From assembly GCF_000021325.1 (NCBI RefSeq), contig NC_011365.1, positions 1,336,501-1,400,500 on the forward strand: a stretch of 64,000 bases of DNA, given 5' to 3'. Positions within the stretch are counted from its first letter, which is position 1. Each line of letters begins with the position of its first letter. This stretch comes from Gluconacetobacter diazotrophicus PA1 5. GTDB lineage: Bacteria; Pseudomonadota; Alphaproteobacteria; Acetobacterales; Acetobacteraceae. The notes under the pieces were generated by a model that saw only the letters and a program-made list of their open reading frames with translations, ran no database searches and was not told the DNA's origin. Positions 1-64,000 of the stretch are shown piece by piece. The translations under genes and the position numbers were made by a program.

Positions 1-939
1 ACCGGGCTGATGCGCGAAGCCGGAATCGATCCGGCCGGCGTGACCGCCACGGTCGGCCGCCCGGTGCGGTTCGCGGGCGACATGCCCGACGATTCGTTCG
101 GCGAGCAGCGTCTGCGCGACAGTTTCCACGATGCGGGATTCGGCGACATCGCCGTGGCGCTGGAGCCCGAGGCCGCCGGCTGGCGCTTCGCCCAGCGGCT
201 GGATGGGCCGGCGACCATCCTGGTCGGCGATTTCGGCGGCGGCACCAGCGATTTTTCCATCCTGCGCTTCGACCCGGCCCAAGGCGGCACAGGACGGGGA
301 CACGCGCAGCCGTTGGGCCATGCCGGCGTGGGCATCGCGGGCGATCAGTTCGACTACCGGATCATCGACAATGTGGTCTCGCCCGCGCTGGGACGTGACA
401 GCACCTATCGCGTCATGGGCGGCGCGCCGCTGCCCGTTCCCATCGAATGGTATGCCAGCCTGGCGCGATGGCACCGGCTGTCGCTGATGCGTACGCCGCA
501 GACGCTACGCGCGATCGCGGACGTGGCCCGCACCGCCTCCGCCCCCCAGCGGCTGGACGCGCTGGCGACCCTGATCGCGGACCAGCAGGGCCAGGCCCTG
601 TATCGCGCCATCGGCGCCGCGAAGACCGACCTGTCCCAGGCCGACAGCACAACCCTGCGCTTTCACCACAAGGACATCCGGATCGAACGCCGGATCACCC
701 GGACGGAATTCGAGGACTGGATCGCCCCGGACCTGGCGCAGTTCGACGCGGCGGTCACCACCGCCCTGACCCGCGCGGGACTGACCGAGGCGGGGATCGA
801 CCGGGTGTTCCTGACGGGCGGCACGTCGTTCGTCCCGGCGGTACGGAACCTGTTCGTCACACGTTTCGGCGCCGAGCGGGTCGATCGAGGCGGAGAGTTC
901 GTGTCGGTGGCCGAAGGGCTGGCCCTGATGGGCGGATAG
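1..939 (+). CDS. Hsp70-family (YegD-like) chaperone, 5' end outside window
   Basis: This is the C-terminal part of an actin-fold ATPase of the Hsp70 superfamily. The frame is open to the first base, so the start lies upstream; the first internal Met codon is at 10. The phosphate-2 loop DFGGGTSDFS is near residue 75 of the visible part, and the adenosine-binding motif FLTGGTSFVPAVRNLF is near the C-terminus. No Hsp70 substrate-binding domain follows the ATPase fold: the protein ends about 15 residues after the adenosine motif. That architecture is typical of YegD-like proteins rather than DnaK. The client is unknown. The next gene on the same strand starts 40 bp downstream. Family assignment is firm; cellular role is not. 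Confidence 0.85.
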   Translation, partial: TGLMREAGIDPAGVTATVGRPVRFAGDMPDDSFGEQRLRDSFHDAGFGDIAVALEPEAAGWRFAQRLDGPATILVGDFGGGTSDFSILRFDPAQGGTGRGHAQPLGHAGVGIAGDQFDYRIIDNVVSPALGRDSTYRVMGGAPLPVPIEWYASLARWHRLSLMRTPQTLRAIADVARTASAPQRLDALATLIADQQGQALYRAIGAAKTDLSQADSTTLRFHHKDIRIERRITRTEFEDWIAPDLAQFDAAVTTALTRAGLTEAGIDRVFLTGGTSFVPAVRNLFVTRFGAERVDRGGEFVSVAEGLALMGG

Positions 940-979
940 GCTTCAGACTGGTCCCGTTCGGCAACAAGGAACCCTGCCC

Positions 980-1231
980 ATGCTCTATCTGATCGGCCTG
1001 TTCTGCTCCCCGCTCGCACTGCTGCTGGCCGGTCGTCCGATCCAGGCGCTGCTGAACGGCGTGATCTGGTGCGTCTCGCTGTTCAGCCTGGTGGTCGGGC
1101 TGATCTTCGGCCTGCTGCCGGCGTTGCTGCTGTGGGGCATCGGCGTCGCCCACGCCTTTGCCGTCATCAACGCGCGCAACGCCGACCGCCGGGCCGACCG
1201 GCTGGCCGCCGCCCTGCGCGCCCGACGCTAA
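980..1231 (+). CDS. small YqaE/Pmp3-like two-helix membrane protein
   Basis: An 83-residue, very hydrophobic protein with two predicted membrane helices (about residues 1-18 and 28-62) and a short basic tail rich in Arg and Ala. The pattern of a hydrophobic N-terminus, a short polar loop and a second long helix resembles YqaE/Pmp3 (UPF0057) stress-associated proteolipids, but sequence support is modest. It follows the Hsp70-like gene closely and may share its transcript. Its stop codon overlaps the last bases of the convergent aldehyde dehydrogenase gene by 4 bp. Confidence 0.65.
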   Translation: MLYLIGLFCSPLALLLAGRPIQALLNGVIWCVSLFSLVVGLIFGLLPALLLWGIGVAHAFAVINARNADRRADRLAAALRARR

Positions 1232-2754
1232 CCGATATCGAACGATACGCCCTGCGCCAGCGGCAGGGTCGTACCGTAATTGATCGTGTTGGTGGCGCGG
1301 CGCATATAGCCTTTCCAGGCGTCCGATCCCGATTCGCGGCCGCCGCCGGTTTCCTTCTCGCCGCCGAACGCCCCGCCGATCTCGGCCCCGGATGTGCCGA
1401 TATTGACGTTGGCAATGCCGCAATCGGACCCGGCGGCCGACAGGAACCGTTCGGCCTGGCGAAGGTCGGTGGTGAACACGGCCGAGGACAGGCCCTGCGG
1501 AACCGCGTTCTGCAACGCGACGGCGCGGTCGAAATCGGAGTATTTCATCACATACAGGATCGGCGCGAAGGTCTCGTCCAGCACCGGGCCGGCCTGTTCG
1601 GGCATTTCCACCAGGGCGGGACGGACATAATACGCATCGGGCCAGTCGGCCGCGCCTTCCCTGTGGCCGCCCGTGACCACGCCACCCAACGCACGCGCCG
1701 ATTCCAGCGCACGCTGCATGCGGTCCATCGCCGCGGCATCGATCAGGGGGCCGACCAGATTGCCCTCTTCCAGGGGGCTGCCGACCGTCACGGTCGCATA
1801 GGCCGATTTCAGCCGCGCGACGAACCCGTCATAGATGGCGTCATGCACGAACAGGCGACGCAACGTCGTGCAGCGCTGGCCCGCCGTGCCCATCGCGGCG
1901 AAGGCGACGCCGCGCAGGGCCAGTTCCAGATCCGCCGACGGCGTAACGATGGCGGCGTTGTTGCCGCCCAGTTCCAGGATGGCCCGCGCGAAGCGGGCAG
2001 CCAGGCGCTGGCCGACCGCGCGGCCCATATCCGTGGACCCGGTCGCCGATACCAGCTTCACATCCGGATGATCGACCAGGATTTCACCCACCGCGCGTCC
2101 ACCGGTCAGCAGGACCGACAGGCCGTCGGGGACCGCCGTGCCCGACGCCGCGAAGCGGGCGGCGGCACGGTGGAAAAGCGCCTGGCAGGCCAGGGCGGTC
2201 AGCGGCGTCTTCTCGGACGGCTTCCACACCACCGGGTTCCCGCATACCAGCGCCAGCGCGGCGTTCCAGGACCAGACTGCGACGGGGAAATTGAAGGCGG
2301 AGATCACGCCGGTAACACCCAGCGGATGCCAGGTTTCCATCATCCGGTGGTCCGGACGTTCGGTCGCGATCGTCAGGCCGTGCAACTGGCGGGACAGGCC
2401 GACGGCGAAGTCGCAGATATCGATCATTTCCTGCACTTCGCCCAGTCCCTCGGACGGGGACTTCCCGGCCTCGATCGACACCAGGCGGCCCAGGGCCGAC
2501 TTGCCGGCACGCAATTCCTCGCCCAGCAGCCGCACCAGTTCGCCCCGGCGCGGCGCCGGCACCAGCCGCCACGCCTGGAAGGCCGCGTGGGCCGAGGCGA
2601 TCCCGTCGCACGCCATCTGCCGCGTGGCGGTGGCAACACGCGCGATTTCCTGCCCATTGACGGGTGAACGCACAGGCAGGTCGCCCGTCAGGGCGTCGTC
2701 CGCGACCCCCAGCGTGGCGAGCAGCGAACGGGCTTCGACGGAAAGGTCGATCAT
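1228..2754 (-). CDS. ALDH7-type aldehyde dehydrogenase (piperideine-6-carboxylate / aminoadipate semialdehyde dehydrogenase-like)
   Basis: An NAD(P)-dependent aldehyde dehydrogenase of 508 residues when started at the Met at 2754, which matches family length; the frame stays open 30 codons further upstream. The catalytic Cys sits in GTAGQRCTTLRRL and the general base Glu in LELGGNNA. The C-terminal signature GGEKETGGGRESGSDAWKGY, followed by MRRATNTINYG, is characteristic of the ALDH7/antiquitin group, which oxidises alpha-aminoadipic semialdehyde (cyclic form piperideine-6-carboxylate) in lysine catabolism. No lysine-degradation partner is visible nearby, so the substrate is inferred from the family only. 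It is a single gene, convergent with the small membrane protein. Confidence 0.9.
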   Translation of the reverse strand: MIDLSVEARSLLATLGVADDALTGDLPVRSPVNGQEIARVATATRQMACDGIASAHAAFQAWRLVPAPRRGELVRLLGEELRAGKSALGRLVSIEAGKSPSEGLGEVQEMIDICDFAVGLSRQLHGLTIATERPDHRMMETWHPLGVTGVISAFNFPVAVWSWNAALALVCGNPVVWKPSEKTPLTALACQALFHRAAARFAASGTAVPDGLSVLLTGGRAVGEILVDHPDVKLVSATGSTDMGRAVGQRLAARFARAILELGGNNAAIVTPSADLELALRGVAFAAMGTAGQRCTTLRRLFVHDAIYDGFVARLKSAYATVTVGSPLEEGNLVGPLIDAAAMDRMQRALESARALGGVVTGGHREGAADWPDAYYVRPALVEMPEQAGPVLDETFAPILYVMKYSDFDRAVALQNAVPQGLSSAVFTTDLRQAERFLSAAGSDCGIANVNIGTSGAEIGGAFGGEKETGGGRESGSDAWKGYMRRATNTINYGTTLPLAQGVSFDIG

Positions 2755-2959
2755 CGGATATCCAGTCGGCAGGGTGGCGAAGGCAAACCAGGGACCATCG
2801 GCAGCGGCATGCGGCCGCCCGGCCGCTGCATAGCGATGCACCATATTCTTCGTAGACGATCTGCCGGGCGAGGCAAAACCCCGGGATTCGGGCCGCCCGA
2901 CAGGCGCCAGGCCGAGTCTTTTACCAAACCTGTCGTTCTTTTCATGAACTTTTGATTCA

Positions 2960-3067
2960 AATCATGTTTTTGGTCCCTCGACCATGCCATACGAAAAGGG
3001 CGATGGGGGCATCGCAAATCGAACCATCACGATACCTTGCAGGGTCTTCGGACCCTGCATTTTTTTT
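2960..3067 (+). ncRNA. candidate small RNA ending in a strong intrinsic terminator
   Basis: No protein gene lies on the plus strand between 1232 and this point, yet a textbook rho-independent terminator ends at 3067. Just upstream is a second hairpin, GCGATG-GGGG-CATCGC (about 2999-3014). Two hairpins with the second followed by eight T is the usual layout of a trans-acting small RNA. The 5' end is a guess: no convincing -10/-35 pair is visible. The alternative is a terminator for read-through or antisense transcription near the end of the ctrA-like gene, which lies on the other strand. Confidence 0.35.
3038..3067 (+). terminator. rho-independent terminator, plus strand
   Basis: A perfect 9-bp stem TGCAGGGTC/GACCCTGCA (3038-3046 with 3051-3059) is closed by a UUCG tetraloop and followed by eight T (3060-3067). 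Read on the minus strand the hairpin is preceded by A residues rather than followed by T, so it cannot serve as the terminator of the ctrA-like gene at 3091-3825. Confidence 0.85.
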
Positions 3068-3090
3068 GCCCATAGCCCCGCCCTGGGATG

Positions 3091-3825
3091 TCAGGCGACC
3101 GAAAGCGCCGCCGAGCCGACGACCGGCCTGGGTACCGTCATGGGGGCCACGCCCCCGTCCCCCCGAAGCATGTAGCCCTGGCCCCAGACCGTGGCGATCA
3201 GCGACCCTGCCCCCGCCTGCTGCAGTTTCTTGCGCACCTTGCAGATGAAGACGTCGATGATCTTCATCTCCGGCTCGTCCATGCCGCCATAGAGATGGTC
3301 GAGGAAGGCGTATTTGGTCAGGACCGTTCCCTTGCGCAGCAGCAGCAGTTCCAGGACCAGGTATTCCTTGCCGGTCAGGTGGACGGGCCGCCCGTTCACC
3401 GTCACCTCGCGGCTGTCCAGCGACAGCCGCAACGGTCCGGCATGCAGGATCGGCTGGCAATATCCCTTGGACCGGCGGACCACCGCCTGGATTCGGGCCG
3501 CGAGTTCCGGCGCGTCGTAAGGTTTGGTGATGTAATCGTCGGCACCGGCCGAAAAGGCCCGGACCTTCGCCTGCGGACCGCCCAGGCTGGACAGGGCGAC
3601 GATCGGCGTTTCCCGGCGTGCCGCCCGGGTGGCACGCAGGACCTCGTACCCATCGATATCCGGCAGAACCATTTCCAGCAGGGCAAGATCGTAATCATAG
3701 CGCCGGAGCATTTCGACCGCCTCATGTCCCGTCGCAACATGATCCAGGGCATAGCCGATCGCGCGCAGGGCGCTGGAGGTGCCATGAGCCGTGCCACCAT
3801 CATTCTCGACGAGCAAAACACGCAT
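3091..3825 (-). CDS. CtrA-type response regulator with Glu at the phospho-acceptor position
   Basis: A 244-residue OmpR-class regulator. The receiver domain (about 1-120) starts MRVLLVEND, and the DNA-binding winged helix (about 125-235) carries HLTGKEYLVLELLLLRKGT and LYGGMDEPEMKIIDVF, which closely match CtrA, the alphaproteobacterial cell-cycle and motility master regulator. The start at 3825 aligns with the usual CtrA N-terminus; the frame is open 22 codons further. Key oddity: the acceptor Asp51 is Glu (YDYDLALLEMVLPD), and Asp8 of the acidic pocket is Asn (VEND). The conserved Lys (YITKPYD) is kept. It should therefore not be phosphorylated in the normal way and may behave as always active. 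Whether it is the only CtrA in the genome cannot be seen here. Confidence 0.88.
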   Translation of the reverse strand: MRVLLVENDGGTAHGTSSALRAIGYALDHVATGHEAVEMLRRYDYDLALLEMVLPDIDGYEVLRATRAARRETPIVALSSLGGPQAKVRAFSAGADDYITKPYDAPELAARIQAVVRRSKGYCQPILHAGPLRLSLDSREVTVNGRPVHLTGKEYLVLELLLLRKGTVLTKYAFLDHLYGGMDEPEMKIIDVFICKVRKKLQQAGAGSLIATVWGQGYMLRGDGGVAPMTVPRPVVGSAALSVA

Positions 3826-4117
3826 ATATGCCACCATGAGTTTTGTTAAACCAACATTGCTACCTATAGGTGTATAAATTGTATGACACAATCTTCCCGG
3901 GACAGGTTAGGCATTAATACAGCCGCGTTATCCATCTGATCACGCATATGTTATATCACTCCGCCGTTCAGCACGACGGGCAGCGGAAAGGCATGCGTTC
4001 CGTTTCCGAGTCGGGGCGTGTTTTTCCTTGAACCGGCCCCGAAACCGGCTATACCCACCGCAACCGATCGCCGCGCGGACGCTGGACGCGCGGCGACACC
4101 CCGAACAAGAAACGATC
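3826..4117. other. intergenic region upstream of the ctrA-like gene
   Basis: About 290 bp, clearly more AT-rich than its surroundings between 3830 and 3960, as expected for a promoter region of the leftward ctrA-like gene. I looked for the TTAA-N7-TTAA CtrA box and found only isolated TTAA or GTTA half-sites, not a full motif. No convincing coding frame is present. Confidence 0.5.
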
Positions 4118-4303
4118 ATGAAACCCCGATCTAGAATCGCCTGGCGGGGACGCCGTGACCGATCTCTTTCGGTCGCCGGGTCTGTCTGCGGGCATCGTCC
4201 CTATCCGGGTCTGACCGTTCTGCCTGTTTGCTGACCCTGGTCGGCTGACCGGCAACCGGCCTCCCGGGTTCGAGCAACCGCTTGAGCGGCAGGAGGCCTT
4301 TTT
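4118..4303 (+). promoter_or_regulatory. structured leader: 38-codon ORF followed by attenuator-like hairpins
   Basis: A short frame (4118-4234) begins MKPRSRIAWRGRRDR and ends PYPGLTVLPVC. It overlaps or is followed by several small hairpins: GACCGA/TCGGTC (4157-4174), GGTC/GACC (4239-4250) and the terminator ending at 4303. The order short ORF, alternative hairpins, intrinsic terminator, then a downstream coding frame at 4361 resembles transcription attenuation or a leader-peptide switch. I do not recognise a known riboswitch class. The regulatory role is inference from layout. Confidence 0.4.
4258..4303 (+). terminator. intrinsic terminator / attenuator hairpin
   Basis: The arms GGCCTCC (4258-4264) and GGAGGCC (4292-4298) pair and are followed by TTTTT (4299-4303). 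Inside the loop a second small hairpin, CCGC-TTGA-GCGG, can form. It faces the plus strand and lies about 60 bp before the small hypothetical gene starting at 4361, so it could limit read-through into that gene. Confidence 0.7.
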
Positions 4304-4360
4304 CATGGCTTTTTGTATCTGTTTTGATGTCCGCGCCATGGCGCGGCGCGGCGACGACGC

Positions 4361-4699
4361 ATGACCGGGCCGCGCAATGCCCCCTCGCCGGTTCCGCTGC
4401 GGGCGTGGTGCCGCGGCAGCGTCCTGCGCCACGCGCCGCATGGCGCCACCGCCGTTCCGCCGCCGGAGCCCCTTGCAACGTCCCTTGCAACCCGGCCGGT
4501 GCCGGTCCGCAGCCGCCTGGCACGTGACCTGGCGTTGGGCTGTGCCTGGGCGGCCGCGCGGACGGTGCAGGGGTTGCGCGGCCTGGGCGTGCTTCGGCCG
4601 AATCACGTCTCGCGCCTGGTTCCCGTCATCGTGCGCATGGCCGACGCCGCCGACTGGGCGCAGCCCGGCCGTCCATCCGGTCGACGGGACGAAGCGTGA
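4361..4699 (+). CDS. small hypothetical protein
   Basis: A 112-residue frame with strongly GC-rich third codon positions, like the real genes around it. It ends exactly at the TGATCA where the convergent thiD gene also ends. The product is Pro/Arg/Ala-rich at the start and has a more ordered C-terminal half with the stretch LALGCAWAAARTVQGLRGLG. I recognise no family, signal peptide or membrane segment. The leader and attenuator-like hairpin upstream suggest regulated transcription if the gene is real. It could also be a chance frame in GC-rich DNA. Confidence 0.4.
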   Translation: MTGPRNAPSPVPLRAWCRGSVLRHAPHGATAVPPPEPLATSLATRPVPVRSRLARDLALGCAWAAARTVQGLRGLGVLRPNHVSRLVPVIVRMADAADWAQPGRPSGRRDEA

Positions 4700-5509
4700 T
4701 CAGGCGGCGGGGGTCCAGTCGGGGCCGATCGTGACCGCATGGTTCAGGGGTCCGGCGCCCGCGCCATAGCCCGGCGCGGCCGCGATGGCGGCGCGCAGGT
4801 AGCGCCGGGCCCGGATCACGGCATCACGCAGCGTCAGGCCCTGCGCCAGGCCGGTGGCGATCGCGCTGGCCAGCGTGCAGCCTGTCCCATGGGTGTGGCG
4901 GGTATGCAGCCGCGTATCCGAAAACAGCTCGATCCCCGCGTCGGTGGCCAGCACGTCGGTCAGCACGTCGCCATCCAGGTGCCCGCCCTTGACCAGGACC
5001 GCCCCGGCCCCGGCCCGGCGCAGGTCCTCGGCCGCCCGCCGCATGTCGTCCACCGTGCGAATCGGACGTCCGACCAGGACTTCGGCCTCCGGCAGGTTGG
5101 GGGTCAGCAGGGTGGCCAGAGGCAGGAGATCCCGCCTGAGCGTCTCCACCGCGTTATCCTGCAACAGGCGCGAGCCGCCCTTGGCCACCATGACGGGATC
5201 GAGGACATAGGGGATGCCGGGATGGACACGAATGATGTCCGCGACGGCCAGGATGACCTCTGCCCGGTCCAGCATCCCGCTCTTGAACGCATCGGCGCCC
5301 AGGTCGTCCAGCACGCTGCACATCTGCTGCGCCACGAAATCGGGCGGGACCGGCAGCACGCCCGTCACCCCCAGCGTGTTCTGCACGGTCAGGGCGGACA
5401 GCGCCGTCATGGCAAACCCGCCCAGCGCCGTGATGGTCTTGATATCCGCCTGGATTCCCGCGCCGCCGCCGGAATCGCTGCCCGCGATGACGAGGATGCG
5501 CCCCTTCAT
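4700..5509 (-). CDS. thiD: hydroxymethylpyrimidine/phosphomethylpyrimidine kinase
   Basis: Phosphorylates HMP and HMP-P in the pyrimidine branch of thiamine synthesis. The 269-residue length is normal. The ribokinase-like fold is shown by the N-terminal substrate loop AGSDSGGGAGIQADIKT and the C-terminal anion-hole motif THGTGCTLASAIATGLAQG with its catalytic base. It starts 11 bp after glmM stops and is the last gene of the long leftward block, convergent with the small hypothetical gene. No THI-box riboswitch is visible in front of it, consistent with transcription from upstream. Confidence 0.95.
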   Translation of the reverse strand: MKGRILVIAGSDSGGGAGIQADIKTITALGGFAMTALSALTVQNTLGVTGVLPVPPDFVAQQMCSVLDDLGADAFKSGMLDRAEVILAVADIIRVHPGIPYVLDPVMVAKGGSRLLQDNAVETLRRDLLPLATLLTPNLPEAEVLVGRPIRTVDDMRRAAEDLRRAGAGAVLVKGGHLDGDVLTDVLATDAGIELFSDTRLHTRHTHGTGCTLASAIATGLAQGLTLRDAVIRARRYLRAAIAAAPGYGAGAGPLNHAVTIGPDWTPAA

Positions 5510-5520
5510 GGCCCCCGTCC

Positions 5521-6879
5521 CTAGGCCACGACCTGGGCCGAATCGATCGCCTCACACATTTCGGCGACGATTCGTTCCACCAGCGCCGGGTCCTCGGCCT
5601 CGGCCATGACCCGGACCAGGGGTTCCGTGCCGCTTTCGCGCAGCAGCAGCCGGCCGGCCGTGCCCAGTTCGGCTTCCGCCCGGCGGCGGGCGTCCTGCAC
5701 CGAAGGGGCGTGAAGCGGGCTCTTGCCCGTGAAGCGGACATTGCGCAGCATCTGCGGGAACGGGGTGAACATGCGGCAGACCTCGCTGGCCGGGCGGCCT
5801 TCCTCGACCAGCACGGCCAGGACCTGCAGCGCCGCCACCAGCCCGTCGCCGGTCGTGGCGAAATCGGACAGCACCATATGGCCCGACTGCTCGCCCCCCA
5901 GGTTGGCGCCCAGTTCGCGCATCCGCTCGACCACGTACCGGTCGCCTACCGCGGTGCGCACCAGTTCCAGGCCCAGCCCCTCCAGGCACCGCGCCAGGCC
6001 CATGTTCGACATCACCGTCGCCACGATCTGTGCCGAGTTCAGCCGCCCCTGCCGGCCCCAGGACCGGGCGATCAGGGCCAGGATCTGGTCGCCGTCGATC
6101 AGCCGCCCCTTCTCGTCCGCGATCAGCACGCGGTCGGCGTCGCCGTCCAGGGCGATGCCGATATGGGCGCCGTGCGCGACCACTGCCTCGCACAGGGATT
6201 CCGGCTTGGTCGAGCCGCATTGTTCGTTGATGTTGATGCCGTCGGGCTCGCACCCGATGCGGATGACCTCGGCCCCCAGTTCCCACAGCGCGGTGGGCGC
6301 GACGCGATAGGCCGCGCCATTGGCGCAGTCGATGACGATGCGCAGGCCGTCCAGCCGCCGCCCGCGCGGGAACGAGGCCTTGGCATTCTCGATATACCGC
6401 CCGGCGGCGTCATTCAGGCGCGAGGCCCGGCCGATCCGGTCCGGCGCCGCCAGCCGGCCGGCCAGGTCGGAGCGCATCAACTCCTCGATTTCGGCCTCGG
6501 TCTCGTCCGACAGCTTGAATCCGTCGGGACCGAACAGCTTGATCCCGTTATCGCCGAACGGGTTGTGCGAGGCCGAGATCATGACGCCCAGGTCGGCGCG
6601 CAGCGACCGCGTCAGCATGGCGATCGCGGGCGTGGGCATCGGCCCGACCAGCGTCACGTCCATGCCGGCGGACAGGAAGCCCGACACCAGCGCGCATTCG
6701 ATCATGTAGCCCGACAGGCGCGTGTCCTTGCCCAGCAGCACGCGATGGCGGTGCACGCCCCGCGTGAAGCGCAGGCCGGCGGCCTGCCCCAGCTTCTGCG
6801 CGATTTCCACCGTCATCGGGTCCTGGTTGGCGAGGCCGCGGATGCCGTCGGTGCCGAATAGATGTCTGGTCTTGCTCAT
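5521..6879 (-). CDS. glmM: phosphoglucosamine mutase
   Basis: Interconverts glucosamine-6-phosphate and glucosamine-1-phosphate for UDP-GlcNAc and therefore peptidoglycan and LPS supply. The 452-residue length is typical. Visible motifs are the N-terminal GTDGIRG, the phosphoserine loop [14 protein letters not shown] (active Ser about 104), the Mg-binding loop DGDADR, the sugar-binding GEQSGH and the C-terminal phosphate loop RESGTEP. It starts 6 bp after folP stops. The ftsH-folP-glmM order is a widespread bacterial arrangement. Confidence 0.97.
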
Positions 6880-6885
6880 TCCCGG

Positions 6886-7959
6886 CTATCCCTGGTTCTG
6901 CCCTGCCATGGCGGGCCCTGATGCCGGCTTATCGCAGGTCCACACGCCCTGCCAGACCCGCAGGGCCTGAACCATGGCCGGCACGTTATGTACACGCAGG
7001 ATCGTGTTGCCGAGTTCCAGGCCCGGCAGGGTGCTGGCCACGGTCCCCGGATCGCGGTCGGCGGCCACCTGCACCCCGGCCAGTTCCCCCAGCGTGCGCT
7101 TGCGCGACGTTCCCAGCACGATACGGCACCCCAGGTTCGCCAGGATCGGCAACCGGCCCAGCAATGCGGCATTCTGCGCCGTGGTCTTGGCGAAGCCGAT
7201 GCCGGGATCGACGAGGATGCGATGGCGCGCGACACCGGCGGCCACGGCCGCGTCGATTCGCGCGGCGAGTTCGCGCGTCACGTCGGCGCCCACGTCGCCA
7301 TAGGTCGCAAGGCGCGACATCGTCTGCGGCGTGCCGCGCATATGCATCAGCACCACGGGGCACCCGGCATCCGCCACCACCCCCAGCGCATCCGGGTCAT
7401 GCGCCAGCGCCGAGACATCGTTGATCAGCGTCGCCCCCAGCCCCAGCGCGGAGGCCATGGTACGGGCGTTGCGGGTGTCGACCGACAGTACGGCCCCGGT
7501 CCGGCCGTGCAGGTCCGCCAGCACCGGAGCGATGCGGGCCCATTCCTCGTCCGGCGTCACCACGGCGGCGTCGGGCCGCGTGCTCTCGCCGCCGATATCC
7601 AGCAGCGCGGCACCGGCTTCCACCATGGCCGCCGCGGCACGCAATGCGGCGTCCGGTCCCATATGGCGGCCACCGTCGCTGAAGCTGTCCGGCGTCACGT
7701 TCAGGATGCCCATCACCCGCGGCCCGTCCGGCAGGTCCGCCGACGGCAGCGGCGCCGTCACACGGGCCAGGACCGGCAGCCAGCCGGGCGGAATATCGCC
7801 CGCGCGGACCAGGCGGACATCGTCCCCGTCGATCAGCCGAGCCAGGGTAAAGGCCGCCGGCCCACCGGCCAGCCAGTGGGCCAGTCCCGCCGCCACGGCC
7901 ACATGCGCCTGCCGCCCCAGGACCAGCCCCACGGGTTCGATCAACCGAAGACAATCCAT
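6886..7959 (-). CDS. folP: dihydropteroate synthase
   Basis: Condenses hydroxymethyl-dihydropterin pyrophosphate with p-aminobenzoate in folate synthesis; the target of sulfonamides. The TIM-barrel signatures are MGILNVTPDSFSDGG (residues about 83-97), DIGGESTRPDA, SVDTRNA, and near the end DPGIGFAKT and LGTSRKR. The start at 7959 is preceded by GGAAGG at good spacing. At 357 residues it is about 80 longer than the classical enzyme. The extra part is an N-terminal segment (1-80) before the barrel, whose function I cannot assign. Confidence 0.95.
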   Translation of the reverse strand: MDCLRLIEPVGLVLGRQAHVAVAAGLAHWLAGGPAAFTLARLIDGDDVRLVRAGDIPPGWLPVLARVTAPLPSADLPDGPRVMGILNVTPDSFSDGGRHMGPDAALRAAAAMVEAGAALLDIGGESTRPDAAVVTPDEEWARIAPVLADLHGRTGAVLSVDTRNARTMASALGLGATLINDVSALAHDPDALGVVADAGCPVVLMHMRGTPQTMSRLATYGDVGADVTRELAARIDAAVAAGVARHRILVDPGIGFAKTTAQNAALLGRLPILANLGCRIVLGTSRKRTLGELAGVQVAADRDPGTVASTLPGLELGNTILRVHNVPAMVQALRVWQGVWTCDKPASGPAMAGQNQG

Positions 7960-7988
7960 CCAGCCTTCCCGTTTCCCTGCGCCCAACG

Positions 7989-8017
7989 GAAAACAGGCGG
8001 GGGATACCCCCGCCTGT
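7989..8017 (-). terminator. intrinsic terminator after ftsH
   Basis: A perfect 11-bp stem, ACAGGCGGGGG (7993-8003) with CCCCCGCCTGT (8007-8017), has a 3-nt loop. Read leftward it is followed by TTTTCC. It lies between ftsH (ends 8043) and folP (starts 7959), so part of the transcription should stop here even though the genes are usually described as one cluster. Confidence 0.8.
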
Positions 8018-8042
8018 CGTGTTTATTCGAATAGACGGCGCC

Positions 8043-9974
<1,932 letters not shown>

Positions 9975-10092
9975 CTTGCCCATTGTTCCATACGCTGGCG
10001 CCAACCAGCGGCCAAACGCCTTTTCAACCTAATGTTCACCCATACATAGGCGGTTCGGGGGACATTCACACCCCCATGGCCCCTCTTTCTTG

Positions 10093-11409
10093 TCAAAAGC
10101 GGGCGGTCTCGGCCGCTACCGCCCCCGGGGTCAGCATCAGGGCCACCCCCGCCAGGTCCGCCGCGTGGCAGATCCCCATGGTCGGAACCGCCACCACCCG
10201 CCCCGCGCGATGCAGCGCCGGCAGGGTGCGCAACGCGCGCGCGGGCCATTGCGTTCGCCAGCCGGGGGGCGCCCAGGCCCCGGACGGGCCGGCCGCGCCC
10301 AGCGTCACACCGTCCAGGTTCGTGCCCGCCGGCGCCGACAGGACGAAGCGCCCGTCCCACACGCAGTCCGGCCGGGCGACGACCGGGGGCTGCATCGCCG
10401 CTTCCTCGCGCAGCAGCAGCCATCGATGGCCGGCGCGCTTCAGGGCCGGCCCCGCCGCCATCAGGCAGGTGCCCCCCAGCGTCGCCGGCCGCGGGGCGGC
10501 GCACAGGGCCGCGACCGCCCGCGAAGGGGGCAGGTAGTCCGACCCCGACACCGCCCGCATCAGGAACGCCAGCGCCCTGGGGCAGGTCGGATCGTCGGCC
10601 AGCGCCACCCAGCCCCCTTCCGCCATCGTCACGTTCCGGGCCAGCAGCGCGGCCTGCCTGGCATCACGGTCCATGCGCGCCGCGCCGGCCCGCGACGCCG
10701 CCGCGCGGAGCGGCCCGCGTGCCGCCGGGTCGTCGTCCAGCGCCGCGCGCACCCGGGCCCGTTCGGCGCGCGGATCGGCATTCGACGGGTCTTCGACCCA
10801 TGCCAGGCCGGCGCGGCGCAGCGTCGCGCGCAGGCGGTCGCGATCGACACCCAGCAGGGGACGCACCAGACGCAGATCGGCGGTGAAGCTGACGGAGGCC
10901 ATGCCGGCCAGACCGTCCGGCCCGCTGGCGGCGCGGCGGCGGATGGCGATCGTTTCCGCCTGGTCGCCGGCATGATGGCCCAGCAGCAGGTCGACGATGC
11001 CCGCCCGCCGGCAGGCCCGGGCCAGCGCCGCATAGCGTGCGCGACGGGCCCGGTCGGCCAGGCCGGGCCCGGGCCGCAGGCCGTCGAGAACCAGGATGTC
11101 GGCGGGAATGCCCAGGGCATGCAGCCGCCGCCGGGTCAGCGCGGCCTCGGCCGCCGCGGCGGGACGCAGGCCGTGATCGACGATCAGGGCACGGACCGCG
11201 CGGCGCCAGCGCGCGGCCAGGTAGGCCAGGCATAGACTGTCGGCGCCGCCCGATACCGCCACCCCCACCGGGGGCATGTCCGGCCCATCGGGCAGCCAGG
11301 GACCAAGCCCCGCCATGATGGCGGCGAAACGGGCGTCATCCAGTACGCCCGAGCGGGTCGGGCCCCCGGCGGGGTCCCCGGTCAGCCTGATATCAGTGGC
11401 ATCCGGCAC
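10093..11409 (-). CDS. tilS: tRNA(Ile)-lysidine synthase
   Basis: Modifies C34 of tRNA-Ile(CAU) to lysidine so that it reads AUA; normally essential. The N-terminal PP-loop ATPase motif AVSGGADSLCLAYLA is at about residues 51-65. A second conserved block, LLLGHHAGDQAETIAIRR, follows near residue 145. The annotated start at 11409 is a GTG overlapping the end of cpoB by 17 bp, so translational coupling is plausible; later starts exist before the PP-loop. Length (438) is normal. The C-terminal half is Arg/Ala-rich and less conserved. Confidence 0.93.
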   Translation of the reverse strand: MPDATDIRLTGDPAGGPTRSGVLDDARFAAIMAGLGPWLPDGPDMPPVGVAVSGGADSLCLAYLAARWRRAVRALIVDHGLRPAAAAEAALTRRRLHALGIPADILVLDGLRPGPGLADRARRARYAALARACRRAGIVDLLLGHHAGDQAETIAIRRRAASGPDGLAGMASVSFTADLRLVRPLLGVDRDRLRATLRRAGLAWVEDPSNADPRAERARVRAALDDDPAARGPLRAAASRAGAARMDRDARQAALLARNVTMAEGGWVALADDPTCPRALAFLMRAVSGSDYLPPSRAVAALCAAPRPATLGGTCLMAAGPALKRAGHRWLLLREEAAMQPPVVARPDCVWDGRFVLSAPAGTNLDGVTLGAAGPSGAWAPPGWRTQWPARALRTLPALHRAGRVVAVPTMGICHAADLAGVALMLTPGAVAAETARF

Positions 11410-12253
11410 GGGTGCGGTAGATGGCCTGCGCGCTGCGGACGCGGGGGGCGGGGGTGGGGAATTCCGCCTTCAGCTTCGCCAGCGCCTGACAGGCCGAAGC
11501 CTTGTCGCCCAGGGCGAGCAGCGTGGCCGTGACCCCCAGCAGGGCATCCGGCGCGCGGCCCGAATGCGGCGCGCGGTTATAGGTGTCGTAATAGGCGACG
11601 GCGGACTGGCGATATTGCTTCTGCCCGGCCAGGGATTGCGCCAGCAGGAACTGCGCGTCCACCTGGCGCGGGCCGCGCGGGCCGGCCAGGACCTTCTGGG
11701 CCGCCGCCTGGGCTGCCGCGTAATCGCCGTGCAGCAGGGCGGCGTTGCCCTGCTGCAGCAGGGCCTCGGGCGTTTGCCTGGCCGGTGCTTCGGGCGCGGG
11801 TGCGGCCGGAGCGGCGGCGGGCGGGGCGCCGGCCGGGGCGGGGTGACCGTTCTGCGCCGCGAAATTCATGTCCTCGATCTGCTTGGACAGGGCCGCGTTC
11901 TGCTGCTGGACCTGGTTGGTCAACTGGTCGAGCTGGCCCCGCATGTCGCGCACCTGCTGTTCCAGCGTCATCACCCTGTTCAGCAATTGCGCCGTCAGGT
12001 CGCCATTGGCCGGCGGCATCACGTTCTGCGGCACGCTGTCCGGCCCGGCCGGCGGCAGCATTCCGCCCCCGGCCCCGGGGGCCGACTGCAACTGCGATAG
12101 TTGCTGGCGCAGATCCATGATCTGGTTCTGCAGCGCGATGCCTTCGCGGCTGGTCATTCCGTCCTGGGCGCGGACGGGCAGCGGCGACAGGATGGTCAGG
12201 GCGGCCATCACGCCTAGGAACGGCGGAAGGTGGCGGAATGCAGCGGACCGCAT
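11393..12253 (-). CDS. cpoB: Tol-Pal system protein YbgF/CpoB
   Basis: Periplasmic coordinator of Tol-Pal and peptidoglycan synthesis at division. A signal peptide is clear (residues about 1-29, ending PLPVRAQ). A coiled-coil segment follows (about 40-115, with LNRVMTLEQQVRDMRGQLDQ). A Pro/Ala-rich linker then leads to TPR repeats in the last 120 residues. The 286-residue length is typical. It follows pal but is separated from it by a strong terminator, so it needs read-through or its own promoter. Confidence 0.9.
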   Translation of the reverse strand: MRSAAFRHLPPFLGVMAALTILSPLPVRAQDGMTSREGIALQNQIMDLRQQLSQLQSAPGAGGGMLPPAGPDSVPQNVMPPANGDLTAQLLNRVMTLEQQVRDMRGQLDQLTNQVQQQNAALSKQIEDMNFAAQNGHPAPAGAPPAAAPAAPAPEAPARQTPEALLQQGNAALLHGDYAAAQAAAQKVLAGPRGPRQVDAQFLLAQSLAGQKQYRQSAVAYYDTYNRAPHSGRAPDALLGVTATLLALGDKASACQALAKLKAEFPTPAPRVRSAQAIYRTRAGCH

Positions 12254-12320
12254 GAACGGATTTCCCCCAAGTCACGGGCAAGGTCACAAGACAGGCCCTG
12301 TTATGTACCACGGACCAGAC

Positions 12321-12358
12321 AAAACAAAACCGGCCAGGCGACGGGCGCCTGGCCGGTT
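12321..12358 (-). terminator. intrinsic terminator after pal
   Basis: A 13-bp perfect stem, AACCGGCCAGGCG (12328-12340) with CGCCTGGCCGGTT (12346-12358), is followed leftward by TTGTTTTG. It lies directly after the pal stop codon and should end or attenuate the tol-pal transcript, giving a high pal to cpoB mRNA ratio. Confidence 0.85.
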
Positions 12359-12391
12359 CCGACCGATCGGACGACGATCCGATCGATACGA

Positions 12392-12868
12392 TCAGCGGAC
12401 CGAGGTGATCGCGTTGCGGTTCTGGGCCCACGACTGCTCGTCGTCACCCGTCGCCGTCGGACGATCCTTGCCGTAGGAGATCGTGGTGATGCGCGAAGCA
12501 GCCACGCCCTTGGCGACCAGGTAGTCACGCGCCGCGTTGGCGCGACGCTCGCCCAGGGCGATGTTGTATTCTTCGGTGCCACGGTCATCGCAGTTGCCCG
12601 CGACCTGGATCGTGACCTGCGGATACTTGGCAAGCCAGGCGGCCTGACGGTCGAGCGTCGCCTGGGCGTCGCTGGACAGGTTGTTCTTGTTCAGCTCGAA
12701 GAACACGCGGTCGCCGACATTGGCGACCAGGTCGGCTTCGCTGCCCGGGGTGACGCCGGTGCTCTGCGCGGCGGCGCCGGTTCCGGTCGTGGCGCCCTTT
12801 TCGTTCTCACCCGAGCACGCCGCCAGAAGAACGGCCATGCCAAGCGCACCAAGAAGCTTCAGTCTCAT
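12392..12868 (-). CDS. pal: peptidoglycan-associated outer-membrane lipoprotein Pal
   Basis: A 158-residue outer-membrane lipoprotein that ties the outer membrane to peptidoglycan and is moved to the division site by TolQRA. It has a lipoprotein signal with lipobox LLAAC (lipidated Cys 18), a flexible Gly/Thr-rich linker and a C-terminal OmpA-like domain. The peptidoglycan-binding signature is NCDDRGTEEYNIALGERRA. A purine-rich ribosome site (AGGATC) precedes the start. It is separated from tolB by a 245-bp spacer, leaving room for its own promoter. Confidence 0.96.
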   Translation of the reverse strand: MRLKLLGALGMAVLLAACSGENEKGATTGTGAAAQSTGVTPGSEADLVANVGDRVFFELNKNNLSSDAQATLDRQAAWLAKYPQVTIQVAGNCDDRGTEEYNIALGERRANAARDYLVAKGVAASRITTISYGKDRPTATGDDEQSWAQNRNAITSVR

Positions 12869-13113
12869 TATTTTAGATCCTGAGATCGGTTCCCGCGTGG
12901 AACCATATGATTAAGTTGCCGGGTAAAGGTCCGGTCCCGACACTCGTTTTGTTCCGCCAACAACCCAGAGGCAGAACGTTGCGAACACTGGAGACCACTT
13001 GCCGGTTAGCGCCAGACGCGACGAAGCGTCAAGATGCCCGGAACACATGTCCGATATCTTGTTTCAGTATTGACCGGAAAAGCACAGTAACGCGCTTCCC
13101 CGGTCTTTAAATC

Positions 13114-14502
13114 TTAACCGTTCAGCGGCGACCAGGCCGGGTCGGACGCGCCGCCGGCCGGAATCGCGCGTTCGTGGAAGCCGGTGATATCGACGGTGCT
13201 GATGCCCGAGGAAAACCCTGCCCCGCCGGCCCCCGCCGCCGTCTGGCGGCAGAAGGCGATCACCCGTCCGTTCGGGCAGAAGGTGGGGCTTTCGACGGTG
13301 AAGCCCTGGGTCATGATCCGCTCGCCCGTGCCGTCGGGGGCCATCACGCCCAGCGAGAAGCTGCCGTTGGCGATCCGGGTGAAGGCGATCAAATCCCCGC
13401 GCGGTGACCAGACCGGCGAGCCGTACACGCCGTTGCCGTACGAAATACGCCGCGCGTCGCCGCCGCCCGCGCTCATGATATAAAGCTGCGGCGAACCGCC
13501 CCGGTCCGAGTTGAAGACGATCTGCGAGCCGTCCGGGCTGTAGCACGGGCTGGTATCGATGGCGCCGGAACTGGTGATCTGCCGCTTGGCCCGTGTGACC
13601 AGGTCCACGCTATAGATGTCCGACCCCGCGCCGCGCGTGGCCGACAGGATGACCGCCCGCCCGTCCGGCGCGAAACGCGGCGCGAACGAGATCCCTTCGA
13701 AATCGCCCAGCAACTGCTGCCGGCCCGTCGCCAGGTTGAGCATGTAAACGCGCGGGCGGTTGTTGGCATAGGACATGAACGCCAGTTGGTCGCTGGTCGG
13801 GCTGAAGCGCGGGGTCAGGGTCAGCCACTGCCCCCCCGACAGGTAATGGCTGTTGGCGCCGTCCTGGTCCATGATCGCCAGCCGCGTCGTCTGGTGCGCG
13901 CGCGGACCGGACCGGGCGATATAGGCGATGCGGGTGTTGAAATAGCCCTTTTCGCCCAGCAGCCGTTCATAGATCACGTCGGCGATGATGTGCGCGATCT
14001 TGCGCGCGTCGCCGGCGCCCGCCGTATAGGCCGTGCCCTGGATCTGCTGGCCGGTCAGCACGTCCCACAGGCGGAATTCCACGCGCAGGCCGCCGCCGCC
14101 GGTCGTCGCGGAACCGCTGACCAGCGCGCGGGCGCCCAGCGACTTGTACGTTCCGAAATCCGGCACCCCCACGGGCAGCGACCCGCTGATCGGGGCGAAC
14201 AGGCCGCAATTCCCCAGGTCGCCCGAGATCACGCTGCTGACCAGCGCGCCCGCGTCGCCGCCCAGCGCCGGAATGACGATGGGAATCGGCGCCGTGCGGG
14301 CCTGGTCCACCGTGATTTCGGCGGCACCCGGGCCCGCCGCGGGCGCGCCCTGCGCGACGGCCGACAGCGGCGCGGCCAGGATGCCGGCCGCGATGCCGCC
14401 GCCCGTTCCCAGCAGCATGCGGCGGCCGAGATGGGTCGCCAGCAGCGATGCATCGGTATCGGAAATCCAGGGGGAAGTCGGCGGAAGGTCACAGGGACGC
14501 AT
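13114..14502 (-). CDS. tolB: Tol-Pal translocation protein TolB
   Basis: Periplasmic beta-propeller protein that binds Pal and TolA. An N-terminal domain (about 60-190) is followed by propeller repeats such as [16 protein letters not shown] and [12 protein letters not shown]. Length is 462 residues. The start at 14502 has a good ribosome site (GGAG, 6 nt away). The N-terminus is unusual: about 27 residues precede a [11 protein letters not shown] motif and a hydrophobic stretch ending SAVAQG, which looks like a twin-arginine signal rather than the Sec signal expected for TolB. A 54-bp spacer separates it from tolA upstream. Confidence 0.95.
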
Positions 14503-14556
14503 GGTCTTCTCCTCGAACGCACCGCCCGTGCATGGGCTGCGGCAGGTTGTGCTGCT

Positions 14557-15549
14557 TCATGGGCGGAAAACGAATTTGAGCTGCCGCGTTTGCCCCAGCA
14601 TCGCCTTGGGCAGCGGCAATTGCGCGCAGGTGGGGCTGAGCACCGCCGCGCGGGCCCGTTCCGCCAGCGCGCGATAGGACGAATCGGCGTCCATGCGCGC
14701 CTGGGTTTCCGGCGCGAACTGGACGATGCGGGCCATGCCCGTGGCATCCACCGTCACCACCAGATGGGCGACGAAGGTGGCGTAATCCCGCGCCGCCGTA
14801 TCTTCGGTATAGCAGCGGCGCACGGCATTTCCGATCGCGCGCTGGTCGGCCGCGTTCAGCGCGCTGGTGATGTCACCGTCCGGTGCGCCGCCGCCGTTGG
14901 GTGCGCCGCCCTGCAGCGGGTTGGCGCGCGCCTTGGGCGGATGGGTCTGCTTCTGGTCCGCGCGGAACGCATCCAGCGTCGCCAGCAGCGAGTGCGTGTC
15001 AGGCACCGCCTTCTTCGTCTCGTTCGGCTGGGTGACGTGCGAGAATTGCTGCATCTTGGGCAGCGCGTTGGGTTCGGGCTGCGGCGTCGGCGGCGAGGCC
15101 GCGCGCGAGGGCACCGGCGGCGCCGGCGGGGTCGGCGGCGCCTGGACGGCGTCGGGCGACGGTTCCTCGACCTTCGGCGGCACCTGCGTGTCCGGAAGTT
15201 CGACCGGCGGGGTTTCCGGCGGCGGCGGCATGGGCGGCGGCGGAGGGGGCGGCGGCGGCGGTTCCTCGGTCGGCGCCTGGACCGGCGGCGTCGGGGCCGG
15301 GGGGGCCTCCTGCGGCACGGGGGCCGGCGCGGGCGCGGGCTTGGGGGCCGGCTTTTCGGCCTTGTGCGGGGTGCCGCCGCTGTCCGAACTGGTGAATTCC
15401 ATCTCGATCGTCGGCGGGGGCGGCGGTTCGGTGGGCACCGGAATGGGCAGCCCCAGCAGCACTGCCAGAAGCAGCGCCATATGCGCGGCCCCCGATACGA
15501 CGATCGATCGCCGCATCAGGATACGTTCGGAACGGCGCGGCTGAACCAC
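14557..15549 (-). CDS. tolA: TolA-like energy-transducing protein
   Basis: Inner-membrane protein linking the TolQR motor to TolB-Pal. One membrane helix lies near residues 18-38 (GAAHMALLLAVLLG). A long Pro-rich, periplasm-spanning linker (about 45-180) with runs of Pro/Glu/Lys follows, in place of the Ala-Lys helix of enterobacterial TolA. The C-terminal TonB/TolA domain contains AVRRCYTEDTAARDYATF and VVTVDATGMARIVQF. The start is GTG at 15549; an ATG 11 codons later (15516) is an alternative. It lies 42 bp after tolR in the operon. Confidence 0.9.
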   Translation of the reverse strand: MVQPRRSERILMRRSIVVSGAAHMALLLAVLLGLPIPVPTEPPPPPTIEMEFTSSDSGGTPHKAEKPAPKPAPAPAPVPQEAPPAPTPPVQAPTEEPPPPPPPPPPMPPPPETPPVELPDTQVPPKVEEPSPDAVQAPPTPPAPPVPSRAASPPTPQPEPNALPKMQQFSHVTQPNETKKAVPDTHSLLATLDAFRADQKQTHPPKARANPLQGGAPNGGGAPDGDITSALNAADQRAIGNAVRRCYTEDTAARDYATFVAHLVVTVDATGMARIVQFAPETQARMDADSSYRALAERARAAVLSPTCAQLPLPKAMLGQTRQLKFVFRP

Positions 15550-15591
15550 GACGAGGATGCTCCTAGCCGATGACGATCAAGGGGGGCGCGA

Positions 15592-16035
15592 TCAGGGCGC
15601 GCCGCCGCCGGACGGCGGCTGCTGGGCCAGGAGGGCGACGTGGGTGAAGCCGCCCGCCGTGATCCGGCCCATCACTTCCATCACGCGGCCGTAATCGATG
15701 TGGGAATCGCCACGGACGAAGATCCGGTGCGCGGGGTCGTTCTGCGCCGCCGCGCGCAACTGGTCCACGAGTTGGTCGGACGAGACCGGGTTGTCACCCA
15801 GGTACAGCGCGCCGTCCGAGCGGATGGACACGGTGATCGGCTTGGTGTCGGCATTGACCGGCGCCGCGTCGGTTTTCGGCAGGTCGACATTCACGCCGCT
15901 GGTCATCATCGGCGCCGTCACCATGAAGATGATGAGCAGCACCAGCATGACGTCCACCAGGGGGGTGACGTTGATGTCCGACATGGGACGCCGGCGCCCG
16001 CGGCGCCCACCCCCTCCACCGAGCGAAACGCCCAT
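15592..16035 (-). CDS. tolR: TolR biopolymer transport protein (ExbD family)
   Basis: A 147-residue inner-membrane component of the proton-driven TolQR motor. The cytoplasmic N-terminus is Gly/Arg-rich ([20 protein letters not shown]). The single helix DVMLVLLIIFMV carries the Asp essential for proton use, and the periplasmic domain ends in Pro/Gly. It starts 3 bp after the tolQ stop codon, so it is translationally coupled. Confidence 0.95.
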   Translation of the reverse strand: MGVSLGGGGGRRGRRRPMSDINVTPLVDVMLVLLIIFMVTAPMMTSGVNVDLPKTDAAPVNADTKPITVSIRSDGALYLGDNPVSSDQLVDQLRAAAQNDPAHRIFVRGDSHIDYGRVMEVMGRITAGGFTHVALLAQQPPSGGGAP

Positions 16036-16038
16036 GAT

Positions 16039-16755
<717 letters not shown>

Positions 16756-16925
16756 AAACGCCTCCTGCACCTTCTGCCCGTCGCCGCGCGATCGCGATCC
16801 CGACCGCCGAGTCGGGGGCAGTCTGACACTGCACTCCAGTGCGTTCCTTATAGGCTTCCGCGGGAAAGCAGAAGCACCCCAGCCGCAGGACACACCCATC
16901 GAAACAAGAAATTACCGACCGGCCT

Positions 16926-17330
16926 TCAATCCACGAGTCCAGTCAGAAGATCACGCCATAAAGGCGGAAATCGGGCGGCCCGGCCATCGGCCGCGCGCAC
17001 GCAGGCCAGGCGGACATCCAGCGCCGCGCACAGCGTCTGCCCCAGCAGGAAGGTCTGTTCCAGCCGGCAACTGGCCGAGCCCAGTTCGGTCAGGCGCGTG
17101 GTCACCGTCACGACGTCATCCAGCCGCAGCGGAGAGCGGTAGTCGATGCTGGCGTTGCGCACCACGAAGGCGAGGCCGAAATCGTCCAGCAGCGCGGACA
17201 CCGGCTGGCCCAGGCCGCGAATCGCCTCGGTCCGCGCGCGCTCGGCCAGGCCGAGATACCGGGCGTGATAGACCACGCCGCCGGCGTCCGTATCTTCGTA
17301 ATAAATGCGGAAAGGAATGTTGTGCCTCAC
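16926..17330 (-). CDS. ybgC: Tol-Pal-associated acyl-CoA thioesterase YbgC
   Basis: A 134-residue hotdog-fold thioesterase. The 4HBT signature [18 protein letters not shown] with its catalytic Asp is at the N-terminus. It hydrolyses acyl-CoA or acyl-ACP at the membrane, and the gene is a constant neighbour of tolQRAB. The start is GTG at 17330, overlapping the ruvB stop codon (GTGA), so it is translated with the ruv genes. A gap of about 170 bp follows before the tolQ start. Confidence 0.93.
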
Positions 17331-18373
17331 CCGTCGTCCCCCTGCAGCAGGTCGCCCTGGCCCGTCTGCCGTGGCGGGGGGGCAAGCCCCAGATGCCGCC
17401 AGCCCCGCTCGCCCAGCATGCGTCCCCGGCTGGTACGCAGGACCAGCCCCTCCTGGATCAGGTAGGGTTCGACCACGTCTTCCAGCGTGTCTCGCGCCTC
17501 GGCCAGGGCGGCGGCCAGGGTTTCCACCCCCACCGGGCCGCCGTGATGATGTTCGGCGATGCGGCGCAGATAGCGCCGGTCCATCCCGTCCAGCCCCAGC
17601 GAATCGACTTCCAGCCGCGACAGGGCGGCGTCGGCCATCGCGCGGTCCACCGGGCCGCCACGGGTGACCGAGGCGAAGTCGCGCACCCGCCGCAGCAGGC
17701 GCCCGGCGATGCGCGGCGTGCCGCGCGACCGGCGGGCGATTTCCTCGGCCCCTTCCGGCGTCAGGTCGAATTCCAGCTTCCGCGCCCCGCGCGAGACGAT
17801 CTGGCGCAGTTCGTCGGGGGTGTAGAACACCAGCCGCAGCGGAATGCCGAACCGGTCGCGCAGCGGGGTGGCCAGCAGCCCGGCCCGCGTGGTCGCGGCC
17901 ACCAGGGTGAAGGGCGAGAGGTCGATGCGTACCGAGCGCGCCGCCGGCCCCTCGCCGATGATCAGGTCGAGCTGGAAATCCTCCATCGCCGGATACAGTA
18001 CTTCCTCGATCGCCGGCTGCAGGCGGTGGATTTCGTCGATGAACAGCACGTCACGGGGCTGCAGGTTGGTCAGGATGGCCGCCAGGTCGCCCGCGCGCTG
18101 GATCACGGGGCCCGAGGTCGCGCGAAAGCCGACCCCCAGTTCCCGCGCCACGATCTGCGCCAGCGTGGTCTTGCCCAGCCCCGGCGGGCCGTGCAGCAGC
18201 ACGTGGTCCATCGCCTCGCCCCGCTGGCGGGCGGCGGCGATGAAGATGGCCAGGTTCTCGCGGCTGGCCTTCTGGCCCGTGAAATCGTCCAGGGTCTGCG
18301 GCCGCAGCCCGGCTTCGGCAGCATCTTCCGCATTGCGGGCGGGATCGACCTCGCGGAGGGGGATTTCGGTCAT
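17327..18373 (-). CDS. ruvB: Holliday junction branch-migration helicase RuvB
   Basis: A 348-residue AAA+ motor that drives branch migration with RuvA. Walker A is [13 protein letters not shown] (61-73), Walker [10 protein letters not shown], sensor 1 LVAATTRAG, and the arginine-finger region [12 protein letters not shown]-terminal winged helix ends with [17 protein letters not shown]. The frame is open far upstream, but the start at 18373 ([10 protein letters not shown]) overlaps the ruvA stop codon as ATGA, the usual coupling. Confidence 0.97.
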
Positions 18374-18972
18374 CGGGCAAGTTCCCGCAGGCTTTCGCGG
18401 ATCACGACATCCAGGTCCGCCTTGCCGTCCAGGCGCGCCAGGATGCGCCCCACCACCGGCTGGGCCTCGGCCCGGCGGAAGCCCAGGCCCGCCAGCGCCA
18501 GCAGGGCATCGGCTTCCACCCCGCCCGAGGCCGGGGGGGCCGCGATCGTCACGCCCGGCCCGGCGGGCATGCGCCCGGCCTTGTCGCGCAGTTCGGTCAG
18601 GATGCGCTCGGCCAGCCGCGCGCCGACACCCGACACCCGGGTCAGGCTGGCCTTGTCCGCCGCCGCGATCACCCCGGCCAGGTCGCCCGGCGACAGGGCG
18701 GAGAGAATGGCCAGCGCGACCTTCGCCCCCACCCCCTGGACCGTCGTCAGCAGGCGGAACCAGTCGCGCTCCGCGGCTTCCGCAAAGCCGTAGAGCAGGA
18801 AGGCATCCTCGCGCACCACGGTCTCGACCAGGACGCGGGTCACATCGGGCGGACGGGGCAGCGCCGAGAGCGTGCGGGTGGAGGCATGGACCAGATAGCC
18901 GACGCCGCCGACATCGACCACGCAGCGGTCGGATTCCATCTGCCCCACCAGCCCGGTCAGGTGCGCGATCAT
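18370..18972 (-). CDS. ruvA: Holliday junction DNA-binding protein RuvA
   Basis: A 200-residue tetrameric junction-binding protein. The N-terminal OB domain starts [20 protein letters not shown]. Helix-hairpin-helix motifs include [20 protein letters not shown] and [18 protein letters not shown]. The C-terminal domain that contacts RuvB ends with [10 protein letters not shown]. It overlaps ruvC upstream and ruvB downstream by 4 bp each, so the three proteins are made in step. Confidence 0.97.
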
Positions 18973-19475
18973 GCCATACGGGTCCCGGCCGACACCCGCA
19001 GGGCGCTGGCCCGGTGATGGGCATGGCAGATCGCCACCGCCAGCGCATCGGACGCGTCCGCCCGGCGGATCGTCGCCCCGGGCAGCAGACGGCGCACCAT
19101 CATTTCCACCTGATCCTTGCTGGCGGCGCCGGTGCCGACCACCGCCCGCTTCACCGCCATGGCACCGTATTCCGAAACCGCGATTCCGGCCAGCGCCGGC
19201 ACCAGCAGCGCCACCCCGCGCGCATAGCCGAGCTTCAGCGTCGAGGCCCCGTTGCGGTTGACGTACGTCTCCTCCACCGCGGCCTCGCGCGGGCCGTACC
19301 GGCGCACGAGGTCCAGCAGGGAATCGTGCAGGCAGCGCAGCCGCTCCGGCACGGGCGCGTCACCGTCCGTGGCGATCACGCCGTCCGCGACATGGCACAG
19401 CCGGTTGCCGTCCACATCGACCAGCCCCCAGCCGGTGAAGCGCAGGCCCGGATCGATGCCCAGCAGCCGGACCAT
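18969..19475 (-). CDS. ruvC: Holliday junction resolvase RuvC
   Basis: A 168-residue RNase-H-fold endonuclease that cuts Holliday junctions. The acidic residues are in place: Asp8 in [14 protein letters not shown], Glu68/69 in [12 protein letters not shown], and Asp140/Asp143 in [18 protein letters not shown]. It begins 26 bp after yebC ends and overlaps ruvA by 4 bp. The order yebC-ruvC-ruvA-ruvB is conserved in alphaproteobacteria. Confidence 0.97.
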
Positions 19476-19501
19476 CCGTCCATTCGGCCCCGTGGCGGGC
19501 G

Positions 19502-20251
19502 TCAGGCGGACAGCCTCTCGGCCACGTCGTCGGGCAGGTCGAAATTGGCGTAGACCGCCTGGACGTCGTCATGTTCGTCCAGCACGTCGATCAGCTTCAG
19601 CACGCCGCGCGCCTTGTCCTCGTCCAGGGTCACGACGGTGCCGGGGCGCCAGTCGAACTTCGCGCTGGACGGTTCGCCGAAGCGGGTTTCCAGCGCGTCG
19701 CGCACGGCGAAGAACGATTCCACGGGGCATGTGACCTCGTGCCCCTCGTCCGTGCTTTCGACGTTTTCGGCGCCGGCTTCGATCGCCGCTTCCAGCATCT
19801 CGTCCTCGGTGGCGACCGCGGCCGGATAGGTGATGACGCCCAGGCGGGTGAACATGAAGGACACCGAATTGGTCTCGCCCAGCGACCCGCCATGCTTCGA
19901 GAACGCGGCGCGGACATCCGAGGCCGTGCGGTTGCGGTTGTCGGTCAGGGCTTCGACGATCACGGCGACGCCGGCCGGGCCGTAGCCCTCGTACCGGACC
20001 TCGGCATAATCGTCACCGCCGCCGGCGCCGGTCGCCTTCTTGATCGCGCGCTCGACCGTGTCCTTGGGCATGTTGACTTCGCGGGCCGCGGAAATGGCGG
20101 CGCGCAGGCGGGGATTGGATGCCGGGTCGGGCATGCCGGACCGCGCGGCGACGGTGATTTCGCGAATCACCTTGGCGAACTGCCGGGCGCGGCGCGCGTC
20201 CTGCGCGCCCTTGCGGTGCATGATGTTCTTGAACTGGGAATGACCCGCCAT
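19502..20251 (-). CDS. YebC/PmpR-family protein
   Basis: A 249-residue conserved protein starting [21 protein letters not shown], the usual family beginning, with the further signature [21 protein letters not shown] split over the middle domain. YebC proteins were described as DNA-binding regulators and more recently, for some members, as ribosome-associated factors that relieve stalling. Which role applies here is not visible. It leads the ruv genes and sits 62 bp after secA. Confidence 0.95.
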
Positions 20252-20313
20252 GGCTCGTCTCTACTGAAGTGTATGCAAAATCTTCTTTTTTCGGGAGAAA
20301 ACGGGCCTCCCGA

Positions 20314-23064
<2,751 letters not shown>

Positions 23065-23267
23065 GTAGACCTTCCGGAATGGCGCGGCTCCCCCCGCCGG
23101 ACCCCCGGACGGGCTGGAACTGTAGGAATGGCATTCTCGCGCGGCATCTGAGATAGGACCCGCGCCGTCACCGGTCAACCGAAGCCGGCCCGATGAGGCT
23201 GTCTTGCAGGAGCGGACGGGCTCGGCCATGATGCGTCGGACGCTTTATAATCTAGGGTATTCAACAT

Positions 23268-24194
23268 ATGCGGCCTTCCAGCCCGGCAGCCTCCTTTCTG
23301 GCGGCGGCCCTGCTCGTCCCTGCGCTTTCCGTCACTCAAGCCCATGCCGCAGCACCCGCGGCGTCCGCCGCCCCCGCCGCGGCACCGGCCGCGCCGGCCA
23401 ATCCGAATCCTCTCGTCGCCAGCGTGAATGGCGAGGATATCCACCTGGCCGACGTGCGGCAGGCCGCGGCGAACATGCCCGCGCAACTGCGCCAGCTTCC
23501 GCCGAACATGATCTTCCCGATGCTGCTGAACCAGCTGATCGACCAGAAGGCGATCCAGGCGGCCGCCACGCATGCGGGCCTGGACAAGCAGCCCGACGTG
23601 CAGCAGCAGATGCATGCCGCCGCGATGAACGCGCTGCAGAACGCCTATCTGTCGCAGCAGGTCACGCCGACGCTGACCGATGCCGCCGTGCAGGCCTATT
23701 ACACGCAGCATTACGCCAACAAGAAGCCCGAGGCCGAAATCCACGCCCGCCACATCCTGGTCGCGACCGAGGCCGAGGCGAAGGACGTGATCAAGCAGCT
23801 GAAGGCCGGCGCCGATTTCGGGGCCCTGGCCACCAAGCTGTCGACCGACAAGGCGTCGGCCAAGCAGAATGGCGGCGACCTGGGCTGGTTCAAGAAGGGC
23901 GACATGCTGCCCGCGTTCTCGGACGCCGCGTTCGCGATGAAGCCCCACACGTTCAGCCAGACGCCGGTCCACACCCAATATGGCTGGCACGTCATCGAAG
24001 TGCTGGACACCCGGACCGCCGACGTGCCCAAACTGGACGCGGTGCGTGACGAGATCCGCCAGAAGCTGATCCAGCAGGGCGTTCGCGATGCGGTCGAAAA
24101 GGCCGTGGCCGGTGTGAAGGTCGTCCGCTACGACCCCAGCGGCAAGCCGGTTCCCGCCACGCCGGCCCCGGCCCCCGCAGCCGCGGCCAAATAA
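23268..24194 (+). CDS. periplasmic parvulin-type peptidyl-prolyl isomerase
   Basis: A 308-residue exported foldase related to PrsA/SurA/PpiD. It has a signal peptide (residues 1-27, ending TQAHA), an Ala/Pro-rich linker, a helical chaperone domain (about 45-150), and a PpiC domain with HARHILVATEAEAKDVIKQL, GGDLGWFKKGDMLPAF and YGWHVIEVLD. The C-terminal tail is Pro/Ala-rich. A perfect TATAAT at 23246-23251 sits only 16 bp before the ATG, implying a very short 5' leader; no good -35 is visible. It is divergent from secA. Confidence 0.93.
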   Translation: MRPSSPAASFLAAALLVPALSVTQAHAAAPAASAAPAAAPAAPANPNPLVASVNGEDIHLADVRQAAANMPAQLRQLPPNMIFPMLLNQLIDQKAIQAAATHAGLDKQPDVQQQMHAAAMNALQNAYLSQQVTPTLTDAAVQAYYTQHYANKKPEAEIHARHILVATEAEAKDVIKQLKAGADFGALATKLSTDKASAKQNGGDLGWFKKGDMLPAFSDAAFAMKPHTFSQTPVHTQYGWHVIEVLDTRTADVPKLDAVRDEIRQKLIQQGVRDAVEKAVAGVKVVRYDPSGKPVPATPAPAPAAAAK

Positions 24195-24289
24195 GGGCGG
24201 GCGCCCGGCGCGCCCCCCGACCCCGGCCTGGTCCCCATCCAGGGGGCGGGCCGGTTTCCCGATCATGCGGAAGCAAGAAGGCCGAACCG

Positions 24290-25522
24290 ATGGCAACCCT
24301 TCCCGTATCCCCCCTGGCCCGTACGATGCCTGACCTGCCGGCCCTGGCCGGCGTGCGCTTCGGCGCGGCGGCGGCCGGCATCCGCTATACGGGACGGACC
24401 GACCTGGTCATGGCCGAATTCGCGCCCGGCACCACGGTCGCCGGCGTGTTCACCCGCAGCAAATGCCCCGGCGCGCCCGTGGACTGGTGCCGCGCGGCCC
24501 TGCCGGAGGGCCTGGCGCGCGCGCTGGTGGTCAATGCGGGCAATGCCAACGTGTTCACCGGCCGTGCCGGGTTCGAGGCGACGCAGGCCAACGCGGCCGA
24601 TGCCGCCCGCCTGGTCGGCTGCCCGGCCAGTCATGTCTTCCTGGCCTCGACCGGCGTGATCGGCGAGATCCTGCCCTACAAGAAGATTTCCACCGCCCTG
24701 CCCGGCCTGTACGCCACCCTGTCCGAAACCGGCTGGGCGGATGCCGCGCACGGCATCATGACCACCGATACCTTCCCCAAGGCGGCGGTGCGTGAAACGA
24801 CGATCGGCGACACGCCGGTCCGTATCCAGGGCATCGCCAAGGGCAGCGGCATGGTGGCGCCCGACATGGCGACCATGCTGTGCTTCATCGCCACCGACGC
24901 GGCCCTGCCGCCGTCGGTCCTGCAACCGCTGCTGTCGGCGGGCACGGCGCGCAGCTTCAACCGCACGACGGTCGATTCCGATACCTCGACCTCGGACATG
25001 GTGCTGCTGTTCGCGACCGGGCAGGCCGGCAATGCGCCCGTCCAGTCCGAATCCGACCCGGCGCTGTCGGCATTCGCCGAGGCGCTGGACAGCCTGCTGC
25101 TGGAACTGGCGCTGCTGGTGGTGCGCGACGGCGAGGGCGCGACCAAACTGATCCGTATCCAGGTCACCGGGGCCGCCAGTGACGAATCGGCGCAGCGCGT
25201 ATCGATGGCCGTGGCCAATTCGCCGCTGGTCAAGACCGCGATCGCCGGCCAGGACGCGAACTGGGGCCGCATCGTCATGGCGGTGGGCAAGAGCGGCGAG
25301 CCCGCGAATCGCGACACGCTGTCGATCGGGATCGGCGGCGTGTGGATCGCCCGCAACGGCACCGTGGTGGCGGGTTATGACGAGACCCCGGTCGTGGCCC
25401 ACATGAAGGGGCAGGAGATCGACATCGACATCGACCTGGGCCTGGCGAACGGCGCCGGCACGGCCTGGAGCTGCGACCTGACCCACGGCTATATCGACAT
25501 CAACGGTTCCTATCGCAGCTAG
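24290..25522 (+). CDS. argJ: bifunctional ornithine acetyltransferase / N-acetylglutamate synthase
   Basis: Runs the acetyl cycle of arginine synthesis: it moves acetyl from N-acetylornithine to glutamate and, in bifunctional forms, uses acetyl-CoA. The 410-residue precursor cleaves itself before the nucleophile Thr195 in GSGMVAPDMATMLCFI. Other landmarks are GVFTRSKCPGAPVDWCR and VNAGNANVFTG near the N-terminus, and the family-typical end THGYIDINGSYRS. It stands alone between the parvulin and RDD genes, same strand, with a 95-bp gap upstream. Confidence 0.96.
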   Translation: MATLPVSPLARTMPDLPALAGVRFGAAAAGIRYTGRTDLVMAEFAPGTTVAGVFTRSKCPGAPVDWCRAALPEGLARALVVNAGNANVFTGRAGFEATQANAADAARLVGCPASHVFLASTGVIGEILPYKKISTALPGLYATLSETGWADAAHGIMTTDTFPKAAVRETTIGDTPVRIQGIAKGSGMVAPDMATMLCFIATDAALPPSVLQPLLSAGTARSFNRTTVDSDTSTSDMVLLFATGQAGNAPVQSESDPALSAFAEALDSLLLELALLVVRDGEGATKLIRIQVTGAASDESAQRVSMAVANSPLVKTAIAGQDANWGRIVMAVGKSGEPANRDTLSIGIGGVWIARNGTVVAGYDETPVVAHMKGQEIDIDIDLGLANGAGTAWSCDLTHGYIDINGSYRS

Positions 25523-25556
25523 GACGCCATCGCGCGCATCGCACGGAGACCGACCC

Positions 25557-26165
25557 ATGTCCGACCTGCCGCCTGGCACCAACCCGTTCGGCAGCCTTCG
25601 GCCACATTTCGTCTGGGTCTATGCGGGGTTCTGGTTCCGGGTCCTGGCCTGGTGGATCGATGCGTTCATCCTGACCATGCTGGGCTGGGTCACCCGGCTG
25701 CTGTTTGCGCCCAGCCTGTCGGTCACGCTGATGAACAGCGGGCCAGGGACGGGCAAATACCAGATTTCCGACATCGTGCAGGCCAGTTACGTGCCGGCCG
25801 ACTATGCCTACTCCTACACCACGATCCAGCCGGTATGGCATTGGCATGGGCACGGATTCTACGAGATCGCGCAGTTCGTGCTGCCGGCGCTGTACTACAT
25901 CCTGTTCGAATCCTCGCCGCTGCAGGCCACACCGGGCAAGCGGGCCTGCCATATGCGCGTGACCGACCTGATGGGCCGACGGATCGGCATCGGGCGTGCG
26001 GCGGCCCGGTTCTTCGGCCATTTCCTGTCCTTCATGCTGATGGGGCTGGGATACCTGATGGTGCTGTGGACCCGGCGCAAGCAGGCGCTGCACGACCTGC
26101 TGGCCGGCACCTGCGTCATCCGCCGGCAGGAGGAGGCCCTGGTCAGCTTCGCGCCGCCCGCCTGA
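25557..26165 (+). CDS. RDD-family membrane protein
   Basis: A 202-residue inner-membrane protein. The RDD domain is recognisable from FRVLAWWIDAFILTMLGWV near residue 25, then TPGKRACHMRVTDLMGRRIG and the closing QALHDLLAGTCVIRR. Three or so membrane helices are visible. Function is unknown for most of the family; some members act in ion exchange or stress. It starts 34 bp after argJ and is followed by the MscS gene after 116 bp. Confidence 0.88.
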   Translation: MSDLPPGTNPFGSLRPHFVWVYAGFWFRVLAWWIDAFILTMLGWVTRLLFAPSLSVTLMNSGPGTGKYQISDIVQASYVPADYAYSYTTIQPVWHWHGHGFYEIAQFVLPALYYILFESSPLQATPGKRACHMRVTDLMGRRIGIGRAAARFFGHFLSFMLMGLGYLMVLWTRRKQALHDLLAGTCVIRRQEEALVSFAPPA

Positions 26166-26281
26166 AGGCCGTTTTCCCCCGCGCGCATGACCCGGGGTGT
26201 CCCCGGGACCGTCCCCGGGGTATCGTCACGCTTCGCCGTCCGCCGTGGGCCGTGCGGAGCAGCAGGAGGTATCGAACAGGC

Positions 26282-28798
26282 ATGCCGGTTTTTTCCGTCC
26301 GTCGCGATCCGCGGCGGGGCCTATCCTATGTGGCGATTCTGGTCCTGGCGCTGCTGGCCGGGGCAACGCCCGCGATCCGGCCGGCCCAGGCGGCCGACGC
26401 CGCGCCGGCCACCCAATACTCCGCCCAGGCCCCCATGACCGCCGATCAGGCGCAGCAGGTCCTGGGGGTACTGAACGATCCGCACAAGCGCGAGGAGTTC
26501 ACCCGCACCCTGACGGCCATCGCCAGGGGCCTGCCCCAGGCAGCCCCGGTTCCGGCCCGGGCTTCGGCGCCAGCCGCCGCCCCCGCGCCGGCCGCGGGCA
26601 ATGCGGACGTGGCGCTGGAGCCCAACAGCCTGGGCAGCGACGTCATGTCCGAACTGGCGGGCGTGCGCGACGTGACGCTGCACCAGGCGCGTGAATTCAT
26701 CGGCCTGTTTTCCGACCTGGTCTTCGTCGGGCACTGGATCCATTCCGAACTGTCCAGCCCGCAATCGCGCCAGACCCTGTTCGACGCGTTCGGACGCGCC
26801 GGGCTGATCTTCATCCTGGCGCTGGCGGCCGAGCGGGGCCTGGCCATCGCGCTGCGCCGGCCGCTGAGCGCCGTGACCGCCCGCGCCGTCGAAGCCGAGC
26901 GGCAACTGAATCGCAGCGCGGAGCAGGAAACGGCGGAAGCCGCCATGCCGGCCCCGGAGACGGAGGCCGAGCAGGCGGTCCAGGACACCCGCCGGCAGGA
27001 CGTCCGCAAGCAGGTCGAAACGCTGCGCATCATCCGCCGCATTCCGTATTCGCTGCTGCATCTGCTGACCAAGCTGCTGCCCGTGGCCCTGTTCCTGGGG
27101 ATCGGCTACGCCGGGGCGGCGTTCGTCGGCGACGGCGAGGTCACGGAACTGGTCACGCTGACCCTGACCAACGCCTATGTCGCGGCGCGGGCGATGTATC
27201 TGGTGGTCGAGATGATCATGGTGCCGAAATCGCCGACCATCCGGCTGTGTGGGGCATCGGACCGGACGGCGCGGATCGTGACGCGCTGGTGGAACGTGCT
27301 GGTGGCCGTGCCGTCCATCGTCGTCTGCCTGTCGTCGCTGGGCGCGCTGTTCCACCTGGCCCCGCGCGGGACCGAGGCCCTGATCCGTGCCATCGTGCTG
27401 GCCGAGCACGTGATGATCGCGGTGTTCATCTGGCGCATCCGCAAGCCCGTCGCCATGGCCATGCAGCCGCCGGCCCGCTTCCGGGGCCGCTCGTTCTGGA
27501 GCTTCGTCGGCCATCTGGCGCATTTCTGGTGGCTGCCGGCGATGGTGTTCGACCTGGCGCTGTGGCTGGTCTGGGCGATGCATGTGCGCGGCGGATACAC
27601 GTGGATCTGGCGCACCACGATCCTGACCATCGTCGTCATCCTGCTGTCGCGCGTGCTGTCGCTCCTGGCGTTCGGCCTGCAGAACAGGGTCTTTCATGTC
27701 AGCGACGAGTTCGAGGCCCGCTATCCCGGGCTGCAGGCGCGGGCGGACTATTATTATCCCTATGCGCGGCGCGGGCTGTCGATCCTGCTGGTCTTCGCCA
27801 CCCTGGTCATCCTGCTGCAGGCATGGGGCATCCCGGCGGTCGCCTTCTTCCTGTACGGCGCGCTGGGCACGCAGATCATGACGGCGCTGGTGTCGATCAT
27901 CATCGCCTTCACCATCGCGATCGCGGTGTGGGAAATCGCGAATGCCGCGTTGCAGAACCAGATCGCCCGCTACGAGACCACCGAGCAGGCATCCCGCGCC
28001 ATCCGGCTGCGCACGGTGCTGCCGATCATCCGCACCGTGCTGCTCAGCGTCATCATCATCATCGTCGCGGTCACGACCCTGTCGCAGATCGGCCTGAACG
28101 TGGCGCCGCTGCTGACCGGCGCGGGTATCATGGGCGCCGCCATCGCCTTCGGGTCGCAAAGCCTGGTGAAGGATTTCATCACCGGATTCTTCATGCTGGT
28201 GGAAAACGCCATGCAGGTCGGCGACTGGGTCACGGCGGGCGGCATTTCGGGCACGGTCGAGCATCTGTCGATCCGCACGCTGCGCCTGCGCACCACGTCG
28301 GGCGACGTGCATATCATTCCGTTCTCGTCCGTGACCTCGATCGCCAACACGTCGCGCGACTATAACGTCGTCGTCGTGACCTTCATGCTGGATCTGAGCG
28401 AGGACCCCGACCGGGTCGCCGCCATCCTGGCCGACGTGGTGGCCGGCATGCGGGCGGACCCGCAGTTCGCACCCATGATCCTGACCGATTTCGCCTTCCT
28501 GGGCGTGGAGAAGGCGGACGGCGACGGGGCGAAGCTGGTGGGATCGTTCCGCACCACGGCGGGCAACAAATGGAAGGTGTCGCGCGAATATTATCGGCGC
28601 CTGGGGCTGCGCATGGTCGCGGAAGGGGTGAAATTCCCCAGCCCCACCGCCATTTCCCTGCTGGGCAACACCGGCGGAGCGCCGTTGCGCATCCAGATGG
28701 TGACGCCCCCGGCGGCGGCGAACAGCAATACCCAGCCCCCGACCGACGCTCCGCCGCGCGTCCCGGGGGGCGTTCCTCATCCGGACACATCGCAATGA
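26282..28798 (+). CDS. large MscS-family mechanosensitive channel
   Basis: An 838-residue channel of the extended MscS type. The Met at 26282 gives a good signal peptide (ALLAGATPAIRPAQA); AGGAGG stands 13 nt before it. A periplasmic Ala/Pro-rich part and a helix with VLILA-type hydrophobics follow, then many membrane helices (about 140-600). The conserved MscS pore and beta domain comes last: LTGAGIMGAAIAFGSQSLVK, DFITGFFMLVENAMQVGDWV and TVEHLSIRTLRLRT. It would release solutes on hypo-osmotic shock. Its stop codon overlaps the next start (ATGA), so the two genes are coupled. Confidence 0.92.
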   Translation: MPVFSVRRDPRRGLSYVAILVLALLAGATPAIRPAQAADAAPATQYSAQAPMTADQAQQVLGVLNDPHKREEFTRTLTAIARGLPQAAPVPARASAPAAAPAPAAGNADVALEPNSLGSDVMSELAGVRDVTLHQAREFIGLFSDLVFVGHWIHSELSSPQSRQTLFDAFGRAGLIFILALAAERGLAIALRRPLSAVTARAVEAERQLNRSAEQETAEAAMPAPETEAEQAVQDTRRQDVRKQVETLRIIRRIPYSLLHLLTKLLPVALFLGIGYAGAAFVGDGEVTELVTLTLTNAYVAARAMYLVVEMIMVPKSPTIRLCGASDRTARIVTRWWNVLVAVPSIVVCLSSLGALFHLAPRGTEALIRAIVLAEHVMIAVFIWRIRKPVAMAMQPPARFRGRSFWSFVGHLAHFWWLPAMVFDLALWLVWAMHVRGGYTWIWRTTILTIVVILLSRVLSLLAFGLQNRVFHVSDEFEARYPGLQARADYYYPYARRGLSILLVFATLVILLQAWGIPAVAFFLYGALGTQIMTALVSIIIAFTIAIAVWEIANAALQNQIARYETTEQASRAIRLRTVLPIIRTVLLSVIIIIVAVTTLSQIGLNVAPLLTGAGIMGAAIAFGSQSLVKDFITGFFMLVENAMQVGDWVTAGGISGTVEHLSIRTLRLRTTSGDVHIIPFSSVTSIANTSRDYNVVVVTFMLDLSEDPDRVAAILADVVAGMRADPQFAPMILTDFAFLGVEKADGDGAKLVGSFRTTAGNKWKVSREYYRRLGLRMVAEGVKFPSPTAISLLGNTGGAPLRIQMVTPPAAANSNTQPPTDAPPRVPGGVPHPDTSQ

Positions 28799-29532
28799 CC
28801 GACGATCACACACCGGCCGGCCTGACCGGCCTTGAGGAACCCCTGCGGACCGACGGCTTCGCCTTCCTGCGCGCGGCCACGACCCGGGCGATGCTGGAGC
28901 CGTACGGCCTGGCGGACTGGGCGGGGTTCGCCGAAAGCTGGAACCGGCTGGGCCTGGACCGCTACATGGCCGACGGCGGCCGCTACCGCCGGCGGCGGCA
29001 CGCCACCTACGCGATGTCCGGCCAGGGCGTCGAACGCAAGAAGCACCAGCCCCATTACCAGAGCCGCGACTACAACGAACTGAATGGCGGCATCGAACGC
29101 TGGTTCCGCCCCGTCGAAACCGCCGTGGGCGCCCATCCCGCGCTGATGGCCGTGCTGCGGCTGCTGCACCGGGTGGTCACGGACCTGACGCCCCCGGCCG
29201 GCCGGCCCGACGCCTGGCATGTCGAGATCCATCAGTTCCGCATCGAGGCCCGCGCCGACGAACCGGGCGAACCCACGCCCGAGGGGCTGCATCGCGACGG
29301 GGTGGACTGGGTCTTCGTGCTGATGGTCCGGCGCGAGAACGTGGCCAGCGGCGAGACCTCGATCCACGACCTGCACCGGCGCCCGCTGGGGCATTTCATG
29401 CTGGCCGAACCGCTGGATGCCGCCCTGGTGGACGATAACCGCGTCTATCACGGCGTCACGCCCGTACGTCCGATCGACCCGGCGCGGCCGGCCTATCGCG
29501 ACGTCCTGGTCGTGACCATACGCCACCAGTAA
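28795..29532 (+). CDS. 2-oxoglutarate/Fe(II) dioxygenase family protein
   Basis: A 245-residue protein of the 2OG-Fe dioxygenase family that includes amino-acid hydroxylases such as L-isoleucine dioxygenase. The iron ligands are visible: His166 and Asp168 in GLHRDGVDWVFVLMV, and His219 in VYHGVTPV. A conserved Arg for 2-oxoglutarate is probably the one in RPAYRDVLVV. The start overlaps the channel gene (ATGA), and the stop overlaps the start of the acyltransferase by one base, so it sits inside a tight operon. The substrate is not known; a free amino acid is the best family-based guess. Confidence 0.85.
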   Translation: MTDDHTPAGLTGLEEPLRTDGFAFLRAATTRAMLEPYGLADWAGFAESWNRLGLDRYMADGGRYRRRRHATYAMSGQGVERKKHQPHYQSRDYNELNGGIERWFRPVETAVGAHPALMAVLRLLHRVVTDLTPPAGRPDAWHVEIHQFRIEARADEPGEPTPEGLHRDGVDWVFVLMVRRENVASGETSIHDLHRRPLGHFMLAEPLDAALVDDNRVYHGVTPVRPIDPARPAYRDVLVVTIRHQ

Positions 29533-30908
29533 TGCTGTTCAGCAGCCAGGGCTTCCTGCTCGGTTTCCTGCCGGCGACGCTGGTGCTGTTCCACCTGTGC
29601 GCCCGCCATCGCATCGCCCGCCAGTCGGTTCTGGTGGGGGCGTCGCTGCTGTTCTACGGGTTCTGGAACTGGCGGTTCGTGCCGGCGCTGGTGGCCCTGA
29701 CGCTGGTCAACTGGGGCCTGGGCCGCGCATGGGCGGCAAGCGGCCGGCGCCTGTGGCCGATCACGGGAATCGTGCTGAACCTGCTGGTGCTGGGCTTTTT
29801 CAAATACGCGAATTTCCTGGCCGACAGCGTGGCGCGGGTCGCGGGCTGGCATCACCAGGCCTGGGCGATCATGCTGCCGCTGGGCATATCGTTCTTCACC
29901 TTCCAGAAGATCGCCTATCACGCCGACCTGCTGCGCGGCGGCCGCCCGGTTCGCAGCATGCTGGATTTCCTGGAATTCGTGACCTTCTTCCCGCAACTGA
30001 TCGCCGGCCCCATCGTCCGCCATAGCGAGATCGTGCCCCAGTTCGAGCGCGATCCCCACGGTCCCGACCTGTGGGAAAACCTGTCGCGCGGCGCCATCCT
30101 GCTGCTGCTGGGCCTGGCGAAGAAGGTGGAACTGGCGGACACGCTGGGCGGGATCTGCAACCCGCTGTTCGACCAGGCCGCCCAGGGCATGCCCCTGAAC
30201 ATGGCGCAGGGCTGGATCGCCGCCCTGTCCTATACGCTGGAGATCTTCTTCGATTTCTCGGGCTATTCGGACATGGCGATCGGCATGGCGCTGCTGTTCG
30301 GGCTGCGGCTGCCGTTCAATTTCGACGTCCCCTATCGCGCCGCCAGCATCCGCGCGTTCTGGCGCCGCTGGCACATGACGCTGTCCCGGTTCCTGCGTGA
30401 CTACCTCTATATTCCGCTGGGCGGCAACCGGCACGGGTCGGGGCGGCAGATCGCCAACCTGGTCGCGACCATGACGCTGGGCGGGCTGTGGCACGGGGCC
30501 GGCTGGACGTTCGTCGCCTGGGGCGCGCTGCACGGGGCGGCCCTGTCGGTCAACCATGTCTGGACGCGCCTGGGGTTGCGCCTGCCCGGCGTGGCGGGAT
30601 GGGCGGTGACGATGCTGACCGTCATCGTCGGATGGGTCGTGTTCCGCGCGCCGGATTTCCCGACCGCGGCGCGGATGCTGCGCGCGATGGCAGGCCTGAA
30701 CGGGGTGGGACGCGCCTGGATGCACGAGGCACCGGTCTTCTGGATCGCGATCCTGGTCGCGCTGGTCGGCCCGTCCTCGCAGGACGCGGCATTGCGGATG
30801 CTGCGCCCCACGCCATTGCTCGCCGTGCCCGCCGGGGTCGCGTTCGTGCTTCTGCTGCTGCTGATCGGGGGGCGGATACCCGATGCCTTCATCTATTTCC
30901 AGTTCTGA
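29532..30908 (+). CDS. MBOAT-family O-acyltransferase (AlgI-like)
   Basis: A 458-residue multi-pass membrane protein. MBOAT marks are DFSGYSDMAIGMALLFGLRL, NFDVPYRAASIRAFWRRWHM, the loop FLRDYLYIPLGGNRHG, and the catalytic His in LGGLWHGAGWTFVAWGALHG. AlgI-type proteins carry acetyl groups across the inner membrane for O-acetylation of an exported polysaccharide. No alginate or other polysaccharide genes are in view, so the acceptor is unknown. The next gene overlaps by 26 bp and encodes the expected periplasmic partner. Confidence 0.92.
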   Translation: MLFSSQGFLLGFLPATLVLFHLCARHRIARQSVLVGASLLFYGFWNWRFVPALVALTLVNWGLGRAWAASGRRLWPITGIVLNLLVLGFFKYANFLADSVARVAGWHHQAWAIMLPLGISFFTFQKIAYHADLLRGGRPVRSMLDFLEFVTFFPQLIAGPIVRHSEIVPQFERDPHGPDLWENLSRGAILLLLGLAKKVELADTLGGICNPLFDQAAQGMPLNMAQGWIAALSYTLEIFFDFSGYSDMAIGMALLFGLRLPFNFDVPYRAASIRAFWRRWHMTLSRFLRDYLYIPLGGNRHGSGRQIANLVATMTLGGLWHGAGWTFVAWGALHGAALSVNHVWTRLGLRLPGVAGWAVTMLTVIVGWVVFRAPDFPTAARMLRAMAGLNGVGRAWMHEAPVFWIAILVALVGPSSQDAALRMLRPTPLLAVPAGVAFVLLLLLIGGRIPDAFIYFQF

Positions 30909-31947
30909 CCCGAAATCCGGCGCGGGGCCGGCGGCCTGGCGCCGCTTCGCCGTCCTCTTCGCCGCGACCGCGGCGGGCGTGGGGGCGGCGGTGTACCTGT
31001 TCGTCGCCATCGTCGATCCGTGGGACATGCTGCCGCTGTCACCGCGCTGGCACCGGGTCCCGATTTCCATCAATGCGCGCTACACCATGCCGGCCCTGGC
31101 CGTCAGCGCGCGGTTCGATTCCGCCATGGTCGGGACATCGACCGGCCGCCTGCTGCAACCCGCCATCATGGATGCGCCGTTCGACGCACGCTTCGCCAAC
31201 CTGGCGATGAGCAGCGCCTCGCCCTGGGAGCAGGATCGCCTGCTGCGCCTGTTCCTGCGCCATCATGCGGCGCCCCGCTTCGTGCTGATCGACATCGATG
31301 CCGCCTGGTGCTTCGCCGCGCCGCGGAACCTGTCCACCGGCAACCGGCCCGCGCCGGACTGGATGTATGTCGGATCGCCCTGGCGGGGATACGCGGACAT
31401 CATGAGCCTGTACGCGGTGCAGGAAGCCGCGAACCAGTTCATGTGGCTTACCGGGCGCAAGCGCCAGCGCTTCGGCACGGACGGTTATACCACCTTCCTG
31501 CCACCCGACAGCCGCTACGATCCAAGGTGGGTCGCGGCGCAGTTCCGCAAGGAGATCTTCGATACCAGCATGGCACGCGGGCCCGCGGCCCCGCCGGTGT
31601 CGATGCCGATGCTGGCCGGCCTGGTCGCCGCCATCCCGGCCGGCACCACCACGATCCTGTGGTTTCCCCCCACGGACAAGGAAAGACAGGGCGCCCCGGG
31701 CAGCACCGTCGCCGCGACCCGCGCCGCCTGCCGTGCCGCCGTCACCGCGATCGCCCGGGCCGCGCCGCGCACCATGGTGGTCGATTTCGATATTCCCGGC
31801 CCGGTCACCGGAACGCGCGACAATTTCTGGGATTCGATCCATTACCGGCAGTCCGTCGCCCGTCTGGTGATGGACGATCTGGCCGCCATCCATTCGGGGC
31901 GCGCCATCCCGCCGGAACACGGTCGGGTCCTGGTGCCGCTGCACTGA
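30883..31947 (+). CDS. membrane-anchored SGNH-like partner of the MBOAT protein (AlgJ-like role)
   Basis: A 354-residue protein with one N-terminal membrane helix (about 22-44) and the rest periplasmic. The pattern VGTSTGRLLQPAIMDAPF, then NLAMSSASPWEQ and FVLIDIDAAWC, and near the end DNFWDSIHYRQSVARLVMDD, matches SGNH-type esterase or transferase proteins that finish acetyl transfer beside MBOAT proteins: a Ser in GTS and an Asp-x-x-His pair. The assignment rests on these motifs and on the 26-bp overlap with the MBOAT gene. It is not close enough to AlgJ or AlgX to use either name. Confidence 0.75.
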   Translation: MPSSISSSDPKSGAGPAAWRRFAVLFAATAAGVGAAVYLFVAIVDPWDMLPLSPRWHRVPISINARYTMPALAVSARFDSAMVGTSTGRLLQPAIMDAPFDARFANLAMSSASPWEQDRLLRLFLRHHAAPRFVLIDIDAAWCFAAPRNLSTGNRPAPDWMYVGSPWRGYADIMSLYAVQEAANQFMWLTGRKRQRFGTDGYTTFLPPDSRYDPRWVAAQFRKEIFDTSMARGPAAPPVSMPMLAGLVAAIPAGTTTILWFPPTDKERQGAPGSTVAATRAACRAAVTAIARAAPRTMVVDFDIPGPVTGTRDNFWDSIHYRQSVARLVMDDLAAIHSGRAIPPEHGRVLVPLH

Positions 31948-32038
31948 ACGGGGCGCAAATCCGGCCATACTGCCAGCCCCTTGTCCCTCCGCCGTCATCT
32001 GATAAGGAGGATGGAGGATCGAAGCGATTGGAGAGGCG

Positions 32039-33190
32039 GTGAGCAGCACTGATCACGGCCAGCCGGAATGGTCCCTGCAAACCGGCGACGGTGCTACCGT
32101 GATCGTCCTGTCGGGGAACTGGCTTGCCCAGGGAGGGCAAGGTCCGGGGGGGCCCATTCCCACGTTCCCGCCCGACGGGTTGCGCCAGGCCGCGCCCGGC
32201 CGGCCGCTGACCTTCCGCAGCGATGCGCTGGGACGGTGGGATACCGGGCTGATCGCCTTCCTGTGGGATCTGAAGCAGCGGGCGACCCAGGCCCATCTGG
32301 ACCTGCGCACCGACACGCTGCCCGATTCCGCGCGCAAGCTGCTGGACCTGCTGCCGGAAGCACCACCGCCACCGCCGACGCCCCGGCCCCGCACCTTCGC
32401 CCCCGTCACCGCGCTGGGCGCATTCACGATCGAGAGCCTGACCGAGATCGGCACCGTGACCGAACTGGGCGTGGAGACGGCACGCGGCGGCCTGGAGGCC
32501 GTGACCGGACGCGGGCGGATGCGGTCGATCGACCTGATGTCGAACATCCGCGATGCCGGGCCGTCGGCGCTGCTGATCGTCAGTGTCGTGAACTTCCTGG
32601 TGGGCGCCATCCTGGCCTTCGTCGGCGCGGTGCAGTTGCGCAAGTTCGCCGCCGACATCTATGTCGCCAGCCTGGTCGGCATCGCCATGGTGCGCGAGAT
32701 GTCGGCGGTCATGACCGCGATCATCATGGCGGGGCGCACCGGCGGGGCCTACGCCGCGCGCATCGCGACCATGCAGGGCAACGAGGAAATCGACGCCCTG
32801 ACGGTCTTCGGCATCCCGGTTTCCAGCTACCTGATCCTGCCCTCGATCCTGGGGCTGGTGGCCACCATGCCGTTTCTGTACCTGTATGGCTGCCTGATCG
32901 GCATGCTGGGCGGTTTCACGGTGGCGATCAGCATGCTGGCCGTCACCGGGGCGGGCTATTTCCACCAGACGATCAATGCCGTCGGACTGAACCAGTTCGA
33001 GTTCGGCTTCATCAAGAGCATCTTCTTCGCCATTCTGATCGGGCTGACCAGTTGCCGGATCGGGTTACGGTCGGGGCGCAGCGCCGCCGATGTCGGCGTG
33101 GCGGCGACGCGGGCCGTGGTGGTGGGGATCGTCGGCGTCATCACGCTGGATGCGATCTTCGCCGTCATCGCCACGACCCTGGGGATCTGA
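32039..33190 (+). CDS. mlaE: Mla-type ABC transporter permease with N-terminal STAS-like region
   Basis: A 383-residue permease for phospholipid traffic between outer and inner membrane. Residues 1-about 125 look like a soluble STAS-type domain (TVIVLSGNWLA, LTFRSDALGRWDTGLIAFLW); the MlaE domain follows with MVREMSAVMTAIIMAGRTGG and MQGNEEIDALTVFGIPVSSY. The start is GTG at 32039 after a GAGAGG-like site. It heads the order permease, ATPase, MCE protein, lipoprotein. The STAS-permease fusion is common in alphaproteobacteria, in place of a separate MlaB. Confidence 0.93.
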   Translation: MSSTDHGQPEWSLQTGDGATVIVLSGNWLAQGGQGPGGPIPTFPPDGLRQAAPGRPLTFRSDALGRWDTGLIAFLWDLKQRATQAHLDLRTDTLPDSARKLLDLLPEAPPPPPTPRPRTFAPVTALGAFTIESLTEIGTVTELGVETARGGLEAVTGRGRMRSIDLMSNIRDAGPSALLIVSVVNFLVGAILAFVGAVQLRKFAADIYVASLVGIAMVREMSAVMTAIIMAGRTGGAYAARIATMQGNEEIDALTVFGIPVSSYLILPSILGLVATMPFLYLYGCLIGMLGGFTVAISMLAVTGAGYFHQTINAVGLNQFEFGFIKSIFFAILIGLTSCRIGLRSGRSAADVGVAATRAVVVGIVGVITLDAIFAVIATTLGI

Positions 33191-33193
33191 CGC

Positions 33194-33988
33194 ATGACCG
33201 ATTCCCACGCGGCACAGCCCGAAACCCTGATGGCGCTGGACGGGGTCACGCTGGCGTTCGGGCCCAAGGTCGTACAGCAGAACGTCACCTTCAACGTACG
33301 GCGCGGCAGCATCTTCGCCGTGATGGGCGGGTCGGGCTGCGGCAAGAGTACCATCCTGAAAAGCATGATCGGGCTGCTGCGCCCGACCGCGGGCCGCTAC
33401 CTGGTCGGCGGCGAGGATTACTGGGCGGCCGACGACACCCATCGCCTGGCGGTCAGCCGCCGGTTCGGCGTGCTGTTCCAGAGCGCGGCCTTGTGGAGTT
33501 CGCTGACGGTGGGCGAGAATGTCGCGCTGCCGATGCAGATGCTGACGCACATGGACCCGGTCACGGTCCGCCGCCAGGTGGAACTGAAGCTGGGCCTGGT
33601 CGGCATTCTGCATGCCATCGACCAGTATCCGTCGGAAATCAGCGGCGGGATGAAGAAGCGCGCCGGACTGGCGCGGGCGATGGCGCTGGACCCGGACATC
33701 CTGTTCTTCGACGAGCCTTCGGCGGGGCTGGACCCGATCACATCGGCGCGGCTGGACGATCTGATCATGAACCTGCGCGACGGGCTGGGGGCGACGATCG
33801 TCATCGTCAGCCATGAATTGCCCAGCCTGTTCACCATTGCCGATGACGGCATCTTCCTCGATGCGCAGACCAGGACACCGATCGCGCACGGGGCCCCGTC
33901 CTGGCTGCGCGATCACTGCGATGACCCGCAGGTCCACGCCTTCATGCACCGCGAACGTACCGAAACCCAGTCCGGAAGGACCGACTGA
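33194..33988 (+). CDS. mlaF: Mla-type ABC transporter ATPase
   Basis: A 264-residue ABC ATPase powering the MlaE permease. Walker A is GGSGCGKST (45-53), the signature EISGGMKKRAGLARAMALDP, Walker B ILFFDEPSAGLDP, and the switch His in VIVSHELPSLF. SGGMKKR is typical of the MlaF/Ttg2A group. It starts 3 bp after the permease stop codon. Confidence 0.95.
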   Translation: MTDSHAAQPETLMALDGVTLAFGPKVVQQNVTFNVRRGSIFAVMGGSGCGKSTILKSMIGLLRPTAGRYLVGGEDYWAADDTHRLAVSRRFGVLFQSAALWSSLTVGENVALPMQMLTHMDPVTVRRQVELKLGLVGILHAIDQYPSEISGGMKKRAGLARAMALDPDILFFDEPSAGLDPITSARLDDLIMNLRDGLGATIVIVSHELPSLFTIADDGIFLDAQTRTPIAHGAPSWLRDHCDDPQVHAFMHRERTETQSGRTD

Positions 33989-33991
33989 CCC

Positions 33992-34960
33992 ATGGCAAAC
34001 AAGGAAACAGCCGTTGGCGCATTCGTCATCGGCGGCGTCGCGCTGGGAATGGCGGCGCTGGTGTTCTTCGGCAATTTCAACATCTTTTCCAGCACCAAGC
34101 AGGCCGTCGTGGTCTTCCAGGGGTCCACATCGGGCCTGAGCATCGGCGCGCCGGTCACCTTTCGCGGGGTGCGGGTCGGTGCCGTGGACGGGATTTCGAT
34201 CACATATGACGCCAGGACCCATGGCGCCTACATCCCCGTGACGATCGAGGTGCAGCCGGGCCGGGTGACCCTGACCGGCGAGGACCATCGCCGCACCGCC
34301 CTGACCCTGCGGGACCTGATCGATCACGGCCTGCGCGCGTCGCTGAACCTGCAGAGCTTCGTCACCGGACAGGCCGAGATCGACCTGGATTTCGACCCGG
34401 CCTCGCCCGCCGTGCTGCACCCGGACATCGCGACCCGAACGGAAATCCCGACCCGGCAATCGGCCATCCAGAAGGTGCAGGAAACCCTGAGCCAGCTTCC
34501 GCTGAAGGACCTGGCGGACAACGCCCAGGCCGCGCTGCAGAGCATCCGCCAACTGGCCGAACGCCTGGATGGCGACCTGCCGCCGCTGGTGGACAGCGTG
34601 AGGGAGACGTCCGACCATTCGCGGGCCGCCGTCGACACCGCGACCCGCGCCATCGACGACCTGCAGCGGCGGCTGGACACCACGCTGGGCAGCATCGACA
34701 CGCTGGCCACCACCGGCACCCGGCAACTGGACGCGCGGGGGGCCGACCTGCATGTGCTGCTGGGCAATGCCAACGACACGGTGATCCAGGCACGCCAGAG
34801 CCTGGCCGGGCTGCGCGACATGACGTCGCCGCGTTCGGCCGACCGCGCCAACATCGATTCGACCCTGCGCGACCTTTCGGCCGCCGCCGCCGCGCTGCGC
34901 GGCTTTGCCAGCGATGTCGAGCGCAATCCACAACTTCTGCTGATGGGACGCCGCCCATGA
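33992..34960 (+). CDS. mlaD: MCE-family lipid-binding protein (MlaD-like)
   Basis: A 322-residue protein with one N-terminal membrane helix (AVGAFVIGGVALGMAALVFF) and an MCE domain (about 35-120, GLSIGAPVTFRGVRVGAVDG). A long helical C-terminal part follows (about 150-315) with LPLKDLADNAQAALQSI and HSRAAVDTATRAIDDLQRRL. MCE proteins form hexameric rings that guide lipids. The long helical tail, absent in E. coli MlaD, is more like the tunnel-forming MCE proteins. It starts 3 bp after the ATPase gene and overlaps the lipoprotein gene by 4 bp. Confidence 0.92.
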   Translation: MANKETAVGAFVIGGVALGMAALVFFGNFNIFSSTKQAVVVFQGSTSGLSIGAPVTFRGVRVGAVDGISITYDARTHGAYIPVTIEVQPGRVTLTGEDHRRTALTLRDLIDHGLRASLNLQSFVTGQAEIDLDFDPASPAVLHPDIATRTEIPTRQSAIQKVQETLSQLPLKDLADNAQAALQSIRQLAERLDGDLPPLVDSVRETSDHSRAAVDTATRAIDDLQRRLDTTLGSIDTLATTGTRQLDARGADLHVLLGNANDTVIQARQSLAGLRDMTSPRSADRANIDSTLRDLSAAAAALRGFASDVERNPQLLLMGRRP

Positions 34961-35565
34961 CCCGCCGCAATCGCCGGATGGCCCGGCTTGCCCTGCCCCG
35001 GCTTGCATTCCTCGTGGTTCCCGCCTTCCTGGCGGGCTGTGCGTCCCCGCCCGTGCGGTTCTACACGCTGGGGGCGCCGGCGATCGCGACCGGGGCGGTT
35101 CCGACCGGCATCGTCACGCCCGCCACGCCGGTCGTCGAGGTCGCGCGCGTCACCCTGCCCGACTATCTGGACGGGCAGGATATCGTCGTGCGCGCGGGCA
35201 ACCAGATCGAACGCAGCGCCACCGGCCGCTGGGCCAGCCGGCTGTCGCTGGGCGCCACCGACCTGATCACCGCGCAACTGGCGCGGGGCCGCACGGATCT
35301 GTTCGTGACCGACCAGCCGCAGAGCCTGCCCGCGACGTGGCGGCTGGCGGTGAATATCAGCCGGCTGGATGTCACGCGGGACGGCACCGCGTCATTGGAA
35401 GCCGACTGGTCGATCATCCCGCATGACGCCAACCTGCCGATCCTGCACAGCCGCGCGGCCTTCACCCAGGCCGGCGCGGCCGCGACGGACGGGGACACCG
35501 CCCGCCTGACCCAGGCGGTGCTGGAACAATTGGCGGAAAGGATCGTGGCCGGGTGGCCACGGTAA
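34957..35565 (+). CDS. ABC-transport auxiliary lipoprotein (PqiC-like)
   Basis: A 202-residue lipoprotein: signal and lipobox FLAGC put the lipidated Cys near residue 28, followed by ASPPVRFYTLGAPA, the usual beginning of the auxiliary-lipoprotein family (PqiC/DUF330 group). It is thought to receive or stabilise the MCE machine at the outer membrane. The start overlaps mlaD as ATGA. It ends the operon and is convergent with the nucleoside permease gene 19 bp away. Confidence 0.9.
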   Translation: MTRRNRRMARLALPRLAFLVVPAFLAGCASPPVRFYTLGAPAIATGAVPTGIVTPATPVVEVARVTLPDYLDGQDIVVRAGNQIERSATGRWASRLSLGATDLITAQLARGRTDLFVTDQPQSLPATWRLAVNISRLDVTRDGTASLEADWSIIPHDANLPILHSRAAFTQAGAAATDGDTARLTQAVLEQLAERIVAGWPR

Positions 35566-35584
35566 GCCGGGGCGGGATGGTACG

Positions 35585-36649
35585 TTACGGCCCCGGCGGC
35601 CGCAGCGCCAGTTCCCGCACCACCACGCTGCCGACCTGATAGGCAGCGGCGACCGAGGGCAGATAACCGGAATACCCGCCCTCGGTCGCCTCGGACTTCA
35701 GCAGGGCAGCAGCCGTCTGGCCGGGCGGGGGCATGTCGTAATTGCTGGCGGTGCGCAGGATCAGTACGCGGTCCGGGTCCACGCGCCCGGCCTGGGCCTG
35801 CAGCGTCAGGGCCTGCATGAAGCCGACATCCTCCTCGGCCGTGGTGGCGAACGTGCCCTGCCCCTTGGTCCAGTATGTCACCCACCGTTCCGCCCAGCGA
35901 TTCATCCGCGCGCCGACCCAGAAGGTCTCGCTGGACACGGTATCACCCAGCAGGACGGTGGGTGGCTTCTGCGCCTGGGGATAGCCGGCATAGCGGGCGC
36001 GGATCGCCCGCAGGGCCGGCGTGTCGGCCAGCGGCACCGCGCGTGTCAGGTCATACGCCCAGCGGACCAGCGCCGGATTGAGCGTGTAGGCCATGTCGCC
36101 CGACAGGGAATGGAGCGGCGGCACCGGCTGTTCGTCCGGGACGCTGCCCTGCACCGGGGTGAAGCCGTCCGGCCAGCCGGCGGGGATTTCACGGGCATCG
36201 ACCATGTGCGCCAGCCCGCCATTGATCACGCGCGGGGCCCAGACGGCCGATCCGGCCGAACCGAAATTCGGGTCGATCCCGGCAATGCCGGCCAGTACGA
36301 AATACGCATGGCGCAGGTCGAAACGCGGGTCGAGGACCAGCGCCGTGATGGAAGAGGCCATATGTTCCGGCCCCTCGCCGCTGGCGATGCCCAGTACCTG
36401 AAGGTCGGGATTGTAGCGCATCACCCCGTGCCAGGTGCCTGGTGCGGGCAGGACCTGCGGCAGGGGCAGCTTCTCCACCCAGGTCTGGAATTCGCCGGGG
36501 ACGTCGCCGGTATCGTTGCCGACCTCGAACGTGGTGACGACGACGACGCGCACCGGAATTCGTGCCGCCTGGGCCGTGCCCGCCCCGGCCATGCCCAGCA
36601 GCAGGGCAAGGCAGGAGACCATCCATGTGGGTCGGCCGATCATGATCAT
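35585..36649 (-). CDS. exported purine nucleoside permease (NUP family)
   Basis: A 354-residue protein of the NUP family, first described for nucleoside uptake in Candida and frequent in alphaproteobacteria. It has an N-terminal signal (LALLLGMAGAGTAQA), then VVVVTTFEVGNDTGDVPGEF, GIASGEGPEHMASSITALVL and LAGIAGIDPNFGSAGS. The fold resembles nucleoside phosphorylase, and no multi-pass membrane region is visible, so the word permease may mislead; a periplasmic nucleoside-binding or cleaving role is equally likely. Its start overlaps the stop of the deaminase gene (ATGA), so the two are coupled. Confidence 0.85.
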   Translation of the reverse strand: MIMIGRPTWMVSCLALLLGMAGAGTAQAARIPVRVVVVTTFEVGNDTGDVPGEFQTWVEKLPLPQVLPAPGTWHGVMRYNPDLQVLGIASGEGPEHMASSITALVLDPRFDLRHAYFVLAGIAGIDPNFGSAGSAVWAPRVINGGLAHMVDAREIPAGWPDGFTPVQGSVPDEQPVPPLHSLSGDMAYTLNPALVRWAYDLTRAVPLADTPALRAIRARYAGYPQAQKPPTVLLGDTVSSETFWVGARMNRWAERWVTYWTKGQGTFATTAEEDVGFMQALTLQAQAGRVDPDRVLILRTASNYDMPPPGQTAAALLKSEATEGGYSGYLPSVAAAYQVGSVVVRELALRPPGP

Positions 36650-38241
36650 CCGTTTCCTTTCTGGCGGCGGGGTGCGGCGCCCGCGCCGGCATCGCGGATC
36701 ATCCCGGCCTCGAAGTCATGCAGCCGGGCCTCCAGCGTCCATTGCAGCCGTGCCTTCTCGCTGCCGGCCAGCACGTCGTGGCAGGCACCCGCGGCGGGTG
36801 CGGGGCCGGGCGGCACCGCGGCGCAGGCCGCCACCATGCGGTAGGGCGCGGTCTGCCGCCACAGGCTGTCCCCCGGGACGAAGGCATATTCCAGCCCGCT
36901 GCGCGACAGGTCGCGCAGCGCGGCGTAGTCGAGCGCATAGGTCGTCGCCGCGCGGTCATATTCCCGGGTCAGGTCGATGCGCGACACGCCCTCGTCATCC
37001 GTGGACAGCGCGACCGGCACCCCGGCGGCGCGATAGGCGCGGAAGGGATGGGCCGCGCCGGCCACGCCGAGAATGACGTCGTTGCTGGTCAGGTTGATTT
37101 CCACCATCACGCGGCGACGCGCCATTTCGGCCATCAGCCCATCGGAATCGTCTTCATGCAGGATGTCCACCCCGTGGCCGATCCGGCGGGCGCCGGCGAT
37201 TTCCACCGCCTGTCGGATATGGGTGCGCAGCCCCTCGGGCGGGACCAGGCCGGGCGCCAGTTCCCCGGCATGCAGCGACAGCTTCACCTGCGGATCGCGC
37301 CGGGCCAGCCAGCCGAACATGCGCATATGCAGCCCGTAGTCGCGCATGGCGATGGCGTTGTCTTCCGGCGCCACGATGTTCACGCCGACGAAGCGGGGAT
37401 CGGCCTTGACCAGCGCATAGCCGAAATCAAGCTGCGGAAAGACCATGGCCGGGGGCATGGTGCGGATGGTCTGGTACAGATAGCGCACGACGACCGAGCA
37501 GCCGGGGCGGGCCTGGTCCGTGCCGCACTGCAGGACGGCATGCATGCGCGCCTCCATCGCATCGACCTCCTGCCGTGCCGCCACGACCAGGGCGGGCAGC
37601 GCCGGGGCGATGGCGCGATCGACGTCGGCGAACCCGTCGCCCTGCAAGGGAAGGTGTGTGCCCAGTCCCGCGACCGGGCCGAGCTGCGGCGACACCATCA
37701 GTTCCAGGTACAGGACGTGATCGCCCGCCGCGTGCGTCACGGCTTCGGCCAGCATGTCGCCGCCATGGGTCATCTGTACCGGCATGAACCGGTCGAAGGT
37801 CGCGAAGAAATGGTCATGCCCGGACCGGTCGGTCGCGGTCGGCACGAAATCGCGCATCGACAGCGCGTCGATCATGTCGGCCCGGTCGTCGGGACGGGCG
37901 GCCAGGTCGGCGGCGCGGACCCGGCCCGAGACCGGCGCGGGGCCGCAATTGCCCGGCAGGATGCGCCCCAGCGCGGGCGAGACGCACAGCCCGTCCTGCG
38001 CCGCCCAGTCCAGCATGCTTTCGGCATAGACCGCGCCCGCCAGATGGTTGTGCAGGTCGGCGCCCTTCGGCATGGCGCGCAGCACGTCGTCCAGCCGCGC
38101 CGGATCGGTACGGATGCGATCGAAGGCAGCCGAGACGGCGTCGGGCGGGGCCGGCGCGGCCCGGGACGCGGCCACCCCGGGCGTGATCAGTGAAACAGCC
38201 AGGCCGGCGGCCAGGGCGCAGACGGGAACGAGTCGGACCAT
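36646..38241 (-). CDS. exported adenosine deaminase family protein (ADGF/ADA2-like)
   Basis: A 531-residue metal-dependent deaminase with a signal peptide (1-about 25, ending TPGVAA). The zinc site is complete: His64 and His66 in ADLHNHLAGAVYAE, LSLHAGELAPG, RRIGHGVDILHE, and the Asp pair in VALSTDDEGVSR. It is longer than the cytosolic enzyme (about 340) and carries an extra N-terminal segment, like secreted ADGF enzymes. It should turn periplasmic adenosine into inosine; the NUP gene overlapping its end would handle the product. Substrate is inferred from the family. Confidence 0.85.
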   Translation of the reverse strand: MVRLVPVCALAAGLAVSLITPGVAASRAAPAPPDAVSAAFDRIRTDPARLDDVLRAMPKGADLHNHLAGAVYAESMLDWAAQDGLCVSPALGRILPGNCGPAPVSGRVRAADLAARPDDRADMIDALSMRDFVPTATDRSGHDHFFATFDRFMPVQMTHGGDMLAEAVTHAAGDHVLYLELMVSPQLGPVAGLGTHLPLQGDGFADVDRAIAPALPALVVAARQEVDAMEARMHAVLQCGTDQARPGCSVVVRYLYQTIRTMPPAMVFPQLDFGYALVKADPRFVGVNIVAPEDNAIAMRDYGLHMRMFGWLARRDPQVKLSLHAGELAPGLVPPEGLRTHIRQAVEIAGARRIGHGVDILHEDDSDGLMAEMARRRVMVEINLTSNDVILGVAGAAHPFRAYRAAGVPVALSTDDEGVSRIDLTREYDRAATTYALDYAALRDLSRSGLEYAFVPGDSLWRQTAPYRMVAACAAVPPGPAPAAGACHDVLAGSEKARLQWTLEARLHDFEAGMIRDAGAGAAPRRQKGNG

Positions 38242-38289
38242 GCGGCGATGGTGCGGTGACCGATTCCAAAACGCAACAGCCGCTACATG

Positions 38290-38496
38290 TCAGGACAGCG
38301 GGCTGAAGCGGGGAACGCCATCGACGTCCTCGACCCACATGGCCAGGGGCCGCACCCAGTAATCGCCACGGGCCTCGCTGCGATAGGTCACCAGCCATTC
38401 CTCGGTTTCCGAATGCCGGCCGACGCAGATCAGCGTGTACAGGCCGCCCTTGTAATGCCGATACAGGCCCGGTCGTGTCCTTTCGGTCTCGTTCAT
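38290..38496 (-). CDS. DUF1653 domain protein
   Basis: A 68-residue protein matching the DUF1653 pattern: RPGLYRHYKGGLYTLICVG near the N-terminus, then EEWLVTYRSEARGDYWVRPL and a final MWVEDVDGVPRFSPL. The family is small, single-domain and of unknown function, with a beta-rich core. It sits alone on the minus strand between the deaminase gene and a divergent exported protein. Confidence 0.85.
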   Translation of the reverse strand: MNETERTRPGLYRHYKGGLYTLICVGRHSETEEWLVTYRSEARGDYWVRPLAMWVEDVDGVPRFSPLS

Positions 38497-38576
38497 GCGT
38501 TACTACCCTTGTCCCACCTGGATTCGGCTCCGGGACCCCGAGCCAGCGCCCACGCGAACCGACGGAACCTCATCGC

Positions 38577-39149
38577 ATGAACCGCCCGCCTCGTCATATC
38601 CTGCCCCTTCTCCTGCCGGTCATCATGCCGATGCTGGCGCTCGGCCCCGCGCGGGGCGCCGCGCCACGTCACCCGTCACATCCCGCCACGATGGGCGGCC
38701 CCGTCACGCTGACGCAACAGCCGGACAGCGTGCTGGACCGGGCGGCGCGGCTGCTGAACGCGGGCGACCTGGCGGCGGCGGCCCGGCGCGGGAATACGCC
38801 CGTGGTGCTGGTCGGGTCGGCCCCCCTGTCGACCCGGGCGGGGGACAGCGCGCTGTTCGTGCAGTTGCAGTCGGCCGACCTGTGCGGATCGGCGGGCTGT
38901 TCGACGTCGGTCTATCTGCGCAAGGACAAGCAGGACTGGATCAAGGTCCTGGATTCGGTCAGCGGCCCGGTTTCGCTGTCGCGCCGCACGCATGGCGGGA
39001 TGCACGACCTGATCATCAACGGGACCGATCGCTGGGTGTGGAACGGCACGACCTATCGCGACACCATGCCCGCCCCGCCCGCCGACGATCTGCGCCAGTC
39101 GATCGAACACTACCAGGCCCAGCACCACAAGGCACCGCCGCCGCAGTAA
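38577..39149 (+). CDS. exported hypothetical protein
   Basis: A 190-residue protein with a signal peptide (HILPLLLPVIMPMLALGP, then cleavage near ARGAA). The mature part contains LFVQLQSADLCGSAGCSTSV, with two Cys six residues apart that may form a disulfide, then LRKDKQDWIKVLDSV and RTHGGMHDLIINGTDRWVWN. The GTDRWVWNG region looks like a small beta-sheet domain. I do not recognise a named family. The Met at 38577 is chosen because it starts the signal; the frame is open 34 codons further upstream. Confidence 0.7.
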   Translation: MNRPPRHILPLLLPVIMPMLALGPARGAAPRHPSHPATMGGPVTLTQQPDSVLDRAARLLNAGDLAAAARRGNTPVVLVGSAPLSTRAGDSALFVQLQSADLCGSAGCSTSVYLRKDKQDWIKVLDSVSGPVSLSRRTHGGMHDLIINGTDRWVWNGTTYRDTMPAPPADDLRQSIEHYQAQHHKAPPPQ

Positions 39150-39181
39150 CGGGGCCGACACAGGAAAGACGGGGGAGTGCG

Positions 39182-39255
39182 TGGAGCGGGTGAAGGGAAT
39201 CGAACCCTCGTATGCAGCTTGGGAAGCTGCCGTTCTACCATTGAACTACACCCGC
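39182..39255 (-). tRNA. tRNA-Gly (anticodon CCC)
   Basis: Read on the minus strand, the acceptor stem GCGGGTG pairs with CACCCGC, the D arm is GTTC-AATGGTA-GAAC, and the anticodon stem GCAGC/GCTGC holds the loop TTCCCAA, so the anticodon is CCC (39221-39223 on the plus strand as GGG). The T arm is GAGGG-TTCGATT-CCCTT. The CCA tail is encoded (39182-39184). Without CCA the gene is 39185-39255. All helices pair with only a G-T at the base of the T stem. Confidence 0.95.
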
Positions 39256-39397
39256 GGCGCTGCGGCCCCTATAGCCCAGCGAGCCGGACGATGCAATCCG
39301 TTCCGCCGCCGTCGGCCGCGCGGGGCGGCGATGGTTGACGAGCGGCGCCCCGATCCGCGATAACCCTGTCGTCCGGCGGGCCTGGGGTTCGGCGGGC

Positions 39398-39456
39398 CCT
39401 CGTGATTTGGATCGGCCGGCTTGCGACGAGGTTAAACAGACGCGCTAAAGAGGCCT
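39398..39456 (+). promoter_or_regulatory. SAM-II riboswitch upstream of metZ
   Basis: The stretch fits the SAM-II consensus: stem CCTCGT (39398-39403) with ACGAGG (39426-39431), the conserved GATTTG right after the first strand, GGCTTGC before the second, then GTTAAACA and GCTAAAG. GGCC at 39414-39417 can pair with GGCC at 39452-39455 to make the pseudoknot. SAM-II elements are found in alphaproteobacteria before methionine genes and shut down expression when S-adenosylmethionine is plentiful. The gene 140 bp downstream is metZ, exactly the expected target. Confidence 0.88.
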
Positions 39457-39592
39457 GACTTCCGCCAGAATCCGCGGGCGTCACGGTTTCCACGGTCGGA
39501 TTTTCGCGTCGGGACGCGGGGCCGCCGGATCGGTTCGACACCGGATGCCCCGAGGCCCGGCCTTTCTGACGATTCTGTTCCGGGAGCTCATG

Positions 39593-40795
39593 ATGAGCAA
39601 CGATTCGACCGACCGAGCCTACCGCCCCGCGACCCGCCTGCTGCATTCCGGCGTCGAGCGCACCCCGTTCGGCGAGACGAGCGAGGCGATGTTCCTGACA
39701 TCGGGCTTCGTCTACGACAATGCCGAACAGGCCGAGGCGACCTTCACCGGCGACGTGACGCATTATCAGTACAGCCGGTTCGGCAACCCCACCGTCGAGG
39801 CGCTGGAGAAGCGCCTGGCGGACCTGGAAGGGGCCGAGGCCTGCATCGCGACCTCGACGGGCATGGGGGCGGTGTCGTCCGCGCTGCTGTCGCACGTCAA
39901 GGCCGGGGACCGGGTGGTGGCGTCGCGCGCGCTGTTCGGGTCGTGCCACTGGATCGTCGCCAACCTGCTGCCGCGCTACGGGGTGGAAACGGTGTTCGTG
40001 GACGGGGGCGACATGGACGCGTGGGCGGAGGCCCTGGCGCGGCCCACGGCGGCGGTCCTGCTGGAAAGCCCGTCGAACCCGATGCTGGACATCCTGGACA
40101 TCCGCGCCATTTCCGACCTGGCGCACCAGGCCGGAGCCCTGGTGGTGGTCGACAACGTCTTCGCGACCCCACTGCTGCAGAAGCCGCTGGAACTGGGGGC
40201 GGATGTCGTCGTGTATTCCTGCACCAAGCATATCGACGGCCAGGGGCGTGTCCTGGGCGGCGCGGTGCTGGGCCGCAAGGACTGGATCACCGATACCCTG
40301 CAGCCCTTCACCCGCAATACCGGCAACGCCCTGTCGCCGTTCAATGCCTGGGTGATGCTGAAGGGGCTGGAGACGCTGGCCCTGCGCGTCCGGGCAATGA
40401 CCGACAATGCCGCCGCCGTCGCCGATCACCTGGCCGGCGCCGAGGGGGTGACGCGGGTGTTCTATCCCGGCCGGCCCGACCATCCGCAATACGCGCTGGC
40501 GCAGGCGCAGATGAGCGGCGCCTCCACCCTGGTCGCCTTCGAGGTCGCGGGCGGCAAGGCGCGCGCGTTCGCCTTCATGAACGCGTTGCGGCTGATCGCG
40601 ATTTCCAACAATCTGGGTGATGCGCGATCGATGGTGACGCACCCGGCCACCACCACGCACATGAAGATCGGCGCCGAGGAACGGGCGCGACTGGGCATCA
40701 CCGACGGCGTGATCCGCTTTTCGGTGGGTCTGGAAGACAGCGCCGATCTGAAGGATGATCTGGATCGCGGGCTGGCCGCCCTTCGGTCACGCTGA
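39593..40795 (+). CDS. metZ: O-succinylhomoserine sulfhydrylase
   Basis: A PLP enzyme of the Cys/Met metabolism family, 400 residues, making homocysteine directly from O-succinylhomoserine (or O-acetylhomoserine) and sulfide. Landmarks are YSRFGNPTVEALEKRLADLE, ATSTGMGAVSSALLSHVKAG, the PLP Lys in VVVYSCTKHIDGQGRVLGG, and the C-terminal RFSVGLEDSADLKDDLDR. Two adjacent Met codons (39590, 39593) follow a CGGGAG ribosome site. It is controlled by the SAM-II riboswitch upstream. apaG follows 18 bp later, a common alphaproteobacterial pair. Confidence 0.95.
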   Translation: MSNDSTDRAYRPATRLLHSGVERTPFGETSEAMFLTSGFVYDNAEQAEATFTGDVTHYQYSRFGNPTVEALEKRLADLEGAEACIATSTGMGAVSSALLSHVKAGDRVVASRALFGSCHWIVANLLPRYGVETVFVDGGDMDAWAEALARPTAAVLLESPSNPMLDILDIRAISDLAHQAGALVVVDNVFATPLLQKPLELGADVVVYSCTKHIDGQGRVLGGAVLGRKDWITDTLQPFTRNTGNALSPFNAWVMLKGLETLALRVRAMTDNAAAVADHLAGAEGVTRVFYPGRPDHPQYALAQAQMSGASTLVAFEVAGGKARAFAFMNALRLIAISNNLGDARSMVTHPATTTHMKIGAEERARLGITDGVIRFSVGLEDSADLKDDLDRGLAALRSR

Positions 40796-40813
40796 CGCAG
40801 GCAGGAACGCGCC

Positions 40814-41290
40814 ATGGCCCAAGACAGACCGCCGCCCCCCGGACTGGACCCCGACCCGGACGCCGCCCTGGCCGAGGCCATGGACGGCGCCCCGTGCTAC
40901 GAGGCGACGACCGGCGCGATCCGCGTGGTCGTCCGGGCCTTCTGGCTGGACGACCAGTCCCAGCCGGAGGAACACCGCTTCACCTGGGCCTATCGCATCC
41001 GGATCGAGAACCACGGCAGCGACACGGTCCAGTTGCTGCGCCGGACATGGGAAATCACCGACGCCACCGGCCGGGTGGAACATGTCCATGGTGACGGCGT
41101 GGTCGGCGAACAGCCGGTGCTGGAGCCCGGCCAGGCCTTCGAATACACATCCGGCGCGGCGTTGCAGACGCCCACCGGCTTCATGCGCGGGCAGTTCCAC
41201 ATGATCCGCCCGCAGGCGCACCAGCAGTTCGACGTGCGGATTCCGCCGTTCAGCCTGGATTGCCCGTACCACCCCGCCATCATTCATTAA
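40814..41290 (+). CDS. apaG: ApaG-family protein
   Basis: A 158-residue protein of the ApaG/DUF525 fold (immunoglobulin-like). The signature is [20 protein letters not shown], then [20 protein letters not shown] and GQPVLEPGQ-type residues, ending [20 protein letters not shown]. The family has been tied to cobalt/magnesium resistance, but its reaction is unknown. An N-terminal extension of about 30 residues (Pro/Asp-rich) precedes the conserved part. It lies between metZ and folE on the same strand. Confidence 0.93.
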
Positions 41291-41327
41291 GGGCGCCGCT
41301 CCGGCACGCCCCCAGCAAGACAGGCTC

Positions 41328-41945
41328 ATGACCCCCACCGACACGGTTCCCCTGCCCCGTCCCTCTCGCGAGGAGGCGGAAGACGCGATCCGCACCCTGC
41401 TACGCTGGGCGGGCGAAGATCCCGCCCGCGAAGGGCTGCTCGATACGCCGGGCCGCGTAGTGCGGTCGTACGAGGAATTCTTCCAGGGCTATGCCGAGGA
41501 CCCGTCCGAAATCCTGTCGCGCACCTTCTCGGAAGTCGATGACTACGACGAGATCGTGCTGCTGCGCGACATCCGTTTCGAAAGCCATTGCGAGCACCAC
41601 ATGGTGCCGATCATCGGCGTCGCGCATGTCGCCTACCTGCCCGGCAAGCGGGTGGTGGGGATTTCGAAACTGGCGCGGGTGGTCGAGGCCTTTTCCCGCC
41701 GGCTGCAGATCCAGGAACGCCTGACGGCGCAGATCGCCAATACGATCAACGATGTGCTGCAACCGCATGGCGTCGCGGTGATCCTGGAGGCCGGGCACCA
41801 ATGCATGACCACGCGCGGGGTGCATCGGCCCGGCGTATCGATGGTGACCAGCCGCATGCTGGGGGTATTCCGCACCAATTCGGATACGCGGCGCGAACTG
41901 ATGGCGATGCTGAACCGGCCTTCGGCCGCCACCACCCATATATAA
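41328..41945 (+). CDS. folE: GTP cyclohydrolase I
   Basis: A 205-residue enzyme making dihydroneopterin triphosphate from GTP, the first step of tetrahydrofolate synthesis. The zinc ligands are visible: Cys88 and His91 in [14 protein letters not shown], and Cys159 in [12 protein letters not shown]. Other family blocks are [19 protein letters not shown] and [20 protein letters not shown]. It follows apaG by 37 bp. folP, a later step of the same pathway, lies in the leftward housekeeping block. Confidence 0.97.
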
Positions 41946-41967
41946 CCGCCCGTTCGACCGGGTGGGT

Positions 41968-41990
41968 GGTCCCCGCCGGTGGCGGGGACC
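41968..41990. terminator. hairpin between convergent folE and POTRA genes
   Basis: GGTCCCCGCC (41968-41977) pairs with GGCGGGGACC (41981-41990) around a 3-nt loop, a very stable stem centred between two convergent genes. Neither side has a run of T (TTCGGG on the plus strand), so it may act as a bidirectional barrier or RNA-end protector rather than a classic terminator. Confidence 0.45.
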
Positions 41991-41996
41991 TTCGGG

Positions 41997-42626
41997 TCAG
42001 TCGCCCGCCTTTTCGTTGATCTGATAGGTCAGGGTCACGTGGCTGTCGCCCGGCTTCTGGGCCGGCACGACCTGGACCGACGCGCTGATATCACGCTTCT
42101 GGTACAGCTTCTGGACGGCTTCCTGATCGGCGGCCATCGTGGCCTGGGTGATCGCCGAACCCGGACGCAGGGCCGTCGCCGCCGTCAGGTCGGCGGTGGA
42201 AACCTTCTTGTTGCCCTCGAAGACGATCTTGTCGACGACCAGGCCGACATGGGTTTCGGTTTCGGTTCCCGGGGCCTGTTCCTCGATGACCCACTGGACA
42301 TAGACCGCCTTGCCCGCGAATTTCGTCCTGCCGCCCAGTTTCAGGCCGACATTCTTCTTCTGGTAGACGGCCATGACGTCCTGCATGGCGGCTGCGATCT
42401 GGTTGCGGGTGACGGTGTCCCCCACATGGAAGGGAACGGCGGCCAGGATGTCCTCCGTCGAGACCTGCTTGTTGCCGGTCACGACCACCGATTTCAGCTT
42501 CAGCGGGTCATTGGGCCCCGGCGCGGCGGCGAACGCCACGTCGTGCAGGGCGGGCACCGAGGCGAAGCCGGTGGCCAGGGCAACGGCCAGCGCCGAGCGG
42601 GCCATGATATGACGGATGGTGCGCAA
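41997..42626 (-). CDS. exported stand-alone POTRA-domain protein
   Basis: About 209 residues with a signal peptide (SALAVALATGFASVPALHD, ending AFAA) and two POTRA-like repeats: LKLKSVVVTGNKQVSTEDIL followed by AVPFHVGD, and VDKIVFEGNKKVSTADLTAA followed by LRPGSAIT. Such repeats normally sit in front of the BamA/Omp85 barrel, but no barrel follows: the protein ends TLTYQINEKAGD. It may be a periplasmic adaptor of BAM or of an Omp85 transporter. A TTG at 42626 has a GGGAGA site 8 nt upstream and gives a good signal; the ATG at 42605 is the alternative. Confidence 0.75.
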   Translation of the reverse strand: MRTIRHIMARSALAVALATGFASVPALHDVAFAAAPGPNDPLKLKSVVVTGNKQVSTEDILAAVPFHVGDTVTRNQIAAAMQDVMAVYQKKNVGLKLGGRTKFAGKAVYVQWVIEEQAPGTETETHVGLVVDKIVFEGNKKVSTADLTAATALRPGSAITQATMAADQEAVQKLYQKRDISASVQVVPAQKPGDSHVTLTYQINEKAGD

Positions 42627-42728
42627 AATGGAATTCTCCCATGACACGGGCCGGCGGCGTGCGCGCCGACCCCCTGCCCCCATGATGCACACCTTCCGGG
42701 CAATGCCAATGATGGCCGCGGCCCGGTT

Positions 42729-42905
42729 CTAGAAGAGCGCCCGGTCGGGGATCGTGGCGACGTTGCCGGCAAGGCCGGCATCATATCCGGCCGGACCGTG
42801 CCCGTCGGACTGCGGCAGGCCGGAGCCCGCACAGGCGGACAGTGCCAGGGCGGACGAGATCGCGACGGCGATCGCGGTCGCGGAAGTCTTTGTGGATTTC
42901 ATCAT
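42729..42905 (-). CDS. small lipoprotein (58 residues)
   Basis: A short frame beginning MMKSTKTSATAIAVAISSAL with a clear lipobox LSAC, so the mature peptide is only about 34 residues, Gly/Ala/Asp-rich, ending ATIPDRALF. A ribosome site (AAAGGA) lies 8 nt before the first ATG. It resembles entericidin-like or other tiny lipoproteins in size only. It sits downstream of the oxyR gene on the same strand after about 160 bp without another gene; the role is unknown. Confidence 0.65.
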   Translation of the reverse strand: MMKSTKTSATAIAVAISSALALSACAGSGLPQSDGHGPAGYDAGLAGNVATIPDRALF

Positions 42906-43068
42906 GTTTCGTATCCTTTCCTGATGAGGCACCTGAAACGGGATACGGATTTCCGAGACGGCCGGGAAACAGATAGTATCGAATGCCGTGATAGGAACAC
43001 CCGATAACAGGCCTCCTTTTCCACAATGGAATCGATAAAATATCGTCAGGGACGCGGCACGTCGCGAC

Positions 43069-44016
43069 CTATGCTTCCGGCCCGTCCTGGCACGGGCGGC
43101 ACCCTTCGGGAACGTGCCGGCGCAGGAAATCGCCAAGCTCGGCAAAGGCCGGCCCGCGCGGGTCCGATTTGCGCCAGACGGCGCCGATCGTCCGGCTGGC
43201 ATCCGCCAGGGGCCTGACGGCGATGAGGCCGCGCCATTCGCCGCGATTGCGCAGCGCCAGATGGGGGATCAGGGAATGGCCCTCACCGGCACCGATCATG
43301 TGCCAGAGCATTTCCAGGCTGGTCGCAAGCCGCTGCCGCGCGCGCGCCTGCGTCGGCAGGCCGCACAGCGCAAGCGCCTGGTCGCGCAGACAGTGACCGT
43401 CTTCGAGCAGCAGGAGTTCGGGCCCGTCCAGGTCACGCGTCGCCAGCGACCGCTTGCGGGAAAGCGGATGGCCGGACGGAACGGCGGCGACGAACGGTTC
43501 CTCGAAAAGGGCGCAATCCATGAACGATTTTTCCGAAACCGGCAGCGCCGCGAATACGAGGTCGAGCTCGTCCTGCTGCAACTTCGCCAGGAGTGGTCCG
43601 GTCAGGCCGTCCGTCACCTGCAGCCTGAGATCAGGATAGCTCTTGCGCAGCAGCGGCAGCATGCTGGGAATGTAGTAGGGCCCCAGCGTCGCGATCACGC
43701 CGATGCGCAGGATTCCGTTCAGCGGCCCGGACTGCATGTGCGCCGCCTCCAGCATCATCCGGGCGGCGGTCACGACATCCCTTGCCCGTTCCAGGAGCCG
43801 TATACCTTCCGGTGTCGGCTTCACATGCCGTCGCGTACGTTCGAACAAGACGACGCCCAGGAGATTTTCCAGCTTGCGGATCTGCTCGGACAGCCCCGCC
43901 TGGCTGACGCCACATCGTTCGGCGGCGCGGGAGAAGTTTCGCAGATCATCGACGGCCACGGCATATTCGATGTCGCGCAGCGACAGGCCAGACAGGGGAG
44001 TGTAGGTCTTTTCCAT
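43069..44016 (-). CDS. oxyR: OxyR-type hydrogen peroxide sensor (LysR family)
   Basis: A 315-residue LysR-type regulator. The N-terminal winged helix has FSRAAERCGVSQAGLSEQIR. The sensor domain has the two redox Cys, Cys209 and Cys218, in LLLLEDGHCLRDQALALCGL, the same 9-residue spacing as Cys199/Cys208 of E. coli OxyR, so peroxide should form an intramolecular disulfide. It is divergent from ahpC with a 129-bp shared spacer, so it very probably controls ahpC, ahpF and perhaps the catalase and itself. Confidence 0.93.
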   Translation of the reverse strand: MEKTYTPLSGLSLRDIEYAVAVDDLRNFSRAAERCGVSQAGLSEQIRKLENLLGVVLFERTRRHVKPTPEGIRLLERARDVVTAARMMLEAAHMQSGPLNGILRIGVIATLGPYYIPSMLPLLRKSYPDLRLQVTDGLTGPLLAKLQQDELDLVFAALPVSEKSFMDCALFEEPFVAAVPSGHPLSRKRSLATRDLDGPELLLLEDGHCLRDQALALCGLPTQARARQRLATSLEMLWHMIGAGEGHSLIPHLALRNRGEWRGLIAVRPLADASRTIGAVWRKSDPRGPAFAELGDFLRRHVPEGCRPCQDGPEA

Positions 44017-44057
44017 AAGTACGATCGCTCAATCCAATCCCATAAAATGGTTTTACC

Positions 44058-44063
44058 TATAAT
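44058..44063 (+). promoter_or_regulatory. candidate -10 box of the ahpC promoter
   Basis: TATAAT matches the consensus exactly and lies 82 bp before the ahpC start, inside the oxyR-ahpC spacer. No matching -35 is found 16-18 bp upstream, which fits an activator-dependent promoter of the kind OxyR drives. The region upstream (44017-44057) is AT-rich but I could not define the full OxyR operator. Confidence 0.45.
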
Positions 44064-44145
44064 TCCCATCGGGACAAACGATTTCCGCCCGAGGGAAATT
44101 TGTCGGACACCCGTTCTGTCATCAACGCACAGAAGGACAGAACTT

Positions 44146-44709
44146 ATGACGACGATAAACTCCGAACTGAAGTCATTCAGCACCGATGCCTTCCATAACG
44201 GCAAATTCGTCAAGGTATCGGACCAGGATGTGAGGGGAAAATGGGCCGTCTTTTTCTTCTATCCGGCGGATTTCACCTTCGTCTGCCCGACAGAACTGGA
44301 AGATATGGCCGATCATTACGCCACTTTCCAGGATCTGGGCGTCGAGATCTACGCCGTATCCACCGACAAGCATTTCACGCACAAGGCCTGGCATGACACG
44401 TCGCCGGCGATCGGCAAGATCCGCTACGTCATGCTGGCCGACCCCACGGGCGCGATCTCCCGCAATTTCGGCGTGCTGGTCGAGGACGCCGGCGTGGCGA
44501 ACCGCGGCACCTTCCTGATCGATCCGCAGGGCCGGGTGCAATATATGGAAATCACCGCCGAGGGCGTCGGCCGGACGGCCGAAAGCCTGATCGACAAGAT
44601 CAAGGCCGCCCAATACATCGCCGCCCATCCCGGCGAAGTCTGCCCCGCCAAGTGGAAGGAAGACGGCGCGACCCTGACCCCGTCCCTGGACCTGATCGGC
44701 AAGATCTGA
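44146..44709 (+). CDS. ahpC: alkyl hydroperoxide reductase peroxiredoxin subunit
   Basis: A 187-residue typical 2-Cys peroxiredoxin that reduces hydrogen peroxide, organic peroxides and peroxynitrite. The peroxidatic Cys47 is in FYPADFTFVCPTELEDMADH and the resolving Cys166 in GEVCPAKW. The start at 44146 follows AAGGACA; the frame is open far upstream over oxyR but only this Met gives the AhpC beginning. It is divergent from oxyR and followed by ahpF, its reductase, after 69 bp. Confidence 0.97.
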   Translation: MTTINSELKSFSTDAFHNGKFVKVSDQDVRGKWAVFFFYPADFTFVCPTELEDMADHYATFQDLGVEIYAVSTDKHFTHKAWHDTSPAIGKIRYVMLADPTGAISRNFGVLVEDAGVANRGTFLIDPQGRVQYMEITAEGVGRTAESLIDKIKAAQYIAAHPGEVCPAKWKEDGATLTPSLDLIGKI

Positions 44710-44720
44710 CCCCAGCCGCA

Positions 44721-44743
44721 GGCCCGGCCCACATGGCCGGGCC
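44721..44743 (+). other. stable hairpin between ahpC and ahpF
   Basis: GGCCCGGCC (44721-44729) pairs with GGCCGGGCC (44735-44743) around CACAT. No T run follows, so it is not a full terminator. It could protect the 3' end of ahpC mRNA or reduce transcription into ahpF, giving the usual excess of AhpC over AhpF. Confidence 0.5.
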
Positions 44744-44778
44744 GCCGCCCCACCCCACTGGAACACGGAGTCCTCGCG

Positions 44779-46332
44779 ATGCTGCAGGATACGATCAAGT
44801 CGCAACTCAAGGACCATTTCGCCAATCTTGCACATCCGATCGTGCTCGAAGCCTCGCTCGACGACAGCGCTCCGGCCCGGGACATGGCGGCATTGCTGCA
44901 CGAGATCGCAGCACTGTCCGGCAAGATTCGCGTCTCGACGAACGGCGCGGCCTCGCGGCGCCCGTCCTTCGCGATCCGGCGCGAGGACGCGGCGGGCGGC
45001 GTGACGTTCGCCGCCATTCCCATGGGACATGAATTTACCTCGCTGGTCCTGGCGTTGCTGCAGGTCGGCGGTCATGCGCCGAAGTTGCCGGACGACATCA
45101 CGGCCCAGGTCGGGTCACTGAGCGGCACGTATCGGTTCGAAACCTATGTTTCGCTCTCCTGCCAGAACTGCCCGGACGTCGTACAGGCGCTCAATGCCAT
45201 GAGCGTGCTGAACCCGAACATCAGCAACGTCACGATCGACGGCGCGCTGTACCAGCGTGAGGTCGAAGAAAAGAACATCATGTCCGTCCCCCAGGTGTTC
45301 CTGAACGGACAGCCCTTCGGGTCCGGCCGCATGGGCGTCGCGGAGATCCTGGCGAAACTGGATGCCGACGCGCCGAAGCGGGCCGCGGAACGGCTGAAGG
45401 ATCTTGCTCCGTTCGACATCCTGGTCGTGGGCGCAGGGCCGGCCGGGTCGGCGGCGGCGGTCTATGCCGCACGCAAGGGGCTGCGCACCGGCCTGGTCGC
45501 CGAGCGGTTCGGCGGCCAGGTGATGGACACCGCCGGCATCGAGAATTTCATCTCGGCCAGGGAAACGGAGGGGCCGAAGCTGGCCGCCGCGCTGGAGGCG
45601 CATGTGCGCCAGTACGACGTGGAGGTCATTTCCGCGCAACGGGTGCGGGAACTGCATGCCGCAGCACAGCCCGGCGCCCTTCATCACGTCGTGCTGGAAA
45701 GCGGGGCGAGCCTGCGGGCGCGCACGATCATCCTTGCAACCGGAGCACGCTGGAGGCCGCTCAACGTTCCCGGCGAAGAGGAGTATCGCACCCGGGGGGT
45801 AGCCTACTGCCCGCATTGTGACGGCCCCTTCTTCAAGGGAAAGCCGGTCGCGGTCGCCGGAGGGGGCAATAGCGGCGTCGAAGCCGCGATCGATCTTGCC
45901 GGGATCAGTTCCCACGTGACGCTGCTGGAGCGCGATCCGGCGCTGCGGGCGGACAGGGTCCTGCAGGACAAGCTTCGCAGCCTGCCCAACGTCACCGTGA
46001 TGACGAATGCCGTGATCACGAAGGTCGAAGGCAACGGCACGAAGATGACGGGCCTGACCGTTCAGGACGGCGAAGCCGCGCGGCATCTGGACGTCGACGG
46101 CGTGTTCGTCCAGATCGGGCTGCTGCCCAATACCGATTGGCTTCGCGGCACGGTCGAGCGTACGGCGTTCGGCGAAATCATCGTCGATGGCCGCGGCGCG
46201 ACGTCGGTTCCCGGCATCTTCGCGGCGGGCGATGCGACGACGACGCCGTACAAGCAGATCGTCATCGCGATCGGGGACGGGGCCAAGGCCGCGCTGGCCG
46301 CGTTCGACCACCTGATCCGCCTGCCCGGCTGA
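44779..46332 (+). CDS. ahpF: alkyl hydroperoxide reductase flavoprotein subunit
   Basis: A 517-residue NADH-dependent flavoprotein that keeps AhpC reduced. The N-terminal double-thioredoxin domain has the CxxC pair Cys128/Cys131 in [18 protein letters not shown]. An FAD motif [20 protein letters not shown] follows, then the thioredoxin-reductase-like [12 protein letters not shown] active site near residue 345, an NAD fold [19 protein letters not shown], and [15 protein letters not shown] near the C-terminus. GGAG lies 9 nt before the start. It is the second gene of the peroxide cluster. Confidence 0.97.
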
Positions 46333-46445
46333 TATCGGGTTCAGCCGAGATTGTGCCGTCCGCCAGGTCTGTATACAATAAGCGGGCGGACGCTTTTGAA
46401 CATGTCCCGACGATTTGCGCGGGCATGAAAATCGGAGACATCGCA

Positions 46446-47909
46446 ATGACCGAGCACAGTTCCAGATCAACCACCGACGATTCCGGTATACCGGTCTCCA
46501 GCGACGTCTATTCGCTGACGGTCGGCCCTGACGGTCCGATCCTGCTGCATGACCACTATCTGATCGAGCAGATGGCGGCGTTCAACCGGGAAATGATCCC
46601 CGATCGCCAGCCTCACGCCAAGGGAAGCGGCGCCTTCGGATATTTCGAGGTGACGCACGACGTCAGCCCGTACACGAAGGCCGCGTTCCTGCAAAAGGGC
46701 GTCAGGACCGAAATCGTCGCGCGTTTCTCCACCGTCGCCGGCGAGGCCGGCAGCCCCGACACCTGGAGGGACCCGCGCGGCTTTGCCCTGAAATTCTACA
46801 CGCAAGAGGGCAATTTCGACATGGTCGGGAACAATACCCCGGTCTTCTTCGTCCGCGATCCGATGAAATTCCAGCATTTCATCCACTCGCAGAAGCGCCG
46901 CGCCGATAACGGCCTGCGCGACAACGACATGCAGTGGGATTTCTGGACGCTCAATCCCGAAACGGCGCATCAGGTCGCCTGGCTGATGGGCGACCGGGGC
47001 ATTCCGGCCAGTTGGCGTCACATGGACGGCTTTTCCAGCCATGCTTACATGTGGGTCAACGCCGCGGGCGAACGCTTCTGGGTCAAATATCATTTCAAGA
47101 CCGACCAGGGCATAAAATGCCTGACGCAGGAGCAGGCGAACCGCCTGGCCGGCGCCGACGCCGACTATCACCGGCGCGACCTGTACGCGGCGATCCAGCG
47201 CGGAGACCATCCAGGCTGGACCCTGAAGATGCAGATCATGCCGTACGAGGCGGCGCGCGACTATCACATCAATCCCTTCGACCTGACGAAGGTATGGCCG
47301 CAAGGCGAGTATCCGCTGATCGACGTGGGCAGGCTGGTTCTCGACCGGAATCCGACCGATTTCCACGCGCAGATCGAGCAGGTCGCCTTCGAGCCGAATA
47401 ATTTCGTGCCCGGCACCGGCCTGTCGCCCGACAAGATGCTCCTCGGCCGGTCCTTCGCCTACGCCGACGCGCATCGGGCGCGCCTGGGCGTCAACTACAA
47501 GCAGATTCCCGTCAACGCGCCGCGATGCCCGGTGCACAGCTATGCCAAGGGGGGCGCCATGCGGATCCGCGAAGCCAGCGATCCGGTCTATGCGCCCAAT
47601 TCCAAGGGGGGCCCCGTCGCGGACGCGCAACGCTTTCCGGACGATGCCGTATGGGCCGCCGACGGCGGGTTCCTGCGCGCGGCCTATGCGCAGCGGCGCG
47701 ACGACGACGATTTCAGCCAGGCGAAGGTGCTCGTCTCCAGGGTCATGGATGACGAGGCGCGGGACCGCCTGGTCCAGAACGTCGTCGGCCACGTCCTGGC
47801 CGGTGTCGAGGAACCCGTCCTGTCCCGCGTATTCGAATACTGGAAAAATATCGACGAGGCGACGGGCCTGCGAATCGAGCAGGGCGTGCGCGCCGAGAGA
47901 CAACGATAG
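46446..47909 (+). CDS. monofunctional heme catalase
   Basis: A 487-residue small-subunit catalase. The distal His57 is in [20 protein letters not shown]; the heme-face Asn is in [19 protein letters not shown]; the proximal heme Tyr lies in [20 protein letters not shown]. The Met at 46446 has GGAG 8 nt upstream; an earlier Met at 46425 is possible. It lies 113 bp after ahpF on the same strand, so OxyR control is likely. The lack of a large C-terminal domain separates it from KatE-type large catalases. Confidence 0.95.
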
Positions 47910-47930
47910 CGCGCCCCGGCCGTGACCGAA

Positions 47931-47958
47931 CGTGACGCGGTGGAATCACCTCGTCACG
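47931..47958 (+). terminator. hairpin after the catalase gene
   Basis: CGTGACGCGGTG (47931-47942) pairs with CACCTCGTCACG (47947-47958), one mismatch, loop GAAT. It is followed by a weak pyrimidine tract (CCGTCTTTCC). It lies between the catalase gene and the convergent DJ-1/PfpI gene. Confidence 0.45.
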
Positions 47959-47978
47959 ATCCGTCTTTCCTATCCGGC

Positions 47979-48560
47979 CTATCCCGGGATTTTGATGGTG
48001 ACGCCCAGCAGCGTAACGAACTGGGCCAGCCAGCGCGGATGGGCCGGCCACGCCGGCGCGGTGACCAGCAATCCGTCGGTCACCGCGTCATCGATCGCGA
48101 TGTCGGCATAGACGCCGCCGGCCAGTTCGATTTCGGGCCGGCAGGCGGGATAGGCCGATACGGTGCGCCCGCCGATGACCCGGGCAGCGGCGAGCAACTG
48201 GCCGCCATGGCAGATGGCGGCGACCGGCCGGTCGGAGAAGGCGCGGACCAGGGCGATGACCTGCGGGTCCAGGCGCAGATATTCCGGGGCGCGGCCGCCC
48301 GGGACCACCAGCCCCGCATAGTCCGCCGCGTTCACCTGGTCGAAATCCGCCGTCAGGGTAAAGCGGTGGCCGGGCTTTTCGCTGTAGGTCTGGGCACCTT
48401 CGAAATCATGGATGGCGGTCAGGACATAGTCGCCCGCCCGCTTGCCCGGGCAGACCGCATCGACCGTGAAGCCCAGCATGGTCAGGGCCTGGTACGGCAC
48501 CATGATTTCGTAATCTTCGACATAATCGCCTGCCAGCAGCAGCAGCTTCTTGCCAGTCAT
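47979..48560 (-). CDS. DJ-1/PfpI-family protein
   Basis: A 193-residue protein of the DJ-1/PfpI (class I glutamine amidotransferase-like) fold. The nucleophile Cys is in [18 protein letters not shown], with the acidic partner in [14 protein letters not shown] and the block [15 protein letters not shown]. Family members act as glyoxalases or deglycases, chaperones or proteases; the role here cannot be fixed. The Met at 48560 has GAGAGG 8 nt upstream. It follows moaB by 11 bp on the same strand and may share its transcript. Confidence 0.9.
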
Positions 48561-48571
48561 CGCATGACCTC

Positions 48572-49120
48572 TCAATCGTGAGCGGGTTCCAGATGCTCCC
48601 GCAGGCGGGGCATCAGTTCCACGAAATTGCAGGGGCGGTGACGGCTGTCCAACTGCCAGACCAGGATATCGTCCCACCCGTCCTTCACCGCGCCGGACGA
48701 CCCCGGCAGCGCGAACAGATACGTGCCGTTGGCGACCCCGGCCAGGGCGCGCGACTGGATCGTCGAGGTCCCGATCTTCTGGTACGACAGCATGCGGAAC
48801 AGTTCACCGAAGCCCTCGATCCGCTTTTCCAGCACCCGTTCGAAGGCTTCGGGCGTCACGTCGCGGCCCGTGACGCCGGTGCCGCCGGTGGAAATGACCG
48901 CGTCGATCGCGGGATCGGCGATCCAGCCCGCCAGACGGGCCGCGATGCGGTCGGCATCGTCCGGTTCGATGGCGCGGTCGGCCAGGTGATGGCCGGCGGC
49001 GGCGATGCGCTGCGCCAGCAGGGTGCCGGAGGTGTCGGTTTCCAAGACGCGCGTATCGGAAACCGTCAGCACCGCGATGCGGACCGGCAGGAACGGTCGG
49101 GCAGGATCAAGTCTGGACAT
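48572..49120 (-). CDS. moaB: molybdenum cofactor biosynthesis protein MoaB
   Basis: A 182-residue MoaB/MogA-type protein that adenylylates molybdopterin before metal insertion. The signature is [16 protein letters not shown] near residue 18, and [20 protein letters not shown] with the MPT-binding GGTG loop, then the C-terminal [18 protein letters not shown]. The start at 49120 ([10 protein letters not shown]) fits the family; a Met three codons earlier (49129) is equally possible. No other moa genes are in the window. Confidence 0.93.
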
Positions 49121-49163
49121 GGCGTCCATGTTCCCCCCCACCGGTACCGCCGTCAACACACTC

Positions 49164-50702
49164 TTAGAAGGTTAATCCGGTTTCCATGTCTATGATGAAG
49201 GCGTTGGCGTAGCGATTGGTGCCGCCCGGGTGCCAGACATATTGCAGGCCGGGGCGCAACGTGGCCCACGGGGTCGGCCGCCAGCCATAGTTCAGTTCGA
49301 TGGCCGGTTCGTTCGAGGGACGGATCGCCTTCTGGCCTTCCTGCTGCAGCATGCCCGCATATTGCGCCATCTTCGGATTCAGCACCGCGATCTTGCCGCC
49401 GAAGCTGATCGTATCGTTCGGACGGTTGGGCAGCGTTCCCTTGCGGATGATGCCCCAGGTCGCGAAATACGGCGACAGCGCGGTGCGCGGATCGCCCCAG
49501 ATGAACGATCCGAAAATGACCGTGCCCCGGCCGCTGCCGGAACTGTCGCGCTGGATCATCTGGTCGCCTTCGAACCAGCCGCCGAAGCGGCCGCGGATCT
49601 GGGTGGTCGGCAGGTCGATCAACTCGACGCTCGCCGGCTGATAGGCCCCGGCCTTGGAGGTGACGATCGGGACCTCGGACGTGTCCCAGTATCCGCCGAT
49701 GCGGATATTGCCGTCCATGTCGCCGGTGTAGTCGTTGCCGTGATGCCAGCCGAGTTGGAACGGCAGGTAGACGCCCGTCGTATCGTCCAGTCCCAGCTTG
49801 AAGCCGTTATGGGTGTTCGAGATGGTGTTATCGACGTTATAGATACCCGCCGACACCAGATAATGGTCGTTGCCGGCCGGATAGAGCTTCAGCCACGCGC
49901 CCGGATGGGCCGTGGGATACCAGCCATAGCCGCCATTCATCGCCAGCCCCTGCGGCATGCCGCAGATCGCGTTGGTCTGGAACTGGCAGTAGATCGACAT
50001 GCCCCAATGCATGGTGGACTGCCCGAAATCGTTTTCGGTGTTGATCCAGCCGGCTTCCATCGAGACGTAGCGATTGAACTGCTTTTCCAGCGACAGGCGC
50101 GTGATGCGCACGGTCTCGCCCGAGCCGAAGATCTGCTGCACGGAATCCACCGCGCCGCCCAGCGGGCCCGCCGCCAGGCTGAGGCCCGCGCGTTCGGTCA
50201 GCAGAATATGCAGGACGCCGATGTCATGATGGATCAGCCTGGCGAAATTGATGTCGGCGCCCAGCCCGAATTCATGCGCATAGCGGACACCGGCATATTT
50301 TCCGCCCACCGGATTGCCGGACGCGTCTTCCAGGAAATGCCCCTGGATATGCACGCCGCGATCTTCCAGATGGGTACGCAGCCCCCCCCAGTCGCCCGTC
50401 ATGGTGCTGCCGCGAATCCATTCCTCGTAGCTGGGCGGGAAATAGCCCGCCAGCGAGGACGGGGGCACATAGACGTGCGCCGCCGCGGCCTGTTTCGAGG
50501 CGGTGGATGCCGGGACGGCCTGCTTCGAGGCGGGAGGGGGGACGATCCGCGCCGGGACCCGGTTCGCATAGCCGCCCACCACGACCGGCCGCGTGGTCGC
50601 CGCGACGTCGGACCGGGTGGACTGCGCGCGAGCGGACCCGTCGGATAGCATCAGGCCGGATATGGACAGCACGACCGCCGCCCCGAACACAGTACGAATC
50701 AT
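49164..50702 (-). CDS. OprB-family carbohydrate-selective porin
   Basis: A 512-residue outer-membrane porin of the OprB type, numerous in acetic acid bacteria. It has a signal peptide (FGAAVVLSISGLMLSDGSA), an Ala/Pro-rich linker with the repeat ASKQA, then the conserved TMTGDWGGLRTHLEDRGVHI start of the barrel, VSMEAGWINTENDFGQS and the last strand ending MDMETGLTF-type residues (here DMETGLTF) with terminal Phe for BAM recognition. The Met at 50702 is chosen because it starts the signal. It probably passes glucose or other small sugars; the substrate is not shown by sequence. Confidence 0.92.
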   Translation of the reverse strand: MIRTVFGAAVVLSISGLMLSDGSARAQSTRSDVAATTRPVVVGGYANRVPARIVPPPASKQAVPASTASKQAAAAHVYVPPSSLAGYFPPSYEEWIRGSTMTGDWGGLRTHLEDRGVHIQGHFLEDASGNPVGGKYAGVRYAHEFGLGADINFARLIHHDIGVLHILLTERAGLSLAAGPLGGAVDSVQQIFGSGETVRITRLSLEKQFNRYVSMEAGWINTENDFGQSTMHWGMSIYCQFQTNAICGMPQGLAMNGGYGWYPTAHPGAWLKLYPAGNDHYLVSAGIYNVDNTISNTHNGFKLGLDDTTGVYLPFQLGWHHGNDYTGDMDGNIRIGGYWDTSEVPIVTSKAGAYQPASVELIDLPTTQIRGRFGGWFEGDQMIQRDSSGSGRGTVIFGSFIWGDPRTALSPYFATWGIIRKGTLPNRPNDTISFGGKIAVLNPKMAQYAGMLQQEGQKAIRPSNEPAIELNYGWRPTPWATLRPGLQYVWHPGGTNRYANAFIIDMETGLTF

Positions 50703-50976
50703 CGGGTTCCATCTACCTGCGTCCGACATCGGCCAAGGGCATGCCGGAGGGACATCATCACGTCAGGCGCCTGCAGGCACCTTTATTGTTTTGGGCGACG
50801 CTCTATTCTGTCGTCGTCCTGGGTTCGCCCCGTATAACATTCGCATGACCGATATACCACAACGTCCCGAGAGCGTGATGGAGTTCCGATATATCTGCAT
50901 ATAAAACAATCAAATAAGGCGGATTCCTCGCCCCATCCCGAACCTGGGTCGCCTCGATTATAACACAATCGTGATT

Positions 50977-53643
50977 TTACGATGGCGTCGCGGACTCAAT
51001 CGTCAGGGCACGCGCCCCCAGGCCGGTAAACAGTTCGGTCCGGCAGGTCAGGATCAGGACCTGCACGCGGGTGGCCGCGTCGGCCAGGATATCGAACATA
51101 CGGTCCAGCCGGCCGGTATCGGACCAGGTCAGCGCGTCATCCAGCACCAGCATGGCCGGACGCCCGCGCGCGTGCAGCAATTCCGCCAAACCCAGCCGCA
51201 CCAGCACCGCGATCTGCTCGCGCGTGCCGTCCGAGAGGTTTTCAAACGGCTCGCCGACGCGCCGGGTCAGGCCGGAGACGCGGAAATCCGGGTCCACCGT
51301 CGCCACCGCCCGGGGAAAGAGCGCGGCCAGCGCCGGCTGGATCGCCCGGCTGAGCGGGGCCAGATAGCGTTCCGTCGCCGCCCGGGCCGCGCCCGCCACC
51401 GCGTCGCGCAGGCAGTGCAGGATCGCAACCTCGCGCGCGCAGGCCGCGCGCTCGGCGGCGTGGGAGTCCCGCAATCTGTCCTGGGCGGCGATCCGTTCGT
51501 CCAGGCCGTCGCCCTCGGCCGCACGGATCCGGGCCTCGCGCGCCGCCATGTCCTGTTTCAGCGCCGTCAGGCGGGCGCTTCCGTCCTGGATCGCGCGCTC
51601 CAGGCGCTGGATCGCGGCGTCGGCCAGGGCCTCCGTGCCGTCGGGCCGGGTTTCCTCGATCCGGTGCAGCGCCTGCCCGGCCTCGCGCATCGCAGCGTCT
51701 TCCGCCGTCAGGCGGGCGGATAGCGCGTCGTCCGGCTCGGCGGCACGGGCCGCCGCCACGTCGTGCGTCAGCCGCGAGGTCGCATCCTGCGCCAGGCGGT
51801 GGTCGCCTTCCAGGCGGCCCAGTTCGGCGGCAGCCTGGCGCAGGGTTTCGTCGGGCGCGAACAGGGCCTGACTGGCGGCGGCGTAGCGGTCCTCGGCCGC
51901 CTGCATGGCGTCCCTGGCCTGCTCCAGCGCCTGGGCCGGATCGCCTCCGGCGGCCGGGTTCCCGTCCTCATCGGCGTGCCGGGCGATCCGCGCATCCACT
52001 TCGGCCAGGCGGCGGCGGCCCTCGGTCATGGCCGCGGCGGGCGACCGGTCGGCGGCCACCAGCAGGCCGGCCAGCGCCGTCTGTGCCGCCTGGAAGGCCA
52101 GGTCGGCCTGGCGGCGTTCGGCCAGGGCCGCCTCGGCCGCGTCGGGATCGACGCAGCCCGCGGCGTCCAGCGCCTGGCGCAGGGCGTAGTCGGCCCGTGC
52201 CGCGTCGGCGCGCAGCCGCTCGCGATCATGGCTGGCGGGTTCGATGGATACGATGCCGATATCCGCGATGTGCAACCGGGCGGTGTCCGTCACCTGAATG
52301 CGGCCGGAGTCCAGCACGCGGCCGTCCAGTTTCAGCCGTCCGGCGCCCGCGCCCTCCAGCACCACATCCAGCATCGTCGCCTGCGCCTGGCTGGCGGCAC
52401 GGGCGGCCTGGACGGCGCGGTCGGCCTGGCGGATCGCGGTCATCCGGGCCTCGTCCACCGTGCAGGCGGACAGGCGGGCCGCCGCCCGCGTCACCGCCTG
52501 CGCCGCCTGTTCCAGCCGGTCGAGCGACGCCGCCGCATCGCGCCGTTCCTGTTCCAGTCGCGTCCGCTCCACCCGCCGCGTGGCCCGGTCCAGGACGCGC
52601 CGGGCCGACAGGCGGTGTGCGTCGGCATCCTGAACCGCCCGCATGCGCGCGGCCTGGGCGGTCTGGGCCGCGTCATGGGCCGCCCGCGCCGCCGCCAGCG
52701 CCTCGGCCAGGTCCGCCCTGCGCGCCGACTGGGCATCCAGCGCCTGCCGCCATTCGGCACGGCGGGCCACGTCCTGCCGCACGGCGGCCAGCCGCGCCGT
52801 CGCGTGATCCAGTGCGGCGCGCGCGGCCCGGTGCCGGGCATCGTGGTCGCGCAGCCGGTCGCGTTGCCGCCGGGCCTCGGCCAGATGCTCGCGCTCCTTC
52901 TCACGCCGGTCGGAATCGTCTTCGTGCGCCAGGCGGCGGCGCAGGTCGGCCATGGCCTGCAGATCGTCCTCCAGCACCTGCCGGCGGGTCTGCAGGCGGA
53001 CCAGTTCGTCGGATGCCGCCTGCTCGCCCTCGATCGCCGCGCGATAGCGTCCCTTGGGATTGCCGCGCCCATCCAGCAGCACCGACAGGTCGGCCAGCAC
53101 CCGCGCCAGGATGCGTTCGGCGGCCTCGCCGCCGGTCATGGCGCCGAGGTCGGATTCCAGGCAGGCGCGCAGGGTCGTCCGCGCAGGGTCGGAAAAATCG
53201 GGCTGGGCCAGGCTGTGGCCCTGCCCGACCCACAGGGCATTCATCAGGCCCAGCGCCTCGGTCCCGCGCTTGCCGGACTCGACGCCGATCAGGGCATGCA
53301 GGCGGGCCTCCGCCGCATCGCCCTGGAAGGTCGCGCCGTCACCGGTCAACTGGGCGAAAGGCCGGTGCAGGAAGCGCTTTTCCAGCCGCCATGCCGTGCC
53401 GTCCACGGTGAAGTCGGCCGCGATCCGGGGCGCGCCCTTGCCGCCATAGGGTTGCAGGTCGGCAATCGGCCGGCTCTTGGAGCCGTGCTGCAACAGGAAG
53501 ACGGCGCGCAACGCGGCCAGCAGGGTCGATTTGCCGGATTCGTTCGGCGCACCCAGCAGGTTGAGCCCCGGCCCCAGCCCCACCAGACGCACCGGGTCGG
53601 CGAAGCGCCGGACCTGTTCGACCTCCAGCCCGTGCAGGATCAT
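50977..53643 (-). CDS. SbcC/YhaN-like coiled-coil ATPase
   Basis: An 888-residue SMC-like ATPase. Walker A is LLGAPNESGKSTLLAALRA near residue 35. Two long coiled-coil arms run about 170-390 and 480-720. The C-terminal half has the signature LSDGTREQIAVLVRLGLAEL and Walker B AMLVLDDAL. No CxxC zinc hook is visible where the arms meet; instead there is a short beta-rich segment (GAGAGRLKLDGRVLDSG and nearby). It overlaps the nuclease gene by 4 bp, so the two form a complex of the SbcCD or B. subtilis YhaN-YhaO kind for DNA-end processing. Confidence 0.88.
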   Translation of the reverse strand: MILHGLEVEQVRRFADPVRLVGLGPGLNLLGAPNESGKSTLLAALRAVFLLQHGSKSRPIADLQPYGGKGAPRIAADFTVDGTAWRLEKRFLHRPFAQLTGDGATFQGDAAEARLHALIGVESGKRGTEALGLMNALWVGQGHSLAQPDFSDPARTTLRACLESDLGAMTGGEAAERILARVLADLSVLLDGRGNPKGRYRAAIEGEQAASDELVRLQTRRQVLEDDLQAMADLRRRLAHEDDSDRREKEREHLAEARRQRDRLRDHDARHRAARAALDHATARLAAVRQDVARRAEWRQALDAQSARRADLAEALAAARAAHDAAQTAQAARMRAVQDADAHRLSARRVLDRATRRVERTRLEQERRDAAASLDRLEQAAQAVTRAAARLSACTVDEARMTAIRQADRAVQAARAASQAQATMLDVVLEGAGAGRLKLDGRVLDSGRIQVTDTARLHIADIGIVSIEPASHDRERLRADAARADYALRQALDAAGCVDPDAAEAALAERRQADLAFQAAQTALAGLLVAADRSPAAAMTEGRRRLAEVDARIARHADEDGNPAAGGDPAQALEQARDAMQAAEDRYAAASQALFAPDETLRQAAAELGRLEGDHRLAQDATSRLTHDVAAARAAEPDDALSARLTAEDAAMREAGQALHRIEETRPDGTEALADAAIQRLERAIQDGSARLTALKQDMAAREARIRAAEGDGLDERIAAQDRLRDSHAAERAACAREVAILHCLRDAVAGAARAATERYLAPLSRAIQPALAALFPRAVATVDPDFRVSGLTRRVGEPFENLSDGTREQIAVLVRLGLAELLHARGRPAMLVLDDALTWSDTGRLDRMFDILADAATRVQVLILTCRTELFTGLGARALTIESATPS

Positions 53644-54791
53644 GCCACACCTCCCGACTGCGGATCGCCCGCGCGGGCCAGCAGGTAGAGTCGTTGCAGC
53701 GCCGCGGCGGCGATATCGCGGCCATCCTCGGGGCCTTCATGCGTCTGGCGGACCAGGGCGTCCGCCGCCGCCCGCACCGCGCCGGCCAGGCCGAATCCGT
53801 CCAGATCGTCGGGCGACGGGGCCAGGCCGGGGGCGCCGTCGATGCGCAGCAGCCGCAAGGCCGAGCCCAGCCCGTCCACGATCCGCGCCTGGTAGCATTC
53901 GAGGTCGGCCAGGTTCAGCGCCCCGCTGACCGCCAGGCGGACCAGGACGCGGCTGGGGTCGTCGCGGTCGATGGCGCGCAGCCGGGCATCCAGCGCCTCG
54001 ATGCCGGCGGCATCGGTCAGCACCGCCTGTTCGCGCCACCAGCGAAAGCGCCCGACTTCATGGGCTTCGACGACCGGTTCGGCCCGGGGGCCGTCCAGCG
54101 TGACCAGCAGCGCCTGCCCGCCGCCGGCGCCCCCGACGTCGAACCCGTCGACTTCCGGCGTGCCGGAATACCAGGTCCGGGAATCGATCCGCAGCGCGCC
54201 GTGCCAGTCGCCCAGCGCCAGGTAGGACAGGCCCGCCTGCCGCGCGCGGTCGATGGCGATCACGTTATGGTCCGGCGCGTCCTCGCCGAACGTACGGACC
54301 GACCCGTGCGCCAGCCCCACCCGCATGGTGCCTTCGGGCGTGGCCGCCCGGTCCATCCCCGCCGTGGGGTCGCCGATGACGTGACGATGGCCCAGCCCGG
54401 CCGGAATGACCCAGGCCGTGCCGGCCGCGTCCAGCGGCGCCGGGCCGTCGGACAGATGGGGCAGGATGGTGTCCGGCAGGCCGGTGCGCAGCAGACGGTC
54501 CCACAGCCCGTCCGGTTCGTGGAAATCGTGGTTGCCTGGGATCAGGTGCCAGCGCAGGTCGGGGAATTGCCGCATCCGTTCGATCGGCTGGCGCAGGGTG
54601 CGTTCCGCCGGGCGCGTATAGTCATAGATGTCGCCCGCCACCACCACCGCATCGGCCCCCTGGGCGCGGGCCAGGCGGCCGATCCGGCTGATCGCTTCCA
54701 GCCGTTCGTGCTGCAGCACCGGCAGGACATCGTCATCGGCAAAGCGGAAGACCTTGCCGATCTGCCAGTCGGACGTGTGAATCAGGCGCAT
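53640..54791 (-). CDS. SbcD/YhaO-like metallophosphatase nuclease
   Basis: A 383-residue calcineurin-like phosphoesterase. The metal ligands are visible in order: IHTSDWQIGK (residues 4-13), VVAGDIYDYTRPAE, HLIPGNHDFHEPDG, and later LAHGSVRTFG and LALGDWHGA. This arrangement is that of SbcD/Mre11 DNA exonucleases. It is the upstream partner of the coiled-coil ATPase gene with a 4-bp overlap. The substrate should be DNA ends or hairpins; no other repair gene is adjacent. Confidence 0.92.
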   Translation of the reverse strand: MRLIHTSDWQIGKVFRFADDDVLPVLQHERLEAISRIGRLARAQGADAVVVAGDIYDYTRPAERTLRQPIERMRQFPDLRWHLIPGNHDFHEPDGLWDRLLRTGLPDTILPHLSDGPAPLDAAGTAWVIPAGLGHRHVIGDPTAGMDRAATPEGTMRVGLAHGSVRTFGEDAPDHNVIAIDRARQAGLSYLALGDWHGALRIDSRTWYSGTPEVDGFDVGGAGGGQALLVTLDGPRAEPVVEAHEVGRFRWWREQAVLTDAAGIEALDARLRAIDRDDPSRVLVRLAVSGALNLADLECYQARIVDGLGSALRLLRIDGAPGLAPSPDDLDGFGLAGAVRAAADALVRQTHEGPEDGRDIAAAALQRLYLLARAGDPQSGGVA

Positions 54792-55375
54792 GGCATCTTA
54801 TCGCCCGAACCGGCGCCAGGGGCCAGAGGAACCACCGGACGACCTTTTCCCTGCCGTATTTCGGACATGAGGCCGGGCAAGACTGCGTATGGCCAGCTCG
54901 GCAGTCCGGCCGCGCGGCGAAGACAGGGTTCAAGACACTCCGATGATGGTTCCGGTTCGCAGTTCCTCCCACACCACCCCGCCCCCTGTGACGACGTCCA
55001 GCCCCAACCGCCCTGCCCGTCGCACCCGCCTGCATCCGGCCATGTCCGAGGCCGTGCGGGCCATTCATACCCGGCACCGCCGGCATCTGCAGACCCACCG
55101 CCGCTCGGACGCTGGGCGCGTCGCCCGTTGAATCGTGGAGCGGCCATGACCATGGCGCATTTCAGCCATCGGACCGGGATCGCGGGGGACGGATTCCCAG
55201 ACAACTGATTGAAACACTGCCTTTATTCCCTCGACCAGCCCGTATCCCGGGCTGGGCGCGGCCGCCGTGACATGGTTTGTCGCCATCGTGACACATAGGA
55301 TGGGCAGCCGGCCGCCATACTTCGCTCCGGCCCGCAGATAGGGTCAGGCGGCACGGCGGATAGGGGCAAGGACGT
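54792..55375. other. intergenic region without a confident gene
   Basis: 584 bp between the divergent nuclease and FUSC genes. Short frames exist, for example 54889-55131 (80 codons, Arg/His/Pro-rich), with third-position GC only slightly above background, so I do not call them. The region should hold the promoters of both flanking operons. I see no repeat or terminator in it. Confidence 0.5.
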
Positions 55376-57448
55376 ATGGGGCAGGACGCCGCAAGCGGCG
55401 GGGCGGGCATGCGGGCCGGCATCGCGCGCCGGGTCTGGCTGCCTCCCATACTGGCGGGATGGTTTCCCCCCGGCAGCATCGCCTTCTGCCTGCGCACCTG
55501 GGCATCGGCCGTGCTGGCCCTGACCGTGGCGTTCTGGATGCAAATCGACTCGCCGGCCAGCGCGGGCGTCACGGTGATGATCCTGTCCCAGCCCCTGCGC
55601 GGCCAGATCCTGTCCAAGGCGCTGTATCGCATCGTGGGTACCCTGGTCGGCGCTGCCGTCGCGATCGGGCTGATCGCGGCCTTCGGGCAGGACCGGTTCA
55701 TGGTGCTGGGGGGGGCCGCGCTGTGGCTGGGGCTGTGCGTGGTCGCCGGCACGCTGGCGCGCGACTTCCGGGCCTATGGCGCGCTGCTGGCCGGCTATAC
55801 CGTCGCCATCATCGGAATCGGGTGCATCGACCGGCCTGAAGCGGTGTTCTCGGTCGCGATCTTCCGTGTGTCGGCCATCATGATCGGCATCGTATCGGTC
55901 GCGGTGGTCAATGACGTGACGGGCTCGCCCTCCGCATGGCGCGCCCTGGCGGACCGGCTGCGCCGGGCGGCGGTCGATGTCCGGCGGATCGCCCGCGACG
56001 CCGTGGCCGGGCGGGGTATTCCCGACGACGGAAGCTGTGTTGCGCTGGCAGGGACGATCATGGCGCTGACCAGCCAGGTTTCATTCGCGCGGACGGAACT
56101 GGCCGACAGCGCGCTGCGCATGACCGGCGCGCGGTCTGCCATGGTCGCGATGCTGGACATGATATCGTGCAGCCGCGCCATCGGCGGCGTCCTGCGCGAG
56201 AACGATGTCCGCCCGGCGATCCTGTCGCGGGTGCGGCAGCGCTTCGGCGACGGGACGCCCTTCACCGGCGCGGACGACGCGCGGGGCGCGCTGGATGCGC
56301 TGCTGCGCGTCGAGGACGGCGACGCGCCACCGACCCCGGCCGAGGCCTATCTGATCGAGCGCGCGATGGCGCTGCTGTCCTACGGACGATGGGTCGAGGA
56401 CGGCATCCGCACGCTGGAGGACGGCCGCGCGGCACCGCGCGTGGCCCGGAACGTGCGCCTCGCCCGGCATCAGGACCCGGTGCTGGCCATGCTGAACGGC
56501 GTGCGCGTGATCGTGGGATTTTCCGCCGCCGCCGCGATCTGCATCCTGTCCGGTCTGCCGGGTTCGACGATGACGCTGGTACAGGTCGCCACCATCCTGA
56601 CCCTGTCGATCACGACATTCGACACCCGCGCCTTCGGGTTCGGGGCGCTGATCGGCGTGCCGCTGTCCACGCTGTGCGCGCTGGTGCTGGATTACCGCAT
56701 CCTGCCCTACGGGTCCGACATGGGCTTCCTGGCGCTGATGATCGCGCCGGTGGTGTTCGCGACATGCCTGCTGCTGATCCATCCGCGCCATGCGGCGATC
56801 GGGCTGAATTTCGGGGTGTTCTTCTTCATCGTGCTGGGGCTGGACAACATCCAGAACTACGACCCGATGCAGTTCATCGACCGCAATGTCTTCTACACGC
56901 TGTCGGCGGTGATCCTGTTCTTCTCGCTGGTGCTGCTGCCGCCTTCGGCGCGGCGGCGGCGCTTCCGGGTCGCGATGACGGTGGCGCTGTCGCTGCGGCG
57001 GCAGTTCACCGGCCGGGGGGACATCGCCGGCCCGATGCTGATCAGCCGGCAATATGACCGGCTGATCCAGGCCCGCACCTGGACGGGCCATCTGCCGCCG
57101 CACCGGGTCGCCGCCGGGGTGTTCGGCCGCATCGTGTCGATGGGCGACCTGATCGGCGCGCTGGCGCGGGCCCGGCGGCACCTGACGCGGGCCATGATGA
57201 TTCCACCGGTATCGGACCTGGCCCGCCAGGGCCTGGACCTGCTGCGGGTGCGCAATGTCCCCGAAAGCGCGCGGCGCATCATGCACCATGCGACGGTGCT
57301 GCTGGCCGCGTCCCGCGACCTGCCCCCGGTCGAGCGCGAGATCGTGATCGGCGCCGTATCGGGCCTGTTCGGCGCGGCGCGGCTGCTGGAGCGCAACGTG
57401 CGGCTGCTGCGCCATTACGGCATCATCCCCGCGGCGTGGAGGGGCTGA
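55376..57448 (+). CDS. FUSC-family inner-membrane transporter (AaeB-like)
   Basis: A 690-residue protein of the fusaric-acid-resistance/AaeB family. Two sets of membrane helices (about 35-165 and 365-520) are each followed by a large cytoplasmic part. The first has QIDSPASAGVTVMILSQPLR, the second LSGLPGSTMTLVQVATIL. These proteins export aromatic acids or other toxic weak acids through a tripartite system. The next genes, a DUF1656 protein and a HlyD adaptor, are its normal partners. The substrate is not known. Confidence 0.92.
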   Translation: MGQDAASGGAGMRAGIARRVWLPPILAGWFPPGSIAFCLRTWASAVLALTVAFWMQIDSPASAGVTVMILSQPLRGQILSKALYRIVGTLVGAAVAIGLIAAFGQDRFMVLGGAALWLGLCVVAGTLARDFRAYGALLAGYTVAIIGIGCIDRPEAVFSVAIFRVSAIMIGIVSVAVVNDVTGSPSAWRALADRLRRAAVDVRRIARDAVAGRGIPDDGSCVALAGTIMALTSQVSFARTELADSALRMTGARSAMVAMLDMISCSRAIGGVLRENDVRPAILSRVRQRFGDGTPFTGADDARGALDALLRVEDGDAPPTPAEAYLIERAMALLSYGRWVEDGIRTLEDGRAAPRVARNVRLARHQDPVLAMLNGVRVIVGFSAAAAICILSGLPGSTMTLVQVATILTLSITTFDTRAFGFGALIGVPLSTLCALVLDYRILPYGSDMGFLALMIAPVVFATCLLLIHPRHAAIGLNFGVFFFIVLGLDNIQNYDPMQFIDRNVFYTLSAVILFFSLVLLPPSARRRRFRVAMTVALSLRRQFTGRGDIAGPMLISRQYDRLIQARTWTGHLPPHRVAAGVFGRIVSMGDLIGALARARRHLTRAMMIPPVSDLARQGLDLLRVRNVPESARRIMHHATVLLAASRDLPPVEREIVIGAVSGLFGAARLLERNVRLLRHYGIIPAAWRG

Positions 57449-57449
57449 G

Positions 57450-57644
57450 ATGGGGCCGACGGTCGATATCGCGGGCGTGCAGGTATCCTCGTTCGTCATC
57501 GATGCGGGGCTGGCGGTGCTGACCCTGCTGGTGCTGCGCCCGCTTCTGGGCACCACCTTCGTGCAGAAACGGGTCTGGAACGTGCCGCTGGCCGAATTCG
57601 GAATCCTGATCTGCCTGGCCGGATTCTATGTTTTCCTGTTGTGA
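57450..57644 (+). CDS. DUF1656 small membrane protein (AaeX-like)
   Basis: A 64-residue protein with two membrane helices (about 14-30 and 45-63) and the short loop VQKRVWNVPLAEFGILICLA. DUF1656 proteins nearly always sit between a FUSC transporter and its HlyD adaptor, as here. It starts 1 bp after the transporter stop codon and its stop overlaps the adaptor start (GTGA). Its role in the complex is unknown. Confidence 0.92.
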   Translation: MGPTVDIAGVQVSSFVIDAGLAVLTLLVLRPLLGTTFVQKRVWNVPLAEFGILICLAGFYVFLL

Positions 57645-58687
57645 AAGGTCGGATGGTGTTCGAACGCGCCCGTCACGTCATGCGGATCGCAACCACGCTG
57701 GCTATCCTGGCCATTGCGACAGTGGTGGTGCTGGGGCTGTGGGATTACTACACGGCCGCGCCCTGGACCCGGAACGGGCAGGTGCGCGTGCAGGTCGCCA
57801 ACATCGCGCCGCGCGTATCGGGGCAGATCGTGGATGTCCGTGTCACCGACAACCAGTATGTCCATCGCGGCGATGTGCTGTACTCCATCGACCCGTTCGA
57901 TTTCCGCATCGCGGTGGCATCGGCGACGGCGCGCGTCAATGAACGCCAGGCGGACCTGACGCTGCGCCTGGCGCAGCACCAGCGCCGGCAGCAACTGTCC
58001 TCGGCCTCGGCCTCGGCCGAGGAAAAGCAGCAGTTCGAAGCCGTGGCGGAACAGGCCAAGGCCCAATATGCCGACGCGCTGGCCGCCCTGTCGCAGGCGC
58101 GGATGAACCTGGACCGCACGCAGGTCCGCAGCACCGTCAACGGCTACGTCACCAACCTGACGATGCGAGTGGGCGATTTCGCCACCGCCGGCGTATCGGA
58201 TATCGAGGTGATCGACGCGGAATCCTATTGGGTGGACGGGTATTTCGAGGAAACCCGGATGCGGGGGATCTATCCCGGCGCGCTGGTGCGGATCGACCTG
58301 ATGGGCTACGCGACCCCGCTCTGGGGCCATGTCGAGACCATCACGCGCGGCATATCCTCGGCCAACGCGCAACGATCGACCCAGGGCCTGCCCTTGGTCA
58401 ACCCGGTCTATACCTGGGTACGGCTGGCGCAGCGCATTCCGGTGCGGGTGCATATCGACGCCCTGCCCGCCGGAATCACGCTGGCGGCGGGCATGACCGC
58501 GAGCGTTTCGATCGTCACCCCCGAGGGACGACAGCCCCGCGTGACGCTGCGCGCGCTGGTCGCCCAGTTGCGCCAGTCGCTGCACCGCGTCCGGCCGCCC
58601 AATGCGGTGGCGGCTTCCCCCGCCACGCCTGTTCCGTCACCCACGTCCCTGTCGAACGGGGTGTCGGAGGACGGACAGGACCGCTAA
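57641..58687 (+). CDS. HlyD-family periplasmic adaptor (AaeA-like)
   Basis: A 348-residue membrane-fusion protein. An N-terminal helix (TTLAILAIATVVVLGLWDYY) is followed by the lipoyl/barrel halves: WTRNGQVRVQVANIAPRVSG, VRVTDNQYVHRGDVLYSIDP, a helical hairpin (about 90-140), then RSTVNGYVTNLTMRVGDFA and VDGYFEETRMRGIYPGA. It links the FUSC transporter to an outer-membrane channel, which is not in the window. The start is GTG at 57641; an ATG four codons later (57653) is possible. Confidence 0.92.
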   Translation: MKGRMVFERARHVMRIATTLAILAIATVVVLGLWDYYTAAPWTRNGQVRVQVANIAPRVSGQIVDVRVTDNQYVHRGDVLYSIDPFDFRIAVASATARVNERQADLTLRLAQHQRRQQLSSASASAEEKQQFEAVAEQAKAQYADALAALSQARMNLDRTQVRSTVNGYVTNLTMRVGDFATAGVSDIEVIDAESYWVDGYFEETRMRGIYPGALVRIDLMGYATPLWGHVETITRGISSANAQRSTQGLPLVNPVYTWVRLAQRIPVRVHIDALPAGITLAAGMTASVSIVTPEGRQPRVTLRALVAQLRQSLHRVRPPNAVAASPATPVPSPTSLSNGVSEDGQDR

Positions 58688-58727
58688 CATGGCTCATTCC
58701 ATAAAAAGACCAGACCGGAGAAACGCC

Positions 58728-59108
58728 ATGACCCGCCGTCTCGCAACCCGCGCCGCCGTGCTGATGGCCCTGTCCGCCACGGGCGCGTGCCTGGGCACAC
58801 CCACGGACGCGCGCGCCGCCGCTGCCGCCGACCCGTTCACCGGCCGCTGGGCCGCGATGGGCATCTCGCCCGTCGTCATCGCCGCCCCCGACAGCCACCA
58901 CCAGATCCAGATCACGCTGCCCGACGAACTGCATGCCATCACGCGGCACCAGTTCACCCTGACCCGTCACGACCACACGACGCTGCAATCGATCGACCGC
59001 GATCCGCTGGTAACGTTTCGCATGGTATCGGAAAACAGCGCCGACCTGACGATCAAGGGCAACAAGCCGGGGCAAATGCTGGACCTGCCCCTGAGCCGGG
59101 ACGACTAG
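58728..59108 (+). CDS. small exported hypothetical protein
   Basis: A 126-residue protein with a signal peptide (ATRAAVLMALSATGACLG). A Cys in TGACLG could be a lipobox but is poor. The mature part is beta-rich with DSHHQIQITLPDELHAITRH and VTFRMVSENSADLTIKGNKP. GGAG lies 8 nt before the Met at 58728. It follows the efflux adaptor by 40 bp and may be a periplasmic accessory of that system, but no family is recognised. Confidence 0.65.
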   Translation: MTRRLATRAAVLMALSATGACLGTPTDARAAAAADPFTGRWAAMGISPVVIAAPDSHHQIQITLPDELHAITRHQFTLTRHDHTTLQSIDRDPLVTFRMVSENSADLTIKGNKPGQMLDLPLSRDD

Positions 59109-59527
59109 GACGCCCGCGACGGAGTCATTCGACGACACGCAGCCTAGTCCGATGTATCCTTATCCTCGATATTTCGGACAATTTGCAGCAGGCTATCCGG
59201 TATCGGTTCACGGGCCACATCCCCGTACATTCCATGCAGCCTGCGTCCGAGCCACAGGGTAAAGGCATGATCGCCGTCAGCCGGTCCGGACATGTCTGGT
59301 ACAGGCCTGTTCATTGAACGGTGTCTCCCGCACGCGGGGCGGTCCGGAGAAGCCAGTCGATCCGGTCATGGACCCGCAATCGGACGTCAACGTCCTCCCT
59401 CGACTTCAGTTCAAGGCAGCGACGATATGGCGCAACATTGCTGCCATGCGCCTCGGTGCCACGAATGACGCGGGGCGCGACCTTTCGGGCCGCTTTCGCA
59501 CAGCATCAGGGCTTTTGAAACAGCCGC
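59109..59527. other. intergenic region, start of lower-GC DNA
   Basis: 419 bp between the exported protein and the convergent kinase gene. Short frames are present but none has the codon pattern of the host genes or a recognisable product. Base composition becomes less GC-rich from about here on, and gene packing loosens. I see no terminator or repeat. Confidence 0.5.
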
Positions 59528-60379
59528 TTAAAGGCGAAGTGCTCGTTTGACCCAGGGCAATGCCGTCATAAGCTGCTCGCGCTGTACCCGGCGAACGAAC
59601 GGAGCGTCGGGGATATTCGCCAGGCCCGCGCGGGCCGCAAAGTATCCTGATACCCACGCAGCGACCTCGGGCGCGTCCGGCAGGATTGCTTCAGGAGGCG
59701 GGCCGCCTTCATGCGCAAGGCTGGGCAACCAGAATCCCATATCCAGCTTCGGATTGGACAGGCAGGCCTCTGCCCAATCGACAAGTTTCACGGTCCCGGA
59801 CAAGAAACACATATTGTCACTACGCAAATCCCAGTGCGTCGGACTGAGACCGGCTGTCGGGCATGCATTTTCAGCCTCGATCAAAGCAGGCAGCGCCCTC
59901 GCCAACCAATCTGCCGAGGCGAGTCCCAATGCCAGGAATGGCGTGGGATCAGCCTGGACACAGGTCCACCCTCGGACGTCCACGCCATGGACCGCGTCGA
60001 ACGTCGGCAATTCAGCACGCATGCCGTGAAGGTCTTCAATTGCGGCTAGCGCGGCCGAAACCCTGTCGTCGGTCCAGGGAGGCGGCCAGATCGCCTCGCT
60101 CAGATCTTCGATAACCAGTATGGGATTGACGCTCTCGGCATCGTATCCCAACAGGCGCGGCCGGGTCCCTTCCGGCAAAGACCTGTAGGCCACGATTTCG
60201 CGACGCAACAGATTGGCCGTGTGGAGTGTCGTGGCAATCTTGACGAAAGCTTGTTGTTTCCCGTTTCGTACAAGATACCGCGCAGCCGGCGTATAACCTC
60301 CGCGCACGACCCGGAACGATTCCGGTGTCCATCCTGAAATCCGCCTGATCGCCTCGCGATGCGCTTGTCCGACGATCAT
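59528..60379 (-). CDS. aminoglycoside phosphotransferase-like kinase
   Basis: A 283-residue protein of the APH/choline-kinase fold. The catalytic Brenner-type motif is THWDLRSDNMCF (H-x-D-x4-N) with the metal Asp in VKLVDWAEACLSNPKLDMGF. The N-terminal lobe contains the ATP Lys in QQAFVKIATT and the hinge LVIEDLSEAIWPPP. Members include antibiotic kinases but also many small-molecule kinases of unknown substrate; this one is not close to a known resistance enzyme by eye. GC content is below that of the window, and it stands alone in the accessory part. Confidence 0.85.
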   Translation of the reverse strand: MIVGQAHREAIRRISGWTPESFRVVRGGYTPAARYLVRNGKQQAFVKIATTLHTANLLRREIVAYRSLPEGTRPRLLGYDAESVNPILVIEDLSEAIWPPPWTDDRVSAALAAIEDLHGMRAELPTFDAVHGVDVRGWTCVQADPTPFLALGLASADWLARALPALIEAENACPTAGLSPTHWDLRSDNMCFLSGTVKLVDWAEACLSNPKLDMGFWLPSLAHEGGPPPEAILPDAPEVAAWVSGYFAARAGLANIPDAPFVRRVQREQLMTALPWVKRALRL

Positions 60380-60870
60380 GATCTCTCCGATGCCGATATG
60401 CTGAACAACCGCTTATCCAGGTCGTTTCTTCCAAGGCAACAGGTACGAATCAACCCAATATATTCGTGCATGAAGTCCCGCCAGAAGAAACGAGCAATCC
60501 TGGCCGGGAGCGCACGGGCAACTTTTGGACATCGGCATGCAAAAGCCGGCATCTGCTGGAACGCTACATATTACCGCTCTCGCCTCTTGTCGGACGCCGT
60601 AGTGCAGCCTCACGCTTCTTCGAAGCGGACGTGGTTCATCGCGTGCGAGAAATAAACTCCGTCAGTCCTGGAGCCGCTCAGTTCTCCATTTGGCGACACC
60701 CGTCATCTTGAATATAAGTAAGAGGTAGCAGCCCCATCTTACCTTGGGGGAGCGCGTTTGCCATGGGGGTCTTGCGCTCGCCCAATCCAAACACGGCCTA
60801 ATGAGGCCGAATGTATTAATTTCAAATCCTGCCCCCCAACAGGGGCAGGCTATTTATTGGGACCGGGCCG
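60380..60870. other. AT-richer intergenic region at the proposed island boundary
   Basis: 491 bp without a convincing gene, clearly lower in GC than the rest of the window. Near its right end a TTCAAATCCTGCCCCCC-AACA string (60821-60841) resembles the T-loop to 3' end of a tRNA, which could mark an integration scar; the rest of a tRNA is missing. The same bases form the left arm of the hairpin at 60828-60849. Confidence 0.45.
60828..60849 (+). other. perfect hairpin just upstream of the STAND-type gene
   Basis: CCTGCCCC (60828-60835) pairs with GGGGCAGG (60842-60849), 6-nt loop, followed by CTATTTATT. It sits 21 bp before the start codon of the large NTPase gene. It may be a weak terminator guarding the gene from read-through or a translation-control element. 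Confidence 0.45.
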
Positions 60871-63657
60871 ATGGAAAACATGACAATTAGACAGGTATCG
60901 GTTTCTGATTCCATCCTGTCCCGTTTGGACGCTAGAGACATCGCGCTCTGGGTTGGCAAGGACGTCGTTAGGGCCGCGGACCCGGTCGCCTTGGCCGACG
61001 TCATCCGATTGCCGTGGCGAGCCGTGCTTCTCGAGGGAGGAGACCCTGCGCTTGAGACCGCGATCCTTGCGCAGGAAGACCCGACTGATTTCAGGGTTCT
61101 TCGCCGCGGATATCCCATCATCATCGACGGCAACCCCGCGGATATCGTGCTGCCTCCGCGGAGCTTGCCGATCTACAAGCTCAACAGCGGCGGCGGGTCG
61201 GGTACCCTCGTCTCGCAGCTCTCGAGATTGAGTATTCTTAATGAGTTGGCGCGCACGGATCCGCGTGAGCTGCTGGTGCTTTCGTCCAAGGCGACCGGCG
61301 TCCCGCCGGATCTCCGTACCTTGTGGGAAGAGGGCTTTCGGCCGCTCACAACCATTGTCGGAGACTACGCGACCCTTCATGCCGAGGCCGATGGATGGCG
61401 ACGAGCTCGCGCCGCCGGCGGCTCGATCGCAATCGTCGAGAAGGACATCGCTAGCTTCGCCCACGACCTTTCCACCCGGTATGCGCAAGCCCATACTGGG
61501 GAACGGGTTCTCCTTCGCGTGCGGAGCGCGCGGGGCGACACGACGTCGGTTGATATAACCCAGGTGGACGACGCCCAGCATCCGGTGCTTGGGCGCTACG
61601 AACTCATCCAGGATCAGGATCTCCGGCCCCTCGCGCCCGAGGATCTGACGGCGGAGACCGTCGAGGGGTTCTTCCGCGATCCGAGCGCGTCATGGCAGCC
61701 CTACGCGGCAGGCCTTCCTTGGCCGCGGGACGACGTGGCGTGGCCTGAGCTGCGTCATATATTGCGGCGCTTAGATCGCAGCGGCTCCGAGGCCAACACG
61801 GTCGCGGTCATCCGCACCGAGCCTGGCGCGGGCGGAACGACCCATGCGCGGATGCTGGCATGGAGGGCCGCTGCCGAGGGTTATCCCACCCTCTTCGCCA
61901 AGGGGGCTCCATTCAAGCCAACCTCGCTCGAGATCGTCAACTTCATGACGCGAACGATTGACGCCGAGAAGCAGAGCCGCGGGGAGCCGGACGACGGTCG
62001 TCTCTACGAAGCTCCGTGGCTCATCGTGTTCGATCGAGACCATTGGGAGGGACGCGACAGCGAGCTGCGGAGCTTCCTACGGGGACTCGAACAGAGCGGC
62101 CGCGCAGCATGCGTACTTGTGGTCACAGGCCCCTACGCGAGCATGGAGTTCATGAGTAGCTCTCGCTTTAAGGAGATTGACCAGCTTACGCACGAAATGC
62201 CACGAGCCGGCGCGGTGGAGTTCGGCCAGCATCTCAATCAGTATCTTGCGCCCCACGGACCTGTCAGAAGGCGCGAGGAGTGGCAGGGATTCTTCCAAGC
62301 CTCGGCCGTACACGCGGAAAGCGGCATCTCCTCCTTCTGGGTGGCGCTGTCCTTCTGGCTCCAACGGCAGATCGACATGAGCGAGACCGTACAGTCTTGG
62401 CTGTTCAGGCAGTTCCAGAGCTCCGTCGTCGATCCGCAACTGCGCTCGACGCTCGTGGATATCGCCGCGATCAGCACCGAGAGACGTCCGCTACCGGAGA
62501 CCATGCTCCCCGCAACCGTCGACTGGCCAGTGACTCAAAAACTCGAGGACCTGAGAACCATGATCGGCGCGATGGGCCTGATCAGATTGCGACTCGAGGG
62601 AGACAGGTATTGGGCACTCGCACACGATATCTTAGGCCGATATCTGCTGAATGCGATCTACTATGATCGCTCCGCGCGGGAGGAATTCGGCTTCGGCGAG
62701 GCTTCGAACACCGAGCATCTCCGCTTCCTCGCACTTCGGCGACTCTCGGCCAATCCCGCCTTGGGGAACGCATCCAACCGGGAGATCGCGGAGGACTTCG
62801 CCGTCAACATCTTCAAGATCGATCCTGATCACGGCCACGGCACATTCGTGCCCTATTGGCGCGAGGCCCTGGCCGCCTTGGACGAAATGCCAAAGCTGCT
62901 GTGGCAGACGAGCCGCGCCCTGCGGCACCACTCCGCGATCTCACGGCGACGCATCGCGAAAGACAAGGAGCTCTTCGGCCTGCCCGAGAGCGAGCGGTTG
63001 GACCTGCTGCGGCGGGCGGTCGAAGATATCCGGTTCGCTCTCGACATGATTCCCCGAGCCGAGGGCGAGGAGTCTGACCTCAACCTCTACAACTCGCTGG
63101 CGCGGGCATATCAGGACCTTCACGACGAGGCCGCCGCGACTGGCGCGGCGACCGACGAACTCGAACGCCTGCGAGGACTGGCGCGGGACGCGACGCGCCG
63201 AGCTTTCCAGCTCAATCCCGATAGTCCTTTCGTCGTGGAAACTTACGCGCGAAGTCTGCTTGGGGAGGCCAAGGCCAATCCGCTGAAGGCGGCGGGAAAC
63301 GCCATTGAGGTGCTGAACCTAATCTACTTGGAAATGGAGCGTGATCGCTCGGCACAGCGACGCTACGAGTTGAGCCGTCTGGCCGAGGTCGCTATCGAGA
63401 ATCTCCTCGTCACGGGGGGAAGGCACCGGAATTCCGATAACCCCGAGATCGCCCTGCTCGTCGCGGCGCTCGACGCGCTTACCCACGATGTACCCGATCT
63501 GGCCGGAGTGGGCCTTGGTGACTTTCCTGTCGAGAATCGATTGGAGGCCGCGCGGATACTCTCGAATCCGGACGTGCAGTCGAACCTGCAAGCCGTGCGG
63601 ATGCTTTACGCTCTCACATGCCTTGACAGGCCTAGCACTACAGTTGCGTTTTTCTGA
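60871..63657 (+). CDS. STAND-type NTPase with SIR2-like N-terminus, C-terminus cut by an IS
   Basis: A 928-codon protein, not closely matched to a named family by eye. Residues 1-about 240 resemble a diverged SIR2-like domain (LDARDIALWVGKDV, RSLPIYKLNSGGGS, LLVLSSKATGVPPDL). Next comes a P-loop NTPase: Walker A-like RTEPGAGGTTHAR (315-327) and Walker B-like WLIVFDRD (383-390). A winged-helix motif WALAHDILGRYLL (581-593), typical of STAND ATPases, follows, then helical TPR-like repeats (about 735-905). This layout is typical of prokaryotic immune NTPases. From residue 922 the frame runs into IS sequence, so the native C-terminus is lost. A start near 60883 (MTIRQVS) is also possible. Confidence 0.7.
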   Translation: MENMTIRQVSVSDSILSRLDARDIALWVGKDVVRAADPVALADVIRLPWRAVLLEGGDPALETAILAQEDPTDFRVLRRGYPIIIDGNPADIVLPPRSLPIYKLNSGGGSGTLVSQLSRLSILNELARTDPRELLVLSSKATGVPPDLRTLWEEGFRPLTTIVGDYATLHAEADGWRRARAAGGSIAIVEKDIASFAHDLSTRYAQAHTGERVLLRVRSARGDTTSVDITQVDDAQHPVLGRYELIQDQDLRPLAPEDLTAETVEGFFRDPSASWQPYAAGLPWPRDDVAWPELRHILRRLDRSGSEANTVAVIRTEPGAGGTTHARMLAWRAAAEGYPTLFAKGAPFKPTSLEIVNFMTRTIDAEKQSRGEPDDGRLYEAPWLIVFDRDHWEGRDSELRSFLRGLEQSGRAACVLVVTGPYASMEFMSSSRFKEIDQLTHEMPRAGAVEFGQHLNQYLAPHGPVRRREEWQGFFQASAVHAESGISSFWVALSFWLQRQIDMSETVQSWLFRQFQSSVVDPQLRSTLVDIAAISTERRPLPETMLPATVDWPVTQKLEDLRTMIGAMGLIRLRLEGDRYWALAHDILGRYLLNAIYYDRSAREEFGFGEASNTEHLRFLALRRLSANPALGNASNREIAEDFAVNIFKIDPDHGHGTFVPYWREALAALDEMPKLLWQTSRALRHHSAISRRRIAKDKELFGLPESERLDLLRRAVEDIRFALDMIPRAEGEESDLNLYNSLARAYQDLHDEAAATGAATDELERLRGLARDATRRAFQLNPDSPFVVETYARSLLGEAKANPLKAAGNAIEVLNLIYLEMERDRSAQRRYELSRLAEVAIENLLVTGGRHRNSDNPEIALLVAALDALTHDVPDLAGVGLGDFPVENRLEAARILSNPDVQSNLQAVRMLYALTCLDRPSTTVAFF

Positions 63658-63922
63658 GAGTTCTGAATCTATGGGTAACCATGATTCTGAACGAGATGAA
63701 TAGCGCAGCTTCGGTCGAGGATGTTCTGGCTCTGACGCTGGAGGCGCTGCGGGACGCCAAGGAGCGAATGCGCCCGGTATTCGGCCAGGAGCGGGTGGCG
63801 GCATCGGCAGGCCGGTTTCTGGAAACACTACTGGGCAACGAGCCGCGCAAGACCGGCTGGATGCGGGCTGAAGCTGCGGGCGATCCGGGGCCATGGCGAC
63901 AGCAGGCCCTGCTTGGACGCGG
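63636..63922 (+). mobile_element. left end of an IS701-like element, interrupted
   Basis: The junction CTAG (63632-63635) matches the YTAR target preference of IS701 elements, and the DNA to its right leads after 45 bp into a transposase start. The element breaks off at 63922, where IS3-type DNA begins. The boundaries are inferred from the coding frames and the target motif; the inverted repeat cannot be checked because the right end is outside the window. Confidence 0.6.
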
Positions 63923-63938
63923 TGACCTTGCCCCCTGA
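63681..63938 (+). pseudogene. IS701-family transposase, N-terminal fragment
   Basis: The frame starts MILNEMNSAASVEDVLALTL and continues FGQERVAASAGRFLETLLGN, then EPRKTGWMRAEAAGDPGPWR, the usual N-terminus of IS701-family DDE transposases. After LLGRG the sequence changes to DLAP and stops, because the IS3-type element is inserted there. Only about 80 of some 400 residues remain and the catalytic core is absent here, so the copy cannot transpose unless the rest lies beyond the insertion. Confidence 0.85.
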
Positions 63939-64000
63939 AATGCCCTCGCATTGAAGTAAGGTCTGTCCACTGGAGACAGACGATGAAGAAAGCGCGATTT
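63923..64000 (+). mobile_element. left end of an IS3-family element, runs off the window
   Basis: It begins with TGACCTTGCCCCCTGAAATG, a TG-starting terminal sequence of the kind ending IS3-family elements, directly where the IS701-like transposase breaks off. Sixty bp further an orfA start follows. Only the left end is visible; the right end, duplication and orfB lie outside. Confidence 0.7.
63983..64000 (+). CDS. IS3-family transposase OrfA, first six codons
   Basis: ATG at 63983 follows GGAGA at good spacing and reads MKKARF before the window ends. MKKARF (followed in known proteins by TEEQI) is the standard beginning of OrfA in the IS407/IS51 branch of the IS3 family, a helix-turn-helix DNA-binding protein. 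Together with the TG terminal sequence 60 bp upstream this supports the IS3 call. Confidence 0.65.

Follow-up and report, generated by a model that had tools for sequence, protein, structure and literature searches.

A natural glutamate at the phospho-acceptor site of the single CtrA of Gluconacetobacter diazotrophicus, in a lineage without a detectable ChpT

Here we describe a CtrA orthologue of Gluconacetobacter diazotrophicus PA1 5 whose receiver domain carries glutamate where the phospho-acceptor aspartate is expected. Our preferred explanation, to which we give a probability of roughly 65%, is that the genome's single CtrA is an aspartate-less receiver protein that Glu51 keeps in the active state and that is regulated through its amount. 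The broader proposal, that in the radiation of the acetic acid bacteria CtrA escaped the control of its histidine-kinase relay and stayed 'on' because a natural residue mimics the phosphate, the rest of its pocket decaying meanwhile, has in our judgement slightly better than even odds. The gene lies in a stretch of 64,000 nucleotides (the window), part of a genome of 3,914,947 bases in two contigs, and the features to which we refer are the following.

3091..3825, minus strand: ctrA orthologue of 244 amino acids, with an aspartate-less (Glu51) receiver and an OmpR-type DNA-binding domain (open reading frame, Pfam and NCBIfam)
3472..3825, minus strand: receiver domain, about residues 1-118 (PF00072 covers residues 3-113)
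3166..3393, minus strand: winged-helix DNA-binding domain, residues 145-220 (PF00486)
3802..3804, minus strand: codon 8, Asn, where a metal-binding Asp is expected (sequence)
3673..3675, minus strand: codon 51, GAA (Glu), where the phospho-acceptor Asp is expected (sequence)
3589..3591, minus strand: codon 79, Ser, the Thr/Ser switch residue (sequence and alignment)
3532..3534, minus strand: codon 98, Tyr, the aromatic switch residue (sequence and alignment)
3523..3525, minus strand: codon 101, Lys, the pocket lysine, which is Arg in several relatives (sequence and alignment)
3863..3891, minus strand: candidate sigma-70-like promoter, TTGTGT, a 17-base spacer and TATAGG (upstream alignment)
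3937..3958, minus strand: upstream element TGATATAACATATGCGTGATCA, 22 bases, whose core is conserved across the genus (alignment of 11 upstream rows, nine distinct)

The open reading frame begins with ATG at 3825, its stop codon ends at 3091 and its product starts with MRVLLVEND; the original prediction had placed the gene at the right coordinates, and only its strand had to be corrected, to minus. Pfam finds Response_reg and Trans_reg_C domains in the protein, and the CtrA model NF045991 is the top of 92 NCBIfam families at 314 bits, a match that does not reach the curated cut-off of 350 bits, as is also the case in all 12 genus genomes that have one. On the basis of these matches and of its position inside the Acetobacteraceae CtrA tree (155 family CtrAs and four outgroup rows), the protein is to be regarded as a CtrA orthologue by descent. 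Among named relatives, Gluconacetobacter tumulicola and G. takamatsuzukensis give the best matches.

Translation agrees with the residues that first drew attention to this protein: codon 51, read from 3675 to 3673, is the Glu codon GAA, and Asn stands at residue 8, so that residues 7-9 read Glu-Asn-Asp, with Asp9 present. The pocket lysine is there as well, at position 101 and not at 102 as first numbered. With Glu51 and Asn8, the protein lacks the combination of Asp51 and an acidic pocket that characterizes a canonical phosphorylated CtrA, and it has the properties of an aspartate-less receiver, namely a receiver domain without a phosphorylatable aspartate in which the switch pair, Ser79 and Tyr98, is kept. 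The description of the DNA-binding domain as CtrA-like also stands: PF00486 is present, and relative to four CtrAs that do not belong to the family, the median identity is 48.7% for the receiver, 66% for the DNA-binding domain and 85% for the recognition segment (residues 183-202), while the corresponding medians for ChpT-bearing relatives are 59.3, 70.2 and 90%.

Glu51 is a state shared by a clade and no oddity of one strain. It was found in all ten genus members read, our genome included (G000-G005 and G007-G010; the genus CtrA matches in G006 and G011 lie outside this count), and also in two named Gluconacetobacter records, which add little because the DNA upstream of their ctrA genes does not differ from that found in two of the counted members. 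In addition, G211, another genome of the species, has an identical ctrA sequence through about residue 104, Glu51 included. The presence of Glu51 in this second genome and in the whole genus as read excludes a sequencing error, which the original prediction had named as a finding that would overturn it. Thus, the explanation that Glu51 is either an error or a strain-specific mutation is extremely unlikely, despite the fact that the same gene of G211 (locus L187, C3 830000-838500) has a frame slip near codons 105-116. This slip may be a sequencing error or a true strain difference; G211 may be connected with the case of two sequences of strain PAl 5, which, according to the part of PMC3035290 available, differ at surprisingly many places.

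It had also been suggested that the protein could be a paralogue with a constitutive role. This option was not borne out, as NF045991 has no other match in the genome at E<=1e-60, so that a second canonical CtrA was not found at this threshold, and the state of the protein is common to a clade. Among 13 genus genomes searched in the same way, 12 have exactly one CtrA and the remaining one, which is fragmented and 87% complete, has no match. The next CtrA-like protein of the genome (L007:1429-2262, plus strand), which is encoded on contig C1 outside the window, was rejected as a second canonical CtrA: it is 42% identical, has Gln instead of the acceptor Asp and a pocket that is also broken, and its best NCBIfam family is CtrA at 157 bits, far below the cut-off. 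Neither of the two regulators of the genome that most resemble CtrA thus has the acceptor aspartate. This second regulator adjoins genes for FlaF and a DUF1217 protein, a flagellar neighbourhood, and it may have taken over motility.

The proposed unlinking from the CckA-ChpT phosphorelay holds for ChpT, and with less certainty for CckA. A profile built from ten ChpTs of the family finds ChpT at E<=1e-14 in 116 of 200 Acetobacteraceae genomes; the weakest accepted match has an E value of 3.9e-27, and the best rejected one, 1.8e-11, lies in a 758-residue frame (74 genomes, at a loose E<=0.001). This lineage-specific profile finds no ChpT in our genome, nor in the other genus members of the draw, G001, G002, G003 and G211. 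The alignment of the ten family ChpTs replaced the Pfam ChpT model, which was too blunt: it gave marginal matches in G013, G021, G044, G116 and G190, among others, where the family profile gives none, and it missed G126 and G167. ChpT has therefore been lost from the lineage, since it has no detectable orthologue there. In several ChpT-bearing genomes (for example, G015, G023 and G134) some 6 kb separate ctrA and chpT.

For CckA, the NCBIfam scores of NF046026 do not separate it from other hybrid kinases, and a CckA of the family was used instead as the query against 74 genomes. Four clear orthologues scored at least 446 bits (one of them in the genome from which the query was taken), two weaker candidates scored 334 and 300 bits, and the remaining genomes gave 284 bits or less. 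The best match in our genome, 223 bits, covers the kinase core only, with a query that is not fully sensitive: in eight ChpT-bearing genomes it gave a clear CckA in four, a weak one in two and none distinct in the other two (G128 and G134, with top scores of about 275 bits). Because of these two genomes, the absence of CckA is less firm than that of ChpT, and we say only that CckA has probably been lost too. Two further facts make the absence of CckA less firm. Our genome encodes a hybrid kinase, seen as a 580-residue piece cut at the locus end, whose best NCBIfam model is CckA at 310 bits (cut-off 1000), and cluster D Rhodospirillales, as described in part of PMC2877005, lack chpT and have cckA. 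Our results agree with that account in the absence of ChpT and differ from it in that no CckA orthologue was detected. According to the excerpted text of PMC8116508, chpT, cckA and divL occur in only 27-36% of Rhodospirillales genomes, with divergence hampering their detection.

The comparison of the pocket positions across the Acetobacteraceae that the original prediction had called for shows an association between the state of the pocket and ChpT. An intact pocket, defined as acidic residues at 8 and 9, Asp51 and Lys101, occurs in all 85 CtrAs that were read from ChpT-bearing members of the 200-genome draw, and in only five of 63 from genomes without ChpT (G040, G044, G066, G116 and G221). 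With ChpT, residue 8 is Asp in 84 of 85 proteins and residue 51 is Asp in all 85. Without it, 39 proteins have Glu at residue 51 and 16 have Asp, with Arg in three, Ala in two, and His, Asn and Gly in one each, and residue 8 is Ser (18), Asn (10), Pro (8), Asp (8), Thr (7), Gly (6), Glu (3) or another residue (3). These counts come from 171 ctrA loci read, of which 17 were filtered (truncated or broken, receiver start unaligned, best match not CtrA, or recognition motif altered) and six genus members outside the draw were omitted, leaving 85 CtrAs from the 116 ChpT-bearing genomes and 63 from the 84 without ChpT; the uncounted genomes of the draw were filtered, had no usable match or had a CtrA locus that was not read. 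G083, which carries Asp51 and Pro8, was filtered because of an altered recognition motif.

With relatedness ignored, the association has a Fisher p of 3.5e-25, a value that overstates it because few independent losses underlie it. On a tree of 159 rows, in which columns 7, 8, 9, 51 and 101 were masked, residue 51 changes at least 14 times and ChpT at least six times, and the independent pairs number two on well supported branches and six on all branches. Thus, the association between ChpT and the pocket is consistent, with few events behind it. The pocket changes also came in different orders, as is evident from Acetobacter oeni, A. musti, A. sicerae and A. sacchari, which have Glu51 and otherwise intact pocket residues, and from Komagataeibacter intermedius, K. 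swingsii and K. diospyri, which have Asp51 together with Pro8, Val9 and Arg101; K. xylinus K2G30 combines Glu51 with Pro8, Asn9 and Arg101. It may thus be the charge at residue 51 that matters. Two further patterns were observed among the relatives. Three proteins (L217, L218 and L219, from G148, G091 and G185) have Arg51 and Asp101, so that the pocket charges are exchanged, and retain the recognition helix. Three others (L199, L214 and L215, from G013, G089 and G170) carry Ala or Gly as residue 51 and have lost more of the pocket; these are aspartate-less and cannot be phosphate mimics.

Is the receiver still of use? One could propose that it died after the loss of the relay and has been drifting since, that the DNA-binding domain acts alone and that Glu51 mimics nothing. 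This proposal would account for Arg, Ala, His, Asn or Gly at residue 51 in eight of the 63 relatives without ChpT, and for a median of 9.5 changes per column in the receiver compared with 2 in the DNA-binding domain within the acetic-acid clade. This clade comprises 56 CtrA proteins, with a support of 91, which is below the tool's strong mark, and with long branches in it; 50 of its genomes were tested for ChpT and none has it, the other six, of the same genus, being outside the test. However, residue 51 is acidic in 53 of the 56 (Glu in 43, Asp in 10), whereas residue 8 has drifted to many residues and is non-acidic in 49. Since both positions are Asp in nearly all ChpT-bearing relatives, free decay should hit them alike, and for this reason we read Glu51 as functional. 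The switch residues are mostly retained too, with Ser or Thr at 79 in 56 of 56 and Tyr or Phe at 98 in 52 of 56. Moreover, for 11 closely related species pairs (ten within the genus and one in a sister genus), dN/dS is 0.015-0.133 for the receiver and 0.010-0.200 for the DNA-binding domain. The receiver is therefore under purifying selection, and a dead receiver is unlikely.

Purifying selection and a retained switch pair would also be expected if the receiver had gained another input (a ligand, a partner, Ser/Thr phosphorylation or another modification) that acts through the switch residues, so that CtrA would still be regulated. Comparable inputs are described for other aspartate-less receivers in the available text of PMC4395418. 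We nevertheless consider this explanation doubtful. SciP is linked to CtrA and would be a candidate partner; its family, PF06627, is detected in one of the 200 family genomes and was not found in ours.

We therefore return to a CtrA held active by Glu51. Its ancestor was presumably phosphorylated on Asp51 via CckA and ChpT. ChpT, of which no orthologue is detectable, has vanished from the lineage, and CckA, by a weaker test, probably too; as the sequences show, Asp51 was replaced by Glu and the surrounding metal-binding pocket decayed. The charge at 51 and the Ser79/Tyr98 pair have been retained, and the protein is still under purifying selection. Glu51 most likely keeps the receiver in an active, dimer-forming state, the conserved DNA-binding domain would act constantly on CtrA targets, and CtrA activity would be set by the amounts made and degraded. 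With both the phosphate site and a partner that delivers the phosphate lost, and usually a built-in negative charge at that site, CtrA is probably permanently 'on' in this acetic acid bacterium and in many of its relatives.

That Glu51 mimics phosphorylation is plausible, as it fits the retained charge and switch residues. The same residue change has been engineered: CtrA(D51E) contributes to an allele described as stable and active in Caulobacter (in the excerpt of PMC5189948) and is termed phosphomimetic in Rhodobacter capsulatus (in that of PMC6363796). The change that we describe differs from the engineered one in being natural, common to the genus and beyond, and accompanied by further pocket decay, and its activity is a prediction. 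Against this reading, an Asp-to-Glu change alone often fails to activate receivers, as stated in the available text of PMC4395418, and relatives without ChpT may keep Asp51 (16 of 63) or have a non-acidic residue 51 (8 of 63). A further point against it is that TTAA-N7-TTAA, the site bound by canonical CtrA, shows no excess over other spacings in our genome and a weak signal upstream of ctrA in relatives.

Among the matches listed for our genome, N7 accounts for six of the 33 TTAA pairs with spacers of 4-10 bases, compared with seven for N8 and ten for N10. In relatives, a CtrA box with at most one mismatch lies upstream of ctrA in 32 of 70 loci without ChpT, compared with 15-25 for other spacings, in one of 27 ChpT-bearing relatives and in 10 of 12 loci outside the family; in these counts genomes are grouped by the older Pfam-based ChpT call and shared ancestry is still included, and the signal that they suggest upstream of ctrA is weak. 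The block around the candidate -10 of the putative promoter is conserved in the genus (11 upstream rows, nine distinct), and the element at 3937..3958 does not fit TTAA-N7-TTAA. As for the neighbouring genes, L167-L199 include 22 Glu51 loci, and in 21 of these glmM lies within about 3 kb of ctrA, thiD being detected as well in 14; glmM was not found near ctrA in G021, although this genome has Glu51, nor in seven wider loci from genomes with ChpT.

How does this protein compare with known systems? With the canonical CtrA of Caulobacter and most alphaproteobacteria it shares descent, domain architecture, a conserved recognition helix and the status of sole CtrA. In contrast to the canonical CtrA with its CckA-ChpT relay, it has no acceptor aspartate and a broken metal pocket, in a genome with no detectable ChpT and no detected CckA. 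Regulators without the acceptor aspartate have been described before, such as ChxR of Chlamydia (with Glu at the site), HP1043 of Helicobacter and RitR; in the text of PMC4395418 available, Glu is the commonest substitute in aspartate-less receivers (26%) and the switch residues are generally kept. What differs here is that the regulator is CtrA, which is not named in the available main text of that paper, and that it belongs to a family where the change can be compared with the presence or absence of the relay. A degenerate phosphorelay is already known in the same broad group, the cluster D Rhodospirillales (PMC2877005, PMC8116508), and the excerpts of these two accounts do not mention the state of the CtrA receiver. 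Within the open-licence literature searched, in the portions of text available, we found no report of a CtrA receiver with a natural Glu51.

If our reading is true, CtrA control of the cell cycle or of motility in acetic acid bacteria would run on protein amount alone. The phosphorylation of CtrA is a textbook case of bacterial cell-cycle control. An easily cultured group that apparently runs CtrA without phosphorylation would thus be a natural experiment on which part of this control is needed, and the same experiment bears on the way in which response regulators become independent of their kinases.
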